Assembly: GCF_001477655.1 (NCBI RefSeq)
Contig: NZ_CP011266.1
Span: forward strand, 545,001 to 609,000
Length of the DNA stretch: 64,000 nt
Direction of reading: 5' to 3'
From: Methanobrevibacter millerae
Lineage (GTDB): Archaea; Methanobacteriota; Methanobacteria; Methanobacteriales; Methanobacteriaceae
The number at the start of each line of letters is the position of its first letter. Position 1 is the first letter of the stretch. Of the stretch, positions 1-64,000 are shown piece by piece. The notes beneath the pieces were generated by a model that searched no databases, was not told the DNA's origin, and was given only the letters and a program-made list of their open reading frames with translations. The position numbers and the translations under genes were made by a program.

Positions 1-2168
1 GCAGAACTTTATCCGAAAGTTCAGTCATGATATTTCATCGATTCATGAAGTAGTTCTCTTTACTTTTGTCATATGGTGAATTATTGTGTGTTATCATTTT
101 ATGTCGCTTAATCTTAGTCCAACTCATTTTAATTAAATGATTCTCTTGTTTAGGACCAGTTAGTACCCATTTTCCACGATGATATCCATCATCGTATTCT
201 GGGAAATATTTTCTTTTAATCCATTTCCAACCTTTATTTTGGTGCAAACGGCGCAAAAACTTATATATTTTGTTCCATATATAGTAATCCATATCAGAAA
301 ATATCTTTTTAGCAACAGTAGGTTTCCAATAATTGGCAGTGCCAATTATTAAAGGGTTTAAAGAGTCTATCAGACTGTCCACGTTGTCTCCGTGATGCCA
401 TCTGACTCTTTCAGACACTTTAGCTTTAAAATTTTTGATACTATCTTTTGATGGTTTAATCAAACATTTTAAACCTTTATTAGTTTTATATTGTCTGAAA
501 TTGAATCCTAGAAAATCAAATCCTTCAGAAATGTGTGTAATTTTAGTTTTATCTTCTGCAAGTACCAATCCTCTCTCGGAAAGGTAGTTTTCAAGAATTT
601 TAGGTACTTTTTCGATGTCTTCTTTAGTTCTTGCGAAAATAACGAAATCATCGGCATATCGAGTAACACGATATTTTCCTTTAGTTTCATAAAATTCTTT
701 GGTTTCACCATTTCGTATTTGAGTTCTCTTCTTGTAAGAGATGTTTAAATAGTCTTCAAGTCCAGTTAAAGCAATATTTGCCAGTAAAGGTGAAAGTAAT
801 CCTCCTTGAGGAGTACCACTCGTGGTCCTATTAAACACACCATTATCAACGTATCCTGCTTTTAAGTACCTTTCTACCAGTTTAATCAATGGAAAACCTC
901 TAATTTTACTTAAAATAAACTCGTGAGATAAATTATTGAAGCAATCTTTAAAATCACCTTCAAATACTTCACAAAATTTATTGTTGTGGATAATGTTAAA
1001 TATTCGTTCTACGGCGTCATGGACTCCTCTTTTCGGCCTAAACCCATAACTGATGGGTTCAAAATTGACCTCCATTTGAGGTTCCAATGCCATGCGAATA
1101 ATTTCTTGATAAACCCTATCAATAACAGTAGGAATTCCCAAAGGGCGTAATTTACCATTTTTCTTACGAATATAATGTCTATACGCAGGTTTAGGAACAT
1201 GTTTAGATATATTCCTAGTTTTGAGTTTATCAACTAATTCTCCACGTTGTTTATCAGTTTTGATGACTTTTCCATCGATTCCAGGTGTTCTTTTACCTTT
1301 ATTAATTTGTGTAACACGTTTAACTGCCATTAAAATGGCAGATGTACTTCTCACCAATATTCTTTGTAAATCTCGTACTTTTCTTGAATCTCCTATGCTT
1401 TCGGCATGATATATCCGTTTCTGTAACTTATCTATATACTTCTCGACCTTGTACCAATTGATACAAGACCAATCCGTAGCGTATTGTGCTGTGGACTCAT
1501 AAACATCATTGTTTTGAGCGTATCTCATCTTATCACTAATCCTTTGAATAAATTACTTATTTTCCGTTTTATATTCACGTTTTCCACCAATCAGAAGTCT
1601 GCCATGTTATCCATGCCACACACGAAGGTGTGGTATCCATTATAGTTATTATTCCCACTATTTCCTATTGTCTTTCGACTGTTAATGGCTTTTGCTTTCT
1701 CTGATATCCATTACCTCCCAAGGAATTAGGCTTCATTTACAATCCGCTTACTCACAGATAGTTGTGAGATCTTGTGAGGCTTACCAAGTTGATCTACTTC
1801 AGAAGCGAATGAATTAAGGTTCAATCTATACTCCGGCAAATTACTGTAAGGTTATGACTAAATAATCACGTAATCATTGATTATTTCTATGAATTTGCTA
1901 TTCAATAGTAGTTAAATTAAGTTTAACGTTGCATTCTACCTATTGGCTTGATTTACGAAGCTTACAATTGTTCACTTACGTTAACCTTTTTCACTCTTTC
2001 CCTAGCACATAAGTACAATGAATGCTTTATACTTATTTATGCATAATATCATGCAACCTCATAATCAATTACTCGATTATGAGTTTCAATGGGGAAAATC
2101 CCGTCATAACTGGGATTGAAATAAGATTTCACTGATTTAAATGGGAAATAGACCCTAGCTTGTCGCAC
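1..2168 (-). mobile_element. Group II intron, 3' end outside window
   Basis: The left edge of the window lies inside a group II intron read on the minus strand. Its 5' end is placed at 2168, where the complement begins GTGCGACAAG, the usual start of bacterial-type group II introns. Complement 2168-1529 has no long ORF and should hold RNA domains I-III; the reverse transcriptase ORF follows, as expected for domain IV. Domains V and VI and the 3' splice site lie beyond base 1, so mobility cannot be judged. The 5' boundary is 53 bases from the divergently transcribed integrase gene and next to a candidate attachment repeat. Archaeal group II introns are often acquired from bacteria, so transfer is likely, but that is inference. 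Confidence 0.85.
35..1528 (-). CDS. ltrA: Group II intron reverse transcriptase/maturase
   Basis: This 497-residue intron-encoded protein assists splicing of its host intron and reverse transcribes it during retrohoming. The N-terminal RT0-like region (about 60-90, with TPGIDG at 81-86) is followed by RT fingers and palm, with KLRPLGIP near 126-133, SYGFRPKRGVHDA near 160-172, TPQGGLLSPLLANI near 239-252 and the catalytic YADD at 291-294. The thumb/X maturase region follows (about 370-480). The protein ends just after SPYDKSKENY, where many relatives continue into a zinc-binding HNH endonuclease; that domain is absent, so the protein is either naturally En-minus or cut by a stop codon. The start at 1528 (ATG) gives the full N-terminus expected for the family. 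Confidence 0.95.
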   Translation of the reverse strand: MRYAQNNDVYESTAQYATDWSCINWYKVEKYIDKLQKRIYHAESIGDSRKVRDLQRILVRSTSAILMAVKRVTQINKGKRTPGIDGKVIKTDKQRGELVDKLKTRNISKHVPKPAYRHYIRKKNGKLRPLGIPTVIDRVYQEIIRMALEPQMEVNFEPISYGFRPKRGVHDAVERIFNIIHNNKFCEVFEGDFKDCFNNLSHEFILSKIRGFPLIKLVERYLKAGYVDNGVFNRTTSGTPQGGLLSPLLANIALTGLEDYLNISYKKRTQIRNGETKEFYETKGKYRVTRYADDFVIFARTKEDIEKVPKILENYLSERGLVLAEDKTKITHISEGFDFLGFNFRQYKTNKGLKCLIKPSKDSIKNFKAKVSERVRWHHGDNVDSLIDSLNPLIIGTANYWKPTVAKKIFSDMDYYIWNKIYKFLRRLHQNKGWKWIKRKYFPEYDDGYHRGKWVLTGPKQENHLIKMSWTKIKRHKMITHNNSPYDKSKENYFMNR

Positions 2169-2177
2169 TATTACTTA

Positions 2178-2204
2178 TCAAATGCTCTAGGAAAAAACCT
2201 ATTT
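2178..2204. other. Candidate att repeat copy (left)
   Basis: The string CAAATGCTCTAGGAAAAAAC and the following CTATT lie between the intron end and the integrase start. A near copy, CAAATGCTCTCTAGG followed by AAAAAAC and ACTATT, occurs at about 30507-30533. The copies differ mainly by a two-base CT insertion. A direct repeat immediately beside an integrase gene is the expected position of an attachment site, but the second copy falls inside the phage-like region rather than at its right edge, so it could also be a shared upstream regulatory element. Confidence 0.35.
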
Positions 2205-2221
2205 TTTTAGGGGTAATAAAT

Positions 2222-3349
2222 ATGATTATGGATAAAAAAGACGAGCTAATAGTTAAAAATTTTTGTTATGAACGTGGACTTAAGGATGTTACAATAAAGA
2301 GTTACACGACTGCTATTGGACTTTATTCCCAATTTCATGAGATGCCCTTCCATGAATTATTGGATGAGGCTGAAAGGGAAGAGCAGGAAGGTGTCAAATG
2401 GAAACATTCTATGTTGAGGTCTAGACTTCTGGCATTTAGAAATCATTTGCTGGAGAAAGGACATCTTGCTAATACCGTTAAAGGTTATACTAGCAGAGTC
2501 CGAACAGTTTATGAAGAAGGATATGACATTGAAATTGGCAGAATGCCAAAGTTAAATCAGAAAAATGTTAAAAAAGCCACACCTATTTCTTATAATGATT
2601 TGCCCGATAAGGAATTGATAAGGCATGTTTTAAAAATGGTTAATCCTTTAATGAAGGCCATTATTTTATTCATGACCAGCAGTGGCTGTGCTAAAAGGGA
2701 AACTTTAAATTTGACTATTCAGGATTTTATAGATGCTACCTATGAATACCATCAAAAAAGTGATTTTGATGATGTTCTCGTAGAATTATATGGTAGAGAC
2801 GATATTGTTCCATCCTGGAGTCTAAGAAGGCAGAAAACCAACAAATATTATACTACTTTTTCAAGTCCGGAGTCTACAGCTGAGATATTGCACTATCTGG
2901 TAATAGATGAAAGAGAATTAACCAATTCATCTAAGCTGTTTAATATCACTTCCACCCATCTTAATAATACGTTTGGAAAAATCAACAATCAGTTAAAGCT
3001 GGGTAAAGCAGGTGCATATAATAAGTTTCGTTCTCATATGTTAAGGAAATTTCATGCCAGTCAATTGTATAATGATGGGCTTAGTATGGATGAAATTGAT
3101 GAACTTCAGGGACGGGGTAAAGACCAGACCAGAACTTCCTATTTCATGGAAGATCCTTTACGATTAAGAAGTAAGTATATTGAACATTTGGGTGCTCTAA
3201 CAATTAATGTTGATGTAGAGAAATTATCTTTTAAATCTCCAGAGTTTATGCAAATTGAAAATGAAAATAAACGTTTAAATGAAGAATTGGATAAACTCAG
3301 GAGTGATATATCTATTATCAAAGAAGCTTTAGGAAATAGTCTTGAATAG
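2222..3349 (+). CDS. int: Tyrosine recombinase (prophage integrase)
   Basis: This 375-residue site-specific recombinase should integrate and excise the prophage. The N-terminal SAM-like core-binding domain (about 5-105) is followed by a catalytic domain with a recognisable tetrad: R159 (in CAKRE), a beta-hairpin lysine near 205, H272 and R275 (SHMLRK), H278, and nucleophile Y307 (TSYF). The usual L-G-H box is replaced by LQGRGKDQTRTSY. A C-terminal coiled coil (about 335-370) extends past the catalytic core. The first ATG is at 2222, with a second in frame at 2228. The gene sits at the left end of the phage region beside a candidate att repeat and points into the phage, the usual place for an integrase. 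Confidence 0.93.
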   Translation: MIMDKKDELIVKNFCYERGLKDVTIKSYTTAIGLYSQFHEMPFHELLDEAEREEQEGVKWKHSMLRSRLLAFRNHLLEKGHLANTVKGYTSRVRTVYEEGYDIEIGRMPKLNQKNVKKATPISYNDLPDKELIRHVLKMVNPLMKAIILFMTSSGCAKRETLNLTIQDFIDATYEYHQKSDFDDVLVELYGRDDIVPSWSLRRQKTNKYYTTFSSPESTAEILHYLVIDERELTNSSKLFNITSTHLNNTFGKINNQLKLGKAGAYNKFRSHMLRKFHASQLYNDGLSMDEIDELQGRGKDQTRTSYFMEDPLRLRSKYIEHLGALTINVDVEKLSFKSPEFMQIENENKRLNEELDKLRSDISIIKEALGNSLE

Positions 3350-4094
3350 ATTATTTCCATTTTATACATTTTACTATTTTTTCTTATTTTTTACTGAACA
3401 CCAATTTTAAAAACATCGGCGATTATTTTTTGAGGGTAAACAATTTAATATAAAAACTGTTTTTTCATTGAATATTATTCAAAAAAAGTAAAAGATAAGT
3501 TTTATATATTCAAAACACCAAATCTATGATTGGGTCTTATGAGTGAGGACAATTCTTACGAGTGAGAACAATTCTTATGAGTCGGGACAATTCTTACGAG
3601 TGAGAACAATTTTTTTTGTAAGGCTTAAACTATCAATTTAGTGAGGTAAAATATCAATAAAACATGAAAAAAATGTAATGAGAAAAAAGAAGATCTTAAA
3701 CCATATAAAAAAGGATTATAATATTAAAAAAATATTTATATGGAAAACGAGCTAATAAATATTATTTTTTAATATAATCCTAAATTATAGGGCCAGTAAG
3801 AAAAATAGAAATAGTAAACAGAGTCGCCAAACTATGTTAAAATTAATACTTTTCAAAACTTAACCCAATATTTAGTTTATTTTAAAAACTATATAAAGAT
3901 TTTCAAATTGAAAAAATCAGTGCTTATCTTATTCTAAATATGTGGTAAAGAATGAAAAATTATTTTTACCGACTCGCTATTTTTACTTTTCATACATTCC
4001 TGGCCAATATGATTAAGATTTTCAAAAATCATTTCTCTCTCAATTACTTACTGAAATAATAATTGGGAGGTGAAAAATATGGGGTCGCCAAAAT
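3350..4094. other. Early control region without a long ORF
   Basis: This 745-base gap between the integrase and the first small phage genes has no convincing long ORF. It holds a 19-bp tandem repeat (3541-3611), long A/T tracts that could host promoters, and the first copy of a box GTCGCCAAACTATGT (3823-3837) that ends in a start codon for a nine-codon frame. A good ribosome-binding site GGGAGGTG precedes 4079. In a temperate virus such a region beside int commonly holds operators for the lysis-lysogeny decision. No repressor gene is recognisable inside it. Confidence 0.5.
3541..3611. repeat. 19-bp tandem repeat, 3.7 units
   Basis: Units begin at 3541, 3560, 3579 and 3598 and follow GAGTGAGAACAATTCTTAC with small changes (gaggac, tcggga). 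TCTTAT also precedes the first unit, so spacing is strictly 19 bp. There are no spacers, so this is not CRISPR. The regular phase suits cooperative protein binding, such as an operator or iteron array, in the otherwise empty stretch downstream of int. Confidence 0.8.
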
Positions 4095-4098
4095 ATGT
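4066..4098 (+). promoter_or_regulatory. SD plus GTCGCC start box and seven-codon frame
   Basis: GGGAGGTG is followed by ATG at 4079, opening a seven-codon frame MGSPKYV that ends TGA at 4100-4102 and overlaps the ATG of the next gene at 4095. The same box, GTCGCCAAA(C/A)TATGT, occurs at 3823-3837, 4084-4098 and 4317-4331 and each time contains a start codon near its end. The arrangement suggests translational coupling or protein/RNA control at the start codon. Confidence 0.5.
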
Positions 4099-4268
4099 AT
4101 GAACTAAAAAAATCAATAAACCAAAGAATACGTAAAGAAACCATTGTTGTCCATAACTTTCAGGCTCTTGAAGAAGCAATTGCTGAAATTTCAGAATCTG
4201 AAAATATTAACAATGAAAGAAAATTCTTTGCTTTATATGAAATAAGGATATCGAAACTGGATTCATAG
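4095..4268 (+). CDS. Small phage protein, 57 aa
   Basis: The frame MYELKKSINQRIRKETIVVH... runs for 57 codons to TAG at 4266. It is basic at the N-terminus and acidic later, and has no recognised domain. Its ATG is embedded in the GTCGCC box and overlaps the upstream seven-codon frame, so translation may depend on coupling. Position between int and replication genes suggests an early regulatory or accessory phage protein, but function is unknown. Confidence 0.5.
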   Translation: MYELKKSINQRIRKETIVVHNFQALEEAIAEISESENINNERKFFALYEIRISKLDS

Positions 4269-4327
4269 ATTTAATCCATTAGATTGTAGAACTATAATTT
4301 TAAAAACATTCAAGGAGTCGCCAAACT

Positions 4328-4432
4328 ATGTTAGAACAGGATGTAAATGGAGTGCCTCATGTTTTAGTTCCAAAAGAGGTATGGGATAAAATATGGGACG
4401 TTTTTGATAGAATTGAAAATGTGGGTGAATAG
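4328..4432 (+). CDS. Small phage protein, 34 aa
   Basis: A 34-codon frame starts in the third copy of the GTCGCC box, with AAGGAG upstream at 4312-4317, and stops at 4430-4432. The next gene starts at 4434, one base after the stop, and its GGTGA ribosome-binding site lies inside this frame, which supports both being translated. The sequence has two tryptophans in VWDKIWDVFDRI, an amphipathic helix. Function unknown. Confidence 0.45.
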   Translation: MLEQDVNGVPHVLVPKEVWDKIWDVFDRIENVGE

Positions 4433-4433
4433 A

Positions 4434-4775
4434 ATGAATAGCTATTCCACATTTGTAGATGATTGCATTAATGAGGTTGATCAGATGACATCCTCCATTA
4501 ATCAATTCGAAGACAATTACCATGGCATCTTAACCCACAACGGTGAGATTAAAGTTGCCAAAGGTGATGTAGAACAAAAAATTCTCCACATTGATGATAA
4601 TGGCACTGTATTAGTTAAAGGTGCAAAAAGTTCCTACTCTACATTAATACACGCAAAACTGTTGCCATTAATTAATTATGCAACTAAAGGAGATACAGCA
4701 TTCATCAAATTCAGAAGGGGTGAAGCTTTTATTGTTGGATTTAGGAAAAAGAAAAGAGTTGATTCACATGTCTAA
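4434..4775 (+). CDS. Hypothetical early phage protein, 113 aa
   Basis: The start at ATG 4434 is preferred over an upstream TTG because GGTGA lies just before it and the preceding 34-codon gene ends one base earlier. The N-terminal third is helical and acidic; the C-terminal part ends in basic residues (FRKKKRVDSHV), a pattern often seen in small nucleic-acid-binding proteins. No named family is recognised. It overlaps the next gene by eight bases, so both are probably in one transcript leading to the replication genes. Confidence 0.65.
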   Translation: MNSYSTFVDDCINEVDQMTSSINQFEDNYHGILTHNGEIKVAKGDVEQKILHIDDNGTVLVKGAKSSYSTLIHAKLLPLINYATKGDTAFIKFRRGEAFIVGFRKKKRVDSHV

Positions 4776-4902
4776 ACCGGCCAGACTATATCCTAAACCA
4801 GAACCAGTCAACATTAATCTAAAATTAATTTTGATTGGAAGTATATTATTTGCTTTAGTATTGGGTTGGATTGGAATTGCAACCAGTTATGGGGGGTTCT
4901 AA
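4768..4902 (+). CDS. Single-pass membrane protein, 44 aa
   Basis: The frame begins MSKPARLYPKPEPVN and continues into one hydrophobic helix (LILIGSILFALVLGWIGIA). The proline-rich, positively charged N-terminus should stay in the cytoplasm. The start overlaps the end of the previous gene by eight bases, typical of translational coupling in compact phage operons. No function can be assigned; a membrane-anchoring or superinfection-exclusion role is only possible. Confidence 0.55.
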   Translation: MSKPARLYPKPEPVNINLKLILIGSILFALVLGWIGIATSYGGF

Positions 4903-4936
4903 TAGGAACTCTCCAATCTTTATAGGAAGTGAAAAA

Positions 4937-5497
4937 ATGGTAAAAGCAGAAATTATAGAAAATTCAGAAGTCTCTAAAGAAAACGGATTAATAGCTGCAG
5001 ATAATGTTCCTAATGTTGATGTGGCTATTGAACAATGGGACGCATATCAAAAACTATGTAAAGGATTATTGAATGAAACGGATTATCAGGAAATCATTGT
5101 AAAAGAAAAGGATGAAAACGGAAACTATATTAAAGTCAAAAGGCACTTTAAAAAGAAATCAGTATGGCAAAAACTCTCACGTGCATTCAATGTCGACACT
5201 TCAATTGTAGATCGTGACATTGAAAGAACCAAAATGGGCAGAGTACGTGAAGCTTATTACTGCGTTAGAGCAACTCTTCCAAATGGACGCAGCGTAGAAT
5301 CAGACGCTTTATGTTCTCGCTCAGAAAAAGGAAAAGACAAAGTCTCAGATCACACCATTATGTCCACAGCTAAAACACGTGCAACTAATCGTGCAATAGC
5401 TGAACTGATAGGTGCGGGAGAAGTATCAGCAGAAGAAATGACAGCTGAAAAAGCAGTTGAAAATCAATCAAAATTTTTAAAAGAGGACAATAGCTAA
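4937..5497 (+). CDS. Conserved phage protein, possibly DNA recombination
   Basis: The start at 4937 is chosen because GGAAGTG lies just upstream; a longer frame from 4871 would overlap the previous gene. The 186-residue protein has a charged centre (KVKRHFKKKS) and a conserved-looking block with PNGRSVESDALCSRSEK, STAKTRATNRAIAELIGAG and SAEE. That C-terminal pattern (TRA.NRAI...G.GEVSAEE) is familiar from phage proteins near single-strand annealing and replication genes, though I cannot name the family. It lies directly upstream of an acidic 166-residue protein and MCM, so a role in phage DNA replication or recombination is likely by position only. Confidence 0.7.
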   Translation: MVKAEIIENSEVSKENGLIAADNVPNVDVAIEQWDAYQKLCKGLLNETDYQEIIVKEKDENGNYIKVKRHFKKKSVWQKLSRAFNVDTSIVDRDIERTKMGRVREAYYCVRATLPNGRSVESDALCSRSEKGKDKVSDHTIMSTAKTRATNRAIAELIGAGEVSAEEMTAEKAVENQSKFLKEDNS

Positions 5498-5532
5498 ATC
5501 CTCAATTTATATTTTTTTAGGAGAAGGATAAA

Positions 5533-6033
5533 ATGAGTTTTAATGACAAACAGACTATCTTCACAGGTACACAATTAGATTATGAAGAAATTGTAGAAAT
5601 TCCGGACGGATATGAAAAAGCAGAATTGAAAGACTTCGGAGACGGCAAACTATTGGCGGGAAGGCCAGAAATGTCTTCTGTTACTTCTTACACATTTGAC
5701 GATGATGGGGAAGAAAAAACAGTCAACAGATTCAAACTATACATCTTTCAGGATGATGAGCAGTTATATATTGAAATCAATGTAAACCTCAAAAACGATG
5801 GAGACATTCACAAAAATATCAGAAAAGGAAGTGTACTATTTGATTTTATTACCAGCATTCTTGAATTGGAAAATGCAGGTTCAGTCGGCAAATCAAACAT
5901 CATCAAAAACGTTAATCTTAAAGAGTACCGTGAATTCGTAAACAGATTAGGTGAAATGACGATACAGGTTAAAGAAAAAACTGGAAGCTATGTCTATTAC
6001 AGTTTCATTGTACGTGATGTCCAAGTAAAATAA
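5533..6033 (+). CDS. Acidic phage protein upstream of MCM
   Basis: This 166-residue protein follows GGAGAAGG and an A/T spacer. It is acidic, with predicted beta-strands (FKLYIFQDDEQLYIEINVNL, then MTIQVKEKTGSYVYYSFIVRDVQV), which could form an OB-like barrel. It sits between the 186-residue protein and MCM, 24 bases before the latter. Single-stranded DNA-binding proteins are often encoded in this position and have this composition, but no diagnostic motif is visible, so the role remains inference. Confidence 0.7.
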   Translation: MSFNDKQTIFTGTQLDYEEIVEIPDGYEKAELKDFGDGKLLAGRPEMSSVTSYTFDDDGEEKTVNRFKLYIFQDDEQLYIEINVNLKNDGDIHKNIRKGSVLFDFITSILELENAGSVGKSNIIKNVNLKEYREFVNRLGEMTIQVKEKTGSYVYYSFIVRDVQVK

Positions 6034-6057
6034 ACGAATAAATGGAGCAAGCTCAAA

Positions 6058-8028
6058 ATGGCTACCGGTAAAGCACTGTTAAAAAAATACATTAAAGAAA
6101 CACATAAAAAAGAGATTGACAAACTCAAATCTCAAAATAAACAGTGTAAAGTCAGTATTGATTATGATGATTTAAATCAATTCCTGATTGATCAATCCGG
6201 GAAAGATTTCTGGAAACATAAAATATATGAGTTCATTAATCAGATGGATGAATATTTCGATACTGGCAACGTTACCTTAAAATTCATAAACGTGCCTGAA
6301 AGAGATAACCTCCATGATTTGGATGCTACATATAACAATGAATGGATAAGCACCAAAGCAATGATTAAAAACATAACTGACGTCCGTGTTGATTTAAAAA
6401 CTGCCTGTTATCTTTGCAGAGAATGTGGAAAACGGCACTTCTTGCACATCTCCAACCCCACACAGCAAACAAGGGTTCCACCTTTTTGTGATGGTTGTGG
6501 TGCAAGAAGCAAATCCATGAATTTTGATAAAGAAACAAGTATTTACAGGAATTATAGATTATTGAAACTTGAAGAACCATTGGAGTTAAGGAGTGGAGGT
6601 TCAACAAGAGAATTTAAAGCTATTGTTTTAGATTTTCTTGCATCTCCATTCACTAATCTGAAAGTAGGTGATGTTGTTAATGTAACTGGCCTTTTCAAAA
6701 TTGAACCTAGAAAAATTAAAGGCCGAAGTGACGGATTTGAGTTCATAATTCATGTTCACAACATTACTCCTGTAGATGATGTTTTTGAAGATTCAAGGAT
6801 TAGTGAAGAGGACATTAATGAAATAATCAACCTGTCTAAACAGGATAATGTTTTTGATTTGTTGTGGAGGACTTTAGCTCCTGAAGTTTACGGTCATGAA
6901 ACTATCAAGAAAGGTTTGATACTTCAATTATTTGAAGGAAATAGGCCGATTTCTGATGTGTTCAAATCCGAGAATATGGACAGATGGACAATACATATCC
7001 TATTAATTGGCGATCCTGGAATCGGAAAAAGCCAGTTAATACAGGCTATGAAAAAACGTGCACCTAAAAACATTACTATAAGCGGAACCAACACATCACA
7101 AGCAGGATTAACGGTTTCGACCGTAAAAGATGAATTGACCGGAACTTGGACAATGGAAGCCGGTGCAACAGTACTGGCAGATACTGGTGTTTTATGCATT
7201 GATGAATATGATAAGCTTTCCCCTTCAGCACAGAAATCACTTAACGAACCCATGGAACAGTCAAGTGTTTCAAGTGCTAAAGCGGGACTGGTACAAACAA
7301 TGTCTGCAAGAACATCAATACTTGCCGGTGCAAATCCAAAATATGGCAAATTTGACAGATATAAATTATATCGGGACCAATTGGAAATACCAGAATCCAA
7401 CTTGTCCCGTTTTGATTTGATATTTGCCCTTGAAGATGATGTGGATAAAGAAAAGGATTCTAAACTTGCTGATGCATTGCTTAATAAAGATTTCATCCTT
7501 GATGAATCTGAAACAATAGCTATTGATCTATTTAAAAAATACATAACATGGATTAAAGCCAACTGCTTTCCAGTATTGAGCAGAGATGCAAAAATACTCC
7601 TTAGGGAGTTTTATGTTGATACAAGAAAAGTTGCTTCACAGACAAGTGACGGAAAACCCATAACTGCAAGGGATTTAAAGGCTTTGGAGAGATTAACAAT
7701 AGCTAGAGCAAAATGTGAATTTCGCTCCGAAGCTACAATCAAAGATGCAATTGAAGCTATTGACATTTACAAAGAAGCATTAAAGGGTTTAGGATTATCA
7801 TTAGCAACAGCAGGTGAGTTATATGGAGTTCATTCACAGGATGAATTAAGTGTTATTTCTGATATGGAAAATATGATTAGAAATAATATCGATATGGAAG
7901 GGGGCATGTTATCTTCTGAATCATTGAGGCATTTGGAAATTGAATGTGGCATGTTATGTCATGAAAAAGGTATAAATCGAGAGGGGATTTTTGACATTGC
8001 ATATGAGAATGTGAAAAAAACTCTTTAA
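6058..8028 (+). CDS. mcm: MCM replicative helicase, phage-encoded
   Basis: This 656-residue AAA+ helicase should unwind the phage genome as a ring-shaped hexamer. The N-terminal domain carries a zinc-binding set, C117, C120, C123, C144 and C147, followed by an OB-type region to about 240. The ATPase domain has Walker A GDPGIGKSQ (318-326), Walker B VLCIDEYDK (378-386), sensor GANP (424-427) and the arginine finger SRFD (450-453). A helical C-terminal extension follows. Virus-borne MCM genes are known in archaeal mobile elements and are usually derived from host genes. It follows two possible DNA-metabolism genes and is followed at once by iteron-like repeats, so the origin may be here. Confidence 0.97.
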   Translation: MATGKALLKKYIKETHKKEIDKLKSQNKQCKVSIDYDDLNQFLIDQSGKDFWKHKIYEFINQMDEYFDTGNVTLKFINVPERDNLHDLDATYNNEWISTKAMIKNITDVRVDLKTACYLCRECGKRHFLHISNPTQQTRVPPFCDGCGARSKSMNFDKETSIYRNYRLLKLEEPLELRSGGSTREFKAIVLDFLASPFTNLKVGDVVNVTGLFKIEPRKIKGRSDGFEFIIHVHNITPVDDVFEDSRISEEDINEIINLSKQDNVFDLLWRTLAPEVYGHETIKKGLILQLFEGNRPISDVFKSENMDRWTIHILLIGDPGIGKSQLIQAMKKRAPKNITISGTNTSQAGLTVSTVKDELTGTWTMEAGATVLADTGVLCIDEYDKLSPSAQKSLNEPMEQSSVSSAKAGLVQTMSARTSILAGANPKYGKFDRYKLYRDQLEIPESNLSRFDLIFALEDDVDKEKDSKLADALLNKDFILDESETIAIDLFKKYITWIKANCFPVLSRDAKILLREFYVDTRKVASQTSDGKPITARDLKALERLTIARAKCEFRSEATIKDAIEAIDIYKEALKGLGLSLATAGELYGVHSQDELSVISDMENMIRNNIDMEGGMLSSESLRHLEIECGMLCHEKGINREGIFDIAYENVKKTL

Positions 8029-8036
8029 GGGAAGTT

Positions 8037-8087
8037 TTGAAATCATGGTCATATGGTCATTATGCCCATATGGTCATAATATTTCAA
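8037..8087. repeat. Iteron-like repeats after MCM
   Basis: ATGGTCAT occurs at 8045-8052, 8053-8060 and 8070-8077; the longer CATATGGTCAT occurs twice (8050-8060, 8067-8077). The set is bracketed by TTGAAAT (8037-8043) and ATTTCAA (8081-8087). It lies between the helicase and a ribbon-helix-helix regulator, so it could be a replication origin element or an operator for that regulator. Confidence 0.6.
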
Positions 8088-8138
8088 GACCCCTGAAACT
8101 TTTTTGAGAATTGAGTATTAATAATGGAGGTAAAATGT

Positions 8139-8606
8139 ATGACTAAAAAAAGTTTGAAAGTTAGTATTGAAGAAGAAATTTTAGAAAAAGCAAAAAATCA
8201 CATACCTAATCTATCTGGTTTTGTTGAAGAATGTTTAAAACATTACTTGGGTTATGTAAATGGAACATACCCTATAGGAAACATCAATGAAATCACAGAC
8301 AACATCGGTAAATTACAAGTAGAACTATTTTTAATCAATCAAAACTTTGATGCTGAAGAAAGTAGATTGGAAGTTGAAAATTTTGAAAAAGATAAGGTCT
8401 GGAGATTTCTGTGGAATGATTACAGGGTAAGATTAATTCCTGATGATGCATTAATGAAAAAAGCTATTGAAGTATTGAGAATAGATGAAGAAGAATTAGA
8501 AGATATTCTTGATTGGGTTTATGAAACGGATATTGATGTGGATACTAATTCATGGCAAGAAGTGTTGAAATTATATTGTGAAAACAATGAATTAGTTAAT
8601 TATTAA
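8139..8606 (+). CDS. Ribbon-helix-helix regulator (CcdA-like N-terminus)
   Basis: GGAGGT at 8126-8131 fixes the start at ATG 8139; an earlier in-frame ATG at 8124 overlaps that site. The first 45 residues, with KSLKVSIEEEILEKAKNHI and LSGFVEECLKHYL, match the ribbon-helix-helix pattern of CcdA-type antitoxins and small repressors. The C-terminal 100 residues are acidic and unassigned. No toxin partner follows on the same strand, so a phage transcription regulator is more likely than an antitoxin. It would be expected to bind DNA near its own gene, and the ATGGTCAT repeats directly upstream are the obvious candidate sites. Confidence 0.7.
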   Translation: MTKKSLKVSIEEEILEKAKNHIPNLSGFVEECLKHYLGYVNGTYPIGNINEITDNIGKLQVELFLINQNFDAEESRLEVENFEKDKVWRFLWNDYRVRLIPDDALMKKAIEVLRIDEEELEDILDWVYETDIDVDTNSWQEVLKLYCENNELVNY

Positions 8607-8641
8607 TTTGAAGTTTTATTAAAAATGATAACATAACAATT

Positions 8642-9817
8642 TTAAGGTTTAAACAGACCAATTTCATCTTTAAATCTATTTTTTATTTCTTCAGTAGTTA
8701 TTTCATTGTTTTTAAATTTTTCATATAATTTTAAAAAAGGTATGGTTGTAATAATTAATGTTTCATATTTTTCTTCTGCTTTTTTTATAGTTGTTTTATC
8801 AACCTCTTCACGTTCATAAGGGTTCTTTTTAATAAATGTATTAATAATTAATAAAGGTTTAATTATTTCTTTTATATTATTTTCATCTAAATAATCTTCC
8901 CTATCTGTAACATGATCATCTAATTGTCCAAGATGTCCTTTTTTTACATTACTATTAACACCTTTTATTTCACCAATAAATGTGATATCATTAAATTTTA
9001 TTAGAAAATCTTCTTTATAAACATCTTTAAATTCAGATAAATCGTAATCAAGCATTTCTTCTAACATTTTAAAAACAATTTTTACTAAAGGTTTTCCTTG
9101 CTTATACAATATTGATTTGTAATAATTATTTTCTTCAAGTTTATTTTCTGCAGTGTTAATTTCTTCTTCTAACAATTGTATTTCTTGTTTTCTTTGTTCA
9201 ATAAATAATTTTTTTTCTTCATCATCAAACATTTCAATTTCATCAAACCAGTTGGGAATATCAATAATATCTTTAGGTTCAATTTCTTTGATAAAATGAA
9301 TAATATCTCTATTATTTTCTAAATTTAAAGTTGTATATATTATATTTTTATATTTGATTGTTGTTGCATTATCATTAGTATTTTTAGTGATTATTTCACA
9401 TGAATTATGATTAATATCTAAATAAAAATCAGCACTTAATTCAGCATTATCCATTTTTGTTTTATTTTTTTCAAATATTAATTCAAAAGGAGGTGAATTA
9501 AAATATAATTTTAAAAATTTATAAATCATATTTAGTTCATCTTTAATTCCTCTCTGCTTGCTATATTTATTTTGGGGTAGTATAACTACAATTTCACTTG
9601 AGTAGGGTTTGTTTATACGTGCTTTTATTGAATAAAAATCATCAGCTTTTTCAAATATATCATATTGATATTTGAATATATTGGGATTATTCAAACAAAT
9701 TAAGTTATAATCAAATGTATCAAATGCTTCAAAATGTGTTATTTGATTAATTATTATGTCTGGAAAGTTATCTTTATTGATTGGAGGATATTTTATTAAT
9801 TGAATTTTTGGAGTCAT
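8642..9817 (-). CDS. Putative PD-(D/E)XK nuclease, defence-type
   Basis: A 391-residue protein of no named family that I can assign. Residues 1-190 are of unknown fold; 195-235 form an acidic coiled coil; 232-300 show the pattern YYKSILYKQGKPL, then a helix, then D270, E283-x-K285 (FIGEIKG) and Q298, which together fit the restriction-like nuclease core (D...E-x-K...Q). The same linker-plus-nuclease arrangement is common in archaeal and bacterial proteins of defence islands. It is on the strand opposite to the phage genes, is very AT-rich, and lies beside a toxin-antitoxin pair, all typical of an inserted defence cassette. Whether it cuts DNA or RNA is unknown. Confidence 0.7.
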   Translation of the reverse strand: MTPKIQLIKYPPINKDNFPDIIINQITHFEAFDTFDYNLICLNNPNIFKYQYDIFEKADDFYSIKARINKPYSSEIVVILPQNKYSKQRGIKDELNMIYKFLKLYFNSPPFELIFEKNKTKMDNAELSADFYLDINHNSCEIITKNTNDNATTIKYKNIIYTTLNLENNRDIIHFIKEIEPKDIIDIPNWFDEIEMFDDEEKKLFIEQRKQEIQLLEEEINTAENKLEENNYYKSILYKQGKPLVKIVFKMLEEMLDYDLSEFKDVYKEDFLIKFNDITFIGEIKGVNSNVKKGHLGQLDDHVTDREDYLDENNIKEIIKPLLIINTFIKKNPYEREEVDKTTIKKAEEKYETLIITTIPFLKLYEKFKNNEITTEEIKNRFKDEIGLFKP

Positions 9818-9895
9818 ATTTATCTATTTATTTTTATATTTTCATTAATCTTTTCACTAAAGTTCAGAATATTTAATTAAAAAATTATTAATCAA

Positions 9896-9944
9896 AAAAG
9901 AAGAAAAAAATGGAAAAACTTGTCACTTCACCAAGTTTTCCATA
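9896..9944 (-). terminator. Hairpin terminator of the PIN operon
   Basis: On the minus strand ATGGAAAACTTGG pairs with CAAGTTTTTCCAT around a short loop and is followed by a T-rich run (complement of 9896-9910). It lies just past the toxin stop codon, and before the nuclease gene start, so it separates the two cassettes. Confidence 0.65.
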
Positions 9945-9960
9945 TAAAGAAATATTTATT

Positions 9961-10362
9961 TTAGATACCCTTTACATTAATTCTTTTTTCTCTTGCAAAT
10001 TCCTTATCAAAAGTAACTAAATAATCCAAATTATATTCCATTACTGTTACAATCATGCCAGAATCCGTAAAGCTTAGTTTACCATCAAATTTATTAAATA
10101 TTTTAATAGTTTTTGAATTATAATGGGGTATCGTATGTTCATTTATAATTTTAAAGTTATCTATCATGAAGTAATACATTGTTTCTGCTTTTTCAGCATC
10201 CCCTTTTAAATTAACAACATTAACAACTTCTTCTATTACATTATCTCCAATATAACAATCTTCAGATAATAAGTCTCTAAGTTCTAATGCTTTTTCTTTA
10301 TTACTATCGTTTTCTAACGCTAATGCAATTATAAATGAACTGTCGAAATAATATTTTTTCAT
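9961..10362 (-). CDS. PIN-domain toxin (VapC-like)
   Basis: This 133-residue protein has the PIN ribonuclease acidic set: D7 in YYFDSSF, E44 in the first helix pair, D100 in LSFTDSGMI and D119 in VTFDKEF. PIN toxins cleave RNA, frequently tRNA or rRNA, when freed from their antitoxin. Its ATG overlaps the stop of the upstream AbrB-like gene by four bases, the standard antitoxin-then-toxin order. The pair may stabilise the prophage or act in abortive infection. Family membership is firm from the motifs; the RNA target is unknown. Confidence 0.88.
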   Translation of the reverse strand: MKKYYFDSSFIIALALENDSNKEKALELRDLLSEDCYIGDNVIEEVVNVVNLKGDAEKAETMYYFMIDNFKIINEHTIPHYNSKTIKIFNKFDGKLSFTDSGMIVTVMEYNLDYLVTFDKEFAREKRINVKGI

Positions 10363-10592
10363 TTCTTATATACCTCTCTTTTTAATTCAACACTATTTGT
10401 AACCTCTTTTGTTTTAACAATACCAATTATATCCTCTATATTGACTTTGTTTCTGAAGTTAACTTCTGGTTGCCCATCATCAGTTATTCCCCATTCTACA
10501 ATAGTTTCATCATTTATATCAAAAGCTTCTCTCATCTCTTTTGGGATGGATGTTTGGAAGTTTTTATATATTTTTGTATTTGCTACCATCAT
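10359..10592 (-). CDS. AbrB/MazE-type antitoxin
   Basis: A 77-residue protein starting MMVANTKIYKNFQTSIPKEMREAF, the swapped-hairpin AbrB/SpoVT fold used by VapB- and MazE-type antitoxins. The N-terminal half binds DNA; the C-terminal part (about 50-77) would wrap the toxin active site. It is the first gene of the pair and probably represses its own promoter in the AT-rich gap upstream (10593-10700). Partner assignment rests on the ATGA overlap with the PIN gene. Confidence 0.85.
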   Translation of the reverse strand: MMVANTKIYKNFQTSIPKEMREAFDINDETIVEWGITDDGQPEVNFRNKVNIEDIIGIVKTKEVTNSVELKREVYKK

Positions 10593-10931
10593 ATTTTTTC
10601 ACCTCATATCTCACATATCTTTCATATCATTGCATCTTAAATTAATCATAAAATATTAATCTGTTAAATTATTGCTAAAACATTAAAGTTTACAATAGCG
10701 TTGGTTATAATTATAAATTCTGTTATATATAAATTTATCTGTCAATTAAAAATTTATGATAAAATTAGGATTAACAGAAATTCAAAACTATAAAAAATAC
10801 ATCGAGTTTTAATCTTATTTTTTATTTATCTTTATTACCAAATTATTTATTACTTATTTTATATAAAAAATATAATAAATATTATAATAAAAGATATATT
10901 TCAAGTTAAACATTAATTGGAAGTGATTATT
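10593..10931. promoter_or_regulatory. Intergenic promoter region, portal side A/T element
   Basis: This gap separates the minus-strand toxin-antitoxin pair from the plus-strand portal gene. Close to the portal it holds TATTTTATATAAAAAATATA and further A/T-only sequence (about 10855-10905). Very similar runs (TTATATAAATA followed by AATAATAAAATATA) precede the protease, the 15.5-kb virion gene, the 17.5-kb operon, the decoration gene, the endoisopeptidase and the genes upstream of terminase. The element looks like a TATA-box-rich late promoter. The rest of the gap shows nothing specific. Confidence 0.5.
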
Positions 10932-12233
10932 ATGGGTGTTGCTAACTTTATTAAAACTAGATTATTGAATAATCGTGTAGAACAATACAACACAAAACGT
11001 AGCTATTGGGGTGAAGATGAAAGACAACCTAGAACTGATGGAATCAATACTGGCCTTGATCTAATTGATGCGCTTCCACCAGTAATTAATAAGACAATAG
11101 CTAATGCACGATATGCCGTTAAACTTGACGGATATACTTCAGGAATTTTGAAAAACAGGATTGATAAAGCTAATGTTAATATGGTATTGGTGGACAAGGA
11201 CAATAAACTCTCACAGGAACAGAAATTAACTTTAATATTATGGGCCAGAAAAATCGACATCAGCCAGGTAGCAAAAAACATCCTGCAGGGAGGAATGGTT
11301 GATGGAGAGGGTTTAATTAAACCGGTTGAACGTTGGGATAAGGATATCGGCAAATATATTAAACCAATATTTCTAGAAATCGGTGCTAAAGGCTATGGAT
11401 TAAAAAAGGAATTTAATGATGATAATGAAGTGCAGCTATTCCTGCATGAAATGCCTAAAGATGTTGTTAATGGCACTCCTGAAGACTTTAATAATTTTGT
11501 AAGCGTTGAAGAAGGAAAATTAACAGTTAAATATGACGCTGAAGAAGTTATTAACTTTATGTATAATGAAATATACTGTGAGGCTCAAAGCATTATCCTG
11601 AATTGCTTAGATGATATTTATCATAAGTGCAATCTGGAGAGAAATCAGGTGGAGAGAATTAATAAGGATAATATTATTGAGGTTAAGCCTTCACTTGATG
11701 CTAACGGTCAACCTATAATTACTGAACTTTCAAGCACTGCTAAAGAAAATCTTTATTCAGATTATGGAACTACTGCAGACAGTAATGTGGCTATTGTACC
11801 TCCAGGAATTGAATCTAAAATACTTGGGGGTAACAATTACCAGTCAGACTATACTAGACAGACTGAAATCTTTAGAAATAATATTTTAAGAACTTTTGTA
11901 ACACCGCAGTCTCAGGCAGGTAATGAAAAATCAAACCAGAATGTTGCAGAATACATTAACGATTCGGCTATTACAGGTTTCATTGTTAATGTAGCCAATG
12001 ACCAGAAATGGGTTTTAAAGTACTGCAATGAACTATTAAATCGCCAATTGGAGTTAATGGGTATTAAAGATACGTATAATGTTTATTTTAGCTATTCAAG
12101 AGATGATGTTGTTAAATATATAATGGAGTTATCAGCTGAAGGTGATGAAATATATGAGAATTATTTAAGTAACTTTGAAGAGGAACAGCCTGTAGGTGAA
12201 AGGATTGTAAGTGATAGTGGAGCCGAAATATAA
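10932..12233 (+). CDS. Phage portal protein
   Basis: A 433-residue protein from ATG 10932 (GGAAGTG upstream); an alternative TTG lies at 10917. It shows the layout of HK97-type portal proteins: an N-terminal wing (about 40-230) with LINKT-like and DGEGLIKP segments, a stem/clip region (240-330), and a crown after the TRQTEIFRNNILRTF helix near 335, where P-x-x-Q-A-G occurs. The portal forms the dodecameric ring through which DNA enters the capsid and to which terminase docks. The next gene is a prohead protease/scaffold protein, the usual order. The expected capsid genes do not follow; they lie 22 kb downstream. Confidence 0.85.
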   Translation: MGVANFIKTRLLNNRVEQYNTKRSYWGEDERQPRTDGINTGLDLIDALPPVINKTIANARYAVKLDGYTSGILKNRIDKANVNMVLVDKDNKLSQEQKLTLILWARKIDISQVAKNILQGGMVDGEGLIKPVERWDKDIGKYIKPIFLEIGAKGYGLKKEFNDDNEVQLFLHEMPKDVVNGTPEDFNNFVSVEEGKLTVKYDAEEVINFMYNEIYCEAQSIILNCLDDIYHKCNLERNQVERINKDNIIEVKPSLDANGQPIITELSSTAKENLYSDYGTTADSNVAIVPPGIESKILGGNNYQSDYTRQTEIFRNNILRTFVTPQSQAGNEKSNQNVAEYINDSAITGFIVNVANDQKWVLKYCNELLNRQLELMGIKDTYNVYFSYSRDDVVKYIMELSAEGDEIYENYLSNFEEEQPVGERIVSDSGAEI

Positions 12234-12293
12234 TATATATTTATATAAAATAAGTAATAAAATATATAATAAATAATATAATAAAAAGTGATA

Positions 12294-13244
12294 ATGATGA
12301 GGCATGAACTTTTTGAAGTCGGATCATATGACTATTCCGATCTGGACAATCGACTTGACAAACCTGTTGAATGGACTGAAGATGATCTAAAGCTAATAGC
12401 TGAAAACTACCGTGGAGGAATTCCTTTAACTTCTGAGCATGACAATATCTATGTCGGTATTGGAAACAATATCTCTTATGAAAAAGGTAAGCTATTCATT
12501 GAAGTTCCGGATGAACTGGATATGGAAGGAAAAGGTCTGTCCCCTAAAGTTGATGTCTTGCTGAAAGATAATGGAGATTCATTTGGAATTGATACTATGA
12601 GCTTAATAGATGTTGGTGTAACTAAAAACCCTAGAAAAATTACTTTATTGAATTCTGAAATAACTGAAGATGTTGGAGAAACCAGAACTCATGAGCCACA
12701 ACCTCATCCTCCCAGTAAAGATGCTAATGTAGCAACTAGTCTGTTATTGGAGAAATTGCAGGGCAAGGATGCAGAAATTGGAAAGCTTCAGGATGAAATA
12801 AATAGCTTAAAGGAAGAATCTGAAAAATATGATGAAATAAAAAAAGCTATTGAAGAAAATAAGGAATTCATAGACAGTAAAGATGAAATCCTAAAAGAGT
12901 TATCAGAACTCAGAAAAGCCGAAAATGAAAGAAAAATAAAAGAGTACGAATCTAAATACAACTTTAACTATAATGAAAATGCACAGGATAAGGAAATAAT
13001 TGATAAACTATTGTCTGGTGATGTTGATATGGAACTGATGGAAAAACTGGCAGAGAGAAGAATACAAATAGAAGCCAGTAATGACGGTTCAACGCCTGGT
13101 GGAAGAAATCCTGAAAATTCTGGAAATGAGGGAGAAGTCGGTGAAACCGGCAGTACATCTGATGAAAATGCACCTTCCTTTACTACCCGTGAAGAATATA
13201 ATAAGATTTTAAAGGACATGGGATTCAACAGAACTAGAATATAG
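12294..13244 (+). CDS. Prohead maturation protease/scaffold
   Basis: The N-terminal 120 residues resemble Mu gpI-type phage maturation proteases: a short SEHD motif, a central GLSPKVDVLLKD strand and VGVTKNPRK, the last being a common end of the protease core. His of SEHD and Ser of GLSP are the plausible catalytic residues. Residues 150-225 form a long charged coiled coil and the C-terminus is low complexity, as in scaffold domains removed on maturation. GTG 12288, ATG 12294 and ATG 12297 are all possible starts. It follows the portal gene with an A/T-only promoter-like gap of 60 bases. Confidence 0.75.
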   Translation: MMRHELFEVGSYDYSDLDNRLDKPVEWTEDDLKLIAENYRGGIPLTSEHDNIYVGIGNNISYEKGKLFIEVPDELDMEGKGLSPKVDVLLKDNGDSFGIDTMSLIDVGVTKNPRKITLLNSEITEDVGETRTHEPQPHPPSKDANVATSLLLEKLQGKDAEIGKLQDEINSLKEESEKYDEIKKAIEENKEFIDSKDEILKELSELRKAENERKIKEYESKYNFNYNENAQDKEIIDKLLSGDVDMELMEKLAERRIQIEASNDGSTPGGRNPENSGNEGEVGETGSTSDENAPSFTTREEYNKILKDMGFNRTRI

Positions 13245-13249
13245 CTATG

Positions 13250-13860
13250 ATGGTGTATTTTTGTTGCTTTTTACACTGGAGCTAGATTTTTCATGAATCC
13301 CTCGTTATTTGATGGGGAAGTGATTTTTTATACATTTTCTCACTTCTCCTGATATGCTGTATTGATACCCTTAATGCCTAATTAATGGGGGACAAGCCCT
13401 CATTTTAATTGCCCATGAGTGCCAATACAAATTAATTTAAGTTTACAAAACTTAACCCGAACCGACCGATAAATGGTCGGTTCTTAAATTTGACAAATTT
13501 AATAATTCCAAACCATAAACTCGGAACAGGGGGACAAGCCCCTGTTCCTCGAAACTTGATAGTACATTAATTGGGGGATCTATAGTATAGGCCTTTCGCT
13601 AACGCTCAAGGCGTCCAGTTCGACCTATGGTCGGACGGAACATCGAGATAAGATTGAAAATATTATTTTTATTTTGTAGAGTGGATTACGGAACCGACAA
13701 CTGGTGTCGGTTCCTTATTAAGTATATACTCGCCAATTCTATTCGCCCCCACCTATACCATGCCTTCCACATATGCTTCCCTTTGGTCAGCATAGGGTCG
13801 GCATGGTTATGGTGGGGGCGAATTGGCTCGTTTATAACGTGCGGTATGGAAGTTGGATTT
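13250..13860 (+). ncRNA. Candidate large structured RNA, about 600 nt
   Basis: This GC-richer stretch follows the scaffold gene and contains a chain of hairpins: 13314-13323 with 13340-13349 (10 bp, one G-U); 13358-13364 with 13423-13429 enclosing 13384-13391 with 13397-13404 (8 bp, one G-U); 13437-13444 with 13448-13455; 13459-13467 with 13475-13483 (9 bp perfect); 13484-13491 with 13495-13502; 13523-13532 with 13539-13548 (10 bp perfect); 13619-13625 with 13629-13635 (one U-G); 13690-13699 with 13705-13714 (10 bp perfect); and a long arm 13732-13764 with 13800-13827 having a five-base bulge and a 3x3 internal loop. The 13-mer GGGGGACAAGCCC occurs in two hairpins. The wobble pairs fit a plus-strand RNA. 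No coding frame explains this. Size and phage context recall GOLLD and ROOL, but no identity is claimed. Confidence 0.8.
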
Positions 13861-13926
13861 GATTTGAATAAAATTAGTATTTAATCAATAGGTCAAAAAT
13901 TATTTCTTCATGGAATCCAAATACAA

Positions 13927-15303
13927 CTAATTATTTTCGATATTTTGTTTAAGATTGTTTATTAATTTTAATATTTCAATTAATCTTTCGTTATCTTGAT
14001 TAAAATAATTTAAGAAAATTTCATATTCATTCATATCTTTAACATATTCTTCAAATTCCATTAAAAACCAAATTAAACTATCACAAACTGATTTAATAAC
14101 ATTCCTATCATTTTGTGTAATTTCACTAATATTTTCGTGGATTAACTTATTTCTTTTTTCTTTAATATAATAAATTCTCATTTGATATGATTTGGGATAC
14201 TTGTAGTGTTTAAGTATTTTTCTCATATAATTTATCACATAATTATCTGATCTATCAATGCCATTCTTAATTATTCTTTCACTTAACGTCCAGAATTTAA
14301 GAAATGATATATCTAAATCAGCCTCATTTGATGCTTTGTAATATAATATCAGATATTCATTTATTTGATAAATAATTTTTTTATTTTTGGATCTCATTAA
14401 AATTTTATAAAAATCATATAATAAATTTGTATTTGAAAATTTAATTAATTTTGATTTTTCATATGTTTCACTATCTTTTAAAATACAATATGAATTAAAT
14501 TCATCGCCAATAAAAGTATTATCTTCATTCAATTCATGAATTGAAGAAATTTTTATGTCAGATAGATTATAGTCTACACTTAATGTATTTGCTCTAAACA
14601 TTTTAACATTTTTTCGAAATAAATGTAAGAATGATAAATATCCAAAAAATAAATATACTCGATTAATTGCTTCTTTTTCCATCATGTAAAAACTTTTTCC
14701 TTTTGCAATATATTCCAGCATAATATATTCAGTTTTAAAATCTTTTCTTAATTTTTCATCTTCAAAAGATAAATTATTTGGATTAAATATCTTTAAATTA
14801 AATAAATGCAACATTTCACAAAATTTATCTTTGATTGAATCTATTAATTCAATATTTGTGTAAAAAATAAATTTTATTTTAAAATTATTTGTTGTTTTTG
14901 AAGAGTGGGCTATTTTATTTATTTCAACTAAAAATTCATTTAGAATATCCTCATCGTTTTGATATTTTACATTATTCAATATCCTAAAAATATGTATTAT
15001 AAATTCTTTTTCAGTGATTTCATCATTCATTTCATTTTCAAAAGTTGTAGTCTCTTTTAAGTATGACCAAACAAGATTTTGATAATATTCTATATTTTTG
15101 CTTGTTGACAAACGTCCGTCTTCATCTTCATCAATAATCTTTGATCCTTCAATTAATGTTTCTTTCAAAGATTTCAAGTGAGAAGATTTATTTTCTTTAA
15201 ATTGAATTGGTTGTTTAGCTAATTTTAAAAAGACTCCACAATGATTGCAGTATTTTGAATTTTCAGGTATGTTTTTATTACCGCAGTTTTCACATGATTG
15301 CAT
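13927..15303 (-). CDS. Zinc-ribbon protein with HEPN-like (Apea) C-terminus
   Basis: A 458-residue protein, very AT-rich and on the strand opposite to the phage genes. It starts with a zinc ribbon (C4, C7, then CNHC) and has a long helical middle. Near residues 380-415 the segment KEKRNKLIHENI carries the R-x4-H motif of HEPN ribonucleases, flanked by helices (FLKFWTLSERI before, SVCDSLIWFLMEF after) as in Apea/abortive-phage-type HEPN domains. Such proteins are often single-gene RNases of defence islands. Assignment rests on the motif and helix pattern only. It directly abuts the candidate structured RNA, so the two could form a unit, but their orientations are opposed. Confidence 0.6.
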   Translation of the reverse strand: MQSCENCGNKNIPENSKYCNHCGVFLKLAKQPIQFKENKSSHLKSLKETLIEGSKIIDEDEDGRLSTSKNIEYYQNLVWSYLKETTTFENEMNDEITEKEFIIHIFRILNNVKYQNDEDILNEFLVEINKIAHSSKTTNNFKIKFIFYTNIELIDSIKDKFCEMLHLFNLKIFNPNNLSFEDEKLRKDFKTEYIMLEYIAKGKSFYMMEKEAINRVYLFFGYLSFLHLFRKNVKMFRANTLSVDYNLSDIKISSIHELNEDNTFIGDEFNSYCILKDSETYEKSKLIKFSNTNLLYDFYKILMRSKNKKIIYQINEYLILYYKASNEADLDISFLKFWTLSERIIKNGIDRSDNYVINYMRKILKHYKYPKSYQMRIYYIKEKRNKLIHENISEITQNDRNVIKSVCDSLIWFLMEFEEYVKDMNEYEIFLNYFNQDNERLIEILKLINNLKQNIENN

Positions 15304-15522
15304 ATTTTAGGGTTTATTATTTATGATATAAATTGCTATTTATTTTTCTTTATTTACCGAAAGAGTTTATCTATTACAGATAGGGCTGTTAATGTTGTTC
15401 TTAATCAAACTTCATGATATAGATAATTGTCTGTGAAAACACTTTTTAAAAGTGGAATCATTAATGTTAATATTACTTTTTTTATTATATTATTTATATA
15501 AATAAGATAATAAATATTAATC

Positions 15523-16710
15523 ATGACATTAATTAAAGAATTACAAATCAATATTTCAATGAGTAATTTCACTGAAAGGAGTAGTAGCTATTCCTCAAAT
15601 TATGATTATATATTGTTAGATTCTCTAGCTGGTAGTTCTTATTCAAGCTTATTCCGAAATGATTTGAAAAATCTAAAAATCAAAACATTGGATGGGACAA
15701 ATTGTCCAGTACTATATCTTCCAGCTTATGAATCTAAACCTGCAGTTATTCTTGTTAGAATTCCAGTTGCTGAAATTTCACAGACAACTAAATTAATTTT
15801 AGCAGTATATGATAAGTCAACTACATTTTCAAGTTCACTTTCTACTTCTGGTGAGGTTCAATTTTTTGATGCAAATAGTGATACATACTCAGATTTTTTT
15901 GAGTCATGTTCTGGTTTAAGTGTTGAATATGATTCAATTGATTCGGGAAATGTGATACGTTCACGTTTTGTTCCAATGGATGTCTCATGTTTATGTACTA
16001 AAAATTTATCAGGCCAATCATGTGCAAATGGCAGAGTAGTTTTTGCCAGGTTTAAAAGGGCTGGTGGAGCTATTACTACTTATGATTCTTTTAACTATCC
16101 ATATGGCAGTGATGAACTATTAATATCTGTATTTATGCAAACAGATTATAATTTAACACCATATCATGAAGATATGAAATTTAGTTCCATAATAACTGGA
16201 CAAGAGAAAGACTATTGTTTACTTGATGGTGTTAGTGATTTAGTAATGTCTTCTTCATGGGATGCATATAATTCAGGAACTGATGAGGAAGGGGACTGGA
16301 AACAATACCATTATCATATGAGAGCAGGAACGGGATTTTCAGTTAGTTCTGATTATTTGGAAGGATTTAGTAGAAACAATCCAGCACATATTCATCAAAC
16401 AAGTTATGATGAAGTAATGATTGATGCAACATTTTATGAAGATTCTGAATTATCAGATTTCAATTATTTGGATTTAAAATGGCTGCTTGTATTTCCATCC
16501 CCATTATTTGCAGCTAATGGTATTCCAACAATAACAGTTACAGAAAAAGATTCTAAACATGGAATTAGATTATATAAAGGAATCCATGAATATCCTAAAG
16601 CCTATAAAGGAGCTATATTATTGTGGGATGCTAATGATGAGAATTTAGAAGATACCGGACTGCATCTGCCGGATAAAATAATTAATCATAACTGGGATTG
16701 GGTGTTTTAA
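15523..16710 (+). CDS. Virion surface protein (DUF2341-like segment)
   Basis: A 395-residue, beta-rich, serine/tyrosine-rich protein without membrane segments. The stretch VILVRIPVAEISQTTKLILAVY resembles the end of DUF2341-type carbohydrate-binding modules. Cysteines occur as CLCTKN and SGQSC. It is preceded by the A/T-only promoter-like element (TTATTTATATAAATAAG) and ends one base before the next gene, starting the virion surface operon. A receptor-binding, neck or tail-tip role is reasonable from position; no direct homologue is recognised. Confidence 0.65.
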   Translation: MTLIKELQINISMSNFTERSSSYSSNYDYILLDSLAGSSYSSLFRNDLKNLKIKTLDGTNCPVLYLPAYESKPAVILVRIPVAEISQTTKLILAVYDKSTTFSSSLSTSGEVQFFDANSDTYSDFFESCSGLSVEYDSIDSGNVIRSRFVPMDVSCLCTKNLSGQSCANGRVVFARFKRAGGAITTYDSFNYPYGSDELLISVFMQTDYNLTPYHEDMKFSSIITGQEKDYCLLDGVSDLVMSSSWDAYNSGTDEEGDWKQYHYHMRAGTGFSVSSDYLEGFSRNNPAHIHQTSYDEVMIDATFYEDSELSDFNYLDLKWLLVFPSPLFAANGIPTITVTEKDSKHGIRLYKGIHEYPKAYKGAILLWDANDENLEDTGLHLPDKIINHNWDWVF

Positions 16711-16711
16711 A

Positions 16712-17488
16712 ATGATTATTGATTATGATGGCGGAAGTACAATAGGACACGGACGTGGATATCCAACAGGATTGGAACATTCAGAAAAAATGGATGTTAT
16801 TGCATGCCTTCTGGATGAGGGCGAAAGAACCTATGTTAATGAAGAGCATACTGCATGGATTTCTTCTGATAGATGTGCAGTCGGTGAAATGGTAACACTG
16901 GATGAATCTTCATCAATGGAACATACAATAGTTAGAAAAGCCAAAGAAGGGGATTTGGCTTTCGGTTATCTTTTAGGTAAAGTACAGGTCAAAACTTCAG
17001 GACTAACATTGGTTACTGTTGCAGTTTTAGGTGATGTTTTCAGATTAAAACTCAAAAGACCAGCACCAAAGGAAATACTTCCAAACACCAGAATCTACAT
17101 TGACGGTGACGGTGAATGCAATCCGGTCGAAGGCCATGATTTAAGACTATTATCCATTGTTAACCTAACGGAAAACACATCAACCAATTACATTAGGGTA
17201 TACAGACAGATGTCTGAGATTGAAATGTATCCGGAATCTCAGAACTGTATTGATCTTGCAGATTGCAGTTTTGAACAGGATGAAATAACTCATGTCGTTA
17301 ATATGATCATACCTTCAGAATCAAATATTATGGCTCAGGCCAATTATGTTAAGGATAATGATGGTGTTACATATTGTGAGCTTCCTGATGTGGCTATTGT
17401 CAATAATGTCAGATTTGTATGGGAAGACAATAAACTGTACATGGAATGGGAAGGCTGTGATGACGGTGAAAAAGTATACTTTATATAA
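16712..17488 (+). CDS. Decoration-like virion protein
   Basis: A 258-residue protein whose first 170 residues follow the same plan as the decoration protein at 35109 and the fibre at 19036: a LLDEGE start strand, a VG(E)MVTLDESS segment, then VTVAVLGDVFRLKLK and N-x-RIYIDGDG, ending with YIRVYR. That makes it a third member of a small family in this virus. The C-terminal 85 residues (from about 175) form a separate beta-rich domain. It starts one base after the previous stop, so the two are coupled. Likely binds the capsid or tail surface; what the extra domain binds is unknown. Confidence 0.65.
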   Translation: MIIDYDGGSTIGHGRGYPTGLEHSEKMDVIACLLDEGERTYVNEEHTAWISSDRCAVGEMVTLDESSSMEHTIVRKAKEGDLAFGYLLGKVQVKTSGLTLVTVAVLGDVFRLKLKRPAPKEILPNTRIYIDGDGECNPVEGHDLRLLSIVNLTENTSTNYIRVYRQMSEIEMYPESQNCIDLADCSFEQDEITHVVNMIIPSESNIMAQANYVKDNDGVTYCELPDVAIVNNVRFVWEDNKLYMEWEGCDDGEKVYFI

Positions 17489-17553
17489 ATAAAATAATAA
17501 AATATATAATAAAGTAGATAATAAAATATATAATATTATAGAGAGGTTTTAAC

Positions 17554-17745
17554 ATGACAATAAGGAAACTGGTAGGAACTTTAGAAAATAAAGGACCATA
17601 CATTGACACATCAACAGGCCACTGGTTCTACTGGAACGGCACCAAATACGTTGACAGCGGATATCCTTATGCCGTTAAACCAATAATATCATTTAAAATA
17701 GAAAATGGTATTCTCTATTATTCAATCACTTGGGAGGCACAATGA
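17554..17745 (+). CDS. Small virion-module protein, 63 aa
   Basis: A 63-residue protein rich in aromatic residues (GHWFYWNGTKYVDSGY), a composition typical of phage carbohydrate-binding or fibre-tip modules. GAGAGG precedes the ATG at 17554, and two copies of the A/T-only element (AATAATAAAATATATAAT) lie just upstream. Its stop overlaps the next ATG by four bases. The motif resembles the Y-x-W-x-G-x-x-W segment of the repeated fibre domain downstream. Confidence 0.65.
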   Translation: MTIRKLVGTLENKGPYIDTSTGHWFYWNGTKYVDSGYPYAVKPIISFKIENGILYYSITWEAQ

Positions 17746-17900
17746 AATACATCAAATACTTTGAAACTTTAGAAGAATACGAAACCTGGATAAACGTAGA
17801 AGAAAACGCTCGTGAAGTATACGAAAATGAAGAAAAGATTTGTGTTGACGGAGTAATTTTAAGTCATACTAATGATGAGGCGATAGCAGATGATATATGA
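17742..17900 (+). CDS. Small acidic phage protein, 52 aa
   Basis: The frame starts at ATG 17742, overlapping the previous stop by four bases (ATGA), with GGGAGG just upstream. It is strongly acidic (MKYIKYFETLEEYETW...) and ends eleven bases inside the next gene. The overlaps on both sides support it as a real gene of the operon. The segment ENEEKICVDGVILSHTND has no recognised family. Confidence 0.6.
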   Translation: MKYIKYFETLEEYETWINVEENAREVYENEEKICVDGVILSHTNDEAIADDI

Positions 17901-18141
17901 ATGGTTAGAAAAGAACAGAAAAGACATTGACATATTAACATCATTCTTAGTTACCGTTATTCCCATTATCATGTTATACTCAGAATCTTTAGGCATTAGT
18001 GAAAATACTGTTCCCTACTGCATCCTCATGATAGTGTTAGGAATAGCCAGCCATTACGCAAGTAGGATAAGAGGCGAAGGAGATGTTGAATACGCTAAGA
18101 AAAAAGCTAAAACAGTATTGGGATACCCTCAAGGAGAATAA
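17890..18141 (+). CDS. Small membrane protein, holin-like, 83 aa
   Basis: Two hydrophobic helices (FLVTVIPIIMLY and TVPYCILMIVLGIASHYA) are followed by a charged tail (RGEGDVEYAKKKAK). Small two-helix proteins in late phage operons are often holins. A second small membrane protein follows immediately, as in holin/antiholin pairs, but the lytic enzyme gene is far away at 39.1 kb, so the role is not certain. Confidence 0.6.
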   Translation: MIYEWLEKNRKDIDILTSFLVTVIPIIMLYSESLGISENTVPYCILMIVLGIASHYASRIRGEGDVEYAKKKAKTVLGYPQGE

Positions 18142-18168
18142 AATCCTTTTAAGAATAATATTAAGTTG

Positions 18169-18429
18169 ATGATTATGAACGAATTAAAAAAGAAGATATT
18201 CATCTGTAACTTTACCAAAACAATTTCAAGTGCTGTTTTAACAGCAATAGCTATCAACATTATCATGACTAATGCAACTAAATGGAGTTTAATTGAAGGT
18301 CTATTACCATTTACATTAGCTATCATTATTGTCGCATCAATTGATTATTATCAGTATAGATGTGAGCGTGAAGACAAGATAAATTTGGAAGATTTGGAGT
18401 CAAGAATCCAAAAACTGGAGAACGAATAA
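18169..18429 (+). CDS. Small membrane protein, holin-like, 86 aa
   Basis: Two hydrophobic helices (SAVLTAIAINIIMT and LLPFTLAIIIVASIDYY) separated by a short polar loop, with a charged C-terminal coiled coil (LEDLESRIQKLENE). Starts at ATG 18169 or 18175. It lies between another two-helix protein and a glycosyltransferase, with one base between its stop and the latter. With the previous gene it could form a holin pair or a membrane anchor for the glycosyltransferase. Confidence 0.6.
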   Translation: MIMNELKKKIFICNFTKTISSAVLTAIAINIIMTNATKWSLIEGLLPFTLAIIIVASIDYYQYRCEREDKINLEDLESRIQKLENE

Positions 18430-18430
18430 G

Positions 18431-19030
18431 ATGGATAAAAATATTTTAATTGCAGTCCCGACCTTTGAAAACATCAAGCCGGAATGCTTTAAAAGCATAT
18501 ATGGTCTAACAAGGCCTGAGGGTTATAACCTATGCTTTGATTATGTAGCAGGCTATGACTGCGCCAAGGCCAGAAATCAGATTGCTAAAAACTCAATGGC
18601 CGGAAACTATGACTATGTATTAATGGTAGATTCAGACATTCAGCTACCGTCAGATGCTTTAGTCAAATTATTGGAATGTGAATCTGATATTGCTCTTGGA
18701 TGGTACTACAGAAAAAGAACAAAAACAGATCAGACAATAATCTACACCTTCGGAAAAGACTTCAACGATGACAACTGCATCAAAGGAAGAACAATGATTC
18801 ATGAAGTTCCAAGGCCAATTGAAATTAAAGGAGGAGGACTGGGAATTGCATTAATCAAAGTAGAAATCTTTGAAAAACTCCAATATCCATATTTCAAGTT
18901 CGTAACTTATCCAAATGATTCAGTCCTGTCAGAAGATTTATATTTCTGCAATTTAGCTAGTGAAAATGGTTATAATATAAAATGCAATCCGACTGTAAAA
19001 GGAAATCATATATTTGAAATATTAATGTGA
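18431..19030 (+). CDS. Glycosyltransferase, GT-A fold, phage-encoded
   Basis: A 199-residue protein with the GT-A layout: a first strand NILIAVPTFE, a nucleotide-binding region with CAKARNQIAKNSM, and the metal-binding D-x-D motif in YVLMVDSDIQLPSDAL (near 75-80). A later KGGGLGIALIK and EDLYFC resemble the acceptor-side GGG and (E)D motifs of family 2-like enzymes. It transfers a sugar from a nucleotide sugar. Located directly before the fibre genes, it probably glycosylates a virion surface protein or a host surface glycan. Donor and acceptor are not visible from sequence. Confidence 0.8.
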   Translation: MDKNILIAVPTFENIKPECFKSIYGLTRPEGYNLCFDYVAGYDCAKARNQIAKNSMAGNYDYVLMVDSDIQLPSDALVKLLECESDIALGWYYRKRTKTDQTIIYTFGKDFNDDNCIKGRTMIHEVPRPIEIKGGGLGIALIKVEIFEKLQYPYFKFVTYPNDSVLSEDLYFCNLASENGYNIKCNPTVKGNHIFEILM

Positions 19031-19035
19031 TATAC

Positions 19036-19668
19036 ATGACAGATACAATTGTTTTATTGGAAGAAAGAAAGGAGATTACTACCTTCTTATTGGATGATGG
19101 AGTTAAAACATTAGTCGATAATGTAGTAACTGCATCAGGTAGTAGTCTTGGATATGAATATTCCAATAAGTGTGTAGTTGATGATATACTTTGTATTTCA
19201 GACAAATCTGCAATAGGAAAAGAAAGTTTAAGAAAATACACCGGAAACGATACTGAAGTTCCTGTAGGCGTACTTGTCAATGAACCAGTTGTAATGACGG
19301 CTGGGGAGAGAAAAGGAAGCGTACTTCTCTTAGGCGGACTTTACAGATTAAAACTAGCTTCAGGTATTGTTAATGTTAAAGCAGGAGACAGAATAAAATT
19401 GTCTCCAAATGGAGCAATTGTTGATAATGCGGGTGAGTTTCTGGCATTTCATCCTGTTGCAAATTCGGATGAATATAAATATGTCAATTGTTTCCAAGTC
19501 AGTCTTGGAGGTAAAGGAGAGAAAGGAGACACCGGAGATACAGGCGCTGCTACTGTCATACTCGGGTCTTATAATACTTTCGAAGAATTAATAGCAGCAC
19601 ATCCAACTGCCAATGAAGGAGATGCATTCCTAGTAGATGGAGAACTATTCGTTTGGCATAACGATTAA
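19036..19668 (+). CDS. Decoration-like domain fused to short collagen-like fibre
   Basis: Start at ATG 19036 (MTDTIVLLEE). Residues 1-155 are clearly paralogous to the decoration protein at 35109: LLEERKE(I/V)TTFLLD, then GYEYS, then S.IGK, then GV.VN.PV.MT.G.RK, then LFRLKLASG and F.A(M)HPVA. After residue 160 come a short Gly-X-Y tract ([13 protein letters not shown]) and one copy of a 35-residue module ending GDAFLVDGELFVWH that recurs in the next fibres. It thus joins a capsid-binding head to a fibre stem, as in phage head fibres. It probably hooks longer collagen-like fibres to the capsid. Confidence 0.75.
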   Translation: MTDTIVLLEERKEITTFLLDDGVKTLVDNVVTASGSSLGYEYSNKCVVDDILCISDKSAIGKESLRKYTGNDTEVPVGVLVNEPVVMTAGERKGSVLLLGGLYRLKLASGIVNVKAGDRIKLSPNGAIVDNAGEFLAFHPVANSDEYKYVNCFQVSLGGKGEKGDTGDTGAATVILGSYNTFEELIAAHPTANEGDAFLVDGELFVWHND

Positions 19669-19700
19669 AAAAATTAACTAAAATAAAATAGAGGTGTTTA

Positions 19701-20577
<877 letters not shown>

Positions 20578-20603
20578 AAAATAATTCCATAAAATCCCTA
20601 ATA

Positions 20604-20647
20604 ATAGGAAGTACTCGCTATTAACAGTAGTACTTCCTATTTTTTTT
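20604..20647 (+). terminator. Hairpin terminator after fibre gene
   Basis: ATAGGAAGTACT pairs with AGTACTTCCTAT around a loop of about 12 bases, followed by a run of eight T. It ends the 17.5-20.6 kb operon; the next fibre gene starts 25 bases later with its own GGTG ribosome-binding site. Confidence 0.85.
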
Positions 20648-20671
20648 AAAAAAATTTCAAAGGTGAAAAAA

Positions 20672-20890
20672 ATGTCATGGATAAATGTAGGAAGAGTAAA
20701 AGGAGACACTGGAGCTAAAGGAGATACCGGTGCAACAGGTCCCGTTAATCTAGTTTCAACATTGAATACAAGTGACACAACAAATGCAGTTACTAACAGT
20801 GCAATAGCTACAGCAATTCAGGATGTTACAAATCAGATAGGAACAATAACCGCAGCACAAAGTGCCAATTTAACATTACTTGGGAGCTGA
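20672..20890 (+). CDS. Short collagen-like virion protein, 72 aa
   Basis: Starts at ATG 20672 after AAAGGTG. MSWINVGRVKG matches the N-termini of the other fibres and is followed by a very short Gly-X-Y tract ([13 protein letters not shown]). The remaining 45 residues (TNAVTNSAIATAIQDVTNQIG) form a helical heptad pattern of the kind used in trimeric phage fibre stems. The next gene starts five bases after its stop, so the pair may form one fibre complex, with this protein the connector. Confidence 0.7.
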   Translation: MSWINVGRVKGDTGAKGDTGATGPVNLVSTLNTSDTTNAVTNSAIATAIQDVTNQIGTITAAQSANLTLLGS

Positions 20891-20895
20891 TTAAC

Positions 20896-21999
20896 ATGCC
20901 ATTCACTCCACCAGACCTTTCAGAAATTCTAACAAATGAACAAGAATTAAATACAAAACTAAATTCCTGTAAAAGTGAATTACAAAGTATATTAACAAAG
21001 GAAGGGATTGACTATACTTCATCTGAAGGCATTATTCCATTAATCAGGAAACTACCATACCCAACTCCAACAACAATAGAATTATTTGGAACAAAAGAAT
21101 TTTTAACTAAAGATGGTTCTCAAACATATAATCGAAGTATGGATTTACGTCCAATTGTTAGAGATCAAAATGGTAAGTCCATGATGAATCTTTCAGTAAC
21201 AATAAGAAGAAGATCAGGAACCACATCAGGCGCATGGACAACTTTAGGCACAATAACAACCGGCCAAAGCTTAAACGTAACTCCACAATCAAACAACGGA
21301 AATTATAGATATGAAGCATATGTCACCAATAACAGCAATGTTTCAATACATTACGATGTTCCAAATTATTACATGTATTATCCAGCCAAATATGGTCAAA
21401 TTTTAGCAAGTGTTGTAGATTATGCAAATCCGATGGAATACAGCAATTGTAGAATAAATACCGAAGACTTCTCAATGGGCGGGAATTTTATAGACCTTCA
21501 TGCCCAAAGTGCAGGACAAATGTATGCAATATTCCCATTAAAATATTATCCGCCATTAACTCATGTTGATACAAACACAAACATACAGATAGGATTTGAT
21601 ATAACCAGAGGAAATGTTCCGGTTTCAACAAAAGCCATAGGTATTGGTGGAGGAATGTATAATCCAGAAGATTCATATGGCGGATCACTAGGATTGTTTC
21701 TGGATGCATCAGATGGTGATACATTAACTTCAAGAGATACATTTTTTATTCCACAATGGTCAACAGATAAGGGTTTTACAGAAAGTGGAGTAAGTAAAGA
21801 ATGTTATATTCAAATTAACGGAACTTATAATGGAGGTTATGCATATATGTACGGAGAAGGAGGAGATCCATCAGATTATATGCCCTATTGGTATGGTGAA
21901 TCTATAGGAACACCTGTCGTTATGGCATATGCAAATAATGTCTCAGCAAATGAAAAAGTCAGATTAAAAATAAAATATATCAGAGCAGTTACACCCTGA
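20896..21999 (+). CDS. Virion fibre/receptor-binding protein, 367 aa
   Basis: A helical N-terminal segment (TNEQELNTKLNSCKSELQSI) is followed by a beta-rich body. Residues 60-160 (FLTKDGSQTYNRSMDL ... YRYEAYVTNNSNVSI) look like an immunoglobulin-like domain, and residues 160-367 resemble a concanavalin-type or jelly-roll domain with NYYMYYPAKYGQ and MYGEGGDPSDYMPYW. Five bases separate it from the short collagen-like gene upstream. Most likely a tip protein that binds a host surface sugar. No direct homologue is recognised. Confidence 0.65.
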   Translation: MPFTPPDLSEILTNEQELNTKLNSCKSELQSILTKEGIDYTSSEGIIPLIRKLPYPTPTTIELFGTKEFLTKDGSQTYNRSMDLRPIVRDQNGKSMMNLSVTIRRRSGTTSGAWTTLGTITTGQSLNVTPQSNNGNYRYEAYVTNNSNVSIHYDVPNYYMYYPAKYGQILASVVDYANPMEYSNCRINTEDFSMGGNFIDLHAQSAGQMYAIFPLKYYPPLTHVDTNTNIQIGFDITRGNVPVSTKAIGIGGGMYNPEDSYGGSLGLFLDASDGDTLTSRDTFFIPQWSTDKGFTESGVSKECYIQINGTYNGGYAYMYGEGGDPSDYMPYWYGESIGTPVVMAYANNVSANEKVRLKIKYIRAVTP

Positions 22000-22011
22000 G
22001 GTGATTAATTA

Positions 22012-22155
22012 ATGAGTATTGCAAGTAATGTTATAGAAGAGAATAACAGATTAACACTGGCTAGGTCATTATTAAGGGAAAAATTAACTCTCAATAATAT
22101 TCATTATGAAGATTCAGATACAATTTTTGAATTAATAGCCAGATGGCCAAAATAG
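22012..22155 (+). CDS. Small fibre-module protein, 47 aa
   Basis: GAGGTGATT precedes ATG 22012. The protein (SIASNVIEENNRLTLARSLL...) is helical and ends RWPK. Its second half, LREKLTLNNIHYEDSDTIFELIARWP, resembles residues 20-55 of the preceding fibre protein (SILTKEGIDYTSSEGIIPLIRKLP). So it appears to be a free-standing copy of that N-terminal domain, perhaps an assembly partner. Four bases lie between its stop and an in-frame ATG of the next gene. Confidence 0.55.
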   Translation: MSIASNVIEENNRLTLARSLLREKLTLNNIHYEDSDTIFELIARWPK

Positions 22156-22173
22156 TTTATGGAGAATAAGGAC

Positions 22174-23214
<1,041 letters not shown>

Positions 23215-23222
23215 GTGATAGT

Positions 23223-23486
23223 ATGGAATTATCGGATGAAATGTTAACAGAAATTAGCTATGTGCAAATCTCAAAATATAGGGAAAAAGTGATGAAATCC
23301 CTGAATGGGAAAGTATTGATGCCTTCCCAAATAGCTAAAAATTCAGGAATTAGAACAAACCATATTTCAAAAGTATTATCTGAACTGAAAGCACATGAAT
23401 TAGTCGAATGTATTAATCCAGAAGTTAGAAAGGGCAGGTTATACAGATTAACTGATAAGGGGGATGAATTAGTTAAAAATATCTAA
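23223..23486 (+). CDS. Winged-helix regulator, 87 aa
   Basis: A compact winged-helix domain: helices around EKVMKSLNGKVLMPSQIAKNSGIRTNHISKVLSEL form the HTH, and LVECINPEVRKGRLYRLTDKG forms the wing. The layout matches small archaeal MarR/ArsR-like regulators. Only eight bases separate it from the last fibre gene, so it is transcribed with the late operon. It could feed back on late transcription or regulate the adjoining accessory cassette. A short AT-rich gap (23487-23636) with no feature follows. Confidence 0.75.
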   Translation: MELSDEMLTEISYVQISKYREKVMKSLNGKVLMPSQIAKNSGIRTNHISKVLSELKAHELVECINPEVRKGRLYRLTDKGDELVKNI

Positions 23487-23636
23487 TAATTTTTAGTTGT
23501 TCTACTATTTATAATCATGTTTTGATTAAAATTGTACAGATATTTTAATTAATATTCATATTCTTGTTAATAACAGATTTTACATGATGCTACATATAAT
23601 TATTCTTAAAAATTTACAGAACTAAAATAAAGTTAA

Positions 23637-25103
23637 TCATAAAAATACCTTTTTAATAGTACTTAATGATGTATAATCAGATTCATATAACATTTTTTCA
23701 AAGGTTTTATCCAATATCAATTCTTTAAAAAGTTCTGAAGTTTTATTATCATGTATATCATTATAATGATATGCACAACTTAAAATCAATAAATTGGAGT
23801 AATGCACATAAAATTTATTTCTGTAACTTGTAATTGATTCAAACCATTCTGAATTCAAATATTTAATGGATTTCAATGTTTTATTAATTTCAGTTAATAG
23901 TTTAGTTTTATCCATACAATCTAAATAATATAATAAAATAAAATTGCTTAAATTTGTTAAAGCATAATTTAAAAAGATACATGTTTTATCATTATTTAAA
24001 AGATTATCTAAATGTTCTCTACGATTTACAAAACATATTTTTAATAATTCAAAATATCTATCTTCATCACGGTTATAATTTTCCAAAAGTTTTCGTCTAT
24101 AATCATTTTCTTGAGAAAAATACGAAATCTCAAATTGATTAATAATAAATGCCATATCAATTTCAACGTCCTCTTTAATTAATAAACCTATACTTTCATT
24201 AAATAACATATTTCTATCAAAAATTTGTATTAATTTCTTAAATAACTCACTATCCTGTTTATATGCATGAGATAATATATTTTTAACTAGATTTCTATTT
24301 TTAGACATTTTATCATATTCTTTATCTAAAATTTTTTTCAAAGAAGGAAATACAATGAACTCATTATTGATAGTGTTATTTTGTAAAATCATTAAAAGTT
24401 CTTCAATAGTGCATGATTTAATGAATAATATACTTGAAAATAAATTAGTTGATTCCATCATTGTTTTTACAAATAAATCAAAATCTAAATTTTTAAAAAA
24501 TAAAATTAAACTGAATAGTTCATTTGTAAAAACTAATTTTGAATTTATGGTGAAATAAGTTGTTTCATCCATGTTAATTAATCTTAATAGAGATGTATCA
24601 GATTCTGTCTCGTAAGTATTTATAGTTTTAATAATTTTAATATAGAATTCAAAACTTCTATTATTTTTTATATCCAAAGTTGGAACATTTAAAGATTTGA
24701 AAAAATCGGCTAAGCTCTTTGAAAAATCTTTGAACTGTTCATTTAGGTTATGGATTTTAACTAATTCAGCAATATCTAATTTTAGAAAATGAAGATTAAC
24801 ATGGAAAAATATTAAAAAAGAACCAATGTCAGTATAGTTCATACTATATTTAAAAAATGGAAGAATTGTTTTATAGACACTCAATTGAAATTCTTCATTG
24901 TAAATGGATTCTGATTTGTTGTTTTCATAAATTATTTTATCAATTTTATCTAAAATAGATCCAATCCTTAATGATTGATTATTAAATGGAAATTCAAAAT
25001 AACTCCATTCTTTAGTAGAAAATTTTAATAATTCATGGAAAAGATAATCCAAGTCTTTATTAAGTTTAATTTCATCTAAATCAATGTTTTTTATATTTAT
25101 CAT
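23637..25103 (-). CDS. Unknown helical protein, partner of PLD-like gene
   Basis: The start is set at 25103 because GGTGAAAAA lies just upstream there and it leaves a 22-base gap after the previous gene; a longer frame from 25190 would overlap it. The 488-residue protein is almost entirely alpha-helical, lysine/leucine/asparagine-rich, with no cysteine pairs or catalytic motif that I can see. The sequence resembles helical-repeat adaptor proteins. It is the second gene of a minus-strand pair with the PLD-like protein and probably acts with it in defence. Function otherwise unknown. Confidence 0.7.
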   Translation of the reverse strand: MINIKNIDLDEIKLNKDLDYLFHELLKFSTKEWSYFEFPFNNQSLRIGSILDKIDKIIYENNKSESIYNEEFQLSVYKTILPFFKYSMNYTDIGSFLIFFHVNLHFLKLDIAELVKIHNLNEQFKDFSKSLADFFKSLNVPTLDIKNNRSFEFYIKIIKTINTYETESDTSLLRLINMDETTYFTINSKLVFTNELFSLILFFKNLDFDLFVKTMMESTNLFSSILFIKSCTIEELLMILQNNTINNEFIVFPSLKKILDKEYDKMSKNRNLVKNILSHAYKQDSELFKKLIQIFDRNMLFNESIGLLIKEDVEIDMAFIINQFEISYFSQENDYRRKLLENYNRDEDRYFELLKICFVNRREHLDNLLNNDKTCIFLNYALTNLSNFILLYYLDCMDKTKLLTEINKTLKSIKYLNSEWFESITSYRNKFYVHYSNLLILSCAYHYNDIHDNKTSELFKELILDKTFEKMLYESDYTSLSTIKKVFL

Positions 25104-25125
25104 TTTTTCACCATTTAAGTTGAAG

Positions 25126-26601
25126 TTATTGTTGATTCTCTGGCCATATTTTATATTCTGGTTCATCAAATTCTGACCATATTTCTTCAAATAACTCCAA
25201 AATTTTATTCCCGTTTGTTGCTTCTTGAATTATGTGTATATTTTTATCAATACTATTTAAAGATGTCCCTAACGAATATGCTTTAAGATTAGAATTTGAT
25301 TGTCCAGCATTTGGAAAAATTAAAAATCGATCATGTAATTTTTCAGAATAATCTGTAATTATAAATTCCATATTATATTTAAAATTATTTCTGTGTAAAA
25401 TTATATTGTTTCTATTAATTTCCATAAATTCTTCCATACCTGAACTAAAATTACTTAAAACTTTTTTAGAAGTCATTGCTTTAATTTTAACATTGGCAAG
25501 ATTTAATGGACTAAATAAGCTTAATAATTCTTTATAAGATAAGTAAGGATCAATAATAAAAACTTCTTTTTGACCATATTTTTTAATTAATTCTTGTAGG
25601 AATGCCATGCTACTTTTCTGTTTATTAGTAGACAATAAACTGCTCTTATTTTCTTGTGAATTCAATTGATTTTCAGTTATAGTGCTGTTAATTATATCTA
25701 CATAATTTTTTGGTTTTTCTTTAATTAAATCAGTTTTATCTTTTTCACCAATAATAACCTTAATTTTTCGTATAAACCTTGGGCAGCAACTATAAACCAA
25801 TAAATTAGGATTTCTTCTCCAAATTAATGAATTGCTTAATTTATCCAATGGGCCAGTATCAATAAATTGTGTTTCACTACCATCATAGTCAACAATAGTA
25901 TTACTTAAAAAATTATGTTCTATTTTAATAGTATTTGTTATACTGCATTCAGGAATAGTATCTAACTTATTATTCCAATAAAAATCAATGTAAAAACCAT
26001 CAAAAGTATCATTTGCATGATAATTTAAATTTAAAATAGTAATTGGCAATTGAAAAACATAATTACCAAATCTATCATCATTTAATGAAAAATCCAAAGG
26101 TAAAACTTCTAGGATTCTATCAACTAGTTTTTCATGTTTTTCAGAATCATTTTTAAAATAATCAAAATTAGCCTTGTCCTCTTCAAAGAATTCATAAATA
26201 TAAGAACCTGAAAAAAAGTTATTTTTTAAAAGAGTATTTAATCTATTTCCCTCATCAGGAGAAATATATTGTTTTGAAAGCAATTTCAATGAAGAACCTT
26301 TTAGAACTATATAATCTTCTTCAAATTCACTATGGACTAATTTACTAAAAATATCAAGAGATTGTTTTAAGGAAAAATAATGTTTATCAAAGCATAAAGT
26401 AAAGTCATCATCTATTCGTTTACGACCTCCATGTTCTTTATCTAATTCAATATATTCTTTTTCTTCAAAAGTAAAAATGGTATATACATTAATATACTTT
26501 TGAGGATTTTCTCGTTTATCAATTAAATATATTTGAACGGCTTCACAACTATTGTAAAATCCTAAAACTCCAGGTTTCAATAATTCTTCAATCGGCAACA
26601 T
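25126..26601 (-). CDS. PLD-like/VPA1262-type putative defence protein
   Basis: A 491-residue protein. The N-terminal 300 residues are unassigned and include a beta-rich part. The C-terminal 170 residues read as a phospholipase-D-like domain: a strand EVFIIDPYLSYKEL near 355, then LHDRFLIF near 440 and a GTSLNSIDKNIHI strand. HDR is the form of the HxK-type motif common in PLD-like nucleases of defence loci. VPA1262-family proteins have this outline, but that label is tentative. One PLD half normally works as a dimer. It is encoded first in the minus-strand pair, with the ribosome-binding context GGTCGTGAAAAA before ATG. Confidence 0.6.
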   Translation of the reverse strand: MLPIEELLKPGVLGFYNSCEAVQIYLIDKRENPQKYINVYTIFTFEEKEYIELDKEHGGRKRIDDDFTLCFDKHYFSLKQSLDIFSKLVHSEFEEDYIVLKGSSLKLLSKQYISPDEGNRLNTLLKNNFFSGSYIYEFFEEDKANFDYFKNDSEKHEKLVDRILEVLPLDFSLNDDRFGNYVFQLPITILNLNYHANDTFDGFYIDFYWNNKLDTIPECSITNTIKIEHNFLSNTIVDYDGSETQFIDTGPLDKLSNSLIWRRNPNLLVYSCCPRFIRKIKVIIGEKDKTDLIKEKPKNYVDIINSTITENQLNSQENKSSLLSTNKQKSSMAFLQELIKKYGQKEVFIIDPYLSYKELLSLFSPLNLANVKIKAMTSKKVLSNFSSGMEEFMEINRNNIILHRNNFKYNMEFIITDYSEKLHDRFLIFPNAGQSNSNLKAYSLGTSLNSIDKNIHIIQEATNGNKILELFEEIWSEFDEPEYKIWPENQQ

Positions 26602-26714
26602 TTTTTCACGACCTTTTAAGTATCAAGTTTATCTTAGGTATCTGTTAATTGAGATATTTTTTTATGAAAAGTTGAGAAAAATATTTTCAAAATGTTTTAA
26701 GTAGGAGGTAATGT

Positions 26715-27584
26715 TTAATCATGATTAATTAAATTTACAAATTCAAGTTCTTCATAGATGTCATCAATTAAAAATTCTTCTAAAATATTTTTAACTTCAA
26801 TATTGTTTTCAATATCAGTGTAAAAGTTTGCATTGAATTTTGTTTTGTTTTTTAATTCTTTATTGTAATATTTTTGGAATAAGGGTTTTATTTCATCTTT
26901 ATTTTTATTATCTATCTCATTCACTAATTCTTTATTTTGCAGGAGATTATCTTTTAGTTTTTGCAATAACTTTAACTCATATTTTCCATATGATGTTTCA
27001 AATTTTGTGTTGATAATGTGGATGAGATTTATCATTTTCTTTTTTTCTTCTTCTTTTAGTTCTAACCATCTTTCATATTTTTTTTCTACTCTTGAATATA
27101 ATCTATCTGGTGAAATTAATGTTCTTTTTACAAAATCACAATTAACACACTTCCAAGTATACCACATATCATGTTTTGTGAATTCTAATTTGGTTCCGCA
27201 GTTATTACATTTTGGTTCATCTGAAACATTTAAATGATTTTTTATAATTGAAATGGATTTTCCACGATAATCTCTTGGAATTTGAATCGTCCAATATATG
27301 TCTTTATAGACTATATGGCCACAATTAATGTATTTAGTCATATAATCAGGTAAATAATATTCAATACCTTCTTCCATTTTTGCCTTTATTAAAATGCGTA
27401 TTATCCAAAATATTAATGGTACAAATAGTAGTAGATAAATGTAAAATGGAAGTTCATATATTGTTTTTAATGACGTGTTTGTTATATAAGAATAAATTGA
27501 AGGTATTGCTATTGGTAACAATAAATTTATTATTCCAGATATAATATTTTCGTATGCTTTTTCTATTATTAATTTTCTATCCAT
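26715..27584 (-). CDS. Membrane protein with zinc ribbon, paired with AbrB
   Basis: A 289-residue protein with two N-terminal membrane helices (LLLPIAIPSIYSYI, YIYLLLFVPLIFWIIRI), then a zinc ribbon (CNNC ... CVNC near 125-150) and a helical, charged tail of about 130 residues. No enzyme motif is visible. It starts one base after the AbrB-like gene ends, so they form a two-gene operon. By position (regulator first, larger membrane protein second) it could be a toxin-antitoxin or a membrane-acting defence unit, but this is inference. Confidence 0.65.
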   Translation of the reverse strand: MDRKLIIEKAYENIISGIINLLLPIAIPSIYSYITNTSLKTIYELPFYIYLLLFVPLIFWIIRILIKAKMEEGIEYYLPDYMTKYINCGHIVYKDIYWTIQIPRDYRGKSISIIKNHLNVSDEPKCNNCGTKLEFTKHDMWYTWKCVNCDFVKRTLISPDRLYSRVEKKYERWLELKEEEKKKMINLIHIINTKFETSYGKYELKLLQKLKDNLLQNKELVNEIDNKNKDEIKPLFQKYYNKELKNKTKFNANFYTDIENNIEVKNILEEFLIDDIYEELEFVNLINHD

Positions 27585-27585
27585 T

Positions 27586-27786
27586 TTAACCTCTTATTAT
27601 ATTTAATTCTAGTCTTTCTGTTTCAGTATCAAGTATCCACTCTAAAGTATCTCCAGATTCTATTTTCAAAGCCTTTACATAGGTTTTCGGTATTGTTGTA
27701 ATCAAGGAAATTTCACCTTGGTTTCTCACTTTTGTCTCTTCATTGATTTTCATAGTCAATATTATATTCTTTATCTTAAATAACAT
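27586..27786 (-). CDS. AbrB/SpoVT-like DNA-binding protein, 66 aa
   Basis: Residues 18-52 (KVRNQGEISLITTIPKTYVKALKIESGDTLEW) form a swapped-hairpin AbrB domain. The N-terminal extension before MKINEE may not be translated; ATG 27753 is an alternative start. One base separates it from the membrane zinc-ribbon gene. AbrB-type antitoxins bind their own promoter, and the AT-rich gap to the divergent methyltransferase gene (27787-27888) would hold the operator. Confidence 0.7.
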   Translation of the reverse strand: MLFKIKNIILTMKINEETKVRNQGEISLITTIPKTYVKALKIESGDTLEWILDTETERLELNIIRG

Positions 27787-27888
27787 TTTTGATTTGTTTT
27801 AATAGTTGAAAAAGTAACATTTAAATATCATTGGGTAGATATTATATACTAGTTAATACAAAATATAATTTGCATAGATGTGATAACC

Positions 27889-28890
27889 ATGATAAAAGTT
27901 GTAGAATTATGTGCAGGTGCAGGCGGATTGGCACTCGGATTTGAAAAAGCAGGTCTGGAACACGAACTGCTTGTGGAAATAGACAAGGATTGTGTGGCAA
28001 CACTCCACAAAAACAGGCCGGACTGGAATGTGCTTCATGCAGACATAAAAGAGGTTGACTTTACTCAATATCATCCGGATATAGTAGTGGCAGGACTTCC
28101 ATGCCAGCCATTTTCATATGCAGGTAAAAAGTTAGGATTCGATGATACAAGAGGAACATTATTCTTTGATTTTGCAAGATGCATAAAAGAAACCAATCCG
28201 AAAATGTGCATAATCGAAAATGTGGAAGGTTTAGTCAGGCATGACAAAGGACGAACCATGGACACCATTGTAAATGTATTGGAAAACGAACTTGGATATG
28301 ATGTCCAATACAAAGTCCTAAATGCCGTAGACTATGGAGTAGCACAAAAAAGAAAAAGAATGTTTCTTGTCGGAACCAAAAAAGGACTGATATTCAACTA
28401 TCCAAAAAAAGTCAAAGGAAATCCAGTGCTGCGCGATGCCCTAAAAGATGTTCCCGAATCTGAAGGAACAGAATACTCCGATAAGAAAAAGGAAGTGCTT
28501 GAACTCGTTCCGCCAGGAGGATGCTGGATAGATCTTCCAGAAGAAGTTCAAAAGGAATACATGGGCAAAAGCTTTTATTCCGGTGGTGGAAAACGGGGAA
28601 TGGCAAGAAGAATATCATGGGACGAGCCATGCCTGACACTGACAACTTCACCCTGCCAAAAGCAAACTGAAAGATGCCATCCTGATGAGGTAAGGCCATT
28701 TACAGTACGGGAATATGCAAGAATACAGTCATTTCCAGATGAATGGGAGTTTGAAGGTGGAATAACTTCAAAGTATAAACAAATAGGCAATGCGGTTCCT
28801 GTAAGGGTTGCTGAAGCTGTTGGGCGTGAAGTGATTAAAGCATTAACTGGAAAAAATAAAAGAAAAGAAGGTCAGACAACTTTGTTTTAA
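27889..28890 (+). CDS. DNA cytosine-5 methyltransferase
   Basis: A 333-residue C5 methyltransferase that adds a methyl group to cytosine in a specific DNA site, using S-adenosylmethionine. Motif I is LCAGAGGLALGFEKAGL, motif IV is GLPCQPFSYAG with catalytic Cys near 72, motif VI is IENVEGL, motif VIII has KRKRMFLVG, and motifs IX-X are REYARIQSFPDEW and QIGNAVPVRVA. The target-recognition region lies near 190-260. ATG 27889 follows GTGAT. Its base use is less AT-biased than its neighbours. Two endonuclease genes converge on it with a four-base overlap, making a type II restriction-modification locus. Confidence 0.96.
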   Translation: MIKVVELCAGAGGLALGFEKAGLEHELLVEIDKDCVATLHKNRPDWNVLHADIKEVDFTQYHPDIVVAGLPCQPFSYAGKKLGFDDTRGTLFFDFARCIKETNPKMCIIENVEGLVRHDKGRTMDTIVNVLENELGYDVQYKVLNAVDYGVAQKRKRMFLVGTKKGLIFNYPKKVKGNPVLRDALKDVPESEGTEYSDKKKEVLELVPPGGCWIDLPEEVQKEYMGKSFYSGGGKRGMARRISWDEPCLTLTTSPCQKQTERCHPDEVRPFTVREYARIQSFPDEWEFEGGITSKYKQIGNAVPVRVAEAVGREVIKALTGKNKRKEGQTTLF

Positions 28891-29600
28891 TCATCAAAGA
28901 TATGGTCTTCATATTCTTTAATTATCTTTTTATCTTCCTTTGAAAATTCTTTCTTAGTTCCTAATATGTCATTAATTGCAATGGGGATTGCTCTGAAAGT
29001 TTTTTTCAAAGCATGAGGGTCACCGGTAACTAATTCATATACTTTATCACAACTAATTCTTCTTATTCTTTCATTATTTTCATAATTCTTCTTTTCCCAG
29101 ATTGCATCGTCTGATTTGTAATTTTTGTGTATGATATAAGCCCAGTAAGCAGTTGCATTTTCATTTTCCTGTACAATTTTTTCAAGGTTTTCTCTCACAG
29201 TTTTTCCTGATCCACTATTTATTGTATTATATTTATTTTTCACTTCAATGTATATGGTTCCATCATCATTTTTTAAATCAACGTGGCTATTGTCACCGGT
29301 TCCTAAATCTTGCCAACCTTCTACTCTACCTAACAATCTTTGATGGAATTCACCCATTTTGTTTTCAATGCTTTTACCATTTTGTCTTATTCGTTCTGCT
29401 TTAACCCATTCTTCAAAGCTAATATCATTCACACATAAATCAAACATTATCTTAAATTCATCAAGTCCATATTTAGATTTTTTTAGTAAGTCTATTGCTG
29501 ATGGTATTTCTTGAGCATCATTTGGATAAGAATCCATAACTCTTTTAACTTCTTCAAGAAACACATCATCTGAAACAAAATCAACATATTTATTTGTCAT
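28887..29600 (-). CDS. Type II restriction endonuclease, Eco47II-like (copy 1)
   Basis: A 237-residue protein with the Eco47II-family outline: SFEEWVKAERIRQ, then IENKMGEFHQRLLGRVEGWQDLG, then the likely catalytic core HVDLKND...IYIEVKNKYNT, where D and the E-x-K of EVKNK fit a PD-(D/E)XK site. Enzymes of this family cut GGNCC-type sites, but the sequence cut here is unknown. It is about half identical by eye to the following gene and starts one base after that gene's stop. Its end overlaps the methyltransferase end by four bases. Confidence 0.82.
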   Translation of the reverse strand: MTNKYVDFVSDDVFLEEVKRVMDSYPNDAQEIPSAIDLLKKSKYGLDEFKIMFDLCVNDISFEEWVKAERIRQNGKSIENKMGEFHQRLLGRVEGWQDLGTGDNSHVDLKNDDGTIYIEVKNKYNTINSGSGKTVRENLEKIVQENENATAYWAYIIHKNYKSDDAIWEKKNYENNERIRRISCDKVYELVTGDPHALKKTFRAIPIAINDILGTKKEFSKEDKKIIKEYEDHIFDD

Positions 29601-30314
29601 TTAATCATCCTCATTTTTGAATATTATATTGTTGTATTCCATTTTAAGTTTTTCATCATCTTTGCTTAGTCTGTAATCTTCGCTCAATATTTCAACTATC
29701 GCTTTTGGTATTGCATCAAATGTTTTTTCAAGTGCTTGAGAATCTCCAGTTATCATTGCATATAGTCTATCTCCACTTATTCTTTTTATTCTTTCATCTT
29801 CTCTTTGTTGATATTTCCAAACTCTACATTCTGATTTGTAATTCTTGCTTATAACATATGCCCAGTATGCAGTAGCATCAGGATATTTTTCTATAACCTT
29901 TTCAAGTTTTTCACGACATGTCTTTTCAGATGAAGAGTTCATGGTATTGTATTTGTTTTTCAGTTCAATGAATACTGTGTTGTCTTCTTTTTTAAGATCA
30001 ATTTCTGTTTCATCACCAACACCTAAATCCACCCATCCATTGACTTTTCCTAAAAGTTCCTGATGAAATTCTCCAATCTTATTGTTGATAGTTTTGTCTT
30101 GCTGTCTTGTCAATTCTATTTTTGACCATTCATCAAAGCTAATCTGGTTTACACAAACATCAAAAATAGTTTTGAATTCATCAATGGTGTTTTTGCTTTC
30201 GGTCAATATTGATGTGGGAGTTATATTTTCATCTAGGGTTTGATATGAGTCTACAACTTTTCTGACACATTCTAGAAAGTCTTCATCTGAAACAAATTCA
30301 ACGTATTTGTGCAT
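29601..30314 (-). CDS. Type II restriction endonuclease, Eco47II-like (copy 2)
   Basis: Also 237 residues and collinear with copy 1: YVEFVSDEDFLECVRK, ISFDEWSKIELTRQ, INNKIGEFHQELLGKVNGW, EIDLKKEDNTVFIELKNKYNT (D ... E-x-K), AYWAYVISKNYKSE and GDRLYAMITGDSQAL. The putative catalytic residues are kept in both copies, so neither looks dead. It is the first gene of the minus-strand pair. Tandem paralogues beside one methyltransferase suggest a heterodimeric endonuclease or two enzymes sharing a methylated site. Confidence 0.82.
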   Translation of the reverse strand: MHKYVEFVSDEDFLECVRKVVDSYQTLDENITPTSILTESKNTIDEFKTIFDVCVNQISFDEWSKIELTRQQDKTINNKIGEFHQELLGKVNGWVDLGVGDETEIDLKKEDNTVFIELKNKYNTMNSSSEKTCREKLEKVIEKYPDATAYWAYVISKNYKSECRVWKYQQREDERIKRISGDRLYAMITGDSQALEKTFDAIPKAIVEILSEDYRLSKDDEKLKMEYNNIIFKNEDD

Positions 30315-30505
30315 TTTTCCACCTTGGATAAATAATTAAGTTATATTTCTGTTATTCTTATTTTATAGTATTTTTGTTATAAAAATAGTATGGAATTATA
30401 TCCAAAAAATTTAATAAATTAATGTTATTTGAATCATGAGAGTATATTCTTACAAATATTAAAAGTGGGTTTAATAAGGGATACTAATTTTATTGGGGAT
30501 TAGTT

Positions 30506-30534
30506 TTCAAATGCTCTCTAGGAAAAAACACTAT
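30506..30534. other. Candidate att repeat copy (right)
   Basis: Near copy of the sequence beside the integrase: CAAATGCTCTCTAGG then AAAAAAC. It lies in the 327-base gap between the endonuclease pair and the three-gene operon at 30.6 kb. The rest of that gap is AT-rich, with a TATA-like TATATAAATTTATAT run just downstream that may serve the operon. If both copies are att sites, the unit between them would lack capsid and terminase genes. Confidence 0.35.
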
Positions 30535-30641
30535 TATTAATAGGTATATAAATTTATATAATCATTTAAAATGTTACATTTAATATATATGAAGAATAAT
30601 ATAGTAACATCTTTAAATTAATTAATGGATGTTCGTAAATT

Positions 30642-31085
30642 ATGAGTTTTAAGTTGTCTGCTAAAGATTTCGTATTGTTACTATTGAATTCAGATAATCA
30701 AAAACCTATTAAAGGTAATTTATTTATTCAAAAAGAAATGTTTTTAATAGTTGAAGAAGTTTGGCCTGAATTAAAAGAAGAATTACAATTTAAAGCTTAT
30801 GATTATGGACCATACAGTCATGTTTTAGTTAATATCTTAAAGGAATTGTGCAAAGATTTTTTAGTTAATTTTGAAGATTCTGAAGGTAATATATATTCAA
30901 TTACTAAACAAGGTCAAATGTATTTAGAAGATATTGAATTTCCTGAGGGTATTGAAAAAAAAGTTAATAATCTTAAGGTTGGATCTAATAAATTAGGATA
31001 TAAAGGATTATTACGTTATGTTTATTTTAGTTATCCTGAATTCACTATAAATTCTAAAATTAAAGATGAAGTTTTGGGAGAATAA
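30642..31085 (+). CDS. YwgA/SocA-like (DUF4065-type) protein, 147 aa
   Basis: A 147-residue protein whose pattern (NLFIQKEMFLIVEEVWPEL, then FKAYDYGPYSHVLVNILKEL, then ITKQGQMYLE) matches the YwgA/DUF4065 outline of a Q-K start, an F..Y.YGPYS core and a winged C-terminal part; YPEFTINSKI is the typical end. Such proteins occur as antitoxins or regulators in toxin-antitoxin and defence loci. It is first in a three-gene operon with a membrane protein (two bases downstream) and a TGT-like protein, so it may be the sensor or regulator of that system. Confidence 0.6.
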   Translation: MSFKLSAKDFVLLLLNSDNQKPIKGNLFIQKEMFLIVEEVWPELKEELQFKAYDYGPYSHVLVNILKELCKDFLVNFEDSEGNIYSITKQGQMYLEDIEFPEGIEKKVNNLKVGSNKLGYKGLLRYVYFSYPEFTINSKIKDEVLGE

Positions 31086-31087
31086 TA

Positions 31088-31723
31088 ATGGGGTTTGATT
31101 TTGGATCTATTGTTGAATTGTTAGGCATTATATTTTCTTCCGTGCTTCCATTTGTATTAAAAAATAATCTTTGGGATGATAATGTTCCAAAGACTATTGA
31201 AGAATTTAATGAAAAATATGAAGATAAAATTAAAAGCATATTGAAAGATAATCTTTTTGAGTCTTCAAATGTTTTAGGAAATATTATAGATAATAGGTTA
31301 GATCCTAAAATTGATTTTTCAGGAGATAAAGAAAAATCTGCCCAATATACTAAAATTATTGCACAACATGAGCCTTTTTTCATTAATATTAAAAAACATA
31401 TTGAAATTGAGAATATGGTTAATGATGTTGAAGAAACTTATTTTAATTTAAATAATATTATTCCGGATATTAATAATTTATCTGGGGCAATTGTAATTTT
31501 AGGAATCATTGCAATATTATGCATATTATTTTTTAATAATGTTCCAATCATTGTTTATATATTATGTATTTTATATTCATCAATTGTTTGTTGTATTTTT
31601 AGAGTTGCTAGATTATATTTTAAATTTAAAGTGTTTATAAAAAAAATCATATCTCATAAAAATTGGATTTTAGAACATTCTAAATCAATTAAAAGATTAA
31701 GTGATGATTATTATGAAAATTAA
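31088..31723 (+). CDS. Membrane protein of the TGT-like operon
   Basis: A 211-residue protein with a soluble N-terminal region and two adjacent membrane helices near 140-185 (AIVILGIIAILCILFF and IVYILCILYSSIVCCIF), followed by a basic tail. A weakly hydrophobic start (LLGIIFSSVLPFVL) may be a third segment. No domain is recognised. Two bases separate it from the YwgA-like gene and its end overlaps the TGT-like gene by 11 bases, so the three are surely co-translated. A membrane effector or anchor role is inference. Confidence 0.65.
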   Translation: MGFDFGSIVELLGIIFSSVLPFVLKNNLWDDNVPKTIEEFNEKYEDKIKSILKDNLFESSNVLGNIIDNRLDPKIDFSGDKEKSAQYTKIIAQHEPFFINIKKHIEIENMVNDVEETYFNLNNIIPDINNLSGAIVILGIIAILCILFFNNVPIIVYILCILYSSIVCCIFRVARLYFKFKVFIKKIISHKNWILEHSKSIKRLSDDYYEN

Positions 31724-32876
31724 AAGTATTAAAGTTGATAATGTTGATAATAGTTCACGAGCTATTACTATAAAAACTTCCGAAAAAAATATTGAAACTC
31801 CTAATAGATGCATTGTTACCTCTGAAATTAATAAAATTAAAGGCATGAGAATTAGAGCTGATGCTCCTCCTGGACCATTAGATGTTGTTAATGAAGATTT
31901 CCCATGGCAAATATATCAAGCACCATTAGATTATGGTTCGAAAGTAAGGAAGAATATTTCTAAAATTAATGGATTGAGAAATAAGATAGGAACTGTTAGA
32001 TCAACTATGAATATTCCGAAAAATATGTTGGAAGATGATGAATATAAGAATATTCTTAAATTAATTTATCCTAAAATTACTCAAAAAGACAATATCGATG
32101 CACCATTTATGACTGCTTTAATGGAGATACAGTTAAAATCAGGTGCAGATATTATTGTTATTCCTGAACCTTATATCAATTCATCTTATGATGATTTTGT
32201 TAATAATTTAAAGAATGCTGTTAAATTTTTGGATGATTGTGATAATGAAAAACCAATTATGCCGATTATTGATATTAAGACAAATAAAGATCGTTTTGAT
32301 AATAAATTAAAGTATATTTCAGAACAACATTTAAATCCTAAAAAAGATTTTGGGTTGTTAGGTATTTCGTGTAGAGTTTATGGGTCACAATTCAATTTAC
32401 ATACTCTTCGTAATATGTCTGACAAATTCGAAAAATTTTGGATTCATGGATTTGGAGCTTATAGAAACCAAGCTAAAAAAACATTTTATAATCCTCATGC
32501 AGTTACAATTTGGGGCATTGATACTGTTGGGGTAACTCCTCAAGGCAGATATATTCCTGGAGTTACAGATGTTAATAATGTTAATGAGAAAGGCGAAGTA
32601 AAATTAAGATTATATACTGAAGATTCTTGGGGGATTCATAAAGGCCTTCAAAGTTTTGTTGAAAATCATTTATGTGATTGCGATGGCTGTGATTATTTCA
32701 GAAGAACAACCAATCCCAACAATTTGCAAAATTCTTTAGATGTTCATGAGATTATTCAATCTCATAATCAAATTGTTAATTCTAGACGAAATATTCAAGA
32801 AAATGATTATTTATCTTTAGTTAAAGAAAAAAAAGATTTTAAAGAATATTATTTAAGTTCAGTGGGAGATATTTAA
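31713..32876 (+). CDS. tRNA-guanine transglycosylase/DpdA-like protein
   Basis: A 387-residue protein with a TIM-barrel outline. Residues 140-300 follow the TGT order: SGADIIVIPEPYINSSYDDF, PIMPIIDIKT, FGLLGISCRVYG, FWIHGFGAYR and IWGIDTVGVTPQGRY. The C-terminal CDCDGC and a SHNQ 25 residues later give the C-x-C-x2-C-x(24-25)-H zinc site that marks this superfamily. Known members exchange guanine for queuine or preQ0 in tRNA, or, as DpdA, in DNA. Sequence and context differ from housekeeping archaeal TgtA. Methanogens make preQ0 for archaeosine, so substrate would be available. Target (tRNA or DNA) unknown. Confidence 0.7.
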   Translation: MKIKSIKVDNVDNSSRAITIKTSEKNIETPNRCIVTSEINKIKGMRIRADAPPGPLDVVNEDFPWQIYQAPLDYGSKVRKNISKINGLRNKIGTVRSTMNIPKNMLEDDEYKNILKLIYPKITQKDNIDAPFMTALMEIQLKSGADIIVIPEPYINSSYDDFVNNLKNAVKFLDDCDNEKPIMPIIDIKTNKDRFDNKLKYISEQHLNPKKDFGLLGISCRVYGSQFNLHTLRNMSDKFEKFWIHGFGAYRNQAKKTFYNPHAVTIWGIDTVGVTPQGRYIPGVTDVNNVNEKGEVKLRLYTEDSWGIHKGLQSFVENHLCDCDGCDYFRRTTNPNNLQNSLDVHEIIQSHNQIVNSRRNIQENDYLSLVKEKKDFKEYYLSSVGDI

Positions 32877-32893
32877 GTTTTGTTTTTTCTTAT

Positions 32894-33727
32894 TTATTCA
32901 TAGGGAATATAAGTCAAATTAAAACTTGAATTATCTTTAATCATTCTATAAACGGGAATGTTCCTTAGTTCACATAATTTTTTGATAAAATATGCATCTC
33001 TCTCATCAATTTTATAACCTAAATAAACATTTTTCGGTGTTAAAAATTTGATATAGGGTTTGTTGTTGTACCATTTAATTTCAAATAATTTCCCTGGATT
33101 TTTAAGCATAATTATTCTCCATTCTTGTTCATATTCCCATTCAATAGATTTATTGGTAAATGTTTCAATGGCTAATTTTCCTTTGTCTGCGCCATCAAAT
33201 ATTTTAGGCAAAATTTCTTTATTTCTTTTTTCTGTAACATAAGCAATTGGGAAAAGAATTTGTTTTAATTTTTTATCATATTCTTTATCATTTTTAAAAT
33301 CATACTCAACACAAATTCCTTTATGTTCTCCACCATAATGATGCCACATTGGAGTAATATCGTTTCTCTCACTGAAACAAGCAATATAAATTAAATCTTT
33401 CATATATTTATTAGCTTCATAAAAATTGTTTTTGATATCATTTTTATCTAACATAGGGTTTTTTATAGGGTTATTATAAAATTCATCCAAGTCATATAAT
33501 AAATCCCCTTCAAACGGATCATTTAAATCTTTAATTTCTCGTAGATACATTAAATCATCTAAAATTAATGTTTTTGCATGTTTAACGCGAGTATATTGGA
33601 AAATTTTTGTTAAGTGCTGATTTTTACAATCAAGCCATTTTTGTTCATCATCAACTTCAATTTTAAAATAATTATCAAAAAATTTATTCCGCCAGTTATT
33701 GTCATCCATAGTTAAACATTTATTCAT
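32894..33727 (-). CDS. DUF2971-like protein
   Basis: A 277-residue protein with the DUF2971 layout: YTRVKHAKTLILDDLMYLREIKDLNDPFEGDL (the surface strand then LNDPFE), later IACFSERNDITPMWHHYGGEHKGICVEYD (the CFS...MW.HY...H.G.C.EY core) and EWEYEQEWRI. DUF2971 genes are frequent in prophages and defence islands, with no settled activity; conserved H, E and R residues suggest an enzyme. It converges on the TGT-like operon with a 17-base gap and is on the strand opposite to the phage genes. Confidence 0.75.
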   Translation of the reverse strand: MNKCLTMDDNNWRNKFFDNYFKIEVDDEQKWLDCKNQHLTKIFQYTRVKHAKTLILDDLMYLREIKDLNDPFEGDLLYDLDEFYNNPIKNPMLDKNDIKNNFYEANKYMKDLIYIACFSERNDITPMWHHYGGEHKGICVEYDFKNDKEYDKKLKQILFPIAYVTEKRNKEILPKIFDGADKGKLAIETFTNKSIEWEYEQEWRIIMLKNPGKLFEIKWYNNKPYIKFLTPKNVYLGYKIDERDAYFIKKLCELRNIPVYRMIKDNSSFNLTYIPYE

Positions 33728-33793
33728 TGTTCTATTTATTTTATTTCTTATTAATGCATAATTTATTTATTATTCAGAGATAAAATTGTTATT

Positions 33794-33913
33794 ATGTGTT
33801 ATAATAATGAATTCATTAAAGAAATTGAAATTAATAATTATGATGATTTAGTTAAGAGTATCCAAGGAAAATCTAAGAAATGTGATAATCTTCGTGATAA
33901 ATTTATATTTTAA
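33794..33913 (+). pseudogene. Truncated FRG-domain-like start
   Basis: A 39-codon frame, IEINNYDDLVKSIQG...DKFIF, ends TAA just where FRG-domain proteins continue into the FRG motif. The N-terminal pattern of a hydrophobic strand, a DLV.SI helix and K(F)IF suits that family, but the match is short. FRG proteins are also common in defence islands. Probably a remnant. Confidence 0.35.
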
Positions 33914-33931
33914 TAAATTATATAATGTTTT

Positions 33932-34528
33932 ATGAGTGAGTTAAAACAGATTGTTTTGAGTGTATTTAGTGGTGTTGTCTCTTCATTTATTTATAGTATT
34001 ATTTTAGTATTTTTTGGATTTCTAAGTAATGGAAATGATGTGAGTATTAATTCCTTTTTAAAAATTTTAATTAATAATTGGTTTGTTTTATTATTAATAT
34101 TTCTAGTAATTGCAGGCATTATTTATCAAAGATTTAGAATGATTGAAAAATGTTATATTCAGGAATATCAAAGTGATTTCCCTGTTGTTGAAAGGAAATC
34201 AATTTGTTCATCAAATTTAGTTTGGAGAGTTATTATTCAAGATAATAATCATGCAATAAATTCACCTTATTTTACTTATAATTTAATTGGTCCTTTTTGT
34301 TCCAATATGTTTGAAGATGATGTATGTTTAACTCCTCTTAAAATAAAAAATAGATTTTTATTTTATGAATTAAAATGTCCTTCATGTAATAAGAGATATT
34401 TTAAATTTAAAAGTTTAACATGTTATAAAAAGGATATCGAGTTGAAAATTTATCCTTATTTAATTAAAAATAAAATTTCAACTTCAGAACAGTTTATTAA
34501 ATTTATAAAAAATAATAGGCACTTCTAA
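33932..34528 (+). CDS. Two-helix membrane protein with cysteine pairs, 198 aa
   Basis: Two N-terminal membrane helices (VSSFIYSIILVFFGFL and WFVLLLIFLVIAGIIY) are followed by a cytosolic region with a cysteine pair CPSCNKRYF near 150 and CY-K later. The zinc-like pair is near the C-terminus, so a small ribbon is possible. No family is recognised. Very AT-rich, located between the defence island and the capsid genes; possibly a leftover defence component. GC content and codon use resemble the other accessory genes rather than the capsid genes. Confidence 0.6.
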   Translation: MSELKQIVLSVFSGVVSSFIYSIILVFFGFLSNGNDVSINSFLKILINNWFVLLLIFLVIAGIIYQRFRMIEKCYIQEYQSDFPVVERKSICSSNLVWRVIIQDNNHAINSPYFTYNLIGPFCSNMFEDDVCLTPLKIKNRFLFYELKCPSCNKRYFKFKSLTCYKKDIELKIYPYLIKNKISTSEQFIKFIKNNRHF

Positions 34529-34626
34529 ATTTTTTAAAAGAGTTTTTTTTGATGTTTTAAAACAAATAGTTTGGGATAGATAATATATCTAAAAATTTTT
34601 ATTTTGCATATGATAAATATTAGTTT

Positions 34627-35037
34627 ATGATTAGCGATTATAAATGTCCTAACTTCGAATTCAACACCATTGTAGATGAATTCGGCACTGAAAAAATATT
34701 TTTCAAAGCAGATAATGCAAAGCTCATTTTCAGTGATTATGAAATATATGATATTTCAGATGTTAGATTATATGTTTTGGATGATATTAAAGTTGATTTC
34801 AAATCAGATGTGAGGATAGAAAAGGACTATACTGAGTTCAATATTGTCTTTGAATCATCTGATGGTTGGTTAGTCAATATTGAAAAATGTTATTTCACAT
34901 ATTTTCAAAATATGTATCCAGTCTCTGCAGAGGGCCTTAAGGTAATACTTACTAAAGGAAAATCCAGTAATAATGCTCCAATAAGGTATTATAAATTCAT
35001 TGAAAATTTAAATTTTTTGTTAATCTTAAAAAAGTAG
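34627..35037 (+). CDS. Hypothetical protein upstream of capsid genes, 136 aa
   Basis: A beta-rich 136-residue protein (MISDYKCPNFEFN...) without membrane segments or motifs. It lies 71 bases before the decoration gene and may be a virion component or host-takeover protein. The start ATG at 34627 has no clear ribosome-binding site. The A/T-only late element lies downstream of it, in front of the decoration gene, so this gene is probably under separate control. Confidence 0.55.
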   Translation: MISDYKCPNFEFNTIVDEFGTEKIFFKADNAKLIFSDYEIYDISDVRLYVLDDIKVDFKSDVRIEKDYTEFNIVFESSDGWLVNIEKCYFTYFQNMYPVSAEGLKVILTKGKSSNNAPIRYYKFIENLNFLLILKK

Positions 35038-35108
35038 CTATTATATATAAATATTTATATATTAAAAATAATAAATTAAATAATAAAAATAGGTGGAGGA
35101 CATTATTA

Positions 35109-35588
35109 ATGGCAGATTCTATTATTTTACTTGAAGAAAGAAAAGAAGTCACAACTTTCTTATTGGATGAAGGTACAATTACTGCAACCACCGTAACAAC
35201 TCCAACTGGAGAAACACCGGGTTATGAATACTCAGGAATCAAAGTTAAAGTTGATGATGCTGTAACTTTATCTGCAAACTCAGATATTGGAAAACCTACA
35301 GTTAAAAAATATACTGATGAAGAAAATGAAATCATCTTGGGTGTTGCAGTTAACGACCCAGTAACCATGACTGGAGGGAAAAGAAAAACCGCAATATTGG
35401 TATTGGGACATTTATTCAGATTAAAATTAGCATCAGGATTGTCAAACATTAAAGTTAACGACAGAATAGCTTTAAGCAGCACAGGAGCTATCAAATCTGA
35501 TGACGGCGAATATATTGCAATGCATCCTGTAGCTAGTTCTGACGATTACAAATACATTGAAGTATTCAGACCTTACGACATAACTTAG
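35109..35588 (+). CDS. Capsid decoration/head protein
   Basis: A 159-residue beta-rich protein, directly before the major capsid genes, the classical place of phage decoration proteins. The order LLEERKEVTTFLLDEG, GYEYSGIKVKVDDAVTLS, ILGVAVNDPVTMTGG, LVLGHLFRLKLASG, RIALSSTGAI and MHPVAS is shared with the N-terminus of the fibre gene at 19036 and, more loosely, with 16712. It should form spikes on the capsid exterior. AGGTGGAGG precedes the ATG, and an A/T-only element (TTATATATAAATATTTATA) lies upstream. Twelve bases separate its stop from the first capsid gene. Confidence 0.75.
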   Translation: MADSIILLEERKEVTTFLLDEGTITATTVTTPTGETPGYEYSGIKVKVDDAVTLSANSDIGKPTVKKYTDEENEIILGVAVNDPVTMTGGKRKTAILVLGHLFRLKLASGLSNIKVNDRIALSSTGAIKSDDGEYIAMHPVASSDDYKYIEVFRPYDIT

Positions 35589-35599
35589 GTGAAAATGAC

Positions 35600-36538
35600 A
35601 TGATTACAAAAGGAAATGATACTAAAGTACAAAATGAAGTAATAGCTCAAACTATTACTGATGAAACTGCAAAAAGATTGAAGTTGGCTAGATTGTTTCC
35701 TAAACAAGAAATTAAAGAGAACTCCGATTATTATACTTATTTCAGACAGAACATTAATCTTGATGAAGCTATTAAAAAAGGTTTACTTGGAGAGGCTAAA
35801 GACATTGCTCCTGGTGCATCCTTGCAAGAGTTAAACATCAGAAAACCAGTAACAGACACAATTTCTATTGATACTGTTGGTGGGGTCTTAAATGTTAATA
35901 AAGACATTTTTGACAGCGATATTGTTTCATTTGAAGATTTATTAGGTGATGTAGCTACTGTTATTGCAAATCGTATTGAATATAACATTTACGATACATT
36001 ATTAAGCTCACCAAACGTTCCTGTATACAATACCACTCAAACTGAAGATACCATGGAAGCATACGGCCAGTTCATCCTCAAAGCACAGGAAGCTTTCAAA
36101 GGCAATGCCGGTTCAGGAGCAGACTTAACAATAATGGCCGAGTCTTACAAAACATTATCATACGTTAAACAATTAGCTTACAGTTCCAACAAGTTAGTTC
36201 AACCTGTAGAAGACATCAAAGAATATTACGGTATTGATAATATAGATCTTTTAGGAACAACTCAGGCTGATGGCGGATCATTAGTTGGAGATAAAGAATA
36301 TATCGGATTTGATTTAAGAAACGCTCCATTAACTGTATTGTATTCCAAATCTTCAGGAACAACTACTGCACCAATTACAAGTGATGAAAACATTGCAGAC
36401 TTTTATCCAATCATTGAAATCATGAGAAAAGACATTTACGATGAGTTACCTCAATATACAAAATTGTTCATCCAAAGTAAAGTCGGAATATTATTAAATA
36501 AACCTGGACTTGCCTTGAAAGGTACTTGCAGACCATAA
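35600..36538 (+). CDS. Major capsid protein, paralogue 1 (HK97-like)
   Basis: A 312-residue protein with the layout of HK97-fold capsids lacking a large N-terminal delta domain: a flexible N-arm (KLARLFPKQEI), an extended loop (NINLDEAIKKGLLGEAKDIAPGASL), the spine helix (FEDLLGDVATVIANRIEYNIYD) and an A domain with YYGIDNIDLLG, ending with FYPIIEIMRKDIYDELPQYTKLF. The capsid shell would be built from this and the next gene. GGTGAAA precedes the ATG. Its base composition is more balanced than that of the accessory genes around it. Confidence 0.85.
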   Translation: MITKGNDTKVQNEVIAQTITDETAKRLKLARLFPKQEIKENSDYYTYFRQNINLDEAIKKGLLGEAKDIAPGASLQELNIRKPVTDTISIDTVGGVLNVNKDIFDSDIVSFEDLLGDVATVIANRIEYNIYDTLLSSPNVPVYNTTQTEDTMEAYGQFILKAQEAFKGNAGSGADLTIMAESYKTLSYVKQLAYSSNKLVQPVEDIKEYYGIDNIDLLGTTQADGGSLVGDKEYIGFDLRNAPLTVLYSKSSGTTTAPITSDENIADFYPIIEIMRKDIYDELPQYTKLFIQSKVGILLNKPGLALKGTCRP

Positions 36539-36552
36539 AGGAGTGATTGTTA

Positions 36553-37479
36553 ATGTTAACCAAAGGAAATGATTCTAAAGTACAAAATGAAGTAATGGCA
36601 CAGATAGTTGCAGACACTTCAGCAAAATGGATGAAATTCACCAGATTACTTCCAAAGCAAGAAATAGAAGAAAACTCACAATACTATACCTATATGTCAC
36701 AAAGAGTTAATATCGAGGAAGCTATTCAATCCGGCGTGCTTGGTGAGGCCAAAGATATTGCTCCTGGCGCAACCCTTCAGGAATTAAACGTCAGAAAACC
36801 AATCAGCGAAACAATATCAATTGATACCATTGGGGGTGTCTTGAATGTTTCCGCACAGATGTTAGATTCCAATTTAATCTCCGTTAATGACATGTTACAG
36901 GACGTTGGAATTCTCATCGGAAGAAGCATTGAAAGGGCAGCTATTGACATGATAATGAATTCATCCAAAGTAGCTACCTATGACTTTGAATCTGGTGATG
37001 ATACTGGTATGACCATTCTTAAAGCTCAAGAAAAATTCAAAGAATCAGCAGGAAGTTTCACCAACTTAAACTCAATGGCTGTTAGTTATAAATCATTAAC
37101 AACATTGAAATCAGACATATTCTCAAGCAACAGACAAGTCGAACCGGTAGAATTAATCAAAAGCTATTATGGTGTGGATAACATTGATATCTTAGGTACT
37201 GCTGTCTGTGATGGCGGTTCTGAAATGGGTGACAAAACCTACATCGGTATGGACTACATTAACTCTGGAATGAAATTGCTATACTCCAGAACTACAGGAA
37301 CAACCGTTGCTCCTTTAGGACCTGACGGTGAGATGTATGATTTCTATCCATTAATAGAATTCATGAGAAAAGACATTCGTGATGAATTGCCAATGTATAC
37401 AAAGCTATTCATACTTTCAAGTGTAGGGGTGTTAATGAACGCACCAAACAGAATTATCAAAGGTGAATTTAGAGCATAG
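36553..37479 (+). CDS. Major capsid protein, paralogue 2
   Basis: The start is set at ATG 36553 because GGAG(TGAT) lies before it; a TTG at 36547 is in frame. The 308 residues align end to end with paralogue 1: TKGNDSKVQNEVMAQI, LLPKQEIEENSQYYTY, GEAKDIAPGATLQELNVRKP, SIDTIGGVLNV, YYGVDNIDILG and FYPLIEFMRKDIRDELPMYTKLF. Both are intact and divergent, so they are likely both used, for example as hexamer and pentamer subunits or as a mixed lattice. Two hairpins follow downstream. Confidence 0.85.
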   Translation: MLTKGNDSKVQNEVMAQIVADTSAKWMKFTRLLPKQEIEENSQYYTYMSQRVNIEEAIQSGVLGEAKDIAPGATLQELNVRKPISETISIDTIGGVLNVSAQMLDSNLISVNDMLQDVGILIGRSIERAAIDMIMNSSKVATYDFESGDDTGMTILKAQEKFKESAGSFTNLNSMAVSYKSLTTLKSDIFSSNRQVEPVELIKSYYGVDNIDILGTAVCDGGSEMGDKTYIGMDYINSGMKLLYSRTTGTTVAPLGPDGEMYDFYPLIEFMRKDIRDELPMYTKLFILSSVGVLMNAPNRIIKGEFRA

Positions 37480-37565
37480 AACCATAATTTAATCTCCTAA
37501 ATATTGGTCCTTTCGTAAAGAGAGCGTGTAGGGATTAAAGAATATTAAATCTCTAAAAGGATTGG

Positions 37566-37598
37566 TAGTGAAGTTTTACAATTGCTTTTTCTTCACTA
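37566..37598. other. Hairpin after capsid genes
   Basis: TAGTGAAG (37566-37573) pairs with CTTCACTA (37591-37598), with a 17-base A/T-rich loop. It is separate from, and upstream of, the clear terminator-like hairpin at 37640. It may be an RNA processing site, a regulatory structure or part of a longer structured 3' region (37480-37670). Confidence 0.5.
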
Positions 37599-37639
37599 AC
37601 ATCTTCTGCTAAGAGTTTAATAACTCCAAATTCCTTGAC

Positions 37640-37675
37640 AAGCTGGGACTGACCCTCTCCCAGCTTCAACTATTT
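37640..37675 (+). terminator. Hairpin terminator of capsid operon
   Basis: AAGCTGGGA (37640-37648) pairs exactly with TCCCAGCTT (37658-37666). A T-rich but not pure run (CAACTATTTATTT) follows. It lies between the capsid genes and the next plus-strand gene. Confidence 0.65.
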
Positions 37676-37715
37676 ATTTAAGAAATGGCCATATTATATA
37701 AATGAGGCTATAAAA

Positions 37716-38138
37716 ATGAAATTAATTATAGATAGTGAAAATTCACATCCAACAACAATAACAGTTAAAGGAAAAGAAATAACATTGCTGTTAATAGAAT
37801 CCAGTATCTTAATTGATTCATCACAAATAGCTAAGCTATTCGACAAGAAAGAAAAAACAGTAGCCACTAAAGTGCAGAAATCCAAACTGGAGAAATATGA
37901 AACTGATAATGTAAAAATATTAAAGAATTACGGACTGATGAATCCTGATGCAATTAAACCAAGACCATTCTATGATTTAAGACAAATCCTTCAAGGACCA
38001 GCTTATTATTACTTCAAAAGAGAAGATGAAGTTAATCTAATTGAAGTTATCATTAGGGTAGCTATTGGAAAACATCGTGAATGGATTCATAACAGAAATA
38101 TTGATAATAAGTATTTGTTTGAAACGAATCTTTTCTAA
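37716..38138 (+). CDS. Phage protein, possible DNA-binding, 140 aa
   Basis: A 140-residue protein with a beta-rich start (KLIIDSENSHPTTITVKGKEI) and a helix-turn-helix-like segment (DSSQIAKLFDKKEKTVATKVQK), which recalls the N-terminal part of phage antirepressor-type or RhuM-like proteins, followed by YDLRQILQGP and a helical C-terminus. A TATA-like TATTATATAAATG lies 20 bases upstream, close for a leadered transcript. Probably a regulator; no precise family is recognised. Confidence 0.6.
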   Translation: MKLIIDSENSHPTTITVKGKEITLLLIESSILIDSSQIAKLFDKKEKTVATKVQKSKLEKYETDNVKILKNYGLMNPDAIKPRPFYDLRQILQGPAYYYFKREDEVNLIEVIIRVAIGKHREWIHNRNIDNKYLFETNLF

Positions 38139-38204
38139 GAAATTATAAAAAAGAATAGTCAAAAAAGTTAAATTAAGAGACATATATAATAATTTTTGAT
38201 AAAT

Positions 38205-38897
38205 ATGCAAATCGGAGATTATGTCATTAAACCAACTTCAAACAGTGCAGAAAAGAAATTGATAGAATTTATCAAATTTAATGGTTTTAACCATGCTTTA
38301 AAATTTGAAAATTCTCATACAATAGATAACCGGTTATTAGTAATAAATGTTATTCGTAAAACATATTTTTACATTGATAAGCATAATTTAAGTTCAAATC
38401 TAATTAATGAAAAAACTTTTTATGAAAATGTCAATTATTATCCTAAAGGAAAAATAATGCACAAAAAAATATTTACAAAGGATGATAATTTACTCTATGA
38501 AGGATACACAATTAACAATAAACCTTTTGGATTTGGAATATTATATTATTCCAATGGTAATAAATATTGGGAAGGCATATTTGATTATAAAGGAATAATT
38601 CAAGGAAAAGAATATTATTCGAATGGTAAATTAAGATTTGAAGGAATCTGGAAAGTAACCTCAGGATATTGTAAAGACACTCCTGAAAGAGGTAATCTTT
38701 TTAATAAGGAGGGTGAATTAATATTTTCAGGTAAATTTGAATTAAAACGTGGTGGGGTAGGATACCTAATGGTAAAACATCCGAAAATTTATTATGAATT
38801 GGAAGAAGATTCTCCGAAAATAGAATTTGTATGGGCTTATGATTTAAAAGAATGTGGAGTTAAAAGCAATTATCCTTGGTTAAATGATGATATTTGA
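38205..38897 (+). CDS. MORN-repeat-like protein
   Basis: ATG 38205 is preferred to the TTG at 38196. Residues 85-165 hold three or four MORN-type repeats (GFGILYYSNGNKYWEGIF, GKEYYSNGKLRFEGIW, ERGNLFNKEGELIFSGKF). Such repeats form an extended beta meander and mediate protein or lipid binding. The N-terminal 80 residues are unassigned. Its place between capsid genes and the lytic enzyme suggests a host-interaction protein carried by the phage rather than a virion part. Confidence 0.7.
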   Translation: MQIGDYVIKPTSNSAEKKLIEFIKFNGFNHALKFENSHTIDNRLLVINVIRKTYFYIDKHNLSSNLINEKTFYENVNYYPKGKIMHKKIFTKDDNLLYEGYTINNKPFGFGILYYSNGNKYWEGIFDYKGIIQGKEYYSNGKLRFEGIWKVTSGYCKDTPERGNLFNKEGELIFSGKFELKRGGVGYLMVKHPKIYYELEEDSPKIEFVWAYDLKECGVKSNYPWLNDDI

Positions 38898-39085
38898 AGA
38901 TTAAAATTCTTTATAATTTTTGACTTGGATTGTTCCCATAATATATTAATATTTTTTTAAAACATATTGAGTTTATCTGTAGGTTCCTTTTTTGTTTCTA
39001 TTTTCAACTTCACGATTCTTTATATTTAATAATACATTTATTTTTTTCAACAAATATAATAGCTATGATATATAAATAATATAAT

Positions 39086-39904
39086 ATGTTAGATAATAAA
39101 AATAATAATATTAGTTGGACAAGTTTTTGCCAAGCCATGAACTCAATTGCATTCTGGTTAATCCAGAACAAAAAGAACTACAAAAAACGTGATTACTATC
39201 AGGTACTTAATTTAAATGGTAGCTGTAGTGAAATTGAAAAGAAAGCGAAAAAATTAGGTGAAGATAATTTAGTTGTAATGTATACGATGGCATTAATCAA
39301 AGATAATACATCCCTAGACTTCCTTCCAAACTTTGTAACTTTAAAAAACGGAGAACAATTAGACAAAGCAGAGTACGTGGATATGGCAATAAGAGTTGAA
39401 GCATTCATTAAAGCAAATGGAAGATACCCTGCTATTGTATATAGAATTTCAAAACTTCCAGATTACAATGACTCAACAATGCAGCTATTCATCAAAACAT
39501 TTAATTATAAAGGAAACACAATTGATGAAGCTTTAGCTATTATAGCAAAGAAGAAATTATACAGCAAATACTTTGATTCTCAAAAAACAGACAAGAAAAC
39601 AATTAATGATGCAAGTAATGGTAAAGGTTCCAATTGTGTGGACTGGGGACAAGTTTTTTATAGAGTAGCTAAATATTTAGGTTATGATGTCCAGTTTGTC
39701 CATGTTAAATGTAGAGTTTCTGGAACTGGCCATATAAGGTTAAGATTGAAACATTCAAAACATACTGAAGGTAATTGGATTATTCGTGATCCCGCTGCAG
39801 TAGCAGATACAACTTCAGGAAATGTCAGAGAAATGTGGTGTGAAGATGGATATCTAATAGCATATGATCCTTCATGGATTTTCACAGATTTGTACAGTAG
39901 TTAA
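39086..39904 (+). CDS. Pseudomurein endoisopeptidase (C71-like lysin)
   Basis: This 272-residue protein should cleave the pseudomurein peptide cross-links at lysis. Residues 110-150 (NGRYPAIVYRISKLPDYND) look like a diverged pseudomurein-binding repeat. The C-terminal catalytic domain has the expected triad: Cys in GSNCVDWGQVFY near 204, His in GTGHIRLRL and Asp in WIIRDPAA, as in PeiW and PeiP from Methanothermobacter phages. There is no signal peptide, as in known lysins. It is preceded by ATATATAAATAATATAAT, the late A/T element, unusually close to the ATG. It strongly supports a methanobacterial host. Confidence 0.88.
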   Translation: MLDNKNNNISWTSFCQAMNSIAFWLIQNKKNYKKRDYYQVLNLNGSCSEIEKKAKKLGEDNLVVMYTMALIKDNTSLDFLPNFVTLKNGEQLDKAEYVDMAIRVEAFIKANGRYPAIVYRISKLPDYNDSTMQLFIKTFNYKGNTIDEALAIIAKKKLYSKYFDSQKTDKKTINDASNGKGSNCVDWGQVFYRVAKYLGYDVQFVHVKCRVSGTGHIRLRLKHSKHTEGNWIIRDPAAVADTTSGNVREMWCEDGYLIAYDPSWIFTDLYSS

Positions 39905-40074
39905 CATAAATGTTAACATCTTTTCATTTTTTAACATTAACATCCGGGCTTGATTTCAAAAGTTACTTTTCAACTGTTTAATATATTAAGAATCATCTTC
40001 ATAGATATTAACAATATTCAATATAAACTAATAATCATGAAGTTATGGTTTTGTTATTAAAGAGCTGTGTTAAA

Positions 40075-40860
40075 ATGTCTAATCTTAAAACAAGTGAAGA
40101 AATTAAAAAACAGGAATTTAAGGATTTGCTATGGAATAAAAAATACTTTAAAGCATTAGATTTCTTTAAAACAAATAAGAATGGTGTAATTTTCGATAAA
40201 TGGGATGTTCATTATCTAGCAGAAGGAATGTATAAATTAGAATGTTATAAAGAATCTTATGAGCTTCATGAAATGCTTTTTAAAAATGAACCTAATCAAT
40301 TAGAGATTAATTTTTATGAACGATTAAATGAATCTTGGATTAAAATTAATGAAATGGACTATGATAAGTATTGTGAATGTTTTTATAGTAATTATGTGGA
40401 TGAAACACCTAAAGAAACTATAAAATATTGTCCAAAATGTGGAAATAAACTTACAATAGTTCTCTATGGTTATATTAATATTGGTGAAGATGGTCTTGGT
40501 GAAGACTATATTTTAGGAGGATGCATAGTTGATGATTTTAATACCCTAAAAATTTGTAAAAAATGTGGAGCAAAATTTAATAAATATGATTTATATGGTC
40601 CTAATTTAGAAAAAATAAGATCAGAAATACTTACAAAAGAAGAAAGTGCTAAGATAAATAGTATATATGTAGAATTAAAAGATCAGGAGACTCATGGAAG
40701 CTTACCAATTCATTTATTAAAATATCTCTTTAAAAATAAATTTGGGATAAATGATTTTGAAAAAATAATTGATAAATTAAAACTTGCAGGGTATTTATAT
40801 AACCCTATTGAAGGTTATATTAAAATAAAAAAGGATAATTGGGAGGTTGTGAAAGAATGA
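40075..40860 (+). CDS. Zinc-ribbon phage protein, 261 aa
   Basis: ATG 40075 (MSNLKTSEEIKK) is chosen; a frame from 40045 is longer by ten residues. The helical N-terminal region (TPR-like, LLWNKKYFKALDFFKTN and YKESYELHEML) is followed by a zinc ribbon (CPKCGNK near 133 and CKKCGAKF near 175) and a helical C-terminus. No enzyme motif is visible. Its stop overlaps the next ATG by four bases. The pair may be an accessory cassette (defence or counter-defence) carried in the late region. Confidence 0.6.
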   Translation: MSNLKTSEEIKKQEFKDLLWNKKYFKALDFFKTNKNGVIFDKWDVHYLAEGMYKLECYKESYELHEMLFKNEPNQLEINFYERLNESWIKINEMDYDKYCECFYSNYVDETPKETIKYCPKCGNKLTIVLYGYINIGEDGLGEDYILGGCIVDDFNTLKICKKCGAKFNKYDLYGPNLEKIRSEILTKEESAKINSIYVELKDQETHGSLPIHLLKYLFKNKFGINDFEKIIDKLKLAGYLYNPIEGYIKIKKDNWEVVKE

Positions 40861-41357
40861 TTGAAAAAATCTTTAATTGGCTAGGTTTAACTGAAGACGA
40901 TTATTATATTGATGATGAATGCGAAAATGATAGATTTCTAATAAATCATTATGGTATTTTAATTGATAAGAAAAAGAAAAATGCATATTTCAAATTGAAT
41001 CCATTAAGGTATGAAATAATGAAAGATTTTCCTAATCACGTAGTTGATAAAATCACAGATAGTGTAGCATTTAGAAAAATTGATTACACACGATTTGAAT
41101 TAACGAATGATAATAAAATTTTAGATAAAATAACTAATAAAGAATATGATGATTTGGAAGAAATTGTATTATTGTTAAATTCCCAAAATCAGTTTATAGA
41201 CAATATGAAAGATATTATTGATGATCATATCCAATCAGCTAATCGTAATGCTCGTTATGCATCAGAAGTTGGTGACACAGAAGAAATGGATATGCATTTA
41301 TTCTATAGAAAACAATTCAAAAAAATTAGAAAAGAATACAAAAAACTTATTCCATAA
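40857..41357 (+). CDS. Hypothetical partner protein, 166 aa
   Basis: The start at 40857 overlaps the previous stop (ATGA) and follows GGGAGG. An acidic, helical 166-residue protein (MIEKIFNWLGLTEDDYYIDD...), ending with a basic KKIRKEYKKL tail. No domain is recognised. It is clearly coupled to the zinc-ribbon gene. A 315-base AT-rich gap follows (41358-41672) in which I see no gene or clear repeat. Confidence 0.55.
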   Translation: MIEKIFNWLGLTEDDYYIDDECENDRFLINHYGILIDKKKKNAYFKLNPLRYEIMKDFPNHVVDKITDSVAFRKIDYTRFELTNDNKILDKITNKEYDDLEEIVLLLNSQNQFIDNMKDIIDDHIQSANRNARYASEVGDTEEMDMHLFYRKQFKKIRKEYKKLIP

Positions 41358-41672
41358 ATTTATTCATTTTATATCCAAATAATCATTATTAAATCAAATA
41401 GAAAAATTATCTGTTCGTAACATTCATGGATAGTATAATTATTCAAATTATTTTCTAAAAACGCTTCATAATCGTAGTTTAAAATATTATTAGAATTTTA
41501 AAAACTCTATGTTAATGCTACGTGATATTCTCAAAATCAAAAAATAAAATGTTTAATTTTAATTAACACTAACATTAAATATTATAACAAGGAATATGGG
41601 TTGAAATGTTGAATTGTTTACATTTAAAAATTCAAAAATAAAATATGATTTATATTCTAGGAGAATTTTATT

Positions 41673-42287
41673 ATGGGTAAAAAGGAAGATATTTTAATTG
41701 GAAATGTTATTTTTTCAAATAAATGGTATTCTGAAAATTGGTTATTTAAAAATAATTGTGGGAATATTACATTCGCACCAGTATTTAAAAGATGGATTTT
41801 CCAATCTGGAGATAGATTTAATGATTATGCATATAATAGTAAATTATTTAATTCCATTAAAGAAAATCATGAATCTATTGAGATGAATGTTCAATTAAAT
41901 TACAATAAACATAATAAAGAAATTAAAATAGACAATGATTTAAACCTGAAAATTAACCCTGATGTAATTAATAGTTCTTATCATAAGATATTATTTAAAC
42001 ATGAAAATATTGAAGAAATTTGGTTTTATCATATTTATCATTCAAATATATGGTTTATTGATATTTTAGAACCATTTTCCGATTTGAATAATATAATAAA
42101 TTCTTCTTCAATGGAATTATTGGTTAATGAGATATATTTTGATGTTCTGAAAAATATTTTTGATTCGTATGGGTTCAATGCTTCAAGTAATCTTTCTGAA
42201 GGTATGAAAAGACTTGCTGAGTATTCAGAGAAACAATTTTCATTTAAATATTATAATGGAGTAATTATGAATTTAAATCCAAAATAA
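41673..42287 (+). CDS. Hypothetical protein, 204 aa
   Basis: A 204-residue, aromatic- and asparagine-rich protein (WYSENWLFKNNCGNITFAP, IEEIWFYHIYHSNIWFIDILEP) with no membrane helices. AGGAG lies 7-8 bases before the ATG, so translation is well supported. No family is recognised. Very AT-rich, like the accessory genes. The following gap (42288-42485) contains part of a TATA-like late element (TTTTATATAAAAGTAATAAT). Confidence 0.5.
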   Translation: MGKKEDILIGNVIFSNKWYSENWLFKNNCGNITFAPVFKRWIFQSGDRFNDYAYNSKLFNSIKENHESIEMNVQLNYNKHNKEIKIDNDLNLKINPDVINSSYHKILFKHENIEEIWFYHIYHSNIWFIDILEPFSDLNNIINSSSMELLVNEIYFDVLKNIFDSYGFNASSNLSEGMKRLAEYSEKQFSFKYYNGVIMNLNPK

Positions 42288-42485
42288 TTCTTTATTAAAG
42301 TCCCGTAATTTAATTTTTTTCATCGTGTGAACTTATTTTTTTAATTATAATTTTAAACTCCTATTCGTTGGATAAAATGAATTGTTGAATTTTAATATAT
42401 AATTTTTAAATTCAAATAATGATACTTTTATATAAAAGTAATAATAAAATATTATATTAATTATTATATACGGGTTGTAATAAAT

Positions 42486-42683
42486 ATGGCCAATATAAAT
42501 AATACCTCATCCTATATGGATGAAGACAAAAAGCAAATAATTAAAGAGTCTAATTATACTTATAGGGATGCTCTTGAAGTTTCAGCTTATCTCATTGAAG
42601 TTGGCAAGTTCGAAAGATTCTACAAAGAAATGCAAATCCACGATCTTCAAAAGGAACTTGACGAAATGGAAGATGACGAATAA
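42486..42683 (+). CDS. Small phage protein upstream of terminase, 65 aa
   Basis: A 65-residue helical protein (MANINNTSSYMDEDKK...) whose core, ESNYTYRDALEVSAYLIEVGKFERF, is repeated in the next gene as DSTFTHKDAYELGAMLIAIGDAEKT. The two are diverged paralogues. The palindrome-like ACTTTTATATAAAAGT and an A/T-only element precede it. Being just upstream of the terminase genes, it could help DNA packaging or be a head-assembly cofactor, but the function is unknown. Confidence 0.6.
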   Translation: MANINNTSSYMDEDKKQIIKESNYTYRDALEVSAYLIEVGKFERFYKEMQIHDLQKELDEMEDDE

Positions 42684-42817
42684 CTTCAAAAAATATATCT
42701 CTCGTATATAACTCTTAAAAGAAAACTATTTTTCATAAGCAAAAGTAATATTTATTATTACTTTTATATTTTTTTATAATAAAATTTTATATATAATACA
42801 TAATAAATTAATATATT

Positions 42818-43066
42818 ATGTTACTTGAAAAAACAAACATCAGTGCAAGAGTTGAAATAACACTCAAAAAAATAGTTGAAGATTCTACTTTTACCCACAA
42901 GGATGCATATGAACTTGGAGCTATGCTAATAGCTATTGGAGATGCAGAAAAGACAATAACACAAATACATAAAAATCCTAATTATGAAAAAATTATAAAA
43001 CAAAGGGAATACAGATTAATCGAAGCAAGAAAAAAGGAACTTGAAAGAGAATTAAGAGATTTATAG
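42818..43066 (+). CDS. Small phage protein, paralogue of 42486, 82 aa
   Basis: An 82-residue helical protein sharing the central (T/F)(Y/H).DA.E(V/L)...LI.(V/I)G block with the preceding gene, plus a charged coiled-coil C-terminus (REYRLIEARKKELERELRDL). AAAAGTAATA and TATTACTTTT flank the upstream region as an inverted repeat (about 42741-42765). It ends 15 bases before the small terminase ATG, and GGAGGG lies in that gap, so it heads the packaging operon. Confidence 0.6.
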   Translation: MLLEKTNISARVEITLKKIVEDSTFTHKDAYELGAMLIAIGDAEKTITQIHKNPNYEKIIKQREYRLIEARKKELERELRDL

Positions 43067-43081
43067 GAGGGACTAAACCCT

Positions 43082-43891
43082 ATGGGTCGAGGAAACTCTG
43101 ATGTTATATATTTTTTAGAACAGCATGAACAGGAAATAATAAACTGCTGCAAGAAAGGAATGAGCAATAACGAAGTCAGAAAATTACTAAAAACAAAATA
43201 TAATAGAGATGTTGCAGACATTACCTATAGAAAATTCAAAGCTAATTTAAATCTGACTAAAAATGATTTTCTTGAAACATTATTGGATGAAATAATAGCT
43301 ATGAAAACATCTGGAGCAACAGATGAAAGCGTCAGAAGATGGCTGGCAGAAGAACATGAATTCGAAGTAAGCAGAGCATCATTTTCAAGATTCAAAAAGA
43401 AATATCATTTAACAGACAAAGACAAAGACCCAAGAGCAAGAGATAAAGAAGCATTAACAAACAGAGCCATTAACCAAAGACAAATAACAGATAATAATCT
43501 TCATCATGATAATATTGACATAGCTATTGATACAATCCTCCAGCAACAGGTCACAGACATTAAGACTGGTCTGGAAAATCTGGATAAGATAACAAAAAAT
43601 GCAGTGGGAATTGAAATTGACTTTGAAAAACTGGATCAAGAAGTAAGATACCATGCAGGAGAAAAAAGTCTAGCAAGATACTTACTTGATTTGGCTGAAT
43701 TAAAAATAAGATACTTGGAATTGTCTGTACGTGCATTTGACGCTAAAAACAAATTATTCAAAGATGAAATGGACAGATTATTTAAAAATCGTGTTCTTGA
43801 ACTGGAAGATAAAAAAATAGAGATGTCTCAAAAGGATATAATGAATGAAATAGAAGTTCTTGCAAAACAAATAGATGATAATAATGTATGA
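43082..43891 (+). CDS. Terminase small subunit (putative)
   Basis: A 269-residue protein with two similar helical DNA-binding segments (NEVRKLLKTKYNRDVADITYRKFKANLNL, then DESVRRWLAEEHEFEVSRASFSRFKKKYHL), each resembling a homeodomain-like HTH, followed by long helices. Small terminases recognise the packaging site and regulate the large subunit. It follows GGAGGG and overlaps the large terminase gene by 17 bases, the usual order. The duplicated HTH is unusual. Confidence 0.7.
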   Translation: MGRGNSDVIYFLEQHEQEIINCCKKGMSNNEVRKLLKTKYNRDVADITYRKFKANLNLTKNDFLETLLDEIIAMKTSGATDESVRRWLAEEHEFEVSRASFSRFKKKYHLTDKDKDPRARDKEALTNRAINQRQITDNNLHHDNIDIAIDTILQQQVTDIKTGLENLDKITKNAVGIEIDFEKLDQEVRYHAGEKSLARYLLDLAELKIRYLELSVRAFDAKNKLFKDEMDRLFKNRVLELEDKKIEMSQKDIMNEIEVLAKQIDDNNV

Positions 43892-45293
43892 TGAAAACGA
43901 CAAATTTTATTTAGATGCAAGAGACAAAGCTATTCTTCAGAAATGTGTATATGAAAATCCATATATACCATTTAATCCATTTCCAAAGCAAGCAGAAATG
44001 GTATTGGCAACAGAAAAGGAAGTATTAATCGGAGGTGCTGCAGGAGGAAGTAAATCAACCAGTTTATTAATGAGGGCATTATTTTATGTTCAGGATGATG
44101 TTAATGAATATCATGCGTTAATCTTGAGACGTACTTTATCTGACTTGAAGCGTAAAGGAGCTTTAATTCATAAAGCTAGTCAATGGCTAAATCGAAAGGA
44201 AATTCAAAATAATCAAGCTATTAAACCAAAGTGGGATGGAACTGAACACTCATGGACATTTCCAAACGGCAATTCATTAACATTTGGATATTTAAGAAAT
44301 ATCAATGACCTGGACACATACCAAGGTTCAGAATATCAGTTCATAGGCATAGATGAACTAACACAACTGGAAAGATTCAAATACATCTATATGCGCTCAC
44401 GTGTAAGAAAAACAAAAGACAATAAACTCCCAACACAACTAATGTGCTCCAGTAACCCTGGTAAGCGTGGAAACAAATGGGTACGTGAAAGATTCATAGA
44501 AAAAATAGATGAAGACATACAGGACAAATCACAAATAAGATTTATCAGCTCCAGCTATTTGGACAATATCTATTTGGATAGAAAAGACTATGAAGAATAC
44601 TTAATGGGTCTTGACAGAGTTACACGTGAACAGTTAATGAACGGTAACTGGTATGCTTCAGTTAAAGGTCAGCTATTTGACGAATCAGACTTCCACATAA
44701 TCTCTTATGATGAATATCTAAAAATTCCAATAGTCAGAATTATCAGGTATTGGGACTTAGCAGCTACTGAAGTACTAAATGATGATAAACTGAAAGGCGA
44801 TGATCCAGATTATACTGCTGGAGTATTGCTGGCTAAAGATCTATCTGGAAATATCTATATTTTAGATTCATACGAATTTCAGCTCGAGTCAAGAAACCTG
44901 ATTAATGAAATACTAAATACGGCAGCACGTGACAATTCGGATGTTCAGTATATTGAATTAGATGGGAGTACAGGTAAAAACTTTGGATTACTTATAATTG
45001 ATGAGCTAACGAGAAGAGGATTCACTACCGGTGTTGGTAACTCAAGAGAAAATAAAGTAGATCGTGCAAGAAGAGTTTCCGCTGATATCCAACTGAATGG
45101 AATTTACCTTGTTGGAAAGGATAGAACAGGGTTCACCAAAAAATGGGCCATGGAATTTCTAGAAAAAATTACAGCTTATCCAAATGAAGCTATTCATGAT
45201 GACTGTGTAGTGGCATTTACTGGAGGATATGAAAAAATAGCTAGTGAAAAACAAACTCAGAGAGTTGATGTAGATAAATGGTATTCTACATAA
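43875..45293 (+). CDS. terL: Terminase large subunit
   Basis: The packaging motor and nuclease. Walker A is GGAAGGSKST (53-62), an adenine/arginine region LRRTLSDLKRKGAL follows, Walker B is YQFIGIDE near 154-161, with coupling motif SSNPG later. The nuclease half starts IIRYWDLAATEVL, where the first acidic residue D lies, and continues with YIELDGSTGKN and DDCVVAFTGGYEK. ATG 43875 or 43884 may be the start; both overlap the small terminase gene. The last 182 codons (44746-45293) are duplicated downstream at 46830-47376. Confidence 0.93.
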   Translation: MIIMYDENDKFYLDARDKAILQKCVYENPYIPFNPFPKQAEMVLATEKEVLIGGAAGGSKSTSLLMRALFYVQDDVNEYHALILRRTLSDLKRKGALIHKASQWLNRKEIQNNQAIKPKWDGTEHSWTFPNGNSLTFGYLRNINDLDTYQGSEYQFIGIDELTQLERFKYIYMRSRVRKTKDNKLPTQLMCSSNPGKRGNKWVRERFIEKIDEDIQDKSQIRFISSSYLDNIYLDRKDYEEYLMGLDRVTREQLMNGNWYASVKGQLFDESDFHIISYDEYLKIPIVRIIRYWDLAATEVLNDDKLKGDDPDYTAGVLLAKDLSGNIYILDSYEFQLESRNLINEILNTAARDNSDVQYIELDGSTGKNFGLLIIDELTRRGFTTGVGNSRENKVDRARRVSADIQLNGIYLVGKDRTGFTKKWAMEFLEKITAYPNEAIHDDCVVAFTGGYEKIASEKQTQRVDVDKWYST

Positions 45294-45331
45294 ATATTAT
45301 TTTAATAGCTTGGTGATGTTCTTTTTCTAAA

Positions 45332-46585
45332 TTAGCTTTTGCTAAATTTATTATATTCTGAGATGTGGTCCAGTAGATTAGATATGTCGCTAGAAGAGAT
45401 TATATTTTTCTCATCGAATAAATATTCAACTGTTTGTTTTTTTGAATAACTATAAATTGAATAATATTCTTTAATCAACTGTAGATCATTTTTAGATATT
45501 TTTGAAGAAAGTTCTTTCAATAATTGGAGCCTATAAGAATCTAAAATATTTAATAATTCTTTTTTAGAATATTGGGAATCAATTATACGATCTGCTAAAA
45601 CATTATCACTACAATTTTCCAATGAAAAATATTTTTTTAATAAGATTTTTTGTTTATAATTTAAGTCTAAATCATATAAAAGATTGTTTCTAAGATGGTT
45701 TCTTGTTGATGTAAGTTCATTTATTAAAGCATCCTTTGAAAAATTATTGTTTATTAAATAATTTACAAAATTTTTTTTAGAATTCTCAAATCTAAAAATA
45801 ACTAAATACCTATATTTTTTATTTAAATCATTATAGAATTCATTAAATATAATATCATAAATTTCTTTTTCTTCATGTTCCTCAATTAAAGATTTTAAAA
45901 TATCTGATTTAGAATCTTTATCAATAGAAAAATGTTTCTTTAAAAAACTTAATGTAGAATCATCAATATTAATATATAATATTTTAAATAATCTGTTTTT
46001 TTCTTGTTTTTCTAATATTTTTAATCTTAAATCCTCTTCAATAAGTTGTAATTCTTTATTTAATTTTTTTAAATCAGATTCAATAGTTGGGATAAATTCT
46101 TCTTCTAGTTGTTTAATATTAAATATTATATCTATTTTTTCATCCTCATTACAATTAGATAATATTTCTTTTTCTTCTGAAAGTAAATTAGTTAGTGATT
46201 TAAATTTCTCTCGTTTTTCCGAGATTACTTTTAACAAAGATTTTAATTCATTTTTTTTGATTTCAATATCTACGTCCAACCCACTTTTAAAAATAAGGTC
46301 TGCTTTATTTTCATTGCATGAGCGACATAATGTTTGAAGGTTATTAATACTATTTGACCCGCCTGCAGCAAGTGGGATAATATGGTCAATAGTTAATTCT
46401 GCACCATTATTTTTACTAGCACCACACATTTGACAACGATATCCATCTCTTCGATAAACTTTATCATACATTCCTTTAGGAAGTTTTATTCTACCTTCTC
46501 TTTCTTCAAGCGGAGTCCCACACATATCACAAAATTTTGACCTTGAATTTCTTTTTTGACGACATTTAGGACAATATTTTTCCAT
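45332..46585 (-). CDS. HNH endonuclease with zinc ribbon
   Basis: A 417-residue protein. A zinc ribbon (C5, C8, C19, C22) precedes an HNH nuclease domain with C51, C54, D67-H68 (TIDHIIPL), N82 and C87-x2-C90 (LCRSC), the McrA-like layout. The remaining 320 residues are helical and coiled, lysine/leucine/asparagine-rich, perhaps with repeats for DNA binding (LKKHFSI, LKKYFSL, IKEYYSI). It is in opposite orientation to terminase and separates the intact terminase gene from its broken 3' copy. It could be a homing-type nuclease or a defence protein. Confidence 0.85.
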   Translation of the reverse strand: MEKYCPKCRQKRNSRSKFCDMCGTPLEEREGRIKLPKGMYDKVYRRDGYRCQMCGASKNNGAELTIDHIIPLAAGGSNSINNLQTLCRSCNENKADLIFKSGLDVDIEIKKNELKSLLKVISEKREKFKSLTNLLSEEKEILSNCNEDEKIDIIFNIKQLEEEFIPTIESDLKKLNKELQLIEEDLRLKILEKQEKNRLFKILYINIDDSTLSFLKKHFSIDKDSKSDILKSLIEEHEEKEIYDIIFNEFYNDLNKKYRYLVIFRFENSKKNFVNYLINNNFSKDALINELTSTRNHLRNNLLYDLDLNYKQKILLKKYFSLENCSDNVLADRIIDSQYSKKELLNILDSYRLQLLKELSSKISKNDLQLIKEYYSIYSYSKKQTVEYLFDEKNIISSSDISNLLDHISEYNKFSKS

Positions 46586-46829
46586 TTAATCACCGAATTA
46601 AATAATTCCATCTTATCTAAATAATTTTGGATGCTATGATTTTTCTTTTATAATGGGTCACATATGCGGATTCCATTATATTAATGTCCCATATATTGAT
46701 TATTATTTAATATTTATAGTAACAAGTTAATATCAATTACTGTTAATATGATTATAGCTACTACTTGTTAATCAAAAGAATATTTAGAATTTCAGTTCAG
46801 GGGTTGATAAAATTTAGGCACTATTATCT

Positions 46830-47376
46830 GTACTGGGACTTAGTAGCTACTGAAGTACTAAATGATGATAAATTGGAATGTAATAATTCAGATTATACTG
46901 CAGGAGTTTTATTAGCTAAAGATTCAAAAATTAATATCTATATTTTGGATTCGTATGAATTTCAGCTTGAGTCAATGAATTTAATCAATGAAATCATCAA
47001 TAATGTAGCACATAATAAGGTCGATGTGCAATATAGTAATGTAGATGAAAGTATAGGTAAAAACTTTGAATTCTTAATTATTGGTGAGTTAACAAGAATA
47101 TAACTTATTAATTATGCAGGTAACTCAAAATAAAATAAAATTAATGGAGTAATGAGAGTTTTCGTTGATATTCAACTGAATGGAATATGCCTTGTTGGGG
47201 AGGATGGAAGTGGGTTCACCAAAAAATGGGCCATAGAATTCTTGGAGAAGATAACTGCATATCCAAATCAGACCATTTATGATGACTGTGTGGTGGCATT
47301 CACTGGAGGATATGAAAAAATAGCTAGTGAAAAGCAACCTCAAAGAGTTGATGTAGATAAATGGTATTCTACGTAA
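46830..47376 (+). pseudogene. Duplicated 3' part of terminase, broken
   Basis: From TGGGACTTAG at 46830 the sequence matches the nuclease half of terminase (compare 44751 on). Part one, to about 47100, keeps YWDLVATEVLNDDKL and LAKDS..NIYILDSYEFQLES; then comes a damaged stretch with a stop at 47101. Part two, from 47152, keeps VDIQLNGICLVGEDGSGF and TIYDDCVVAFTGGYEK to the end. Similarity stops right after the stop codon. The 5' half of the gene is missing. Confidence 0.9.
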
Positions 47377-47490
47377 TTATAATTTTTAATTTGTTAATAT
47401 TTTTTTAGAATTTTTAATTTTTTTCAAAATGAATATTTTAAGGTTGTGGATTAATATTTATATATCATTGTGCAGAAATATTATAGTACC

Positions 47491-47575
47491 TGAGAGAAAA
47501 GCAGTAAATATTTTTTATAGTATACGGGCAAAATCCATTTTACAAAGTTTTTTAAATTAATAAAACAATATTTTT
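47491..47575 (+). repeat. Dispersed repeat R1
   Basis: GAGAGAAAAGCAGTAAATAT, then TTTATAGTATACGGGC and AAAATCCATTTTAC. It is the first of seven copies. It lies in the leader of the transglutaminase gene and is followed by sequence also duplicated near 56.6 kb. Confidence 0.8.
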
Positions 47576-47619
47576 ATTTAATTTTACTTTTAATCTATTA
47601 TAATATGGGTGAGAAGTGC

Positions 47620-48192
47620 ATGGAAGAATATTTGATGGAAACACCAAGCATTGATTACATGAATCCTCTTTTTCAGGATAAGGTTCGGGAATTGATGAAT
47701 CAATCTGAAGATAATCTGGATTATATAAAACGATGTTACATCTTTGTTAGGGATGAAATTTCTCATTCATGGGACATTAAAACAGATGTGGTTTCAAGAA
47801 CTGCCAGTGAGGTGCTTGAAAATAAAACTGGAATCTGCTGGACAAAATCTTGTCTTCTTGCAGCACTTCTAAGAGCAAATCAGATTCCATCAGGCATCAG
47901 TTATCAGTTGCTTACAAGAGCGGATGATGCAAGTGAAGGTTATATGATTCATGCTTTAAACACTGTGTATATAAAGGATTTAGATAAGTGGATCAGACTT
48001 GATGCTCGAGGAAATAAGAAAAATATTAATGCATTTTTCAGTTTGAATGAGGAACGCTTGGCTTACACAATCCGAAGTGAACTTGGTGAAATTGACTATC
48101 ATGATAACCATGCAGATTTGGATGAAAGATTGGTTAATATTCTGATGCAAAGTGTGGATATCTTGGAGCTTACAACTGATTTTGAGTTTTAG
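47620..48192 (+). CDS. Transglutaminase-like cysteine protease
   Basis: ATG 47620 (MEEYLMETPSIDYM) follows GGTGAG and is preferred over 47605. The 190-residue protein shows the transglutaminase-like core: a helical lead DYIKRCYIFVRDEISHSWD, catalytic Cys in TGICWTKSCLLAALLRAN near 68, His in YMIHALNTVYIK near 104 and Asp in KWIRLDARG near 117. Such small soluble members are often peptidases or amidases. Its leader and first 14 codons occur again as a decayed copy near 56.7 kb. Confidence 0.88.
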   Translation: MEEYLMETPSIDYMNPLFQDKVRELMNQSEDNLDYIKRCYIFVRDEISHSWDIKTDVVSRTASEVLENKTGICWTKSCLLAALLRANQIPSGISYQLLTRADDASEGYMIHALNTVYIKDLDKWIRLDARGNKKNINAFFSLNEERLAYTIRSELGEIDYHDNHADLDERLVNILMQSVDILELTTDFEF

Positions 48193-48208
48193 TTAGAATT
48201 TCATTAAT

Positions 48209-48258
48209 ATGTGTTTTTTCATAAAGTCGCACTTTGAAAATGTTTATTATTAATAAAA
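48209..48258 (+). repeat. Repeat pair A, copy 1
   Basis: TGTTTTTTCATAAAGTCGCA then CTTTGAAAATG and TTTATTATTAAT, upstream of the MNT gene. A near-identical segment lies at 51242-51290, upstream of the 51.3-kb small gene. Its place before genes suggests shared control. Confidence 0.75.
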
Positions 48259-48301
48259 ATTATAAGATTAAATAACGACCATTACATTATGGTGATTTTT
48301 C

Positions 48302-48598
48302 ATGGTTTTTACTATTGATGATATTAGAAAAAGAGTTATTCCAATTGTAATTAAATATGGTATAAGTACTTTTAGTCTTTTCGGATCTTACGCTCGGGAA
48401 GAGGCCAATGAAAATAGTGATTTGGATTTTGTAATGGATAAAGGTGATTTGAAAGGTCTGCAATATGTTTCTTTAGTCCAAGATTTGGAAGATGAATTTA
48501 ATTGCCATGTTGATGTAGTTAGTAAAGGCAGTTCAAATAAAAAATTTCTCGAAGCAATAAGCAAGGAGGAGGTTCTTTTATATGAACGAGAAAGATAA
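48302..48598 (+). CDS. mntA: MNT-type antitoxin (minimal nucleotidyltransferase)
   Basis: A 98-residue nucleotidyltransferase with GSYAREEANENSDLDF near 28-43, the exact G-S-x10-D-x-D pattern of the polymerase-beta fold. MntA-type enzymes neutralise their HEPN partner by adding AMP to it. The next gene, a HEPN protein, starts 17 bases before its stop, as is typical for the pair. It is the most recognisable type of MNT/HEPN operon in archaea. Confidence 0.92.
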   Translation: MVFTIDDIRKRVIPIVIKYGISTFSLFGSYAREEANENSDLDFVMDKGDLKGLQYVSLVQDLEDEFNCHVDVVSKGSSNKKFLEAISKEEVLLYERER

Positions 48599-48923
48599 AA
48601 GAAGTGCAGAAACCATAATTGACTATTGTGACCGTATTGCTGATTATTTAAATCGATTTGATGATGATAAAGAAATTTACATGTCTGACAGTTTATATAA
48701 AGATGCTTGTGCATTAGTTATAATCCAAATGGGAGAATTTGCCAATAGATTTTCAGATGAATTTCTTGAAGAATATGATGGAATTGAATGGGGTCAATTA
48801 ATTGGATTGAGAAATGTCACTGCCCATAATTATGAAAATATAATTGATGATATAATTTGGGAAGTTATGCATGATGATGTTCCAGAAATTAAAGAATATT
48901 TAGAAAAAATTCTTTATCATTAA
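48582..48923 (+). CDS. hepT: HEPN-domain toxin
   Basis: A 113-residue all-helical protein (DUF86 type) with the RNase motif R-x4-H-x-Y as RNVTAHNY near 87-94. HepT cleaves RNA or is held inactive by AMP groups that MntA attaches to the tyrosine of that motif. The gene overlaps its antitoxin gene. Repeat copy R2 lies 22 bases after its stop. All three motif residues are intact, so it is probably active or regulated, not decayed. Confidence 0.92.
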   Translation: MNEKDKRSAETIIDYCDRIADYLNRFDDDKEIYMSDSLYKDACALVIIQMGEFANRFSDEFLEEYDGIEWGQLIGLRNVTAHNYENIIDDIIWEVMHDDVPEIKEYLEKILYH

Positions 48924-48944
48924 AGTTATCTTCAATTCAAATAT

Positions 48945-48995
48945 TAAAAAAGTAATAAATATTTTGTATAGTATACGGGCAACAAAAGATATATC
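48945..48995 (+). repeat. Dispersed repeat R2
   Basis: AAGTAATAAATA, TTTTGTATAGTATACGGGC, AACAAAA. It lies just downstream of the HEPN toxin gene, within a 700-base gap (48924-49626) that otherwise holds AT-rich sequence and repeat pair B. Confidence 0.85.
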
Positions 48996-49302
48996 TTATT
49001 TTTTGTTTATTTTACTTATTAATTTGTAATATTAAGTTTATTCTTTATTAACCTAATATAATTTATTTGATGATTTTATTGGTTGCAATATATTGGTATT
49101 TTTAAAAAACTAGTCTTTTTTTTAAGGAATTAATTGGTCTTTTTTAGTAGGTATTTATATATTGTATGGTTTTTTTAGTATATTGACTTTAAAATTCTTT
49201 GAAAAATTATTAGGAAAACCATTCATTAACTATTTCATATTCTATGTTTCCATAATGAATTCCTCCATACTGATGTTAACAATTAATGAAGAATATTAAA
49301 AA

Positions 49303-49358
49303 TATAATTTTAAAAATTGAATAAGGATAAATTTGTTAAACAAATTTTGATACATCCC
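49303..49358 (+). repeat. Repeat pair B, copy 1
   Basis: AAAAATTGAATAAGGATAA then ATTTGTTAAACAAAT and TTTGATACATCCC. The same sequence, with one change, is at 60949-61000. The ATTTGTTAAACAAAT part is palindromic. It may mark the end of a lost insertion sequence. Confidence 0.75.
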
Positions 49359-49626
49359 TATTCAACATATAACTTGGTTGGTACTGTACCGGCCAAAACA
49401 TCCTATGAGGTTATATAATCCTATGGGCATCAAGTATATAAAAGTTCTATCCATTACTTATTATCAAATTAAAACAATATTTCATTCTAAAAACAATTTT
49501 ATATTCCAAAAACAATGTTTATTTTTAAAAATAAGAAAGTATAAATAGTTTTAAAATAAAATATCTAATTCTAAAACATTACTATAATAAGATCTATTGA
49601 TGGTGTTTTTATAGGTGGTTGATAAT

Positions 49627-51192
49627 ATGAAATTATTTGAAAAACCAGGTTATGAAACTATAATTGGAGATGGCAGACATTTAACGGAATATATGAAAAA
49701 TCTAATCAAAGAAGGTAAGATTTCAGAAAGTGAGGCAATGTCAATTAAAGATAGATTAAAAAATGGATTTGAGAATGGCAGTATTAAAGAAGAAGAGCTA
49801 ATTCTTAGGGCTCATGAAATGTTTTCTGATTTTCCGTATGATTATATATGGTTCTTTGGGAATGTTATGTCAAAGGATGAAACCTGTCCGATATGTCTTG
49901 AAAAAATGGATTATAAAGAGGGTTCTTGTAAAAATTGTGGTTTTGATCTTGATTTAGTTCATTTAAGTTTAAAAGAGTTTGAAATGATGGATATTTTCGC
50001 AGATTTTGTTGATTCACATGAAGACCTTAAGGATACAAAAGACATGCTTTTAGAAAATGATTATTATGGGGACCATTTATATAATGATTTGCTGCTCCAA
50101 ATATTTTTGGATGATTCCTTAAAAAGGGAATATGATAGCCTTCATTTAAATAATTTTGTGGATTTGGATGAAATGTATGCTGATTTTAAAGAGGATACAT
50201 CTGAAGAAAATTACTCCCAAGAGAATGCTCAAACAACTTGTATGGATGAAATTGAATTTTGTAAAATGGCTGACAATAAGTATCGTCTAATCCCAAGGGT
50301 TGATGATTCATATGTCATGCCTGTTGATTTGAATAGATTTAAACTTTATACTCTTGTTGATGAATGTAATGATGCAGATTTTGCATTATATGATTTGTCT
50401 TTTGTCCCATGGTGTTTTAGACAACAACTTAGAGATTTGTCCTTTGAAGGAGGATTTTTGACTCATAATGCCTGTAAAGCTAATTGGCAGGATTTTTCAA
50501 AAGACTTGAGGCGTTGGCAATTGAAAGAATTTTTAGAAAAACATGGTATTGATGCCACGGGCAATAAAAAACATCTTGTTCAAATAATTGCTGAAAGTAA
50601 TTTGCCATTAGAAGAATTCGTGTCTGAAAAAACATTTTTAACACAAGAATCTTATGATTACTTGAAAGAATATGAATGGATTCAATTTTACATCGATAAT
50701 CTTTATTATTTTGATTTTTTAGACTTTTTTGATTTTTTGGATAATCATAATGGCAGTATTGAGGAGATTTCTCTAAAATACTTGGATGAACATATTAAAT
50801 TAGCTGAGGAGTCATTGGATTTTGATTATATCATGAGGACTTATGAATCCAAAACAAGAATTCTTCATTCAATTTTAAAATTGGATGAGGCATTGGAATG
50901 TGATATTCGAATATTGCATTTAAATATGAATCCTATTTGCTTACCCAATTATAGCTTTTCTTCACATGTTCCTTTAGATTCTGAAAATATTTCAAATCTA
51001 AAAGAAGCAAAATCAAAATATGGGGAGGAAGTAATCTTCAAATCATTTAATAAAAATTGGAATTTTATGGGTTTTAAATCAATAATCATTCCTAAAAATG
51101 ATGTTTGGGATTATTTAATTAACGCATTAAATTCTAAAGATCAGAATCATGGAAGTAAAAAAATTCGTGAAAAATATTTCTTGTCTTTTTAA
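49627..51192 (+). CDS. SAP-domain protein with zinc ribbon, 521 aa
   Basis: ATG 49627 (MKLFEKPGYE) follows GGTGG. The protein has an N-terminal SHOCT-like segment (LIKEGKISESEAMSIKDRL), then a zinc ribbon (CPICLEKMD ... CKNCGF near 90-107), a long acidic middle, and a SAP-type helix-turn-helix (RWQLKEFLEKHGIDATGNKK near 294-313), which binds DNA. The rest is helical. A chromosome-associated or mobile-element protein is possible. It is preceded by a 690-base non-coding gap, so it should have its own promoter there. Confidence 0.7.
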   Translation: MKLFEKPGYETIIGDGRHLTEYMKNLIKEGKISESEAMSIKDRLKNGFENGSIKEEELILRAHEMFSDFPYDYIWFFGNVMSKDETCPICLEKMDYKEGSCKNCGFDLDLVHLSLKEFEMMDIFADFVDSHEDLKDTKDMLLENDYYGDHLYNDLLLQIFLDDSLKREYDSLHLNNFVDLDEMYADFKEDTSEENYSQENAQTTCMDEIEFCKMADNKYRLIPRVDDSYVMPVDLNRFKLYTLVDECNDADFALYDLSFVPWCFRQQLRDLSFEGGFLTHNACKANWQDFSKDLRRWQLKEFLEKHGIDATGNKKHLVQIIAESNLPLEEFVSEKTFLTQESYDYLKEYEWIQFYIDNLYYFDFLDFFDFLDNHNGSIEEISLKYLDEHIKLAEESLDFDYIMRTYESKTRILHSILKLDEALECDIRILHLNMNPICLPNYSFSSHVPLDSENISNLKEAKSKYGEEVIFKSFNKNWNFMGFKSIIIPKNDVWDYLINALNSKDQNHGSKKIREKYFLSF

Positions 51193-51241
51193 ATTGATAA
51201 TAATAGGAGTTTTAAATAATTGGGTGTGAATACATCTAATC

Positions 51242-51290
51242 ATATGTTTTTTCGTAAAGTCGCAGTTTGAAAATGTTTATTATTAATGAA
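51242..51290 (+). repeat. Repeat pair A, copy 2
   Basis: TGTTTTTTCGTAAAGTCGCA then GTTTGAAAATG and TTTATTATTAAT, almost identical to 48209-48258. It lies 43 bases before the next start codon, as copy 1 does before the MNT gene. Confidence 0.75.
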
Positions 51291-51332
51291 GTTTATATCT
51301 TATAATACAATTAGGAATAGGAGGAGATTTAT

Positions 51333-51527
51333 TTGCAAGAAAGTAATGAATTAGATTCAACATGTGGAATTTCTGATGAAGAGCTTACAGAAAGATTTAA
51401 AGCATCTATTAAAATAGATCAAGATATTTGTAAAATTAAAGGACTTCCTATTGCTGGTTATGATGATGAACTTGATTGTCCTTACATAGAATATCCTGAT
51501 GGGAAAAGAGAGTATGTCAAAGAATAA
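51333..51527 (+). CDS. Small acidic protein, TTG start, 64 aa
   Basis: AGGAGGAG at 51317-51324 is followed at proper spacing by TTG at 51333, which is the only reasonable start. The 64-residue acidic protein (QESNELDSTCGISDEELTERF...) has no known domain; the ending YDDELDCPYIEYPDGKREYVKE suggests a small antitoxin or regulator. It is preceded by the same repeat as the MNT/HEPN pair. No toxin is found next to it. Confidence 0.6.
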   Translation: MQESNELDSTCGISDEELTERFKASIKIDQDICKIKGLPIAGYDDELDCPYIEYPDGKREYVKE

Positions 51528-51693
51528 GAAAAAACTTCCATAAATTATTGTTTTTACAGTCGTTATGAATGCTATTTTGTATAATTGTGGCTAAAATCTA
51601 TTTTAAGGACTTTATTTACTTTTTAAAGTGTAAATAATTTTGTCATGTTTTTCAATATTATAAATTTTATTGAATATTCTTTTATATATTATC

Positions 51694-51740
51694 ATTCAAT
51701 ATATTGAATATATATTTATATAATAGTGTTCAATATATTA
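51694..51740. promoter_or_regulatory. Palindromic operator at AAA+ ATPase promoter
   Basis: ATTCAATATATTGAAT (51694-51709) is a perfect 16-bp palindrome. TATATTTATATAA follows and a second half-like copy, GTTCAATATATTA, lies at 51728-51740, 18 bases before the ATG. A repressor site flanking the TATA box is likely. Confidence 0.65.
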
Positions 51741-51758
51741 TCAAAGAGGTGATTTAGT

Positions 51759-53219
51759 ATGAATCCTGATAATGAAGATTCAATTCATGATTTTTTACAA
51801 AGCCAAATAACAGATACTCCTTTATCTCTAAACAATGAGTTATCAAATAGGGGTGTTAAATTTAATCATAGGGATGATTTTGAAGAAATAAGAACATTTA
51901 TAGATGAATTCATCGATGGAAATAATGTTAATCGTTATATTGTATTGCCGGGTCTTAGGGGTGTTGGAAAAACAACAATCTTATTTCAGGTATATGACTA
52001 CTTGTTGAATCAAAAAAATATCCGTCATGAACAGATATTATATTTTTCCTGTGAGGAACTAAATAAAATAGAAGATTGTGACATCTATGATACCATCAAA
52101 TATTATCTAAAAACATTCCATAACTCCTCACTGCAGACACTTGATGAAAAATTATTCTTATTAATTGACGAATCACATTTTGATAAAGATTGGTCACTTT
52201 CAGGTAAAATAATCACTGATAAATCTAAAAATATATTTGCGATTTTTACAGGTTCATCAGCAATAAATCTTGAATATAATGCTGAAGCCGCAAGAAGGAT
52301 GATACGATATCCAATAACTCCCCTAAATTATTCACAACATTTAAAATTAAAATATAATTATCACACAGATATTTCCAATGATTTGATAGATTTATTATTT
52401 AATGGCAATGTTGATAATGCAATCATAAAAGAAAAGCAGGTAAATTGTGATTTATTAAATCTAAAAAATTATCATTCAATGGATTGGGATAATTATTTTA
52501 AATTTGGAGGATTTCCGTCAGTGATGCATGATACGAATCACAGAAATGCATTTAAAAAATTATACTACTCAGTTGAAACTGTGGTGACAAAAGATTTAGG
52601 GACAATGAATAACCTGACTGCAAATACACAAACAAATGCATTAAGATTAATGAAATTTTTGGCGGAAAAATATCCTGGTGACATTTCACAAAATGCGCTT
52701 GCAAATAAAATCAAAACTTCTGCAGGAAGTGTTAATACAATAATGGACTTACTTGAAAAGACTCATTTGATATTTCACACAGAACCTTATGCAGGTGCAA
52801 ATGCAAGAGCAAAAAAATCATGGCAGTATTATTTTGCAACACCAAGCATAATGCATGCAATAAATCTCAAATTCGGATTTTCATCTATAAAATTGAGTGA
52901 ATATGAAGGAATATTGCTTGAAACATTAGTCGGATCAAACCTTGTTAATTTGAAAAATAGTGAACAGTTCTTTGAATTCAGTATATTCTACGATACATAT
53001 AAAGTGAAAAAGCAAAAGGTTGATTTTATAATAAAAAAAGATTTTGATGAAGTAATCCCAATAGAAGTTGGACACGGTAATAAAGGTACTGATCAAATTA
53101 AGGATGCAATAAGACGTTATAAAGCTCCACATGGAATTGTTATATCTGATACAACAAAAACAATTGAAAAAGTTGATAATGTAATATTCGTGCCAATAAA
53201 AACTTTCTCATTAATGTAA
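51759..53219 (+). CDS. AAA+ ATPase, DUF4143 type
   Basis: A 486-residue P-loop ATPase with Walker A PGLRGVGKTT near 66-75, Walker B LFLLIDESH near 135, sensor FTGSSA near 167, then the C-terminal region with RRMIRYPITPLNY, a winged-helix segment (SAGSVNTIMDLLEKTHLI) and the DUF4143 nuclease-like end (VDFIIKK..DEVIPIEVGHG with D-x..E-x). This family is abundant in archaea and may be mobile-element or stress-linked; substrates are unknown. It is preceded by a palindromic operator. AGAGGTG precedes the ATG. Confidence 0.88.
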   Translation: MNPDNEDSIHDFLQSQITDTPLSLNNELSNRGVKFNHRDDFEEIRTFIDEFIDGNNVNRYIVLPGLRGVGKTTILFQVYDYLLNQKNIRHEQILYFSCEELNKIEDCDIYDTIKYYLKTFHNSSLQTLDEKLFLLIDESHFDKDWSLSGKIITDKSKNIFAIFTGSSAINLEYNAEAARRMIRYPITPLNYSQHLKLKYNYHTDISNDLIDLLFNGNVDNAIIKEKQVNCDLLNLKNYHSMDWDNYFKFGGFPSVMHDTNHRNAFKKLYYSVETVVTKDLGTMNNLTANTQTNALRLMKFLAEKYPGDISQNALANKIKTSAGSVNTIMDLLEKTHLIFHTEPYAGANARAKKSWQYYFATPSIMHAINLKFGFSSIKLSEYEGILLETLVGSNLVNLKNSEQFFEFSIFYDTYKVKKQKVDFIIKKDFDEVIPIEVGHGNKGTDQIKDAIRRYKAPHGIVISDTTKTIEKVDNVIFVPIKTFSLM

Positions 53220-53310
53220 AAACTATTAAAATTTGGGAAATATTATTTATTTTCCATTTTTTGTATATGGTGTAGTGTGTTTAAATATTATTATATCATA
53301 TTAATTGTGT

Positions 53311-53392
53311 AAGAGCGAAAAGTAGTAAATATTTTGCATAGTATACAGGCAACAAGATTTTTAAATGATTTATGGTCTTTATAATATTTATT
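53311..53392 (+). repeat. Dispersed repeat R3
   Basis: AGAGCGAAAAGTAGTAAATA, then TTTTGCATAGTATACAGGC and AACAAGATTTTTAAATGATT. It is one of the longest copies and matches R7 beyond the core, including a downstream AAAAAGAGTTTTTT. Confidence 0.85.
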
Positions 53393-53757
53393 ATACTTTA
53401 ATATTTCTTTCAGCATATAATGACTTGGTATTGGTTATCTGTTAATCATTATTCATTCTTATCTTCCTAAAAAGAGTTTTTTTTATTAAATATTTACTTT
53501 TTATAAGTTTTGAAAAAAATCGCACTGACTCCCCCATATTCATGACCAATTGGGTTCACATCATGCACCTGCTGTGTTAGAGTTAAATTCCTGTCCTGTT
53601 GTACACTTAACAATAAAAGTAATGAATACTGCTACTTCTGTGGAATTAAATTAATGGAAGATGATGTGGGGATATTGTTTCATCCGAAAAGTCAACAGAT
53701 TAAATGGTTATTTTAATATTGAAATGTTTATATGTGTCTTATTTATATAATATTATT
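53393..53757. other. Gap with possible zinc-ribbon gene remnant
   Basis: The gap before the Ppx-like gene holds AT-rich sequence and, near 53605-53715, a frame NNKSNEYCYFCGIKLMEDD that looks like a piece of a zinc-ribbon protein without a start or full length. Another frame upstream (HAPAVLELNSCPVVHLT) is of the same kind. Probably decayed coding sequence. Confidence 0.35.
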
Positions 53758-55095
53758 ATGCAATTAAGAAAATTTATCATTTTGTTAATTTTTTTGCTTT
53801 TCATTTTAACGATTTCTAGTGTAGATGCTAAGGATTTAAACACTACTGATTCAGTGATGTTAAGCAGGGATTCAAATCAAACTGAGATATTGGACAGTTC
53901 ACATGTTAATCAGTCCATTTTTTCTTCGGATGCAACAAATGCGAGTGAAGCTTTTTCAAGCTCTTATTCACTGCAAAATGATAAAGCGGAAGGTGTATAT
54001 GGAATTGTGGATTTCGGCACCAATGTACTTACATTGAACATATATGATGTAAATAATAATGAAATAACAAAGATTTTGGTTATGTCTGAAACATCTGTAA
54101 TTTCTAACTACACTCAAGACAACAGGTTAACTCCTCAAGGAATTGAAAAATTAATATTTCAATTAGAAAATTACTCTGAGATAATGCGGTTAAATGGAGT
54201 AACAAATGAATATATTTTCGCAACATCCAGTTTAAGGAATTTGGACAATCGTTATGAAGTTGTAGTTGCTGTAAAAGATAGATTGGGCATTTATATCAAT
54301 GTTATTAGTGAGGAAAAGGAAGCGGAATTCGGATTTAGGGCGGTTCGGGAAATGGATTTGACTACTGATAATGGTTTGCTTATTGATTTGGGTGGGGGAA
54401 GTTGTGAAATTACTTATTTTATAAACAAGACTTCTATAACCGATGATGCTATACCTTTTGGGTCCAACTCCGCATATAAGCAATATGTCAGTGGAACTTT
54501 CCCCAATGAAACGGAAAGACTCGAAATTAAAAACAGGACATTGGACGAACTAAAAAAATTAGCAATTAAATACTCTTCATATGATGATTTGTTCGGTAAT
54601 GGGGGCACGGTTTACACCATAAAGTTGATGTTGATATCCTTAGGTTTTATAGATAAGAACGAAAGTTTTGTCCCTGTTTCAAAATTAGATGAACTTTTGG
54701 ATAATATCAAGGATGACACTGAAGAAAATCGTCAAAAGATAATTGATGTTGCACCTAACAGGCTTTATACCTTAATTCCAGGAATCATAATTTTAAAAAC
54801 AATTCTTGAGTATTATAATGTTAAATATCTCCATTTCTGCAGTGGCCAAATTACTGATGGGGTCTTATATGAGCTTCTTGAAAATGAAAGTTCCAAAGAC
54901 AAACCGGTTGATCCTTCTTCACGAAACGAATCTTCTAAAGACAAACAGAATGATTTTAACTCATCTTCCAACATCAGTTATGAAAAAGCATTGGCTTCAT
55001 CCAAACTCATCAGCAATCCGACTGGAAATCCTATTGTGGTGCTGATTCTGGTTTTCTTTTCAATTTTTGTTTCATGCTACAAAAGAAAATCTTAA
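53758..55095 (+). CDS. Secreted, anchored Ppx/GppA-like protein
   Basis: ATG 53758 opens a classical signal peptide (MQLRKFIILLIFLLFILTISS, cut near VDA). A low-complexity linker precedes an actin-like Ppx/GppA domain (about 80-370): GIVDFGTNVLTLNIYD (phosphate 1 loop), FATSSLRN, INVISEEKEAEFGFRAV, LLIDLGGGSCEI (phosphate 2) and GNGGTVYTI. Exopolyphosphatases normally act in the cytosol. Here a Ser/Asp-rich linker and a C-terminal TGNPIVVLILVFFSIF helix with KRKS tail imply display outside, anchored at the membrane. The substrate could be extracellular polyphosphate, or none if the domain only binds. Confidence 0.85.
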   Translation: MQLRKFIILLIFLLFILTISSVDAKDLNTTDSVMLSRDSNQTEILDSSHVNQSIFSSDATNASEAFSSSYSLQNDKAEGVYGIVDFGTNVLTLNIYDVNNNEITKILVMSETSVISNYTQDNRLTPQGIEKLIFQLENYSEIMRLNGVTNEYIFATSSLRNLDNRYEVVVAVKDRLGIYINVISEEKEAEFGFRAVREMDLTTDNGLLIDLGGGSCEITYFINKTSITDDAIPFGSNSAYKQYVSGTFPNETERLEIKNRTLDELKKLAIKYSSYDDLFGNGGTVYTIKLMLISLGFIDKNESFVPVSKLDELLDNIKDDTEENRQKIIDVAPNRLYTLIPGIIILKTILEYYNVKYLHFCSGQITDGVLYELLENESSKDKPVDPSSRNESSKDKQNDFNSSSNISYEKALASSKLISNPTGNPIVVLILVFFSIFVSCYKRKS

Positions 55096-55322
55096 ATTCT
55101 TTATTTTTTTAAACTAAAAAATAATTTTTAACCAATATGAAAATAGATTATATAATGAATTTATTAGACTATAATTTATAGTATTTTACGAAATGTTCAT
55201 TCAAAAAAATTTCATCACCCAATTTTTTATAACTACTTTTTTTTGAAAGGGTGTCCTCCAAAATTAAATTTTGAAGTTTGGCGAAAAAAATTTTAGACTA
55301 AGAAAAAATAGGAAAATTAAAC

Positions 55323-55446
55323 AAAAATCCATACCACAAAGACCATTTTTAATATGATTATGGACTAGATGCATTTAAATGCCCTGAAAACCATTATTTA
55401 AAATTCTATGGAACAAAAACATTTCATTTTTATAGTAAATGGGTCT
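55323..55446 (+). pseudogene. IS1182-type transposase remnant
   Basis: In one frame: KNPYHKDHF, a stop, then YDYGLDAFKCPENHYLKFYG. The order NPYH.DHF.YDY..D.F.CP....LKFYG is typical of the C-terminal region of IS1182-family transposases. Only about 40 codons remain. An upstream inverted stretch (TTAAATTTTGAAGTTTGGCG near 55265-55285) may be part of the lost end. Confidence 0.7.
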
Positions 55447-55500
55447 AATATTAATGTGTGGGGCGAAAAGTACATTATATTTTGTATAGTATTTTGTATG
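55441..55500 (+). repeat. Dispersed repeat R4
   Basis: GTCTAATATTAATGTGTGGG, then CGAAAAGTACATTATATT and TTGTATAGTATT. It is truncated after the core start. It shares its left part with R6, showing they are the same variant. It directly follows the transposase remnant. Confidence 0.8.
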
Positions 55501-55548
55501 ATGAACTTCAGACTCAAAAAAGCAAAAAATATTAAACCTGGCAGGTAG

Positions 55549-56490
55549 ATGAAAATGAAACTTGAAAATTGCCAATACAAAACACATGACAATAACATAA
55601 TCAACTATTATGGGACTGACAGTAACAATCACATACTCTTGATAATACATGCCCAAAGTGCAAACTCAAGTAGTTATTCTAGTGTAATCAAAAAATTGTC
55701 CAAAAAATTCCATTTAATTATAATTGATTGCTATGGGCATGGAAAAAGCTCTCATAACAAGGAAAAATACAATATAATCAGCCAGGGTGATGATTTAATA
55801 GAATTTATACAATATAAAACTGCTGAAAAAATATCTATATTGGGTCACTCTTCTGGTGGTCTCATTGCCTGCTATATCGCTTCAAAATCAGATCTTTGCA
55901 ATAATATGATACTGGAAGACTCTCCACTTTTTTCAAGCGTAGGTGAAAAAAGGTTCAATTATTACAACTACAATGACCTCTCAACGATTTGTCACAATTT
56001 CATCAATCAAGAAGAAGAAGAGGATTTTGTGTACTATTACGTCATGAATCAGTACATGTGGAACTTCTTTCCTGAAAATCCAAGGGAAAAAATCAGAGAA
56101 AAATCAGGAAAATCTGCACGAAAATATAGGAAAGAACATCCTGACAAACCTCTGAAAATCAGGTTTTGGCCTAAAAAATTCCTAGAAGCATTCAACGGGA
56201 TGGAGCAATATGATTCTTACTTCGGAGAGAACTTCTACAACGACACATTCAATTGCAACATCGATTACAGCAAACTACTTTCAGAAATAAACTGCAAAAC
56301 ATTATTCATGAAGGCGAATACCAAAATTGCAGATGATGGCATTATTATGGGCGCCCTGACTGATGAGAATCTTCAACAGGTAACCGCCCTAATCAAAAAC
56401 ATTAGGGTGGAATATTTTAACTGTGGGCATGGAATCCATAATGAAAAGAAAAAAGAGTTCGTAAAAAGTGTGATTGGAACCATTGAATGA
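55549..56490 (+). CDS. Alpha/beta-hydrolase
   Basis: A 313-residue alpha/beta-hydrolase. Early strands are followed by LIIDCYGHGKSS, the nucleophile elbow GHSSGG with Ser near 101, then a helical cap (about 145-235), an Asp near NTKIADDGI and His in FNCGHGIHNEK near 299. No signal peptide or membrane helix, so cytosolic. Substrate unknown; esterase, lipase or peptidase activity are all possible. ATG 55549 or 55555 is the start. Flanked by repeats R4 and R5. Confidence 0.88.
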   Translation: MKMKLENCQYKTHDNNIINYYGTDSNNHILLIIHAQSANSSSYSSVIKKLSKKFHLIIIDCYGHGKSSHNKEKYNIISQGDDLIEFIQYKTAEKISILGHSSGGLIACYIASKSDLCNNMILEDSPLFSSVGEKRFNYYNYNDLSTICHNFINQEEEEDFVYYYVMNQYMWNFFPENPREKIREKSGKSARKYRKEHPDKPLKIRFWPKKFLEAFNGMEQYDSYFGENFYNDTFNCNIDYSKLLSEINCKTLFMKANTKIADDGIIMGALTDENLQQVTALIKNIRVEYFNCGHGIHNEKKKEFVKSVIGTIE

Positions 56491-56562
56491 GTAATATTAT
56501 ATGAATTTGTCAATTAATATAATTAAACATATGTTTTTTATATTTTCATGTTCTAAATATAT

Positions 56563-56645
56563 GTCAGAGCTAAAAGTAGTAAATATTTTGTATAGTATAT
56601 GAGCAAAATCCATTTTAAGAAGTTTTTTAAATTTATAAATGAATA
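56563..56645 (+). repeat. Dispersed repeat R5
   Basis: CAGAGCTAAAAGTAGTAAAT, then ATTTTGTATAGTATATGAGC and AAAATCCATTTTAAG. This copy and the following bases match R1 plus the start of the transglutaminase gene. Confidence 0.85.
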
Positions 56646-56738
56646 TTATTATTTTATTTTAGTTTTAATCCATTATAATGAATGGTGAAATCACATGGAA
56701 AAATTATTTAATGGAAACACCAAGTATTGATTATATCG
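56646..56738 (+). pseudogene. Truncated duplicate of transglutaminase leader and start
   Basis: TTTTAATCCATTATAATGAA then GGTGAAATCACATGG and AATGGAAACACCAAGTATTG match the leader and first 14 codons of the gene at 47620, with a one-base insertion that breaks the frame (ATG 56695). Similarity ends near 56738. Confidence 0.8.
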
Positions 56739-56740
56739 TA

Positions 56741-56930
56741 TGGCTAAAACTGTTGGAGTTTACATCAATGCTGATGATATAAAAAAATCTAATTCCTGCA
56801 GTGATTTGGGGGGATACATTGAAAACTGAAGAACTTAGGGGGTCCATGATTGAGAAAAATAAAGATTTCACATTTGAAACAGTACTTTCCACAGAAGAAA
56901 TCTTAAATTATTAAAAAAAGCTAAATAAAA
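56741..56930 (+). pseudogene. Zeta-toxin-like kinase remnant
   Basis: MAKTVGVYINADDIKKSNSC keeps the INAD(E/D)IKK segment of zeta-toxin-type P-loop kinases; after a stop, another frame gives RGSMIEKNKDFTFETVLS, the F.FETVLS segment of the same proteins. The P-loop itself is absent. Clearly a decayed fragment. Confidence 0.7.
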
Positions 56931-57000
56931 ATGATATTTTTTTATTGTAATTCTTGAACTTCTAAGTGCAGTGTCCACTGGTAATTGGACAAACTACAAT

Positions 57001-57628
57001 TCATATGATTGCTAAAAATACGCCAATTGGTTCAAGCAATGCTGTTACCATATCATTTGCTACAACTGATGGGGTTGTCGCATAGATTACTGCAAGTTGT
57101 GATTGTTCGTGGAAAAATGCCAATGCAATCGCAGCCCAGAAAAGAGTAGTCAATCTCTCTAAAACCATAGCTCCGAAAAATATGTGTCTCGCATCATTTT
57201 CATTCTTAATGCATCTGGCAACGATAGGGGATTGTGATGCATGAACACCGGAAATAGCGCCATATACAATAGTAACAAATAAAAATGGAAATATTGCATT
57301 GTCAGTCGAGTATAGTCCTTGTGTTGTAAATTCTAGAATCTGGTATGTGGAATTTAAAAGTAGGCTCCTTGTCATCAATATTAATTGGGATGCTTGTTAA
57401 ATTACCGATTAATGCTATAGATTATGTTGAAAAAACAGCAGCTCCAAGAACTCCTGTTATAATAGTAACAAATGCAACAAATTGTCTAGCTGTTGTTTCA
57501 AGGTACTTTAAGATAATTGCAGGCATTGTAAATCCGTCGTTTCTTAAAGACATGAATCCTGAGAAGAAATCATGTGTCGCATCAATAAAAATTGTACCTA
57601 AAGTAATCCATAAAAAGCTGTAGACCAA
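57001..57628 (-). pseudogene. cstA: CstA-like peptide/pyruvate transporter, broken
   Basis: Complement 57628-57422 encodes DATHDFFSGFMSLRNDGF ... IILKYL, an internal CstA motif (HDFFSG.MS.R..G). After a stop and frame change near 57422-57378, complement 57378-57001 continues with TIVYGAISGVHASQSPIVAR and IFFGAMVLERLTTLFWAA, again CstA-like (ISG.HA.QSP..AR). N- and C-terminal parts are missing. CstA transports pyruvate or peptides; this copy is dead. Confidence 0.85.
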
Positions 57629-57697
57629 ATAAAGCTAACGGAAACTATCAAAAGGGATAATTCAAAATTTCCCGTAAATTTTATCCCGTGGTATTTT

Positions 57698-58771
57698 CTA
57701 TTTTGTTGGTTTATATTTACTATATAATAGTGCAGCAAGAGTTGATATCACTAATATAAATATGCTAATTAATGTAATGGATGAATCAGTGAATACAAAG
57801 CCTTTATAAAAGTACTCGATAAAAGTCATGAATAATGGGATAAAATACCATTGAGCAACATAAATTCCAGTTACGTGTTTACTTAACATGGTAAATCCAT
57901 TAATGGGTATGTCGGGTAGAAATTTAGATATATTCCAACAAAAACCTAATAATCCATGAATTAGAATTATACATACTATTGCATCAAGGGTTGTGATAAA
58001 ATATGCACGTGCATTATCAGAGATGGATCCTGCAGGTGTGGGGGATAAATTACAAAGAATAAATATTAATGGAATAATTAAAAATACAGGCCATAATTTA
58101 AAGAACTGGGATTTGTCTTTGACTCTAATGAAATAACTTCCATAAAATATACCTGCTACTGGAAAGATAAACCAATTGAATAATGGAAATGCCGTACATT
58201 GGTGAAGGATGGTTCCTATAAAATATCCGAAGAAATAGTTTAAGAAGATATTATTAAAATCAACAAAGCATACAAAACTTCCGATTATAGAAAATACAAT
58301 TGCCAGAATCAACATTTTTTCATTAGAAATATTAAATCTTTTAAGAATTCCAATAAGTGTGAATGCAACTCCAGCAAATATTAAAATATCGACCTTAAAC
58401 AATGGCAATAATGTAATCGGAGTATTAGACATATTTAACATATGGCCTAAAACATTTGGGATTATTTGTTCTCCAATATTTACAAAATATCCAATCAACA
58501 ATAATTCCACGCCTCTTTTAATAAGAAGATCATATTGATTATGTCTTGAGAAAATGATGCCTATTCCCATACAAAACATGAAAACCGGTGCAGCAATGAT
58601 TGCCACAGTCTGATTTAAAATCAATTCAAATCCTGGGCTAATTGAAATGTTAGAAAAAGATGCAAAAACTATTGCATGACAAAAAATCATGAAAATAATT
58701 GCCAATGCTTTTGCAATATCCAATTCCTTTTGTCTTCCAGTATTAACTTTTTTATCTGCTATGAAATTCAT
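57698..58771 (-). CDS. Membrane acyltransferase (DUF1624/acyltransferase-3-like)
   Basis: A 357-residue protein with about ten membrane helices. The start TGRQKELDIAKALAIIFMIFCHA matches the R..ELD..K(G)..I..M...H core of membrane O-acyltransferases, with the active-site His in helix 1. It moves an acyl group across or onto a surface glycan or lipid. A minus-strand gene next to the broken cstA. Substrate unknown; a glycan or pseudomurein modification enzyme is a reasonable guess. Confidence 0.82.
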   Translation of the reverse strand: MNFIADKKVNTGRQKELDIAKALAIIFMIFCHAIVFASFSNISISPGFELILNQTVAIIAAPVFMFCMGIGIIFSRHNQYDLLIKRGVELLLIGYFVNIGEQIIPNVLGHMLNMSNTPITLLPLFKVDILIFAGVAFTLIGILKRFNISNEKMLILAIVFSIIGSFVCFVDFNNIFLNYFFGYFIGTILHQCTAFPLFNWFIFPVAGIFYGSYFIRVKDKSQFFKLWPVFLIIPLIFILCNLSPTPAGSISDNARAYFITTLDAIVCIILIHGLLGFCWNISKFLPDIPINGFTMLSKHVTGIYVAQWYFIPLFMTFIEYFYKGFVFTDSSITLISIFILVISTLAALLYSKYKPTK

Positions 58772-59326
58772 TTTTTAAACCCATAAAATAATAGTATAGT
58801 TTTCCCAACTTTCAGTATGATTATGTTTTGATTTTTATTTGATATATAATTATGGAATATATTTTTGAATACTTCATTAGGAAAGATTCATTTCAAACAA
58901 AAAACATTTTTTAACAGTTCGATATTTCCGAACAGTCCAATAAAACATTATAATATCACACATAATTTAAATTATTATTGGCTAGTTGTTGATTAACATG
59001 TTTTTTGGTTGATGATTAATTTTTTAAAGTTCTTTTAATTACTTATTTTCAGGATTTAAACGAGTTTAATTAAAAATAAAAAAAGCAAGTTGGTTGATGA
59101 TTAAGGTTGATGATTAATGTTTTGTAAAAAATTTTGTCGTTATTTGTTAAGAATGTGGTAAGTATACAATTATTCTTGTAATTGCTATTTGTAATGAAAT
59201 TTTAATAAGTTATTTACTTCAAATGTGAAATTTTTTATTAATCAAGTCAGACAAAATAGCAAGTATGCGATTTTTCTATTCATTACTTTTTATAAGTAAA
59301 ATTTTAGTTAAAAATTTATATAATTT
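58772..59326. other. AT-rich gap with GTTGATGATTAA repeats
   Basis: No gene. GGTTGATGATTAA occurs near 59006-59018, 59093-59105 and 59104-59117, with a diverged TAGTTGTTGATTAAC near 58984. An AACAGTTCGATATTTCCGAACAG stretch near 58914 has a short inverted repeat (GTTCG...CGAAC). Nothing else is clear. Confidence 0.5.
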
Positions 59327-59420
59327 GGAGTCTAATATTAATGCGTAGAGTTAAAAGTACATTATATTTTGTATAGTATACGGGCAACAAAATTTTACAA
59401 TGATTTCTGGTATTTATAAT
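59327..59420 (+). repeat. Dispersed repeat R6
   Basis: GAGTCTAATATTAATGCGTA, then GTTAAAAGTACATTATA, TTTTGTATAGTATACGGGC and AACAAAATTTTACAATGATT. It combines the left part of R4 with the right part of R3, so it defines the longest consensus. Confidence 0.85.
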
Positions 59421-59467
59421 AATCATAATCTTATTATATTATTAGGATAGTGCGTTTAGATTTAATT

Positions 59468-60610
59468 TTAATTAATATTGATTAAAACATATTCACATTT
59501 AGCTTCATTCCTCATTGGCCATCCCCAACCTGTCAAACCTGATGATACTATCATTTCCATTTTTCCAAAATGAAATTCACCATAAACTAAATGACCAGTT
59601 AATCTTTCAAAAATTGAATATGGGAATAGCTGTCCGCCATGAGTATGGCCTGAAAGTTGTAAATCAGCACCTTGTTGCGAATTTTCTTCATACTTAATAG
59701 GCTGGTGATCTAAAACAACAACATATTGGGATAAATCACTTTCATTAAGTATTTTGCCTATGTCAATTCTATTATTTTCGCCCTCCCACTGTGCATCGCT
59801 TCTACCTACCAGAACAATGTCATCATTGATTGATGTTTTTTCATCATTTAAAATTTTTATTCCATTATTAATTATTGATTTATTTAATTCTCTATCACTG
59901 AATGTTCTGTTTCCATTTTCATAGTCGATTGAGTCTGGTTGTGTATCGTGATTTCCAAAGATATAATATGTGCCATATGTTGAATTGATTTTTCCCAATT
60001 CTTTAAATATTTCATTCATGTCTTCTTTGGTTGTTCTTTCATCGACTATATCTCCACCTAAAACAACTATGTCTGGTTTTAAGTCATTTATTTTGGAAAT
60101 ACTTTCTTTAACTAGTTGTGGATTTTGAACAGTTCCGTAATGAATATCACTAACCCAAACAATGGAATAAGATCCGTTATTTATCTTATCTGTAGTTAAA
60201 TTATATTCTGTTAATTCAATATGATTCATTCCGTAAACGCCACTAATTATTATAATTGCAAATATAACTAATGCTAAAATGCCTTTTTCATGGTACTGTG
60301 GAATGAAATTTAAATATTTGTCCTTAATTAAATATTTCCATATTATTCTTATTACGTCTGCAAGTATGGATGATAAAAATAAGTATAAAGTTAATATGGC
60401 TGCATTTGACCATATATTTAAACAGCATATAAATGCTAAAATCGGAATAATGAAATTTATGATTAATTTTTTATTTTTCGATAATTTGCTATTATTTAAA
60501 GCATATTTAACTCTAAAATGTGTGTAAAATCCAATAATAATACCCCATATAATTCCAATAAACAAATATTCTGGATAATATCCTAATGTGAAGAAATGTA
60601 TGGGGTTCAT
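59468..60610 (-). CDS. Membrane-anchored metallophosphoesterase
   Basis: A 380-residue protein with five or so N-terminal membrane helices (to about 135), then a calcineurin-like phosphoesterase domain: IVWVSDIHYG (D-x-H), VLGGDIVDE (G-D), IFGNHDT (G-N-H-D) and LSGHTHGGQLFP (G-H-x-H), the full two-metal set. Closest in outline to YaeI-type enzymes that act on lipid-linked phosphoesters. Its active site should face outside or the membrane surface. Repeat R6 lies downstream of its stop. Confidence 0.92.
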   Translation of the reverse strand: MNPIHFFTLGYYPEYLFIGIIWGIIIGFYTHFRVKYALNNSKLSKNKKLIINFIIPILAFICCLNIWSNAAILTLYLFLSSILADVIRIIWKYLIKDKYLNFIPQYHEKGILALVIFAIIIISGVYGMNHIELTEYNLTTDKINNGSYSIVWVSDIHYGTVQNPQLVKESISKINDLKPDIVVLGGDIVDERTTKEDMNEIFKELGKINSTYGTYYIFGNHDTQPDSIDYENGNRTFSDRELNKSIINNGIKILNDEKTSINDDIVLVGRSDAQWEGENNRIDIGKILNESDLSQYVVVLDHQPIKYEENSQQGADLQLSGHTHGGQLFPYSIFERLTGHLVYGEFHFGKMEMIVSSGLTGWGWPMRNEAKCEYVLININ

Positions 60611-61199
60611 AATTATGGTTATAATATTATTGGATAAAAAGATTATGTATGATTTAGTTTATATCTACACTATTTTCTTTTCAAAAAATAATGAACTGTA
60701 TCTTAAGCAAGGAATTAAAACATTATAGTACTTTTAATTAGTGCTGGAAGCAATTATGAAGAACTAAAACATGATGGAAAGCTAAAAGCATTAAATACAA
60801 TATTTATAGAAGACCGTATGGCTGGAAAAACTGAAAAAAACAAACATGCACATATTTGATAAAACCACATATCATAAAGAACTAATATTAAAAAATCGTA
60901 AAAATTATAGTCTAAAAGCGAGAAAATAGGAAAAAATACAATTTAATAATTTTAAAAATTGAATAAGGATAAATTTGTTAAACAAATTTTGACACATCCC
61001 CAAAAATCGTGAAATGTAATCTGATAAATATTTTTATCATGTATTAATGTTAGTTACTTAGTTTTGTAAAATTGTTTTCACCATGTAAAATTGTTCTGAC
61101 TGTGTAATATTGCTTTTGTTTTAAACAAAAATTATATTTACTTTCTAATTTTATATAATGTACTATATTATTTTTAATTAATTAAAAAGAAGATTTATT
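60611..61199. other. Gap with degraded coding fragment and repeat pair B
   Basis: Near 60741-60860 a frame (AGSNYEELKHDGKLKALN and TIFIEDRMAGKTEKNKHAH) without start ends in TGA; it resembles no family I can name and is probably a remnant. AGCGAGAAAATAGGAAAA near 60918 is similar to sequence beside the IS1182 remnant at 55.3 kb. Repeat pair B follows, then an AT-rich promoter region for the RhuM gene. Confidence 0.45.
60949..61000 (+). repeat. Repeat pair B, copy 2
   Basis: Same as 49303-49358: AAAAATTGAATAAGGATAA, ATTTGTTAAACAAAT, TTTGACACATCCCC. It follows possible transposase debris, which supports an insertion-sequence end. Confidence 0.75.
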
Positions 61200-62225
61200 A
61201 TGGATGAAACTTTTCAGTTTGTTAATACATTATTGTATGAAAGTGATGAGGGTGCAGTTTCTATAAATGTGGTTATAGATAAGGATAATGAAACAATGTG
61301 AGCCACTCAAAAAACTATGGCTGAATTGTTTAATGTTTCTAAATCAACTATTAGTGAACATCTTAAACATATTTTTGAAGAAGGTGAATTAAATAAAAAT
61401 TCAACTGTTCGGAAAATCCGAACAGTTCAAATTGAAGGAAATCGTGAAGTAAAAAGACAAACAACATTTTATAATTTGGACGCCATTATCTCAGTAGGTT
61501 ACAGAGTCAACTCTAAAAATGCAACATATTTTAGAATTTGGGCAACTAGAGTCTTAAAAGAGTTTATGGTTAAAGGTTTTGTTTTAGATGATGAATTATT
61601 AAAAAATGGAACTCGTTTTGGTAAAGATTACTTTGATGAACTCTTGGAAAGGATTCGTGAAATCAAATCGTCCGAACGAAGAGTTTATGAAAAAGTTACA
61701 GATATTTTTGCAACATCTTTTGATTATAATCCTAATGCAGAAATTACAATTGAGTTTTTTAAGAATGTTCAATCCAAACTACATTATGTAGTTTCGGGTT
61801 TAACTCCTCCAGAAATTATAAAAAGTCGTGCAAATAGTGAAAAAGAGCATATGGGTTTAACTACATGGAAAGATGCTCCTAATGGTAAAATCATGTTAAG
61901 CGATACAAAAGTTGCAAAAAATTATTTATCTGAGGATGAAATTTCTGAACTTAATCGAATTGTAAATATGTATCTTGATTATGCGGAAAACCAAGCTTCA
62001 AGACATAAGGCAATGTCTATGAAAGACTGGGCTGAAAGATTAGATAAATTCTTAGAATTCAACGAATATCAAATTTTAAATGGTCGTGAAAAGGTTTTAA
62101 GAAAAGCTGCGGATGAGTTTGTAAAGACTGAATTTGAAAAATTTAAACCGGTACAGGATAAAAATTATAAATCTGATTATAATAAATTTGAAGAAAGAAC
62201 AAGGAAATTGATGCTTGAAAAATAA
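61200..62225 (+). pseudogene. RhuM-family protein with in-frame TGA
   Basis: ATG 61200 opens MDETFQFVNTLLYES; codon 34 (61299-61301) is TGA where RhuM proteins have Trp (T-x-W-x-T-Q-K-x-M-A-E-L-F). The rest is intact: ATQKTMAELFNVSKSTISEH, RHIFEEGEL-like, YFRIWATRVLKEFMVKGFVL and EKEHMGLTTWKDAPNGK, to 62225. A restart at ATG 61317 would give 302 residues lacking the N-terminal strand. RhuM family members are often phage- or element-linked with unknown function. Either a fresh nonsense mutation, or sequencing error. Confidence 0.85.
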
Positions 62226-62292
62226 GAGAATTATTTTTCATATCAATTTTCATTATAAATTTTTTCATATTTCTACAGAAATATAAAGGATT

Positions 62293-62365
62293 TCAGAGCC
62301 AAAAGTACTGAATATTTTGTATAGTATATGGACAACAAGATTTTTAAATGATTTTTAGAGTTTAT
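62293..62365 (+). repeat. Dispersed repeat R7
   Basis: CAGAGCCAAAAGTACTGAAT, then ATTTTGTATAGTATATGGAC and AACAAGATTTTTAAATGATT. It lies downstream of the RhuM gene and continues to AAAAAGAGTTTTTT near 62455-62470, as R3 does. Confidence 0.85.
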
Positions 62366-62479
62366 ATTCTTTATTAATGTTCTATAATTATTTTTAATTA
62401 TTTTAACGTAATGTCAGTTATTGTATGGTTTAATTGATAATCTTTAATTATTATAAAAAGAGTTTTTTAAATAAAATTT

Positions 62480-62734
62480 TTAAAGGCCGTTTTGGTCGTT
62501 TCTAGATGAGAACTTATTTGACATATCTTTCAACAGTGTGTTCCTTGTTTGTTCTAAACTACAATTTGTATCATCTGCAGGTATCTGTGTTCTTATTATT
62601 ATACAAAATGACTGTTGGGAGGAGTTATAATGAAGTCCTGTAACGAAACAGTATTGAAGCTTTTTCAAATACCCATTGACATATGAATTGAACAGCAAAA
62701 TAATTTTCATTTTCATGCAGTGATGGAATAACAT
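62480..62734 (-). CDS. Possible small protein or remnant, 84 aa
   Basis: An 84-residue frame (YVNGYLKKLQYCFVTGL, SSQQSFCIIIRTQIPADD, NTLLKDMSNKFSSRNDQN). Its composition looks protein-like but it has no recognised family, no strong ribosome-binding site and an odd cysteine content. It may be the tail of a decayed gene. The gap is otherwise empty from 62366 to 62763. Confidence 0.3.
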   Translation of the reverse strand: MLFHHCMKMKIILLFNSYVNGYLKKLQYCFVTGLHYNSSQQSFCIIIRTQIPADDTNCSLEQTRNTLLKDMSNKFSSRNDQNGL

Positions 62735-62763
62735 TTATTATTATTAAAAACTAAATTAGTATT

Positions 62764-64000
62764 ATGAAAAAGTTTTTGAATGTTGCATTAAAATCCCAAT
62801 GGAAAACAATATTATTTATTGCAGTGTTATCAATTATTCAAACAATATTTCAAGTGGAAATAATTGATCTGTTCAGCCATGCTTTGACTGGAGTTAAAAA
62901 TCAGAATAGTGATTTGCTTTTCAAATCAGGATTATATATGATAATATTCACAGTCCTTTCAATGATTTCTATGTATGCAGTTTATAGTCTCTCGGTAAGG
63001 GTATCTTCAAATGCAACATTTAATATCCGTGAAAAAATCTTTCATATTTTAATGAACTTGCCTGATGAAGAACTTGGCAAATTTAAAAATACATCGCTAA
63101 TTACCTGGTCAACAAGATCGATGTACATAGAACAGGGATTTATAGTGATGATACTCGAACAGTTAATGCTGATTCCATTTACTTTCATAGCAATTCTATA
63201 TGAAATAGCATTGATTGATGGTACTTTTGCACTTTTCTTCTTAGCATTTCTTAGCATTCTTACCGGAATCGTATTTTGGAAAATGAAACAACTTGTAGAA
63301 ATATTCTTTAAAATTAAAAAGACATATGGAAAACTAAACCTATTATTCCTATCCAAAATAACTAATATAGCCAACAATATTCCATTTAAAAAACAGAAGG
63401 CGGAAGCCGAATTTGAAAAGGCATGTGAGAATTCCTACGATATAAGCATCAAGTATATCTTAAGTCAGTATTACATCGGACCACTGTTATTATGGGGTTT
63501 ATATATTCTTGTTTTGATTACATTGGCACTGGTTAATTCCGGATATTCCATTGGCTTTGAAACTGACCGTATAATTGATTCATTGATAATTCTGATTTAT
63601 GTTGCATACTTCATTTCTACCCTGACGGTTATTCCGGCATTGATTGGTATATGGCCAAGTGCATATTCCAATTCAGTGATTTTAGAGGACATCTTTGATC
63701 TTGAAGATAAAATCATAAAATCTAAAAACACAAATGATAATCTGAAAAGAATAGAAATTGTTGAGGAAGACATTGTCCAAGAGGATAAAGACATATGGGT
63801 GGAAAGAAAAAACATCTTCCATAAATTCACTAGAATATTAAAAGAGGATAAAACCAAAGTAATAATATCAATGGTATTACTTATGGCATCTACATTGTGC
63901 ATGGTTTATGCTCCTAAAGTTGCAGGAAAGACGGTTGATTTATTGATTTCTAATTCGAATGCATCCAACGATATTGCAATCTACACTAATATTGCCTTGC
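62764..64000 (+). CDS. ABC exporter with extra N-terminal membrane domain (partial)
   Basis: The gene runs off the right edge; 412 codons are present. Residues 1-325 are a first membrane region of about six helices (FIAVLSIIQTIFQVEIIDLF, YMIIFTVLSMISMYAVYSL, VMILEQLMLIPFTFIAILYE) with no ATPase domain. After a charged linker (about 325-355), the text IFHKFTRILKEDKTKVIISM and YAPKVAGKTVDLLI reads as the start of a standard ABC exporter membrane domain. The ATPase domain presumably lies beyond the window. The duplicated membrane region is unusual. Confidence 0.75.
   Translation, partial: MKKFLNVALKSQWKTILFIAVLSIIQTIFQVEIIDLFSHALTGVKNQNSDLLFKSGLYMIIFTVLSMISMYAVYSLSVRVSSNATFNIREKIFHILMNLPDEELGKFKNTSLITWSTRSMYIEQGFIVMILEQLMLIPFTFIAILYEIALIDGTFALFFLAFLSILTGIVFWKMKQLVEIFFKIKKTYGKLNLLFLSKITNIANNIPFKKQKAEAEFEKACENSYDISIKYILSQYYIGPLLLWGLYILVLITLALVNSGYSIGFETDRIIDSLIILIYVAYFISTLTVIPALIGIWPSAYSNSVILEDIFDLEDKIIKSKNTNDNLKRIEIVEEDIVQEDKDIWVERKNIFHKFTRILKEDKTKVIISMVLLMASTLCMVYAPKVAGKTVDLLISNSNASNDIAIYTNIAL

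Follow-up and report, generated by a model that had tools for sequence, protein, structure and literature searches.

The DNA analysed here, hereafter the window, is a 64-kb stretch of the complete 2,543,538-base genome of Methanobrevibacter millerae SM9. The strain has a single prophage, 49 kb long, that includes an MCM gene (PMC4987999); an MCM gene was located at 6058–8028 of the window, and the structured element described below lies inside the provirus. The portal gene before the element was roughly 90% identical to the annotated portal of Methanobacteriales virus vir323, and the protease directly upstream shared about 86% identity with the prohead protease annotated in the same virus and 78–92% with those of relatives. 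No tRNA was found in the 64 kb window. The features of the locus, in window coordinates, were as follows.

12288–13244, plus strand: prohead protease gene, whose TAG stop codon forms the first three bases of the element.
13242–13845, plus strand: the whole structured element; homology and constraint extend from the stop codon to near TTATAAC.
13242–13284, plus strand: hairpin H0, with outer stem TAGCT/AGCTA and inner stem GGTGT/ACACT, present in nearly all copies.
13314–13349, plus strand: hairpin H1, variable in sequence with the stem kept; its mismatches are G.U and never A.C.
13359–13428, plus strand: module C, a closing helix GTATTG...CAATAC around hairpin H3 with loop ACAAG.
13439–13510, plus strand: module D, a hairpin AAGTTT/AAACTT and the hairpin at 13459–13483 (GAACCGACC/GGTCGGTTC); alignment A6.
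13523–13548, plus strand: module E, a hairpin GGAACAGGGG/CCCCTGTTCC that holds the second copy of GGGGGACAAGCCC; alignment A4.
13591–13641, plus strand: module F, two hairpins (13591–13612 and 13613–13641) preceded by the conserved linker CTATAGTAT; alignment A4.
13690–13714, plus strand: module G1, twin of the D hairpin, with a loop that is mostly GGNRAG in relatives.
13731–13830, plus strand: module G2, a long imperfect hairpin; alignment A2.
13831–13838, plus strand: conserved 3' edge TTTATAAC, near-invariant in alignment A2 and similar to an archaeal TATA box.
13927–15303, minus strand: accessory (cargo) gene in the variable slot, encoding 458 aa with a zinc-ribbon-like N-terminus.
15493–15522, plus strand: conserved TATA-type promoter (TTTATATAA...) of the next late gene at the right edge of the slot, seen in the aligned upstream regions of 22 viruses.

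Judged by its resemblance to a TATA box, the 3' edge TTTATAAC could itself serve as a promoter. The slot genes behind the element differ from virus to virus and may point in either direction. In relatives the cargo comprised a MatE transporter, flavodoxin-like, GmrSD restriction, Schlafen-type helicase, TPR and other proteins, and a slot reserved for defence was rejected on account of this mixture. The late promoter reads TTTATATAA...GATAATAAAATATTAATC and in many relatives is preceded by GTTAATGTTAATGTT repeats, which are possible regulator sites. The 395-aa late protein behind it (15523–16710) shows only approximately 60% identity among viruses with portal proteins that are approximately 90% identical; it gave no convincing Pfam match, and its N-terminus appears DUF2341-like by eye. 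An assignment of this gene as the major capsid protein was dropped, as vir323 annotates HK97-fold head proteins elsewhere and the predicted structure reached a pLDDT of 34. Another accessory spot, before the portal gene, holds a PIN-domain protein and a small partner gene that are toxin-antitoxin-like (9961–10592).

Two small frames were noted next to copies of the element. A conserved, cysteine-rich open frame of 28 residues (MFCKWYYHGCC..CPCD..GSCGLKE) lies directly 3' of the element, chiefly of compact forms (locus L044 at 4338–4421; also L089, L091, L072, L053, L081, L087, L090 and L093). A protein of 70–77 residues with a hydrophobic C-terminal stretch was observed at L177:8788-9018, L177:7918-8109, L179:7978-8181 and L087:7748-7972; in L177, where it forms a tandem pair, and in L179 it stands behind decayed 3'-domain copies in host DNA.

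The original prediction was of a large structured RNA at 13250–13860, in about 600 bases without a gene. The region was right, while its true limits were found to be 13242, at the protease stop codon, and approximately 13845. Within them lies a noncoding array of about 10 hairpins, with the helices where they had been placed. The plus-strand fold of 13245–13860 reached −218 kcal/mol compared with −156.7 ± 6.7 for shuffled sequences (z = −9.2), and 0 of 20 shuffles were as stable. The minus strand of the region gave z = −8.5, and over 33 copies the mean was −8.6 on the plus and −8.4 on the minus strand. The strands are thus equal and choice of strand by folding energy was rejected. The repeated 13-mer was also recovered: the window contains GGGGGACAAGCCC at 13387 and 13529 and nowhere else, compared with 0.07 expected occurrences, and the related pattern GGGGACAAGCCCC, at one mismatch or fewer, is found at those two sites only in the whole genome. 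The nearly identical stems at 13459–13483 and 13690–13714 were confirmed, as was a GC content (0.35–0.44) above that of the accessory gene directly downstream (approximately 0.16–0.30). A conserved protein encoded by the homologues, named beforehand as evidence to the contrary, was looked for and no open reading frame common to the element copies was found. A coding sequence was rejected since the frames within the element differ among copies, and stop-codon readthrough was rejected since in the window a TGA follows two codons after the TAG.

With few exceptions, intact viral copies start at the protease stop codon and share one orientation, and where the protease tail is intact the stop is almost always TAG. 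Synonymous sites of this tail vary freely, codons 2, 4 and 5 from the end being identical in 32–38% of pairs only. The left boundary is therefore sharp, no conserved promoter lies directly upstream of the element, and a promoter of its own at that place is not supported. A strongly conserved separate promoter stands before the next late gene, beyond the slot.

About 45 homologues were found at the same site, directly 3' of the protease stop, in related Methanobrevibacter viruses and proviruses, together with about 12 decayed copies, solo or fragmentary, in host intergenic regions. By DNA search, relatives turned up in 37 of the family's 139 genomes, spread over 5 of 17 genera with the majority in the same genus, as well as in virus vir323. 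A profile of the 3' domain matched 29 of the order's 151 genomes, every one from the same family, with nothing further found across the phylum, and a module D profile agreed on this distribution. The pattern scan of named genomes indicated Methanobrevibacter of rumen and other ruminant origin, and searches of viral contigs returned one contig only, matching vir323. Two contigs labelled Acholeplasmatales and Bacilli (L105 and L114) also hold the element and are probably mis-binned Methanobrevibacter virus DNA. Individual genomes gave 1–7 matches, mainly at the viral site, and the element's own genome gave one place only; a high-copy mobile repeat was rejected on these counts. Solo host copies L065, L083 and L084 appear virus-derived because they include about 21 bases of the protease end.

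The modules follow a fixed order, H0-H1-[C]-D-[E-F or X1-X2]-G1-G2, in which they may be lost, duplicated or swapped, resulting in lengths of about 240–880 bases. Compact forms lack C, E, F and G, and long forms repeat E-F or D-E-F. Hairpin tips have been exchanged between positions, and in locus L060 the twin hairpins D and G1 seem to have fused. In one related virus, L171, the protease is present and the element is missing, and several other viruses keep part of it only.

Selection on the element was evident from its conservation. Among 13 full-length copies identity was 91% at paired and 73% at unpaired positions, compared with 55–64% at fourfold-degenerate sites of the flanking genes, so that constraint on the element exceeds that on the silent sites of its neighbours. 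Across the four domain alignments, both sides were altered in 25 of the 98 helix pairs. These included 3 pairs in module C (alignment A3, 97% of cells paired), pairs 15–32 and 16–31 in module E (A4) and 13 pairs in G1 and G2 together (A2); in the inner stem of H0 one pair varies between G-C, G-U and A-U. Paired cells, double-change cells and covariation score exceeded all shuffled controls, and paired cells and covariation score exceeded slid controls. Under a tree-based null in the style of R-scape few pairs were significant, as the stems vary little, and every one of them fell inside the structure. Watson-Crick pairs filled 93.5% of helix cells in phage copies compared with 80.6% in decayed host copies (Fisher p ~4e-18, on cells that are not independent), the lower pairing in host copies being as expected of remnants. 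The element is real, selected and noncoding.

Compensatory changes alone do not prove an RNA, and comparison of G.U with A.C mismatches against an RNase P control gave results that differed by part of the element. It had been claimed that G-U pairs single out the plus strand, and for the 5' hairpins this was borne out: H1 mismatches were 7 G.U and 0 A.C, and in H0 G.U recurs while A.C is rare. For most helices the claim failed. Helices C to G of phage copies contained 22 G.U and 35 A.C cells (18 and 20 distinct). The control, archaeal RNase P RNA from this genus on a structure selected without G.U, contained 14 G.U and 0 A.C (counting distinct events, Fisher p = 0.006). Counted by unique hairpins the numbers were 19 G.U and 8 A.C (p = 0.05), and as the two counts disagree the measure depends on the counting. 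H0, H1 and the G1 loops, whose variation stays mostly within the GNRA-like GGNRAG, are the only parts that look like sense-strand RNA. Whole-hairpin swapping and template switching, the latter described in PMC8794818 as able to create and maintain hairpins, can yield compensatory changes without G.U intermediates; the pattern thus weakens, and does not refute, a role as RNA.

At a probability of roughly 0.5, the element is explained as the 3' untranslated part, structured and modular in build, of the head (portal-protease) transcription unit in a family of tailed viruses of Methanobrevibacter. Transcription would run through the protease stop codon into the RNA-like H0 and H1 and on into the GC-rich hairpin array with its conserved single-stranded linkers, which most likely would act at the RNA level. 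The array would end and stabilise the head transcript and would keep it separate from both the accessory-gene slot and the following late gene, which has its own promoter. The repeated loops and linkers would probably bind a viral or host protein, and a processed RNA may accumulate. The start at the stop codon, the one orientation, the constraint, the compensatory changes, G.U in H0 and H1, the GGNRAG loops and the presence of a promoter only before the next gene argue for this explanation, whereas the missing G.U excess in C to G, the equal folding of both strands, the related virus without the element and the partial copies argue against it.

The main rival is a DNA-level hairpin element, a possible if unlikely reading by which the inverted repeats form cruciforms or single-stranded DNA hairpins, for instance as a site of replication or recombination next to the slot in which accessory genes are swapped. 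Such a site would fit with G.U being about as frequent as A.C in helices C to G, unlike in RNase P RNA, with the equal folding of the strands, with whole hairpins being swapped, duplicated and fused between twin stems as in L060, and with neighbouring accessory genes that vary from virus to virus. It accounts poorly for the preference of the 5' hairpins for G.U on the sense strand, for GNRA-like loop variation and for a single orientation with a start at the stop codon.

Large structured noncoding elements are already known in bacterial phages. The level of GOLLD RNA, for one, rises during lysis and the RNA assembles into a cage. GOLLD and ROOL are both phage RNAs that form cages (PMC12286853). 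Rfam covariance-model searches gave no match at gathering threshold for the window. The GOLLD and ROOL covariance models were not matched either, with no GOLLD hit at E ≤ 5 in the region or at E ≤ 1 in six related loci. The element is hence not a member of GOLLD or ROOL. It resembles GOLLD in being a large structured noncoding (pro)phage element with many hairpins and with one part more conserved than another (PMC12286853), but differs in lacking a covariance-model match, in residing in an archaeal virus as a modular hairpin array of variable length, and in its place behind a protease gene with no tRNA in 64 kb, whereas GOLLD is often near tRNA islands. Likewise it shares with ROOL, named for its rumen origin, a large size and a link to phages (PMC12286853), ROOL being phage- or prophage-encoded and the element being found in the SM9 provirus (PMC4987999) and in virus vir323. 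It differs from ROOL in having no covariance-model match, no tRNA neighbours, gain and loss of modules, and a strand that is inferred. REP-type palindromes are, like the element, intergenic hairpins that are near-identical at several positions and swap. The repetitive hairpin-forming elements of sponge mitochondria share these traits (PMC2800124). In contrast to such dispersed palindromic repeats, the element is present in only a few copies per genome, almost all of them at a single viral site, and keeps its module order fixed and its linkers conserved.

That the element is a GOLLD/ROOL-like viral RNA acting in trans, which would be processed out of the late transcript and would assemble in infected cells alone or with protein, is improbable. 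The size, the ornate structure, the late-gene site in a provirus, the conserved unpaired segments and the example of the cage-forming phage RNAs would suit it, but a length of about 240 to 880 bases is hard to fit with one precise fold, there is no tRNA nearby and Rfam gives no match. Of the original prediction, a noncoding, structured and selected element with compensatory changes, in an archaeal virus and outside Rfam, has been upheld; a free-standing large RNA was not established because of the lack of a conserved promoter, the lack of a G.U excess in most helices, the equal folding of both strands and the variable number of modules. Selfish hairpins that have little function themselves and stay perfect through template switching during replication are very improbable, for although they would produce double changes that skip intermediates, as seen at the loop-closing pair of D (alignment A6: C-G 14, A-U 13, G-C 7, G-U none), the unpaired linkers are conserved too, the module order is fixed, copies are few and mostly in one place, and host copies lose pairing.

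No description of a large structured noncoding element in an archaeal virus was found in the literature or RNA families searched, and the element is previously unlisted and absent from RNA databases. Probably it represents a novel type of structured RNA of viruses, a role at the DNA level being the less likely alternative. That it founds a new class, namely a large modular structured RNA of archaeal tailed viruses that would be the tail of the late head message, be processed and function as an RNA or RNA-protein assembly during virion production, is a tentative and rather doubtful proposal. Since the element is present in the cultured strain M. millerae SM9, its transcription is directly testable, and the hosts of these viruses are methanogens that contribute to ruminant methane.
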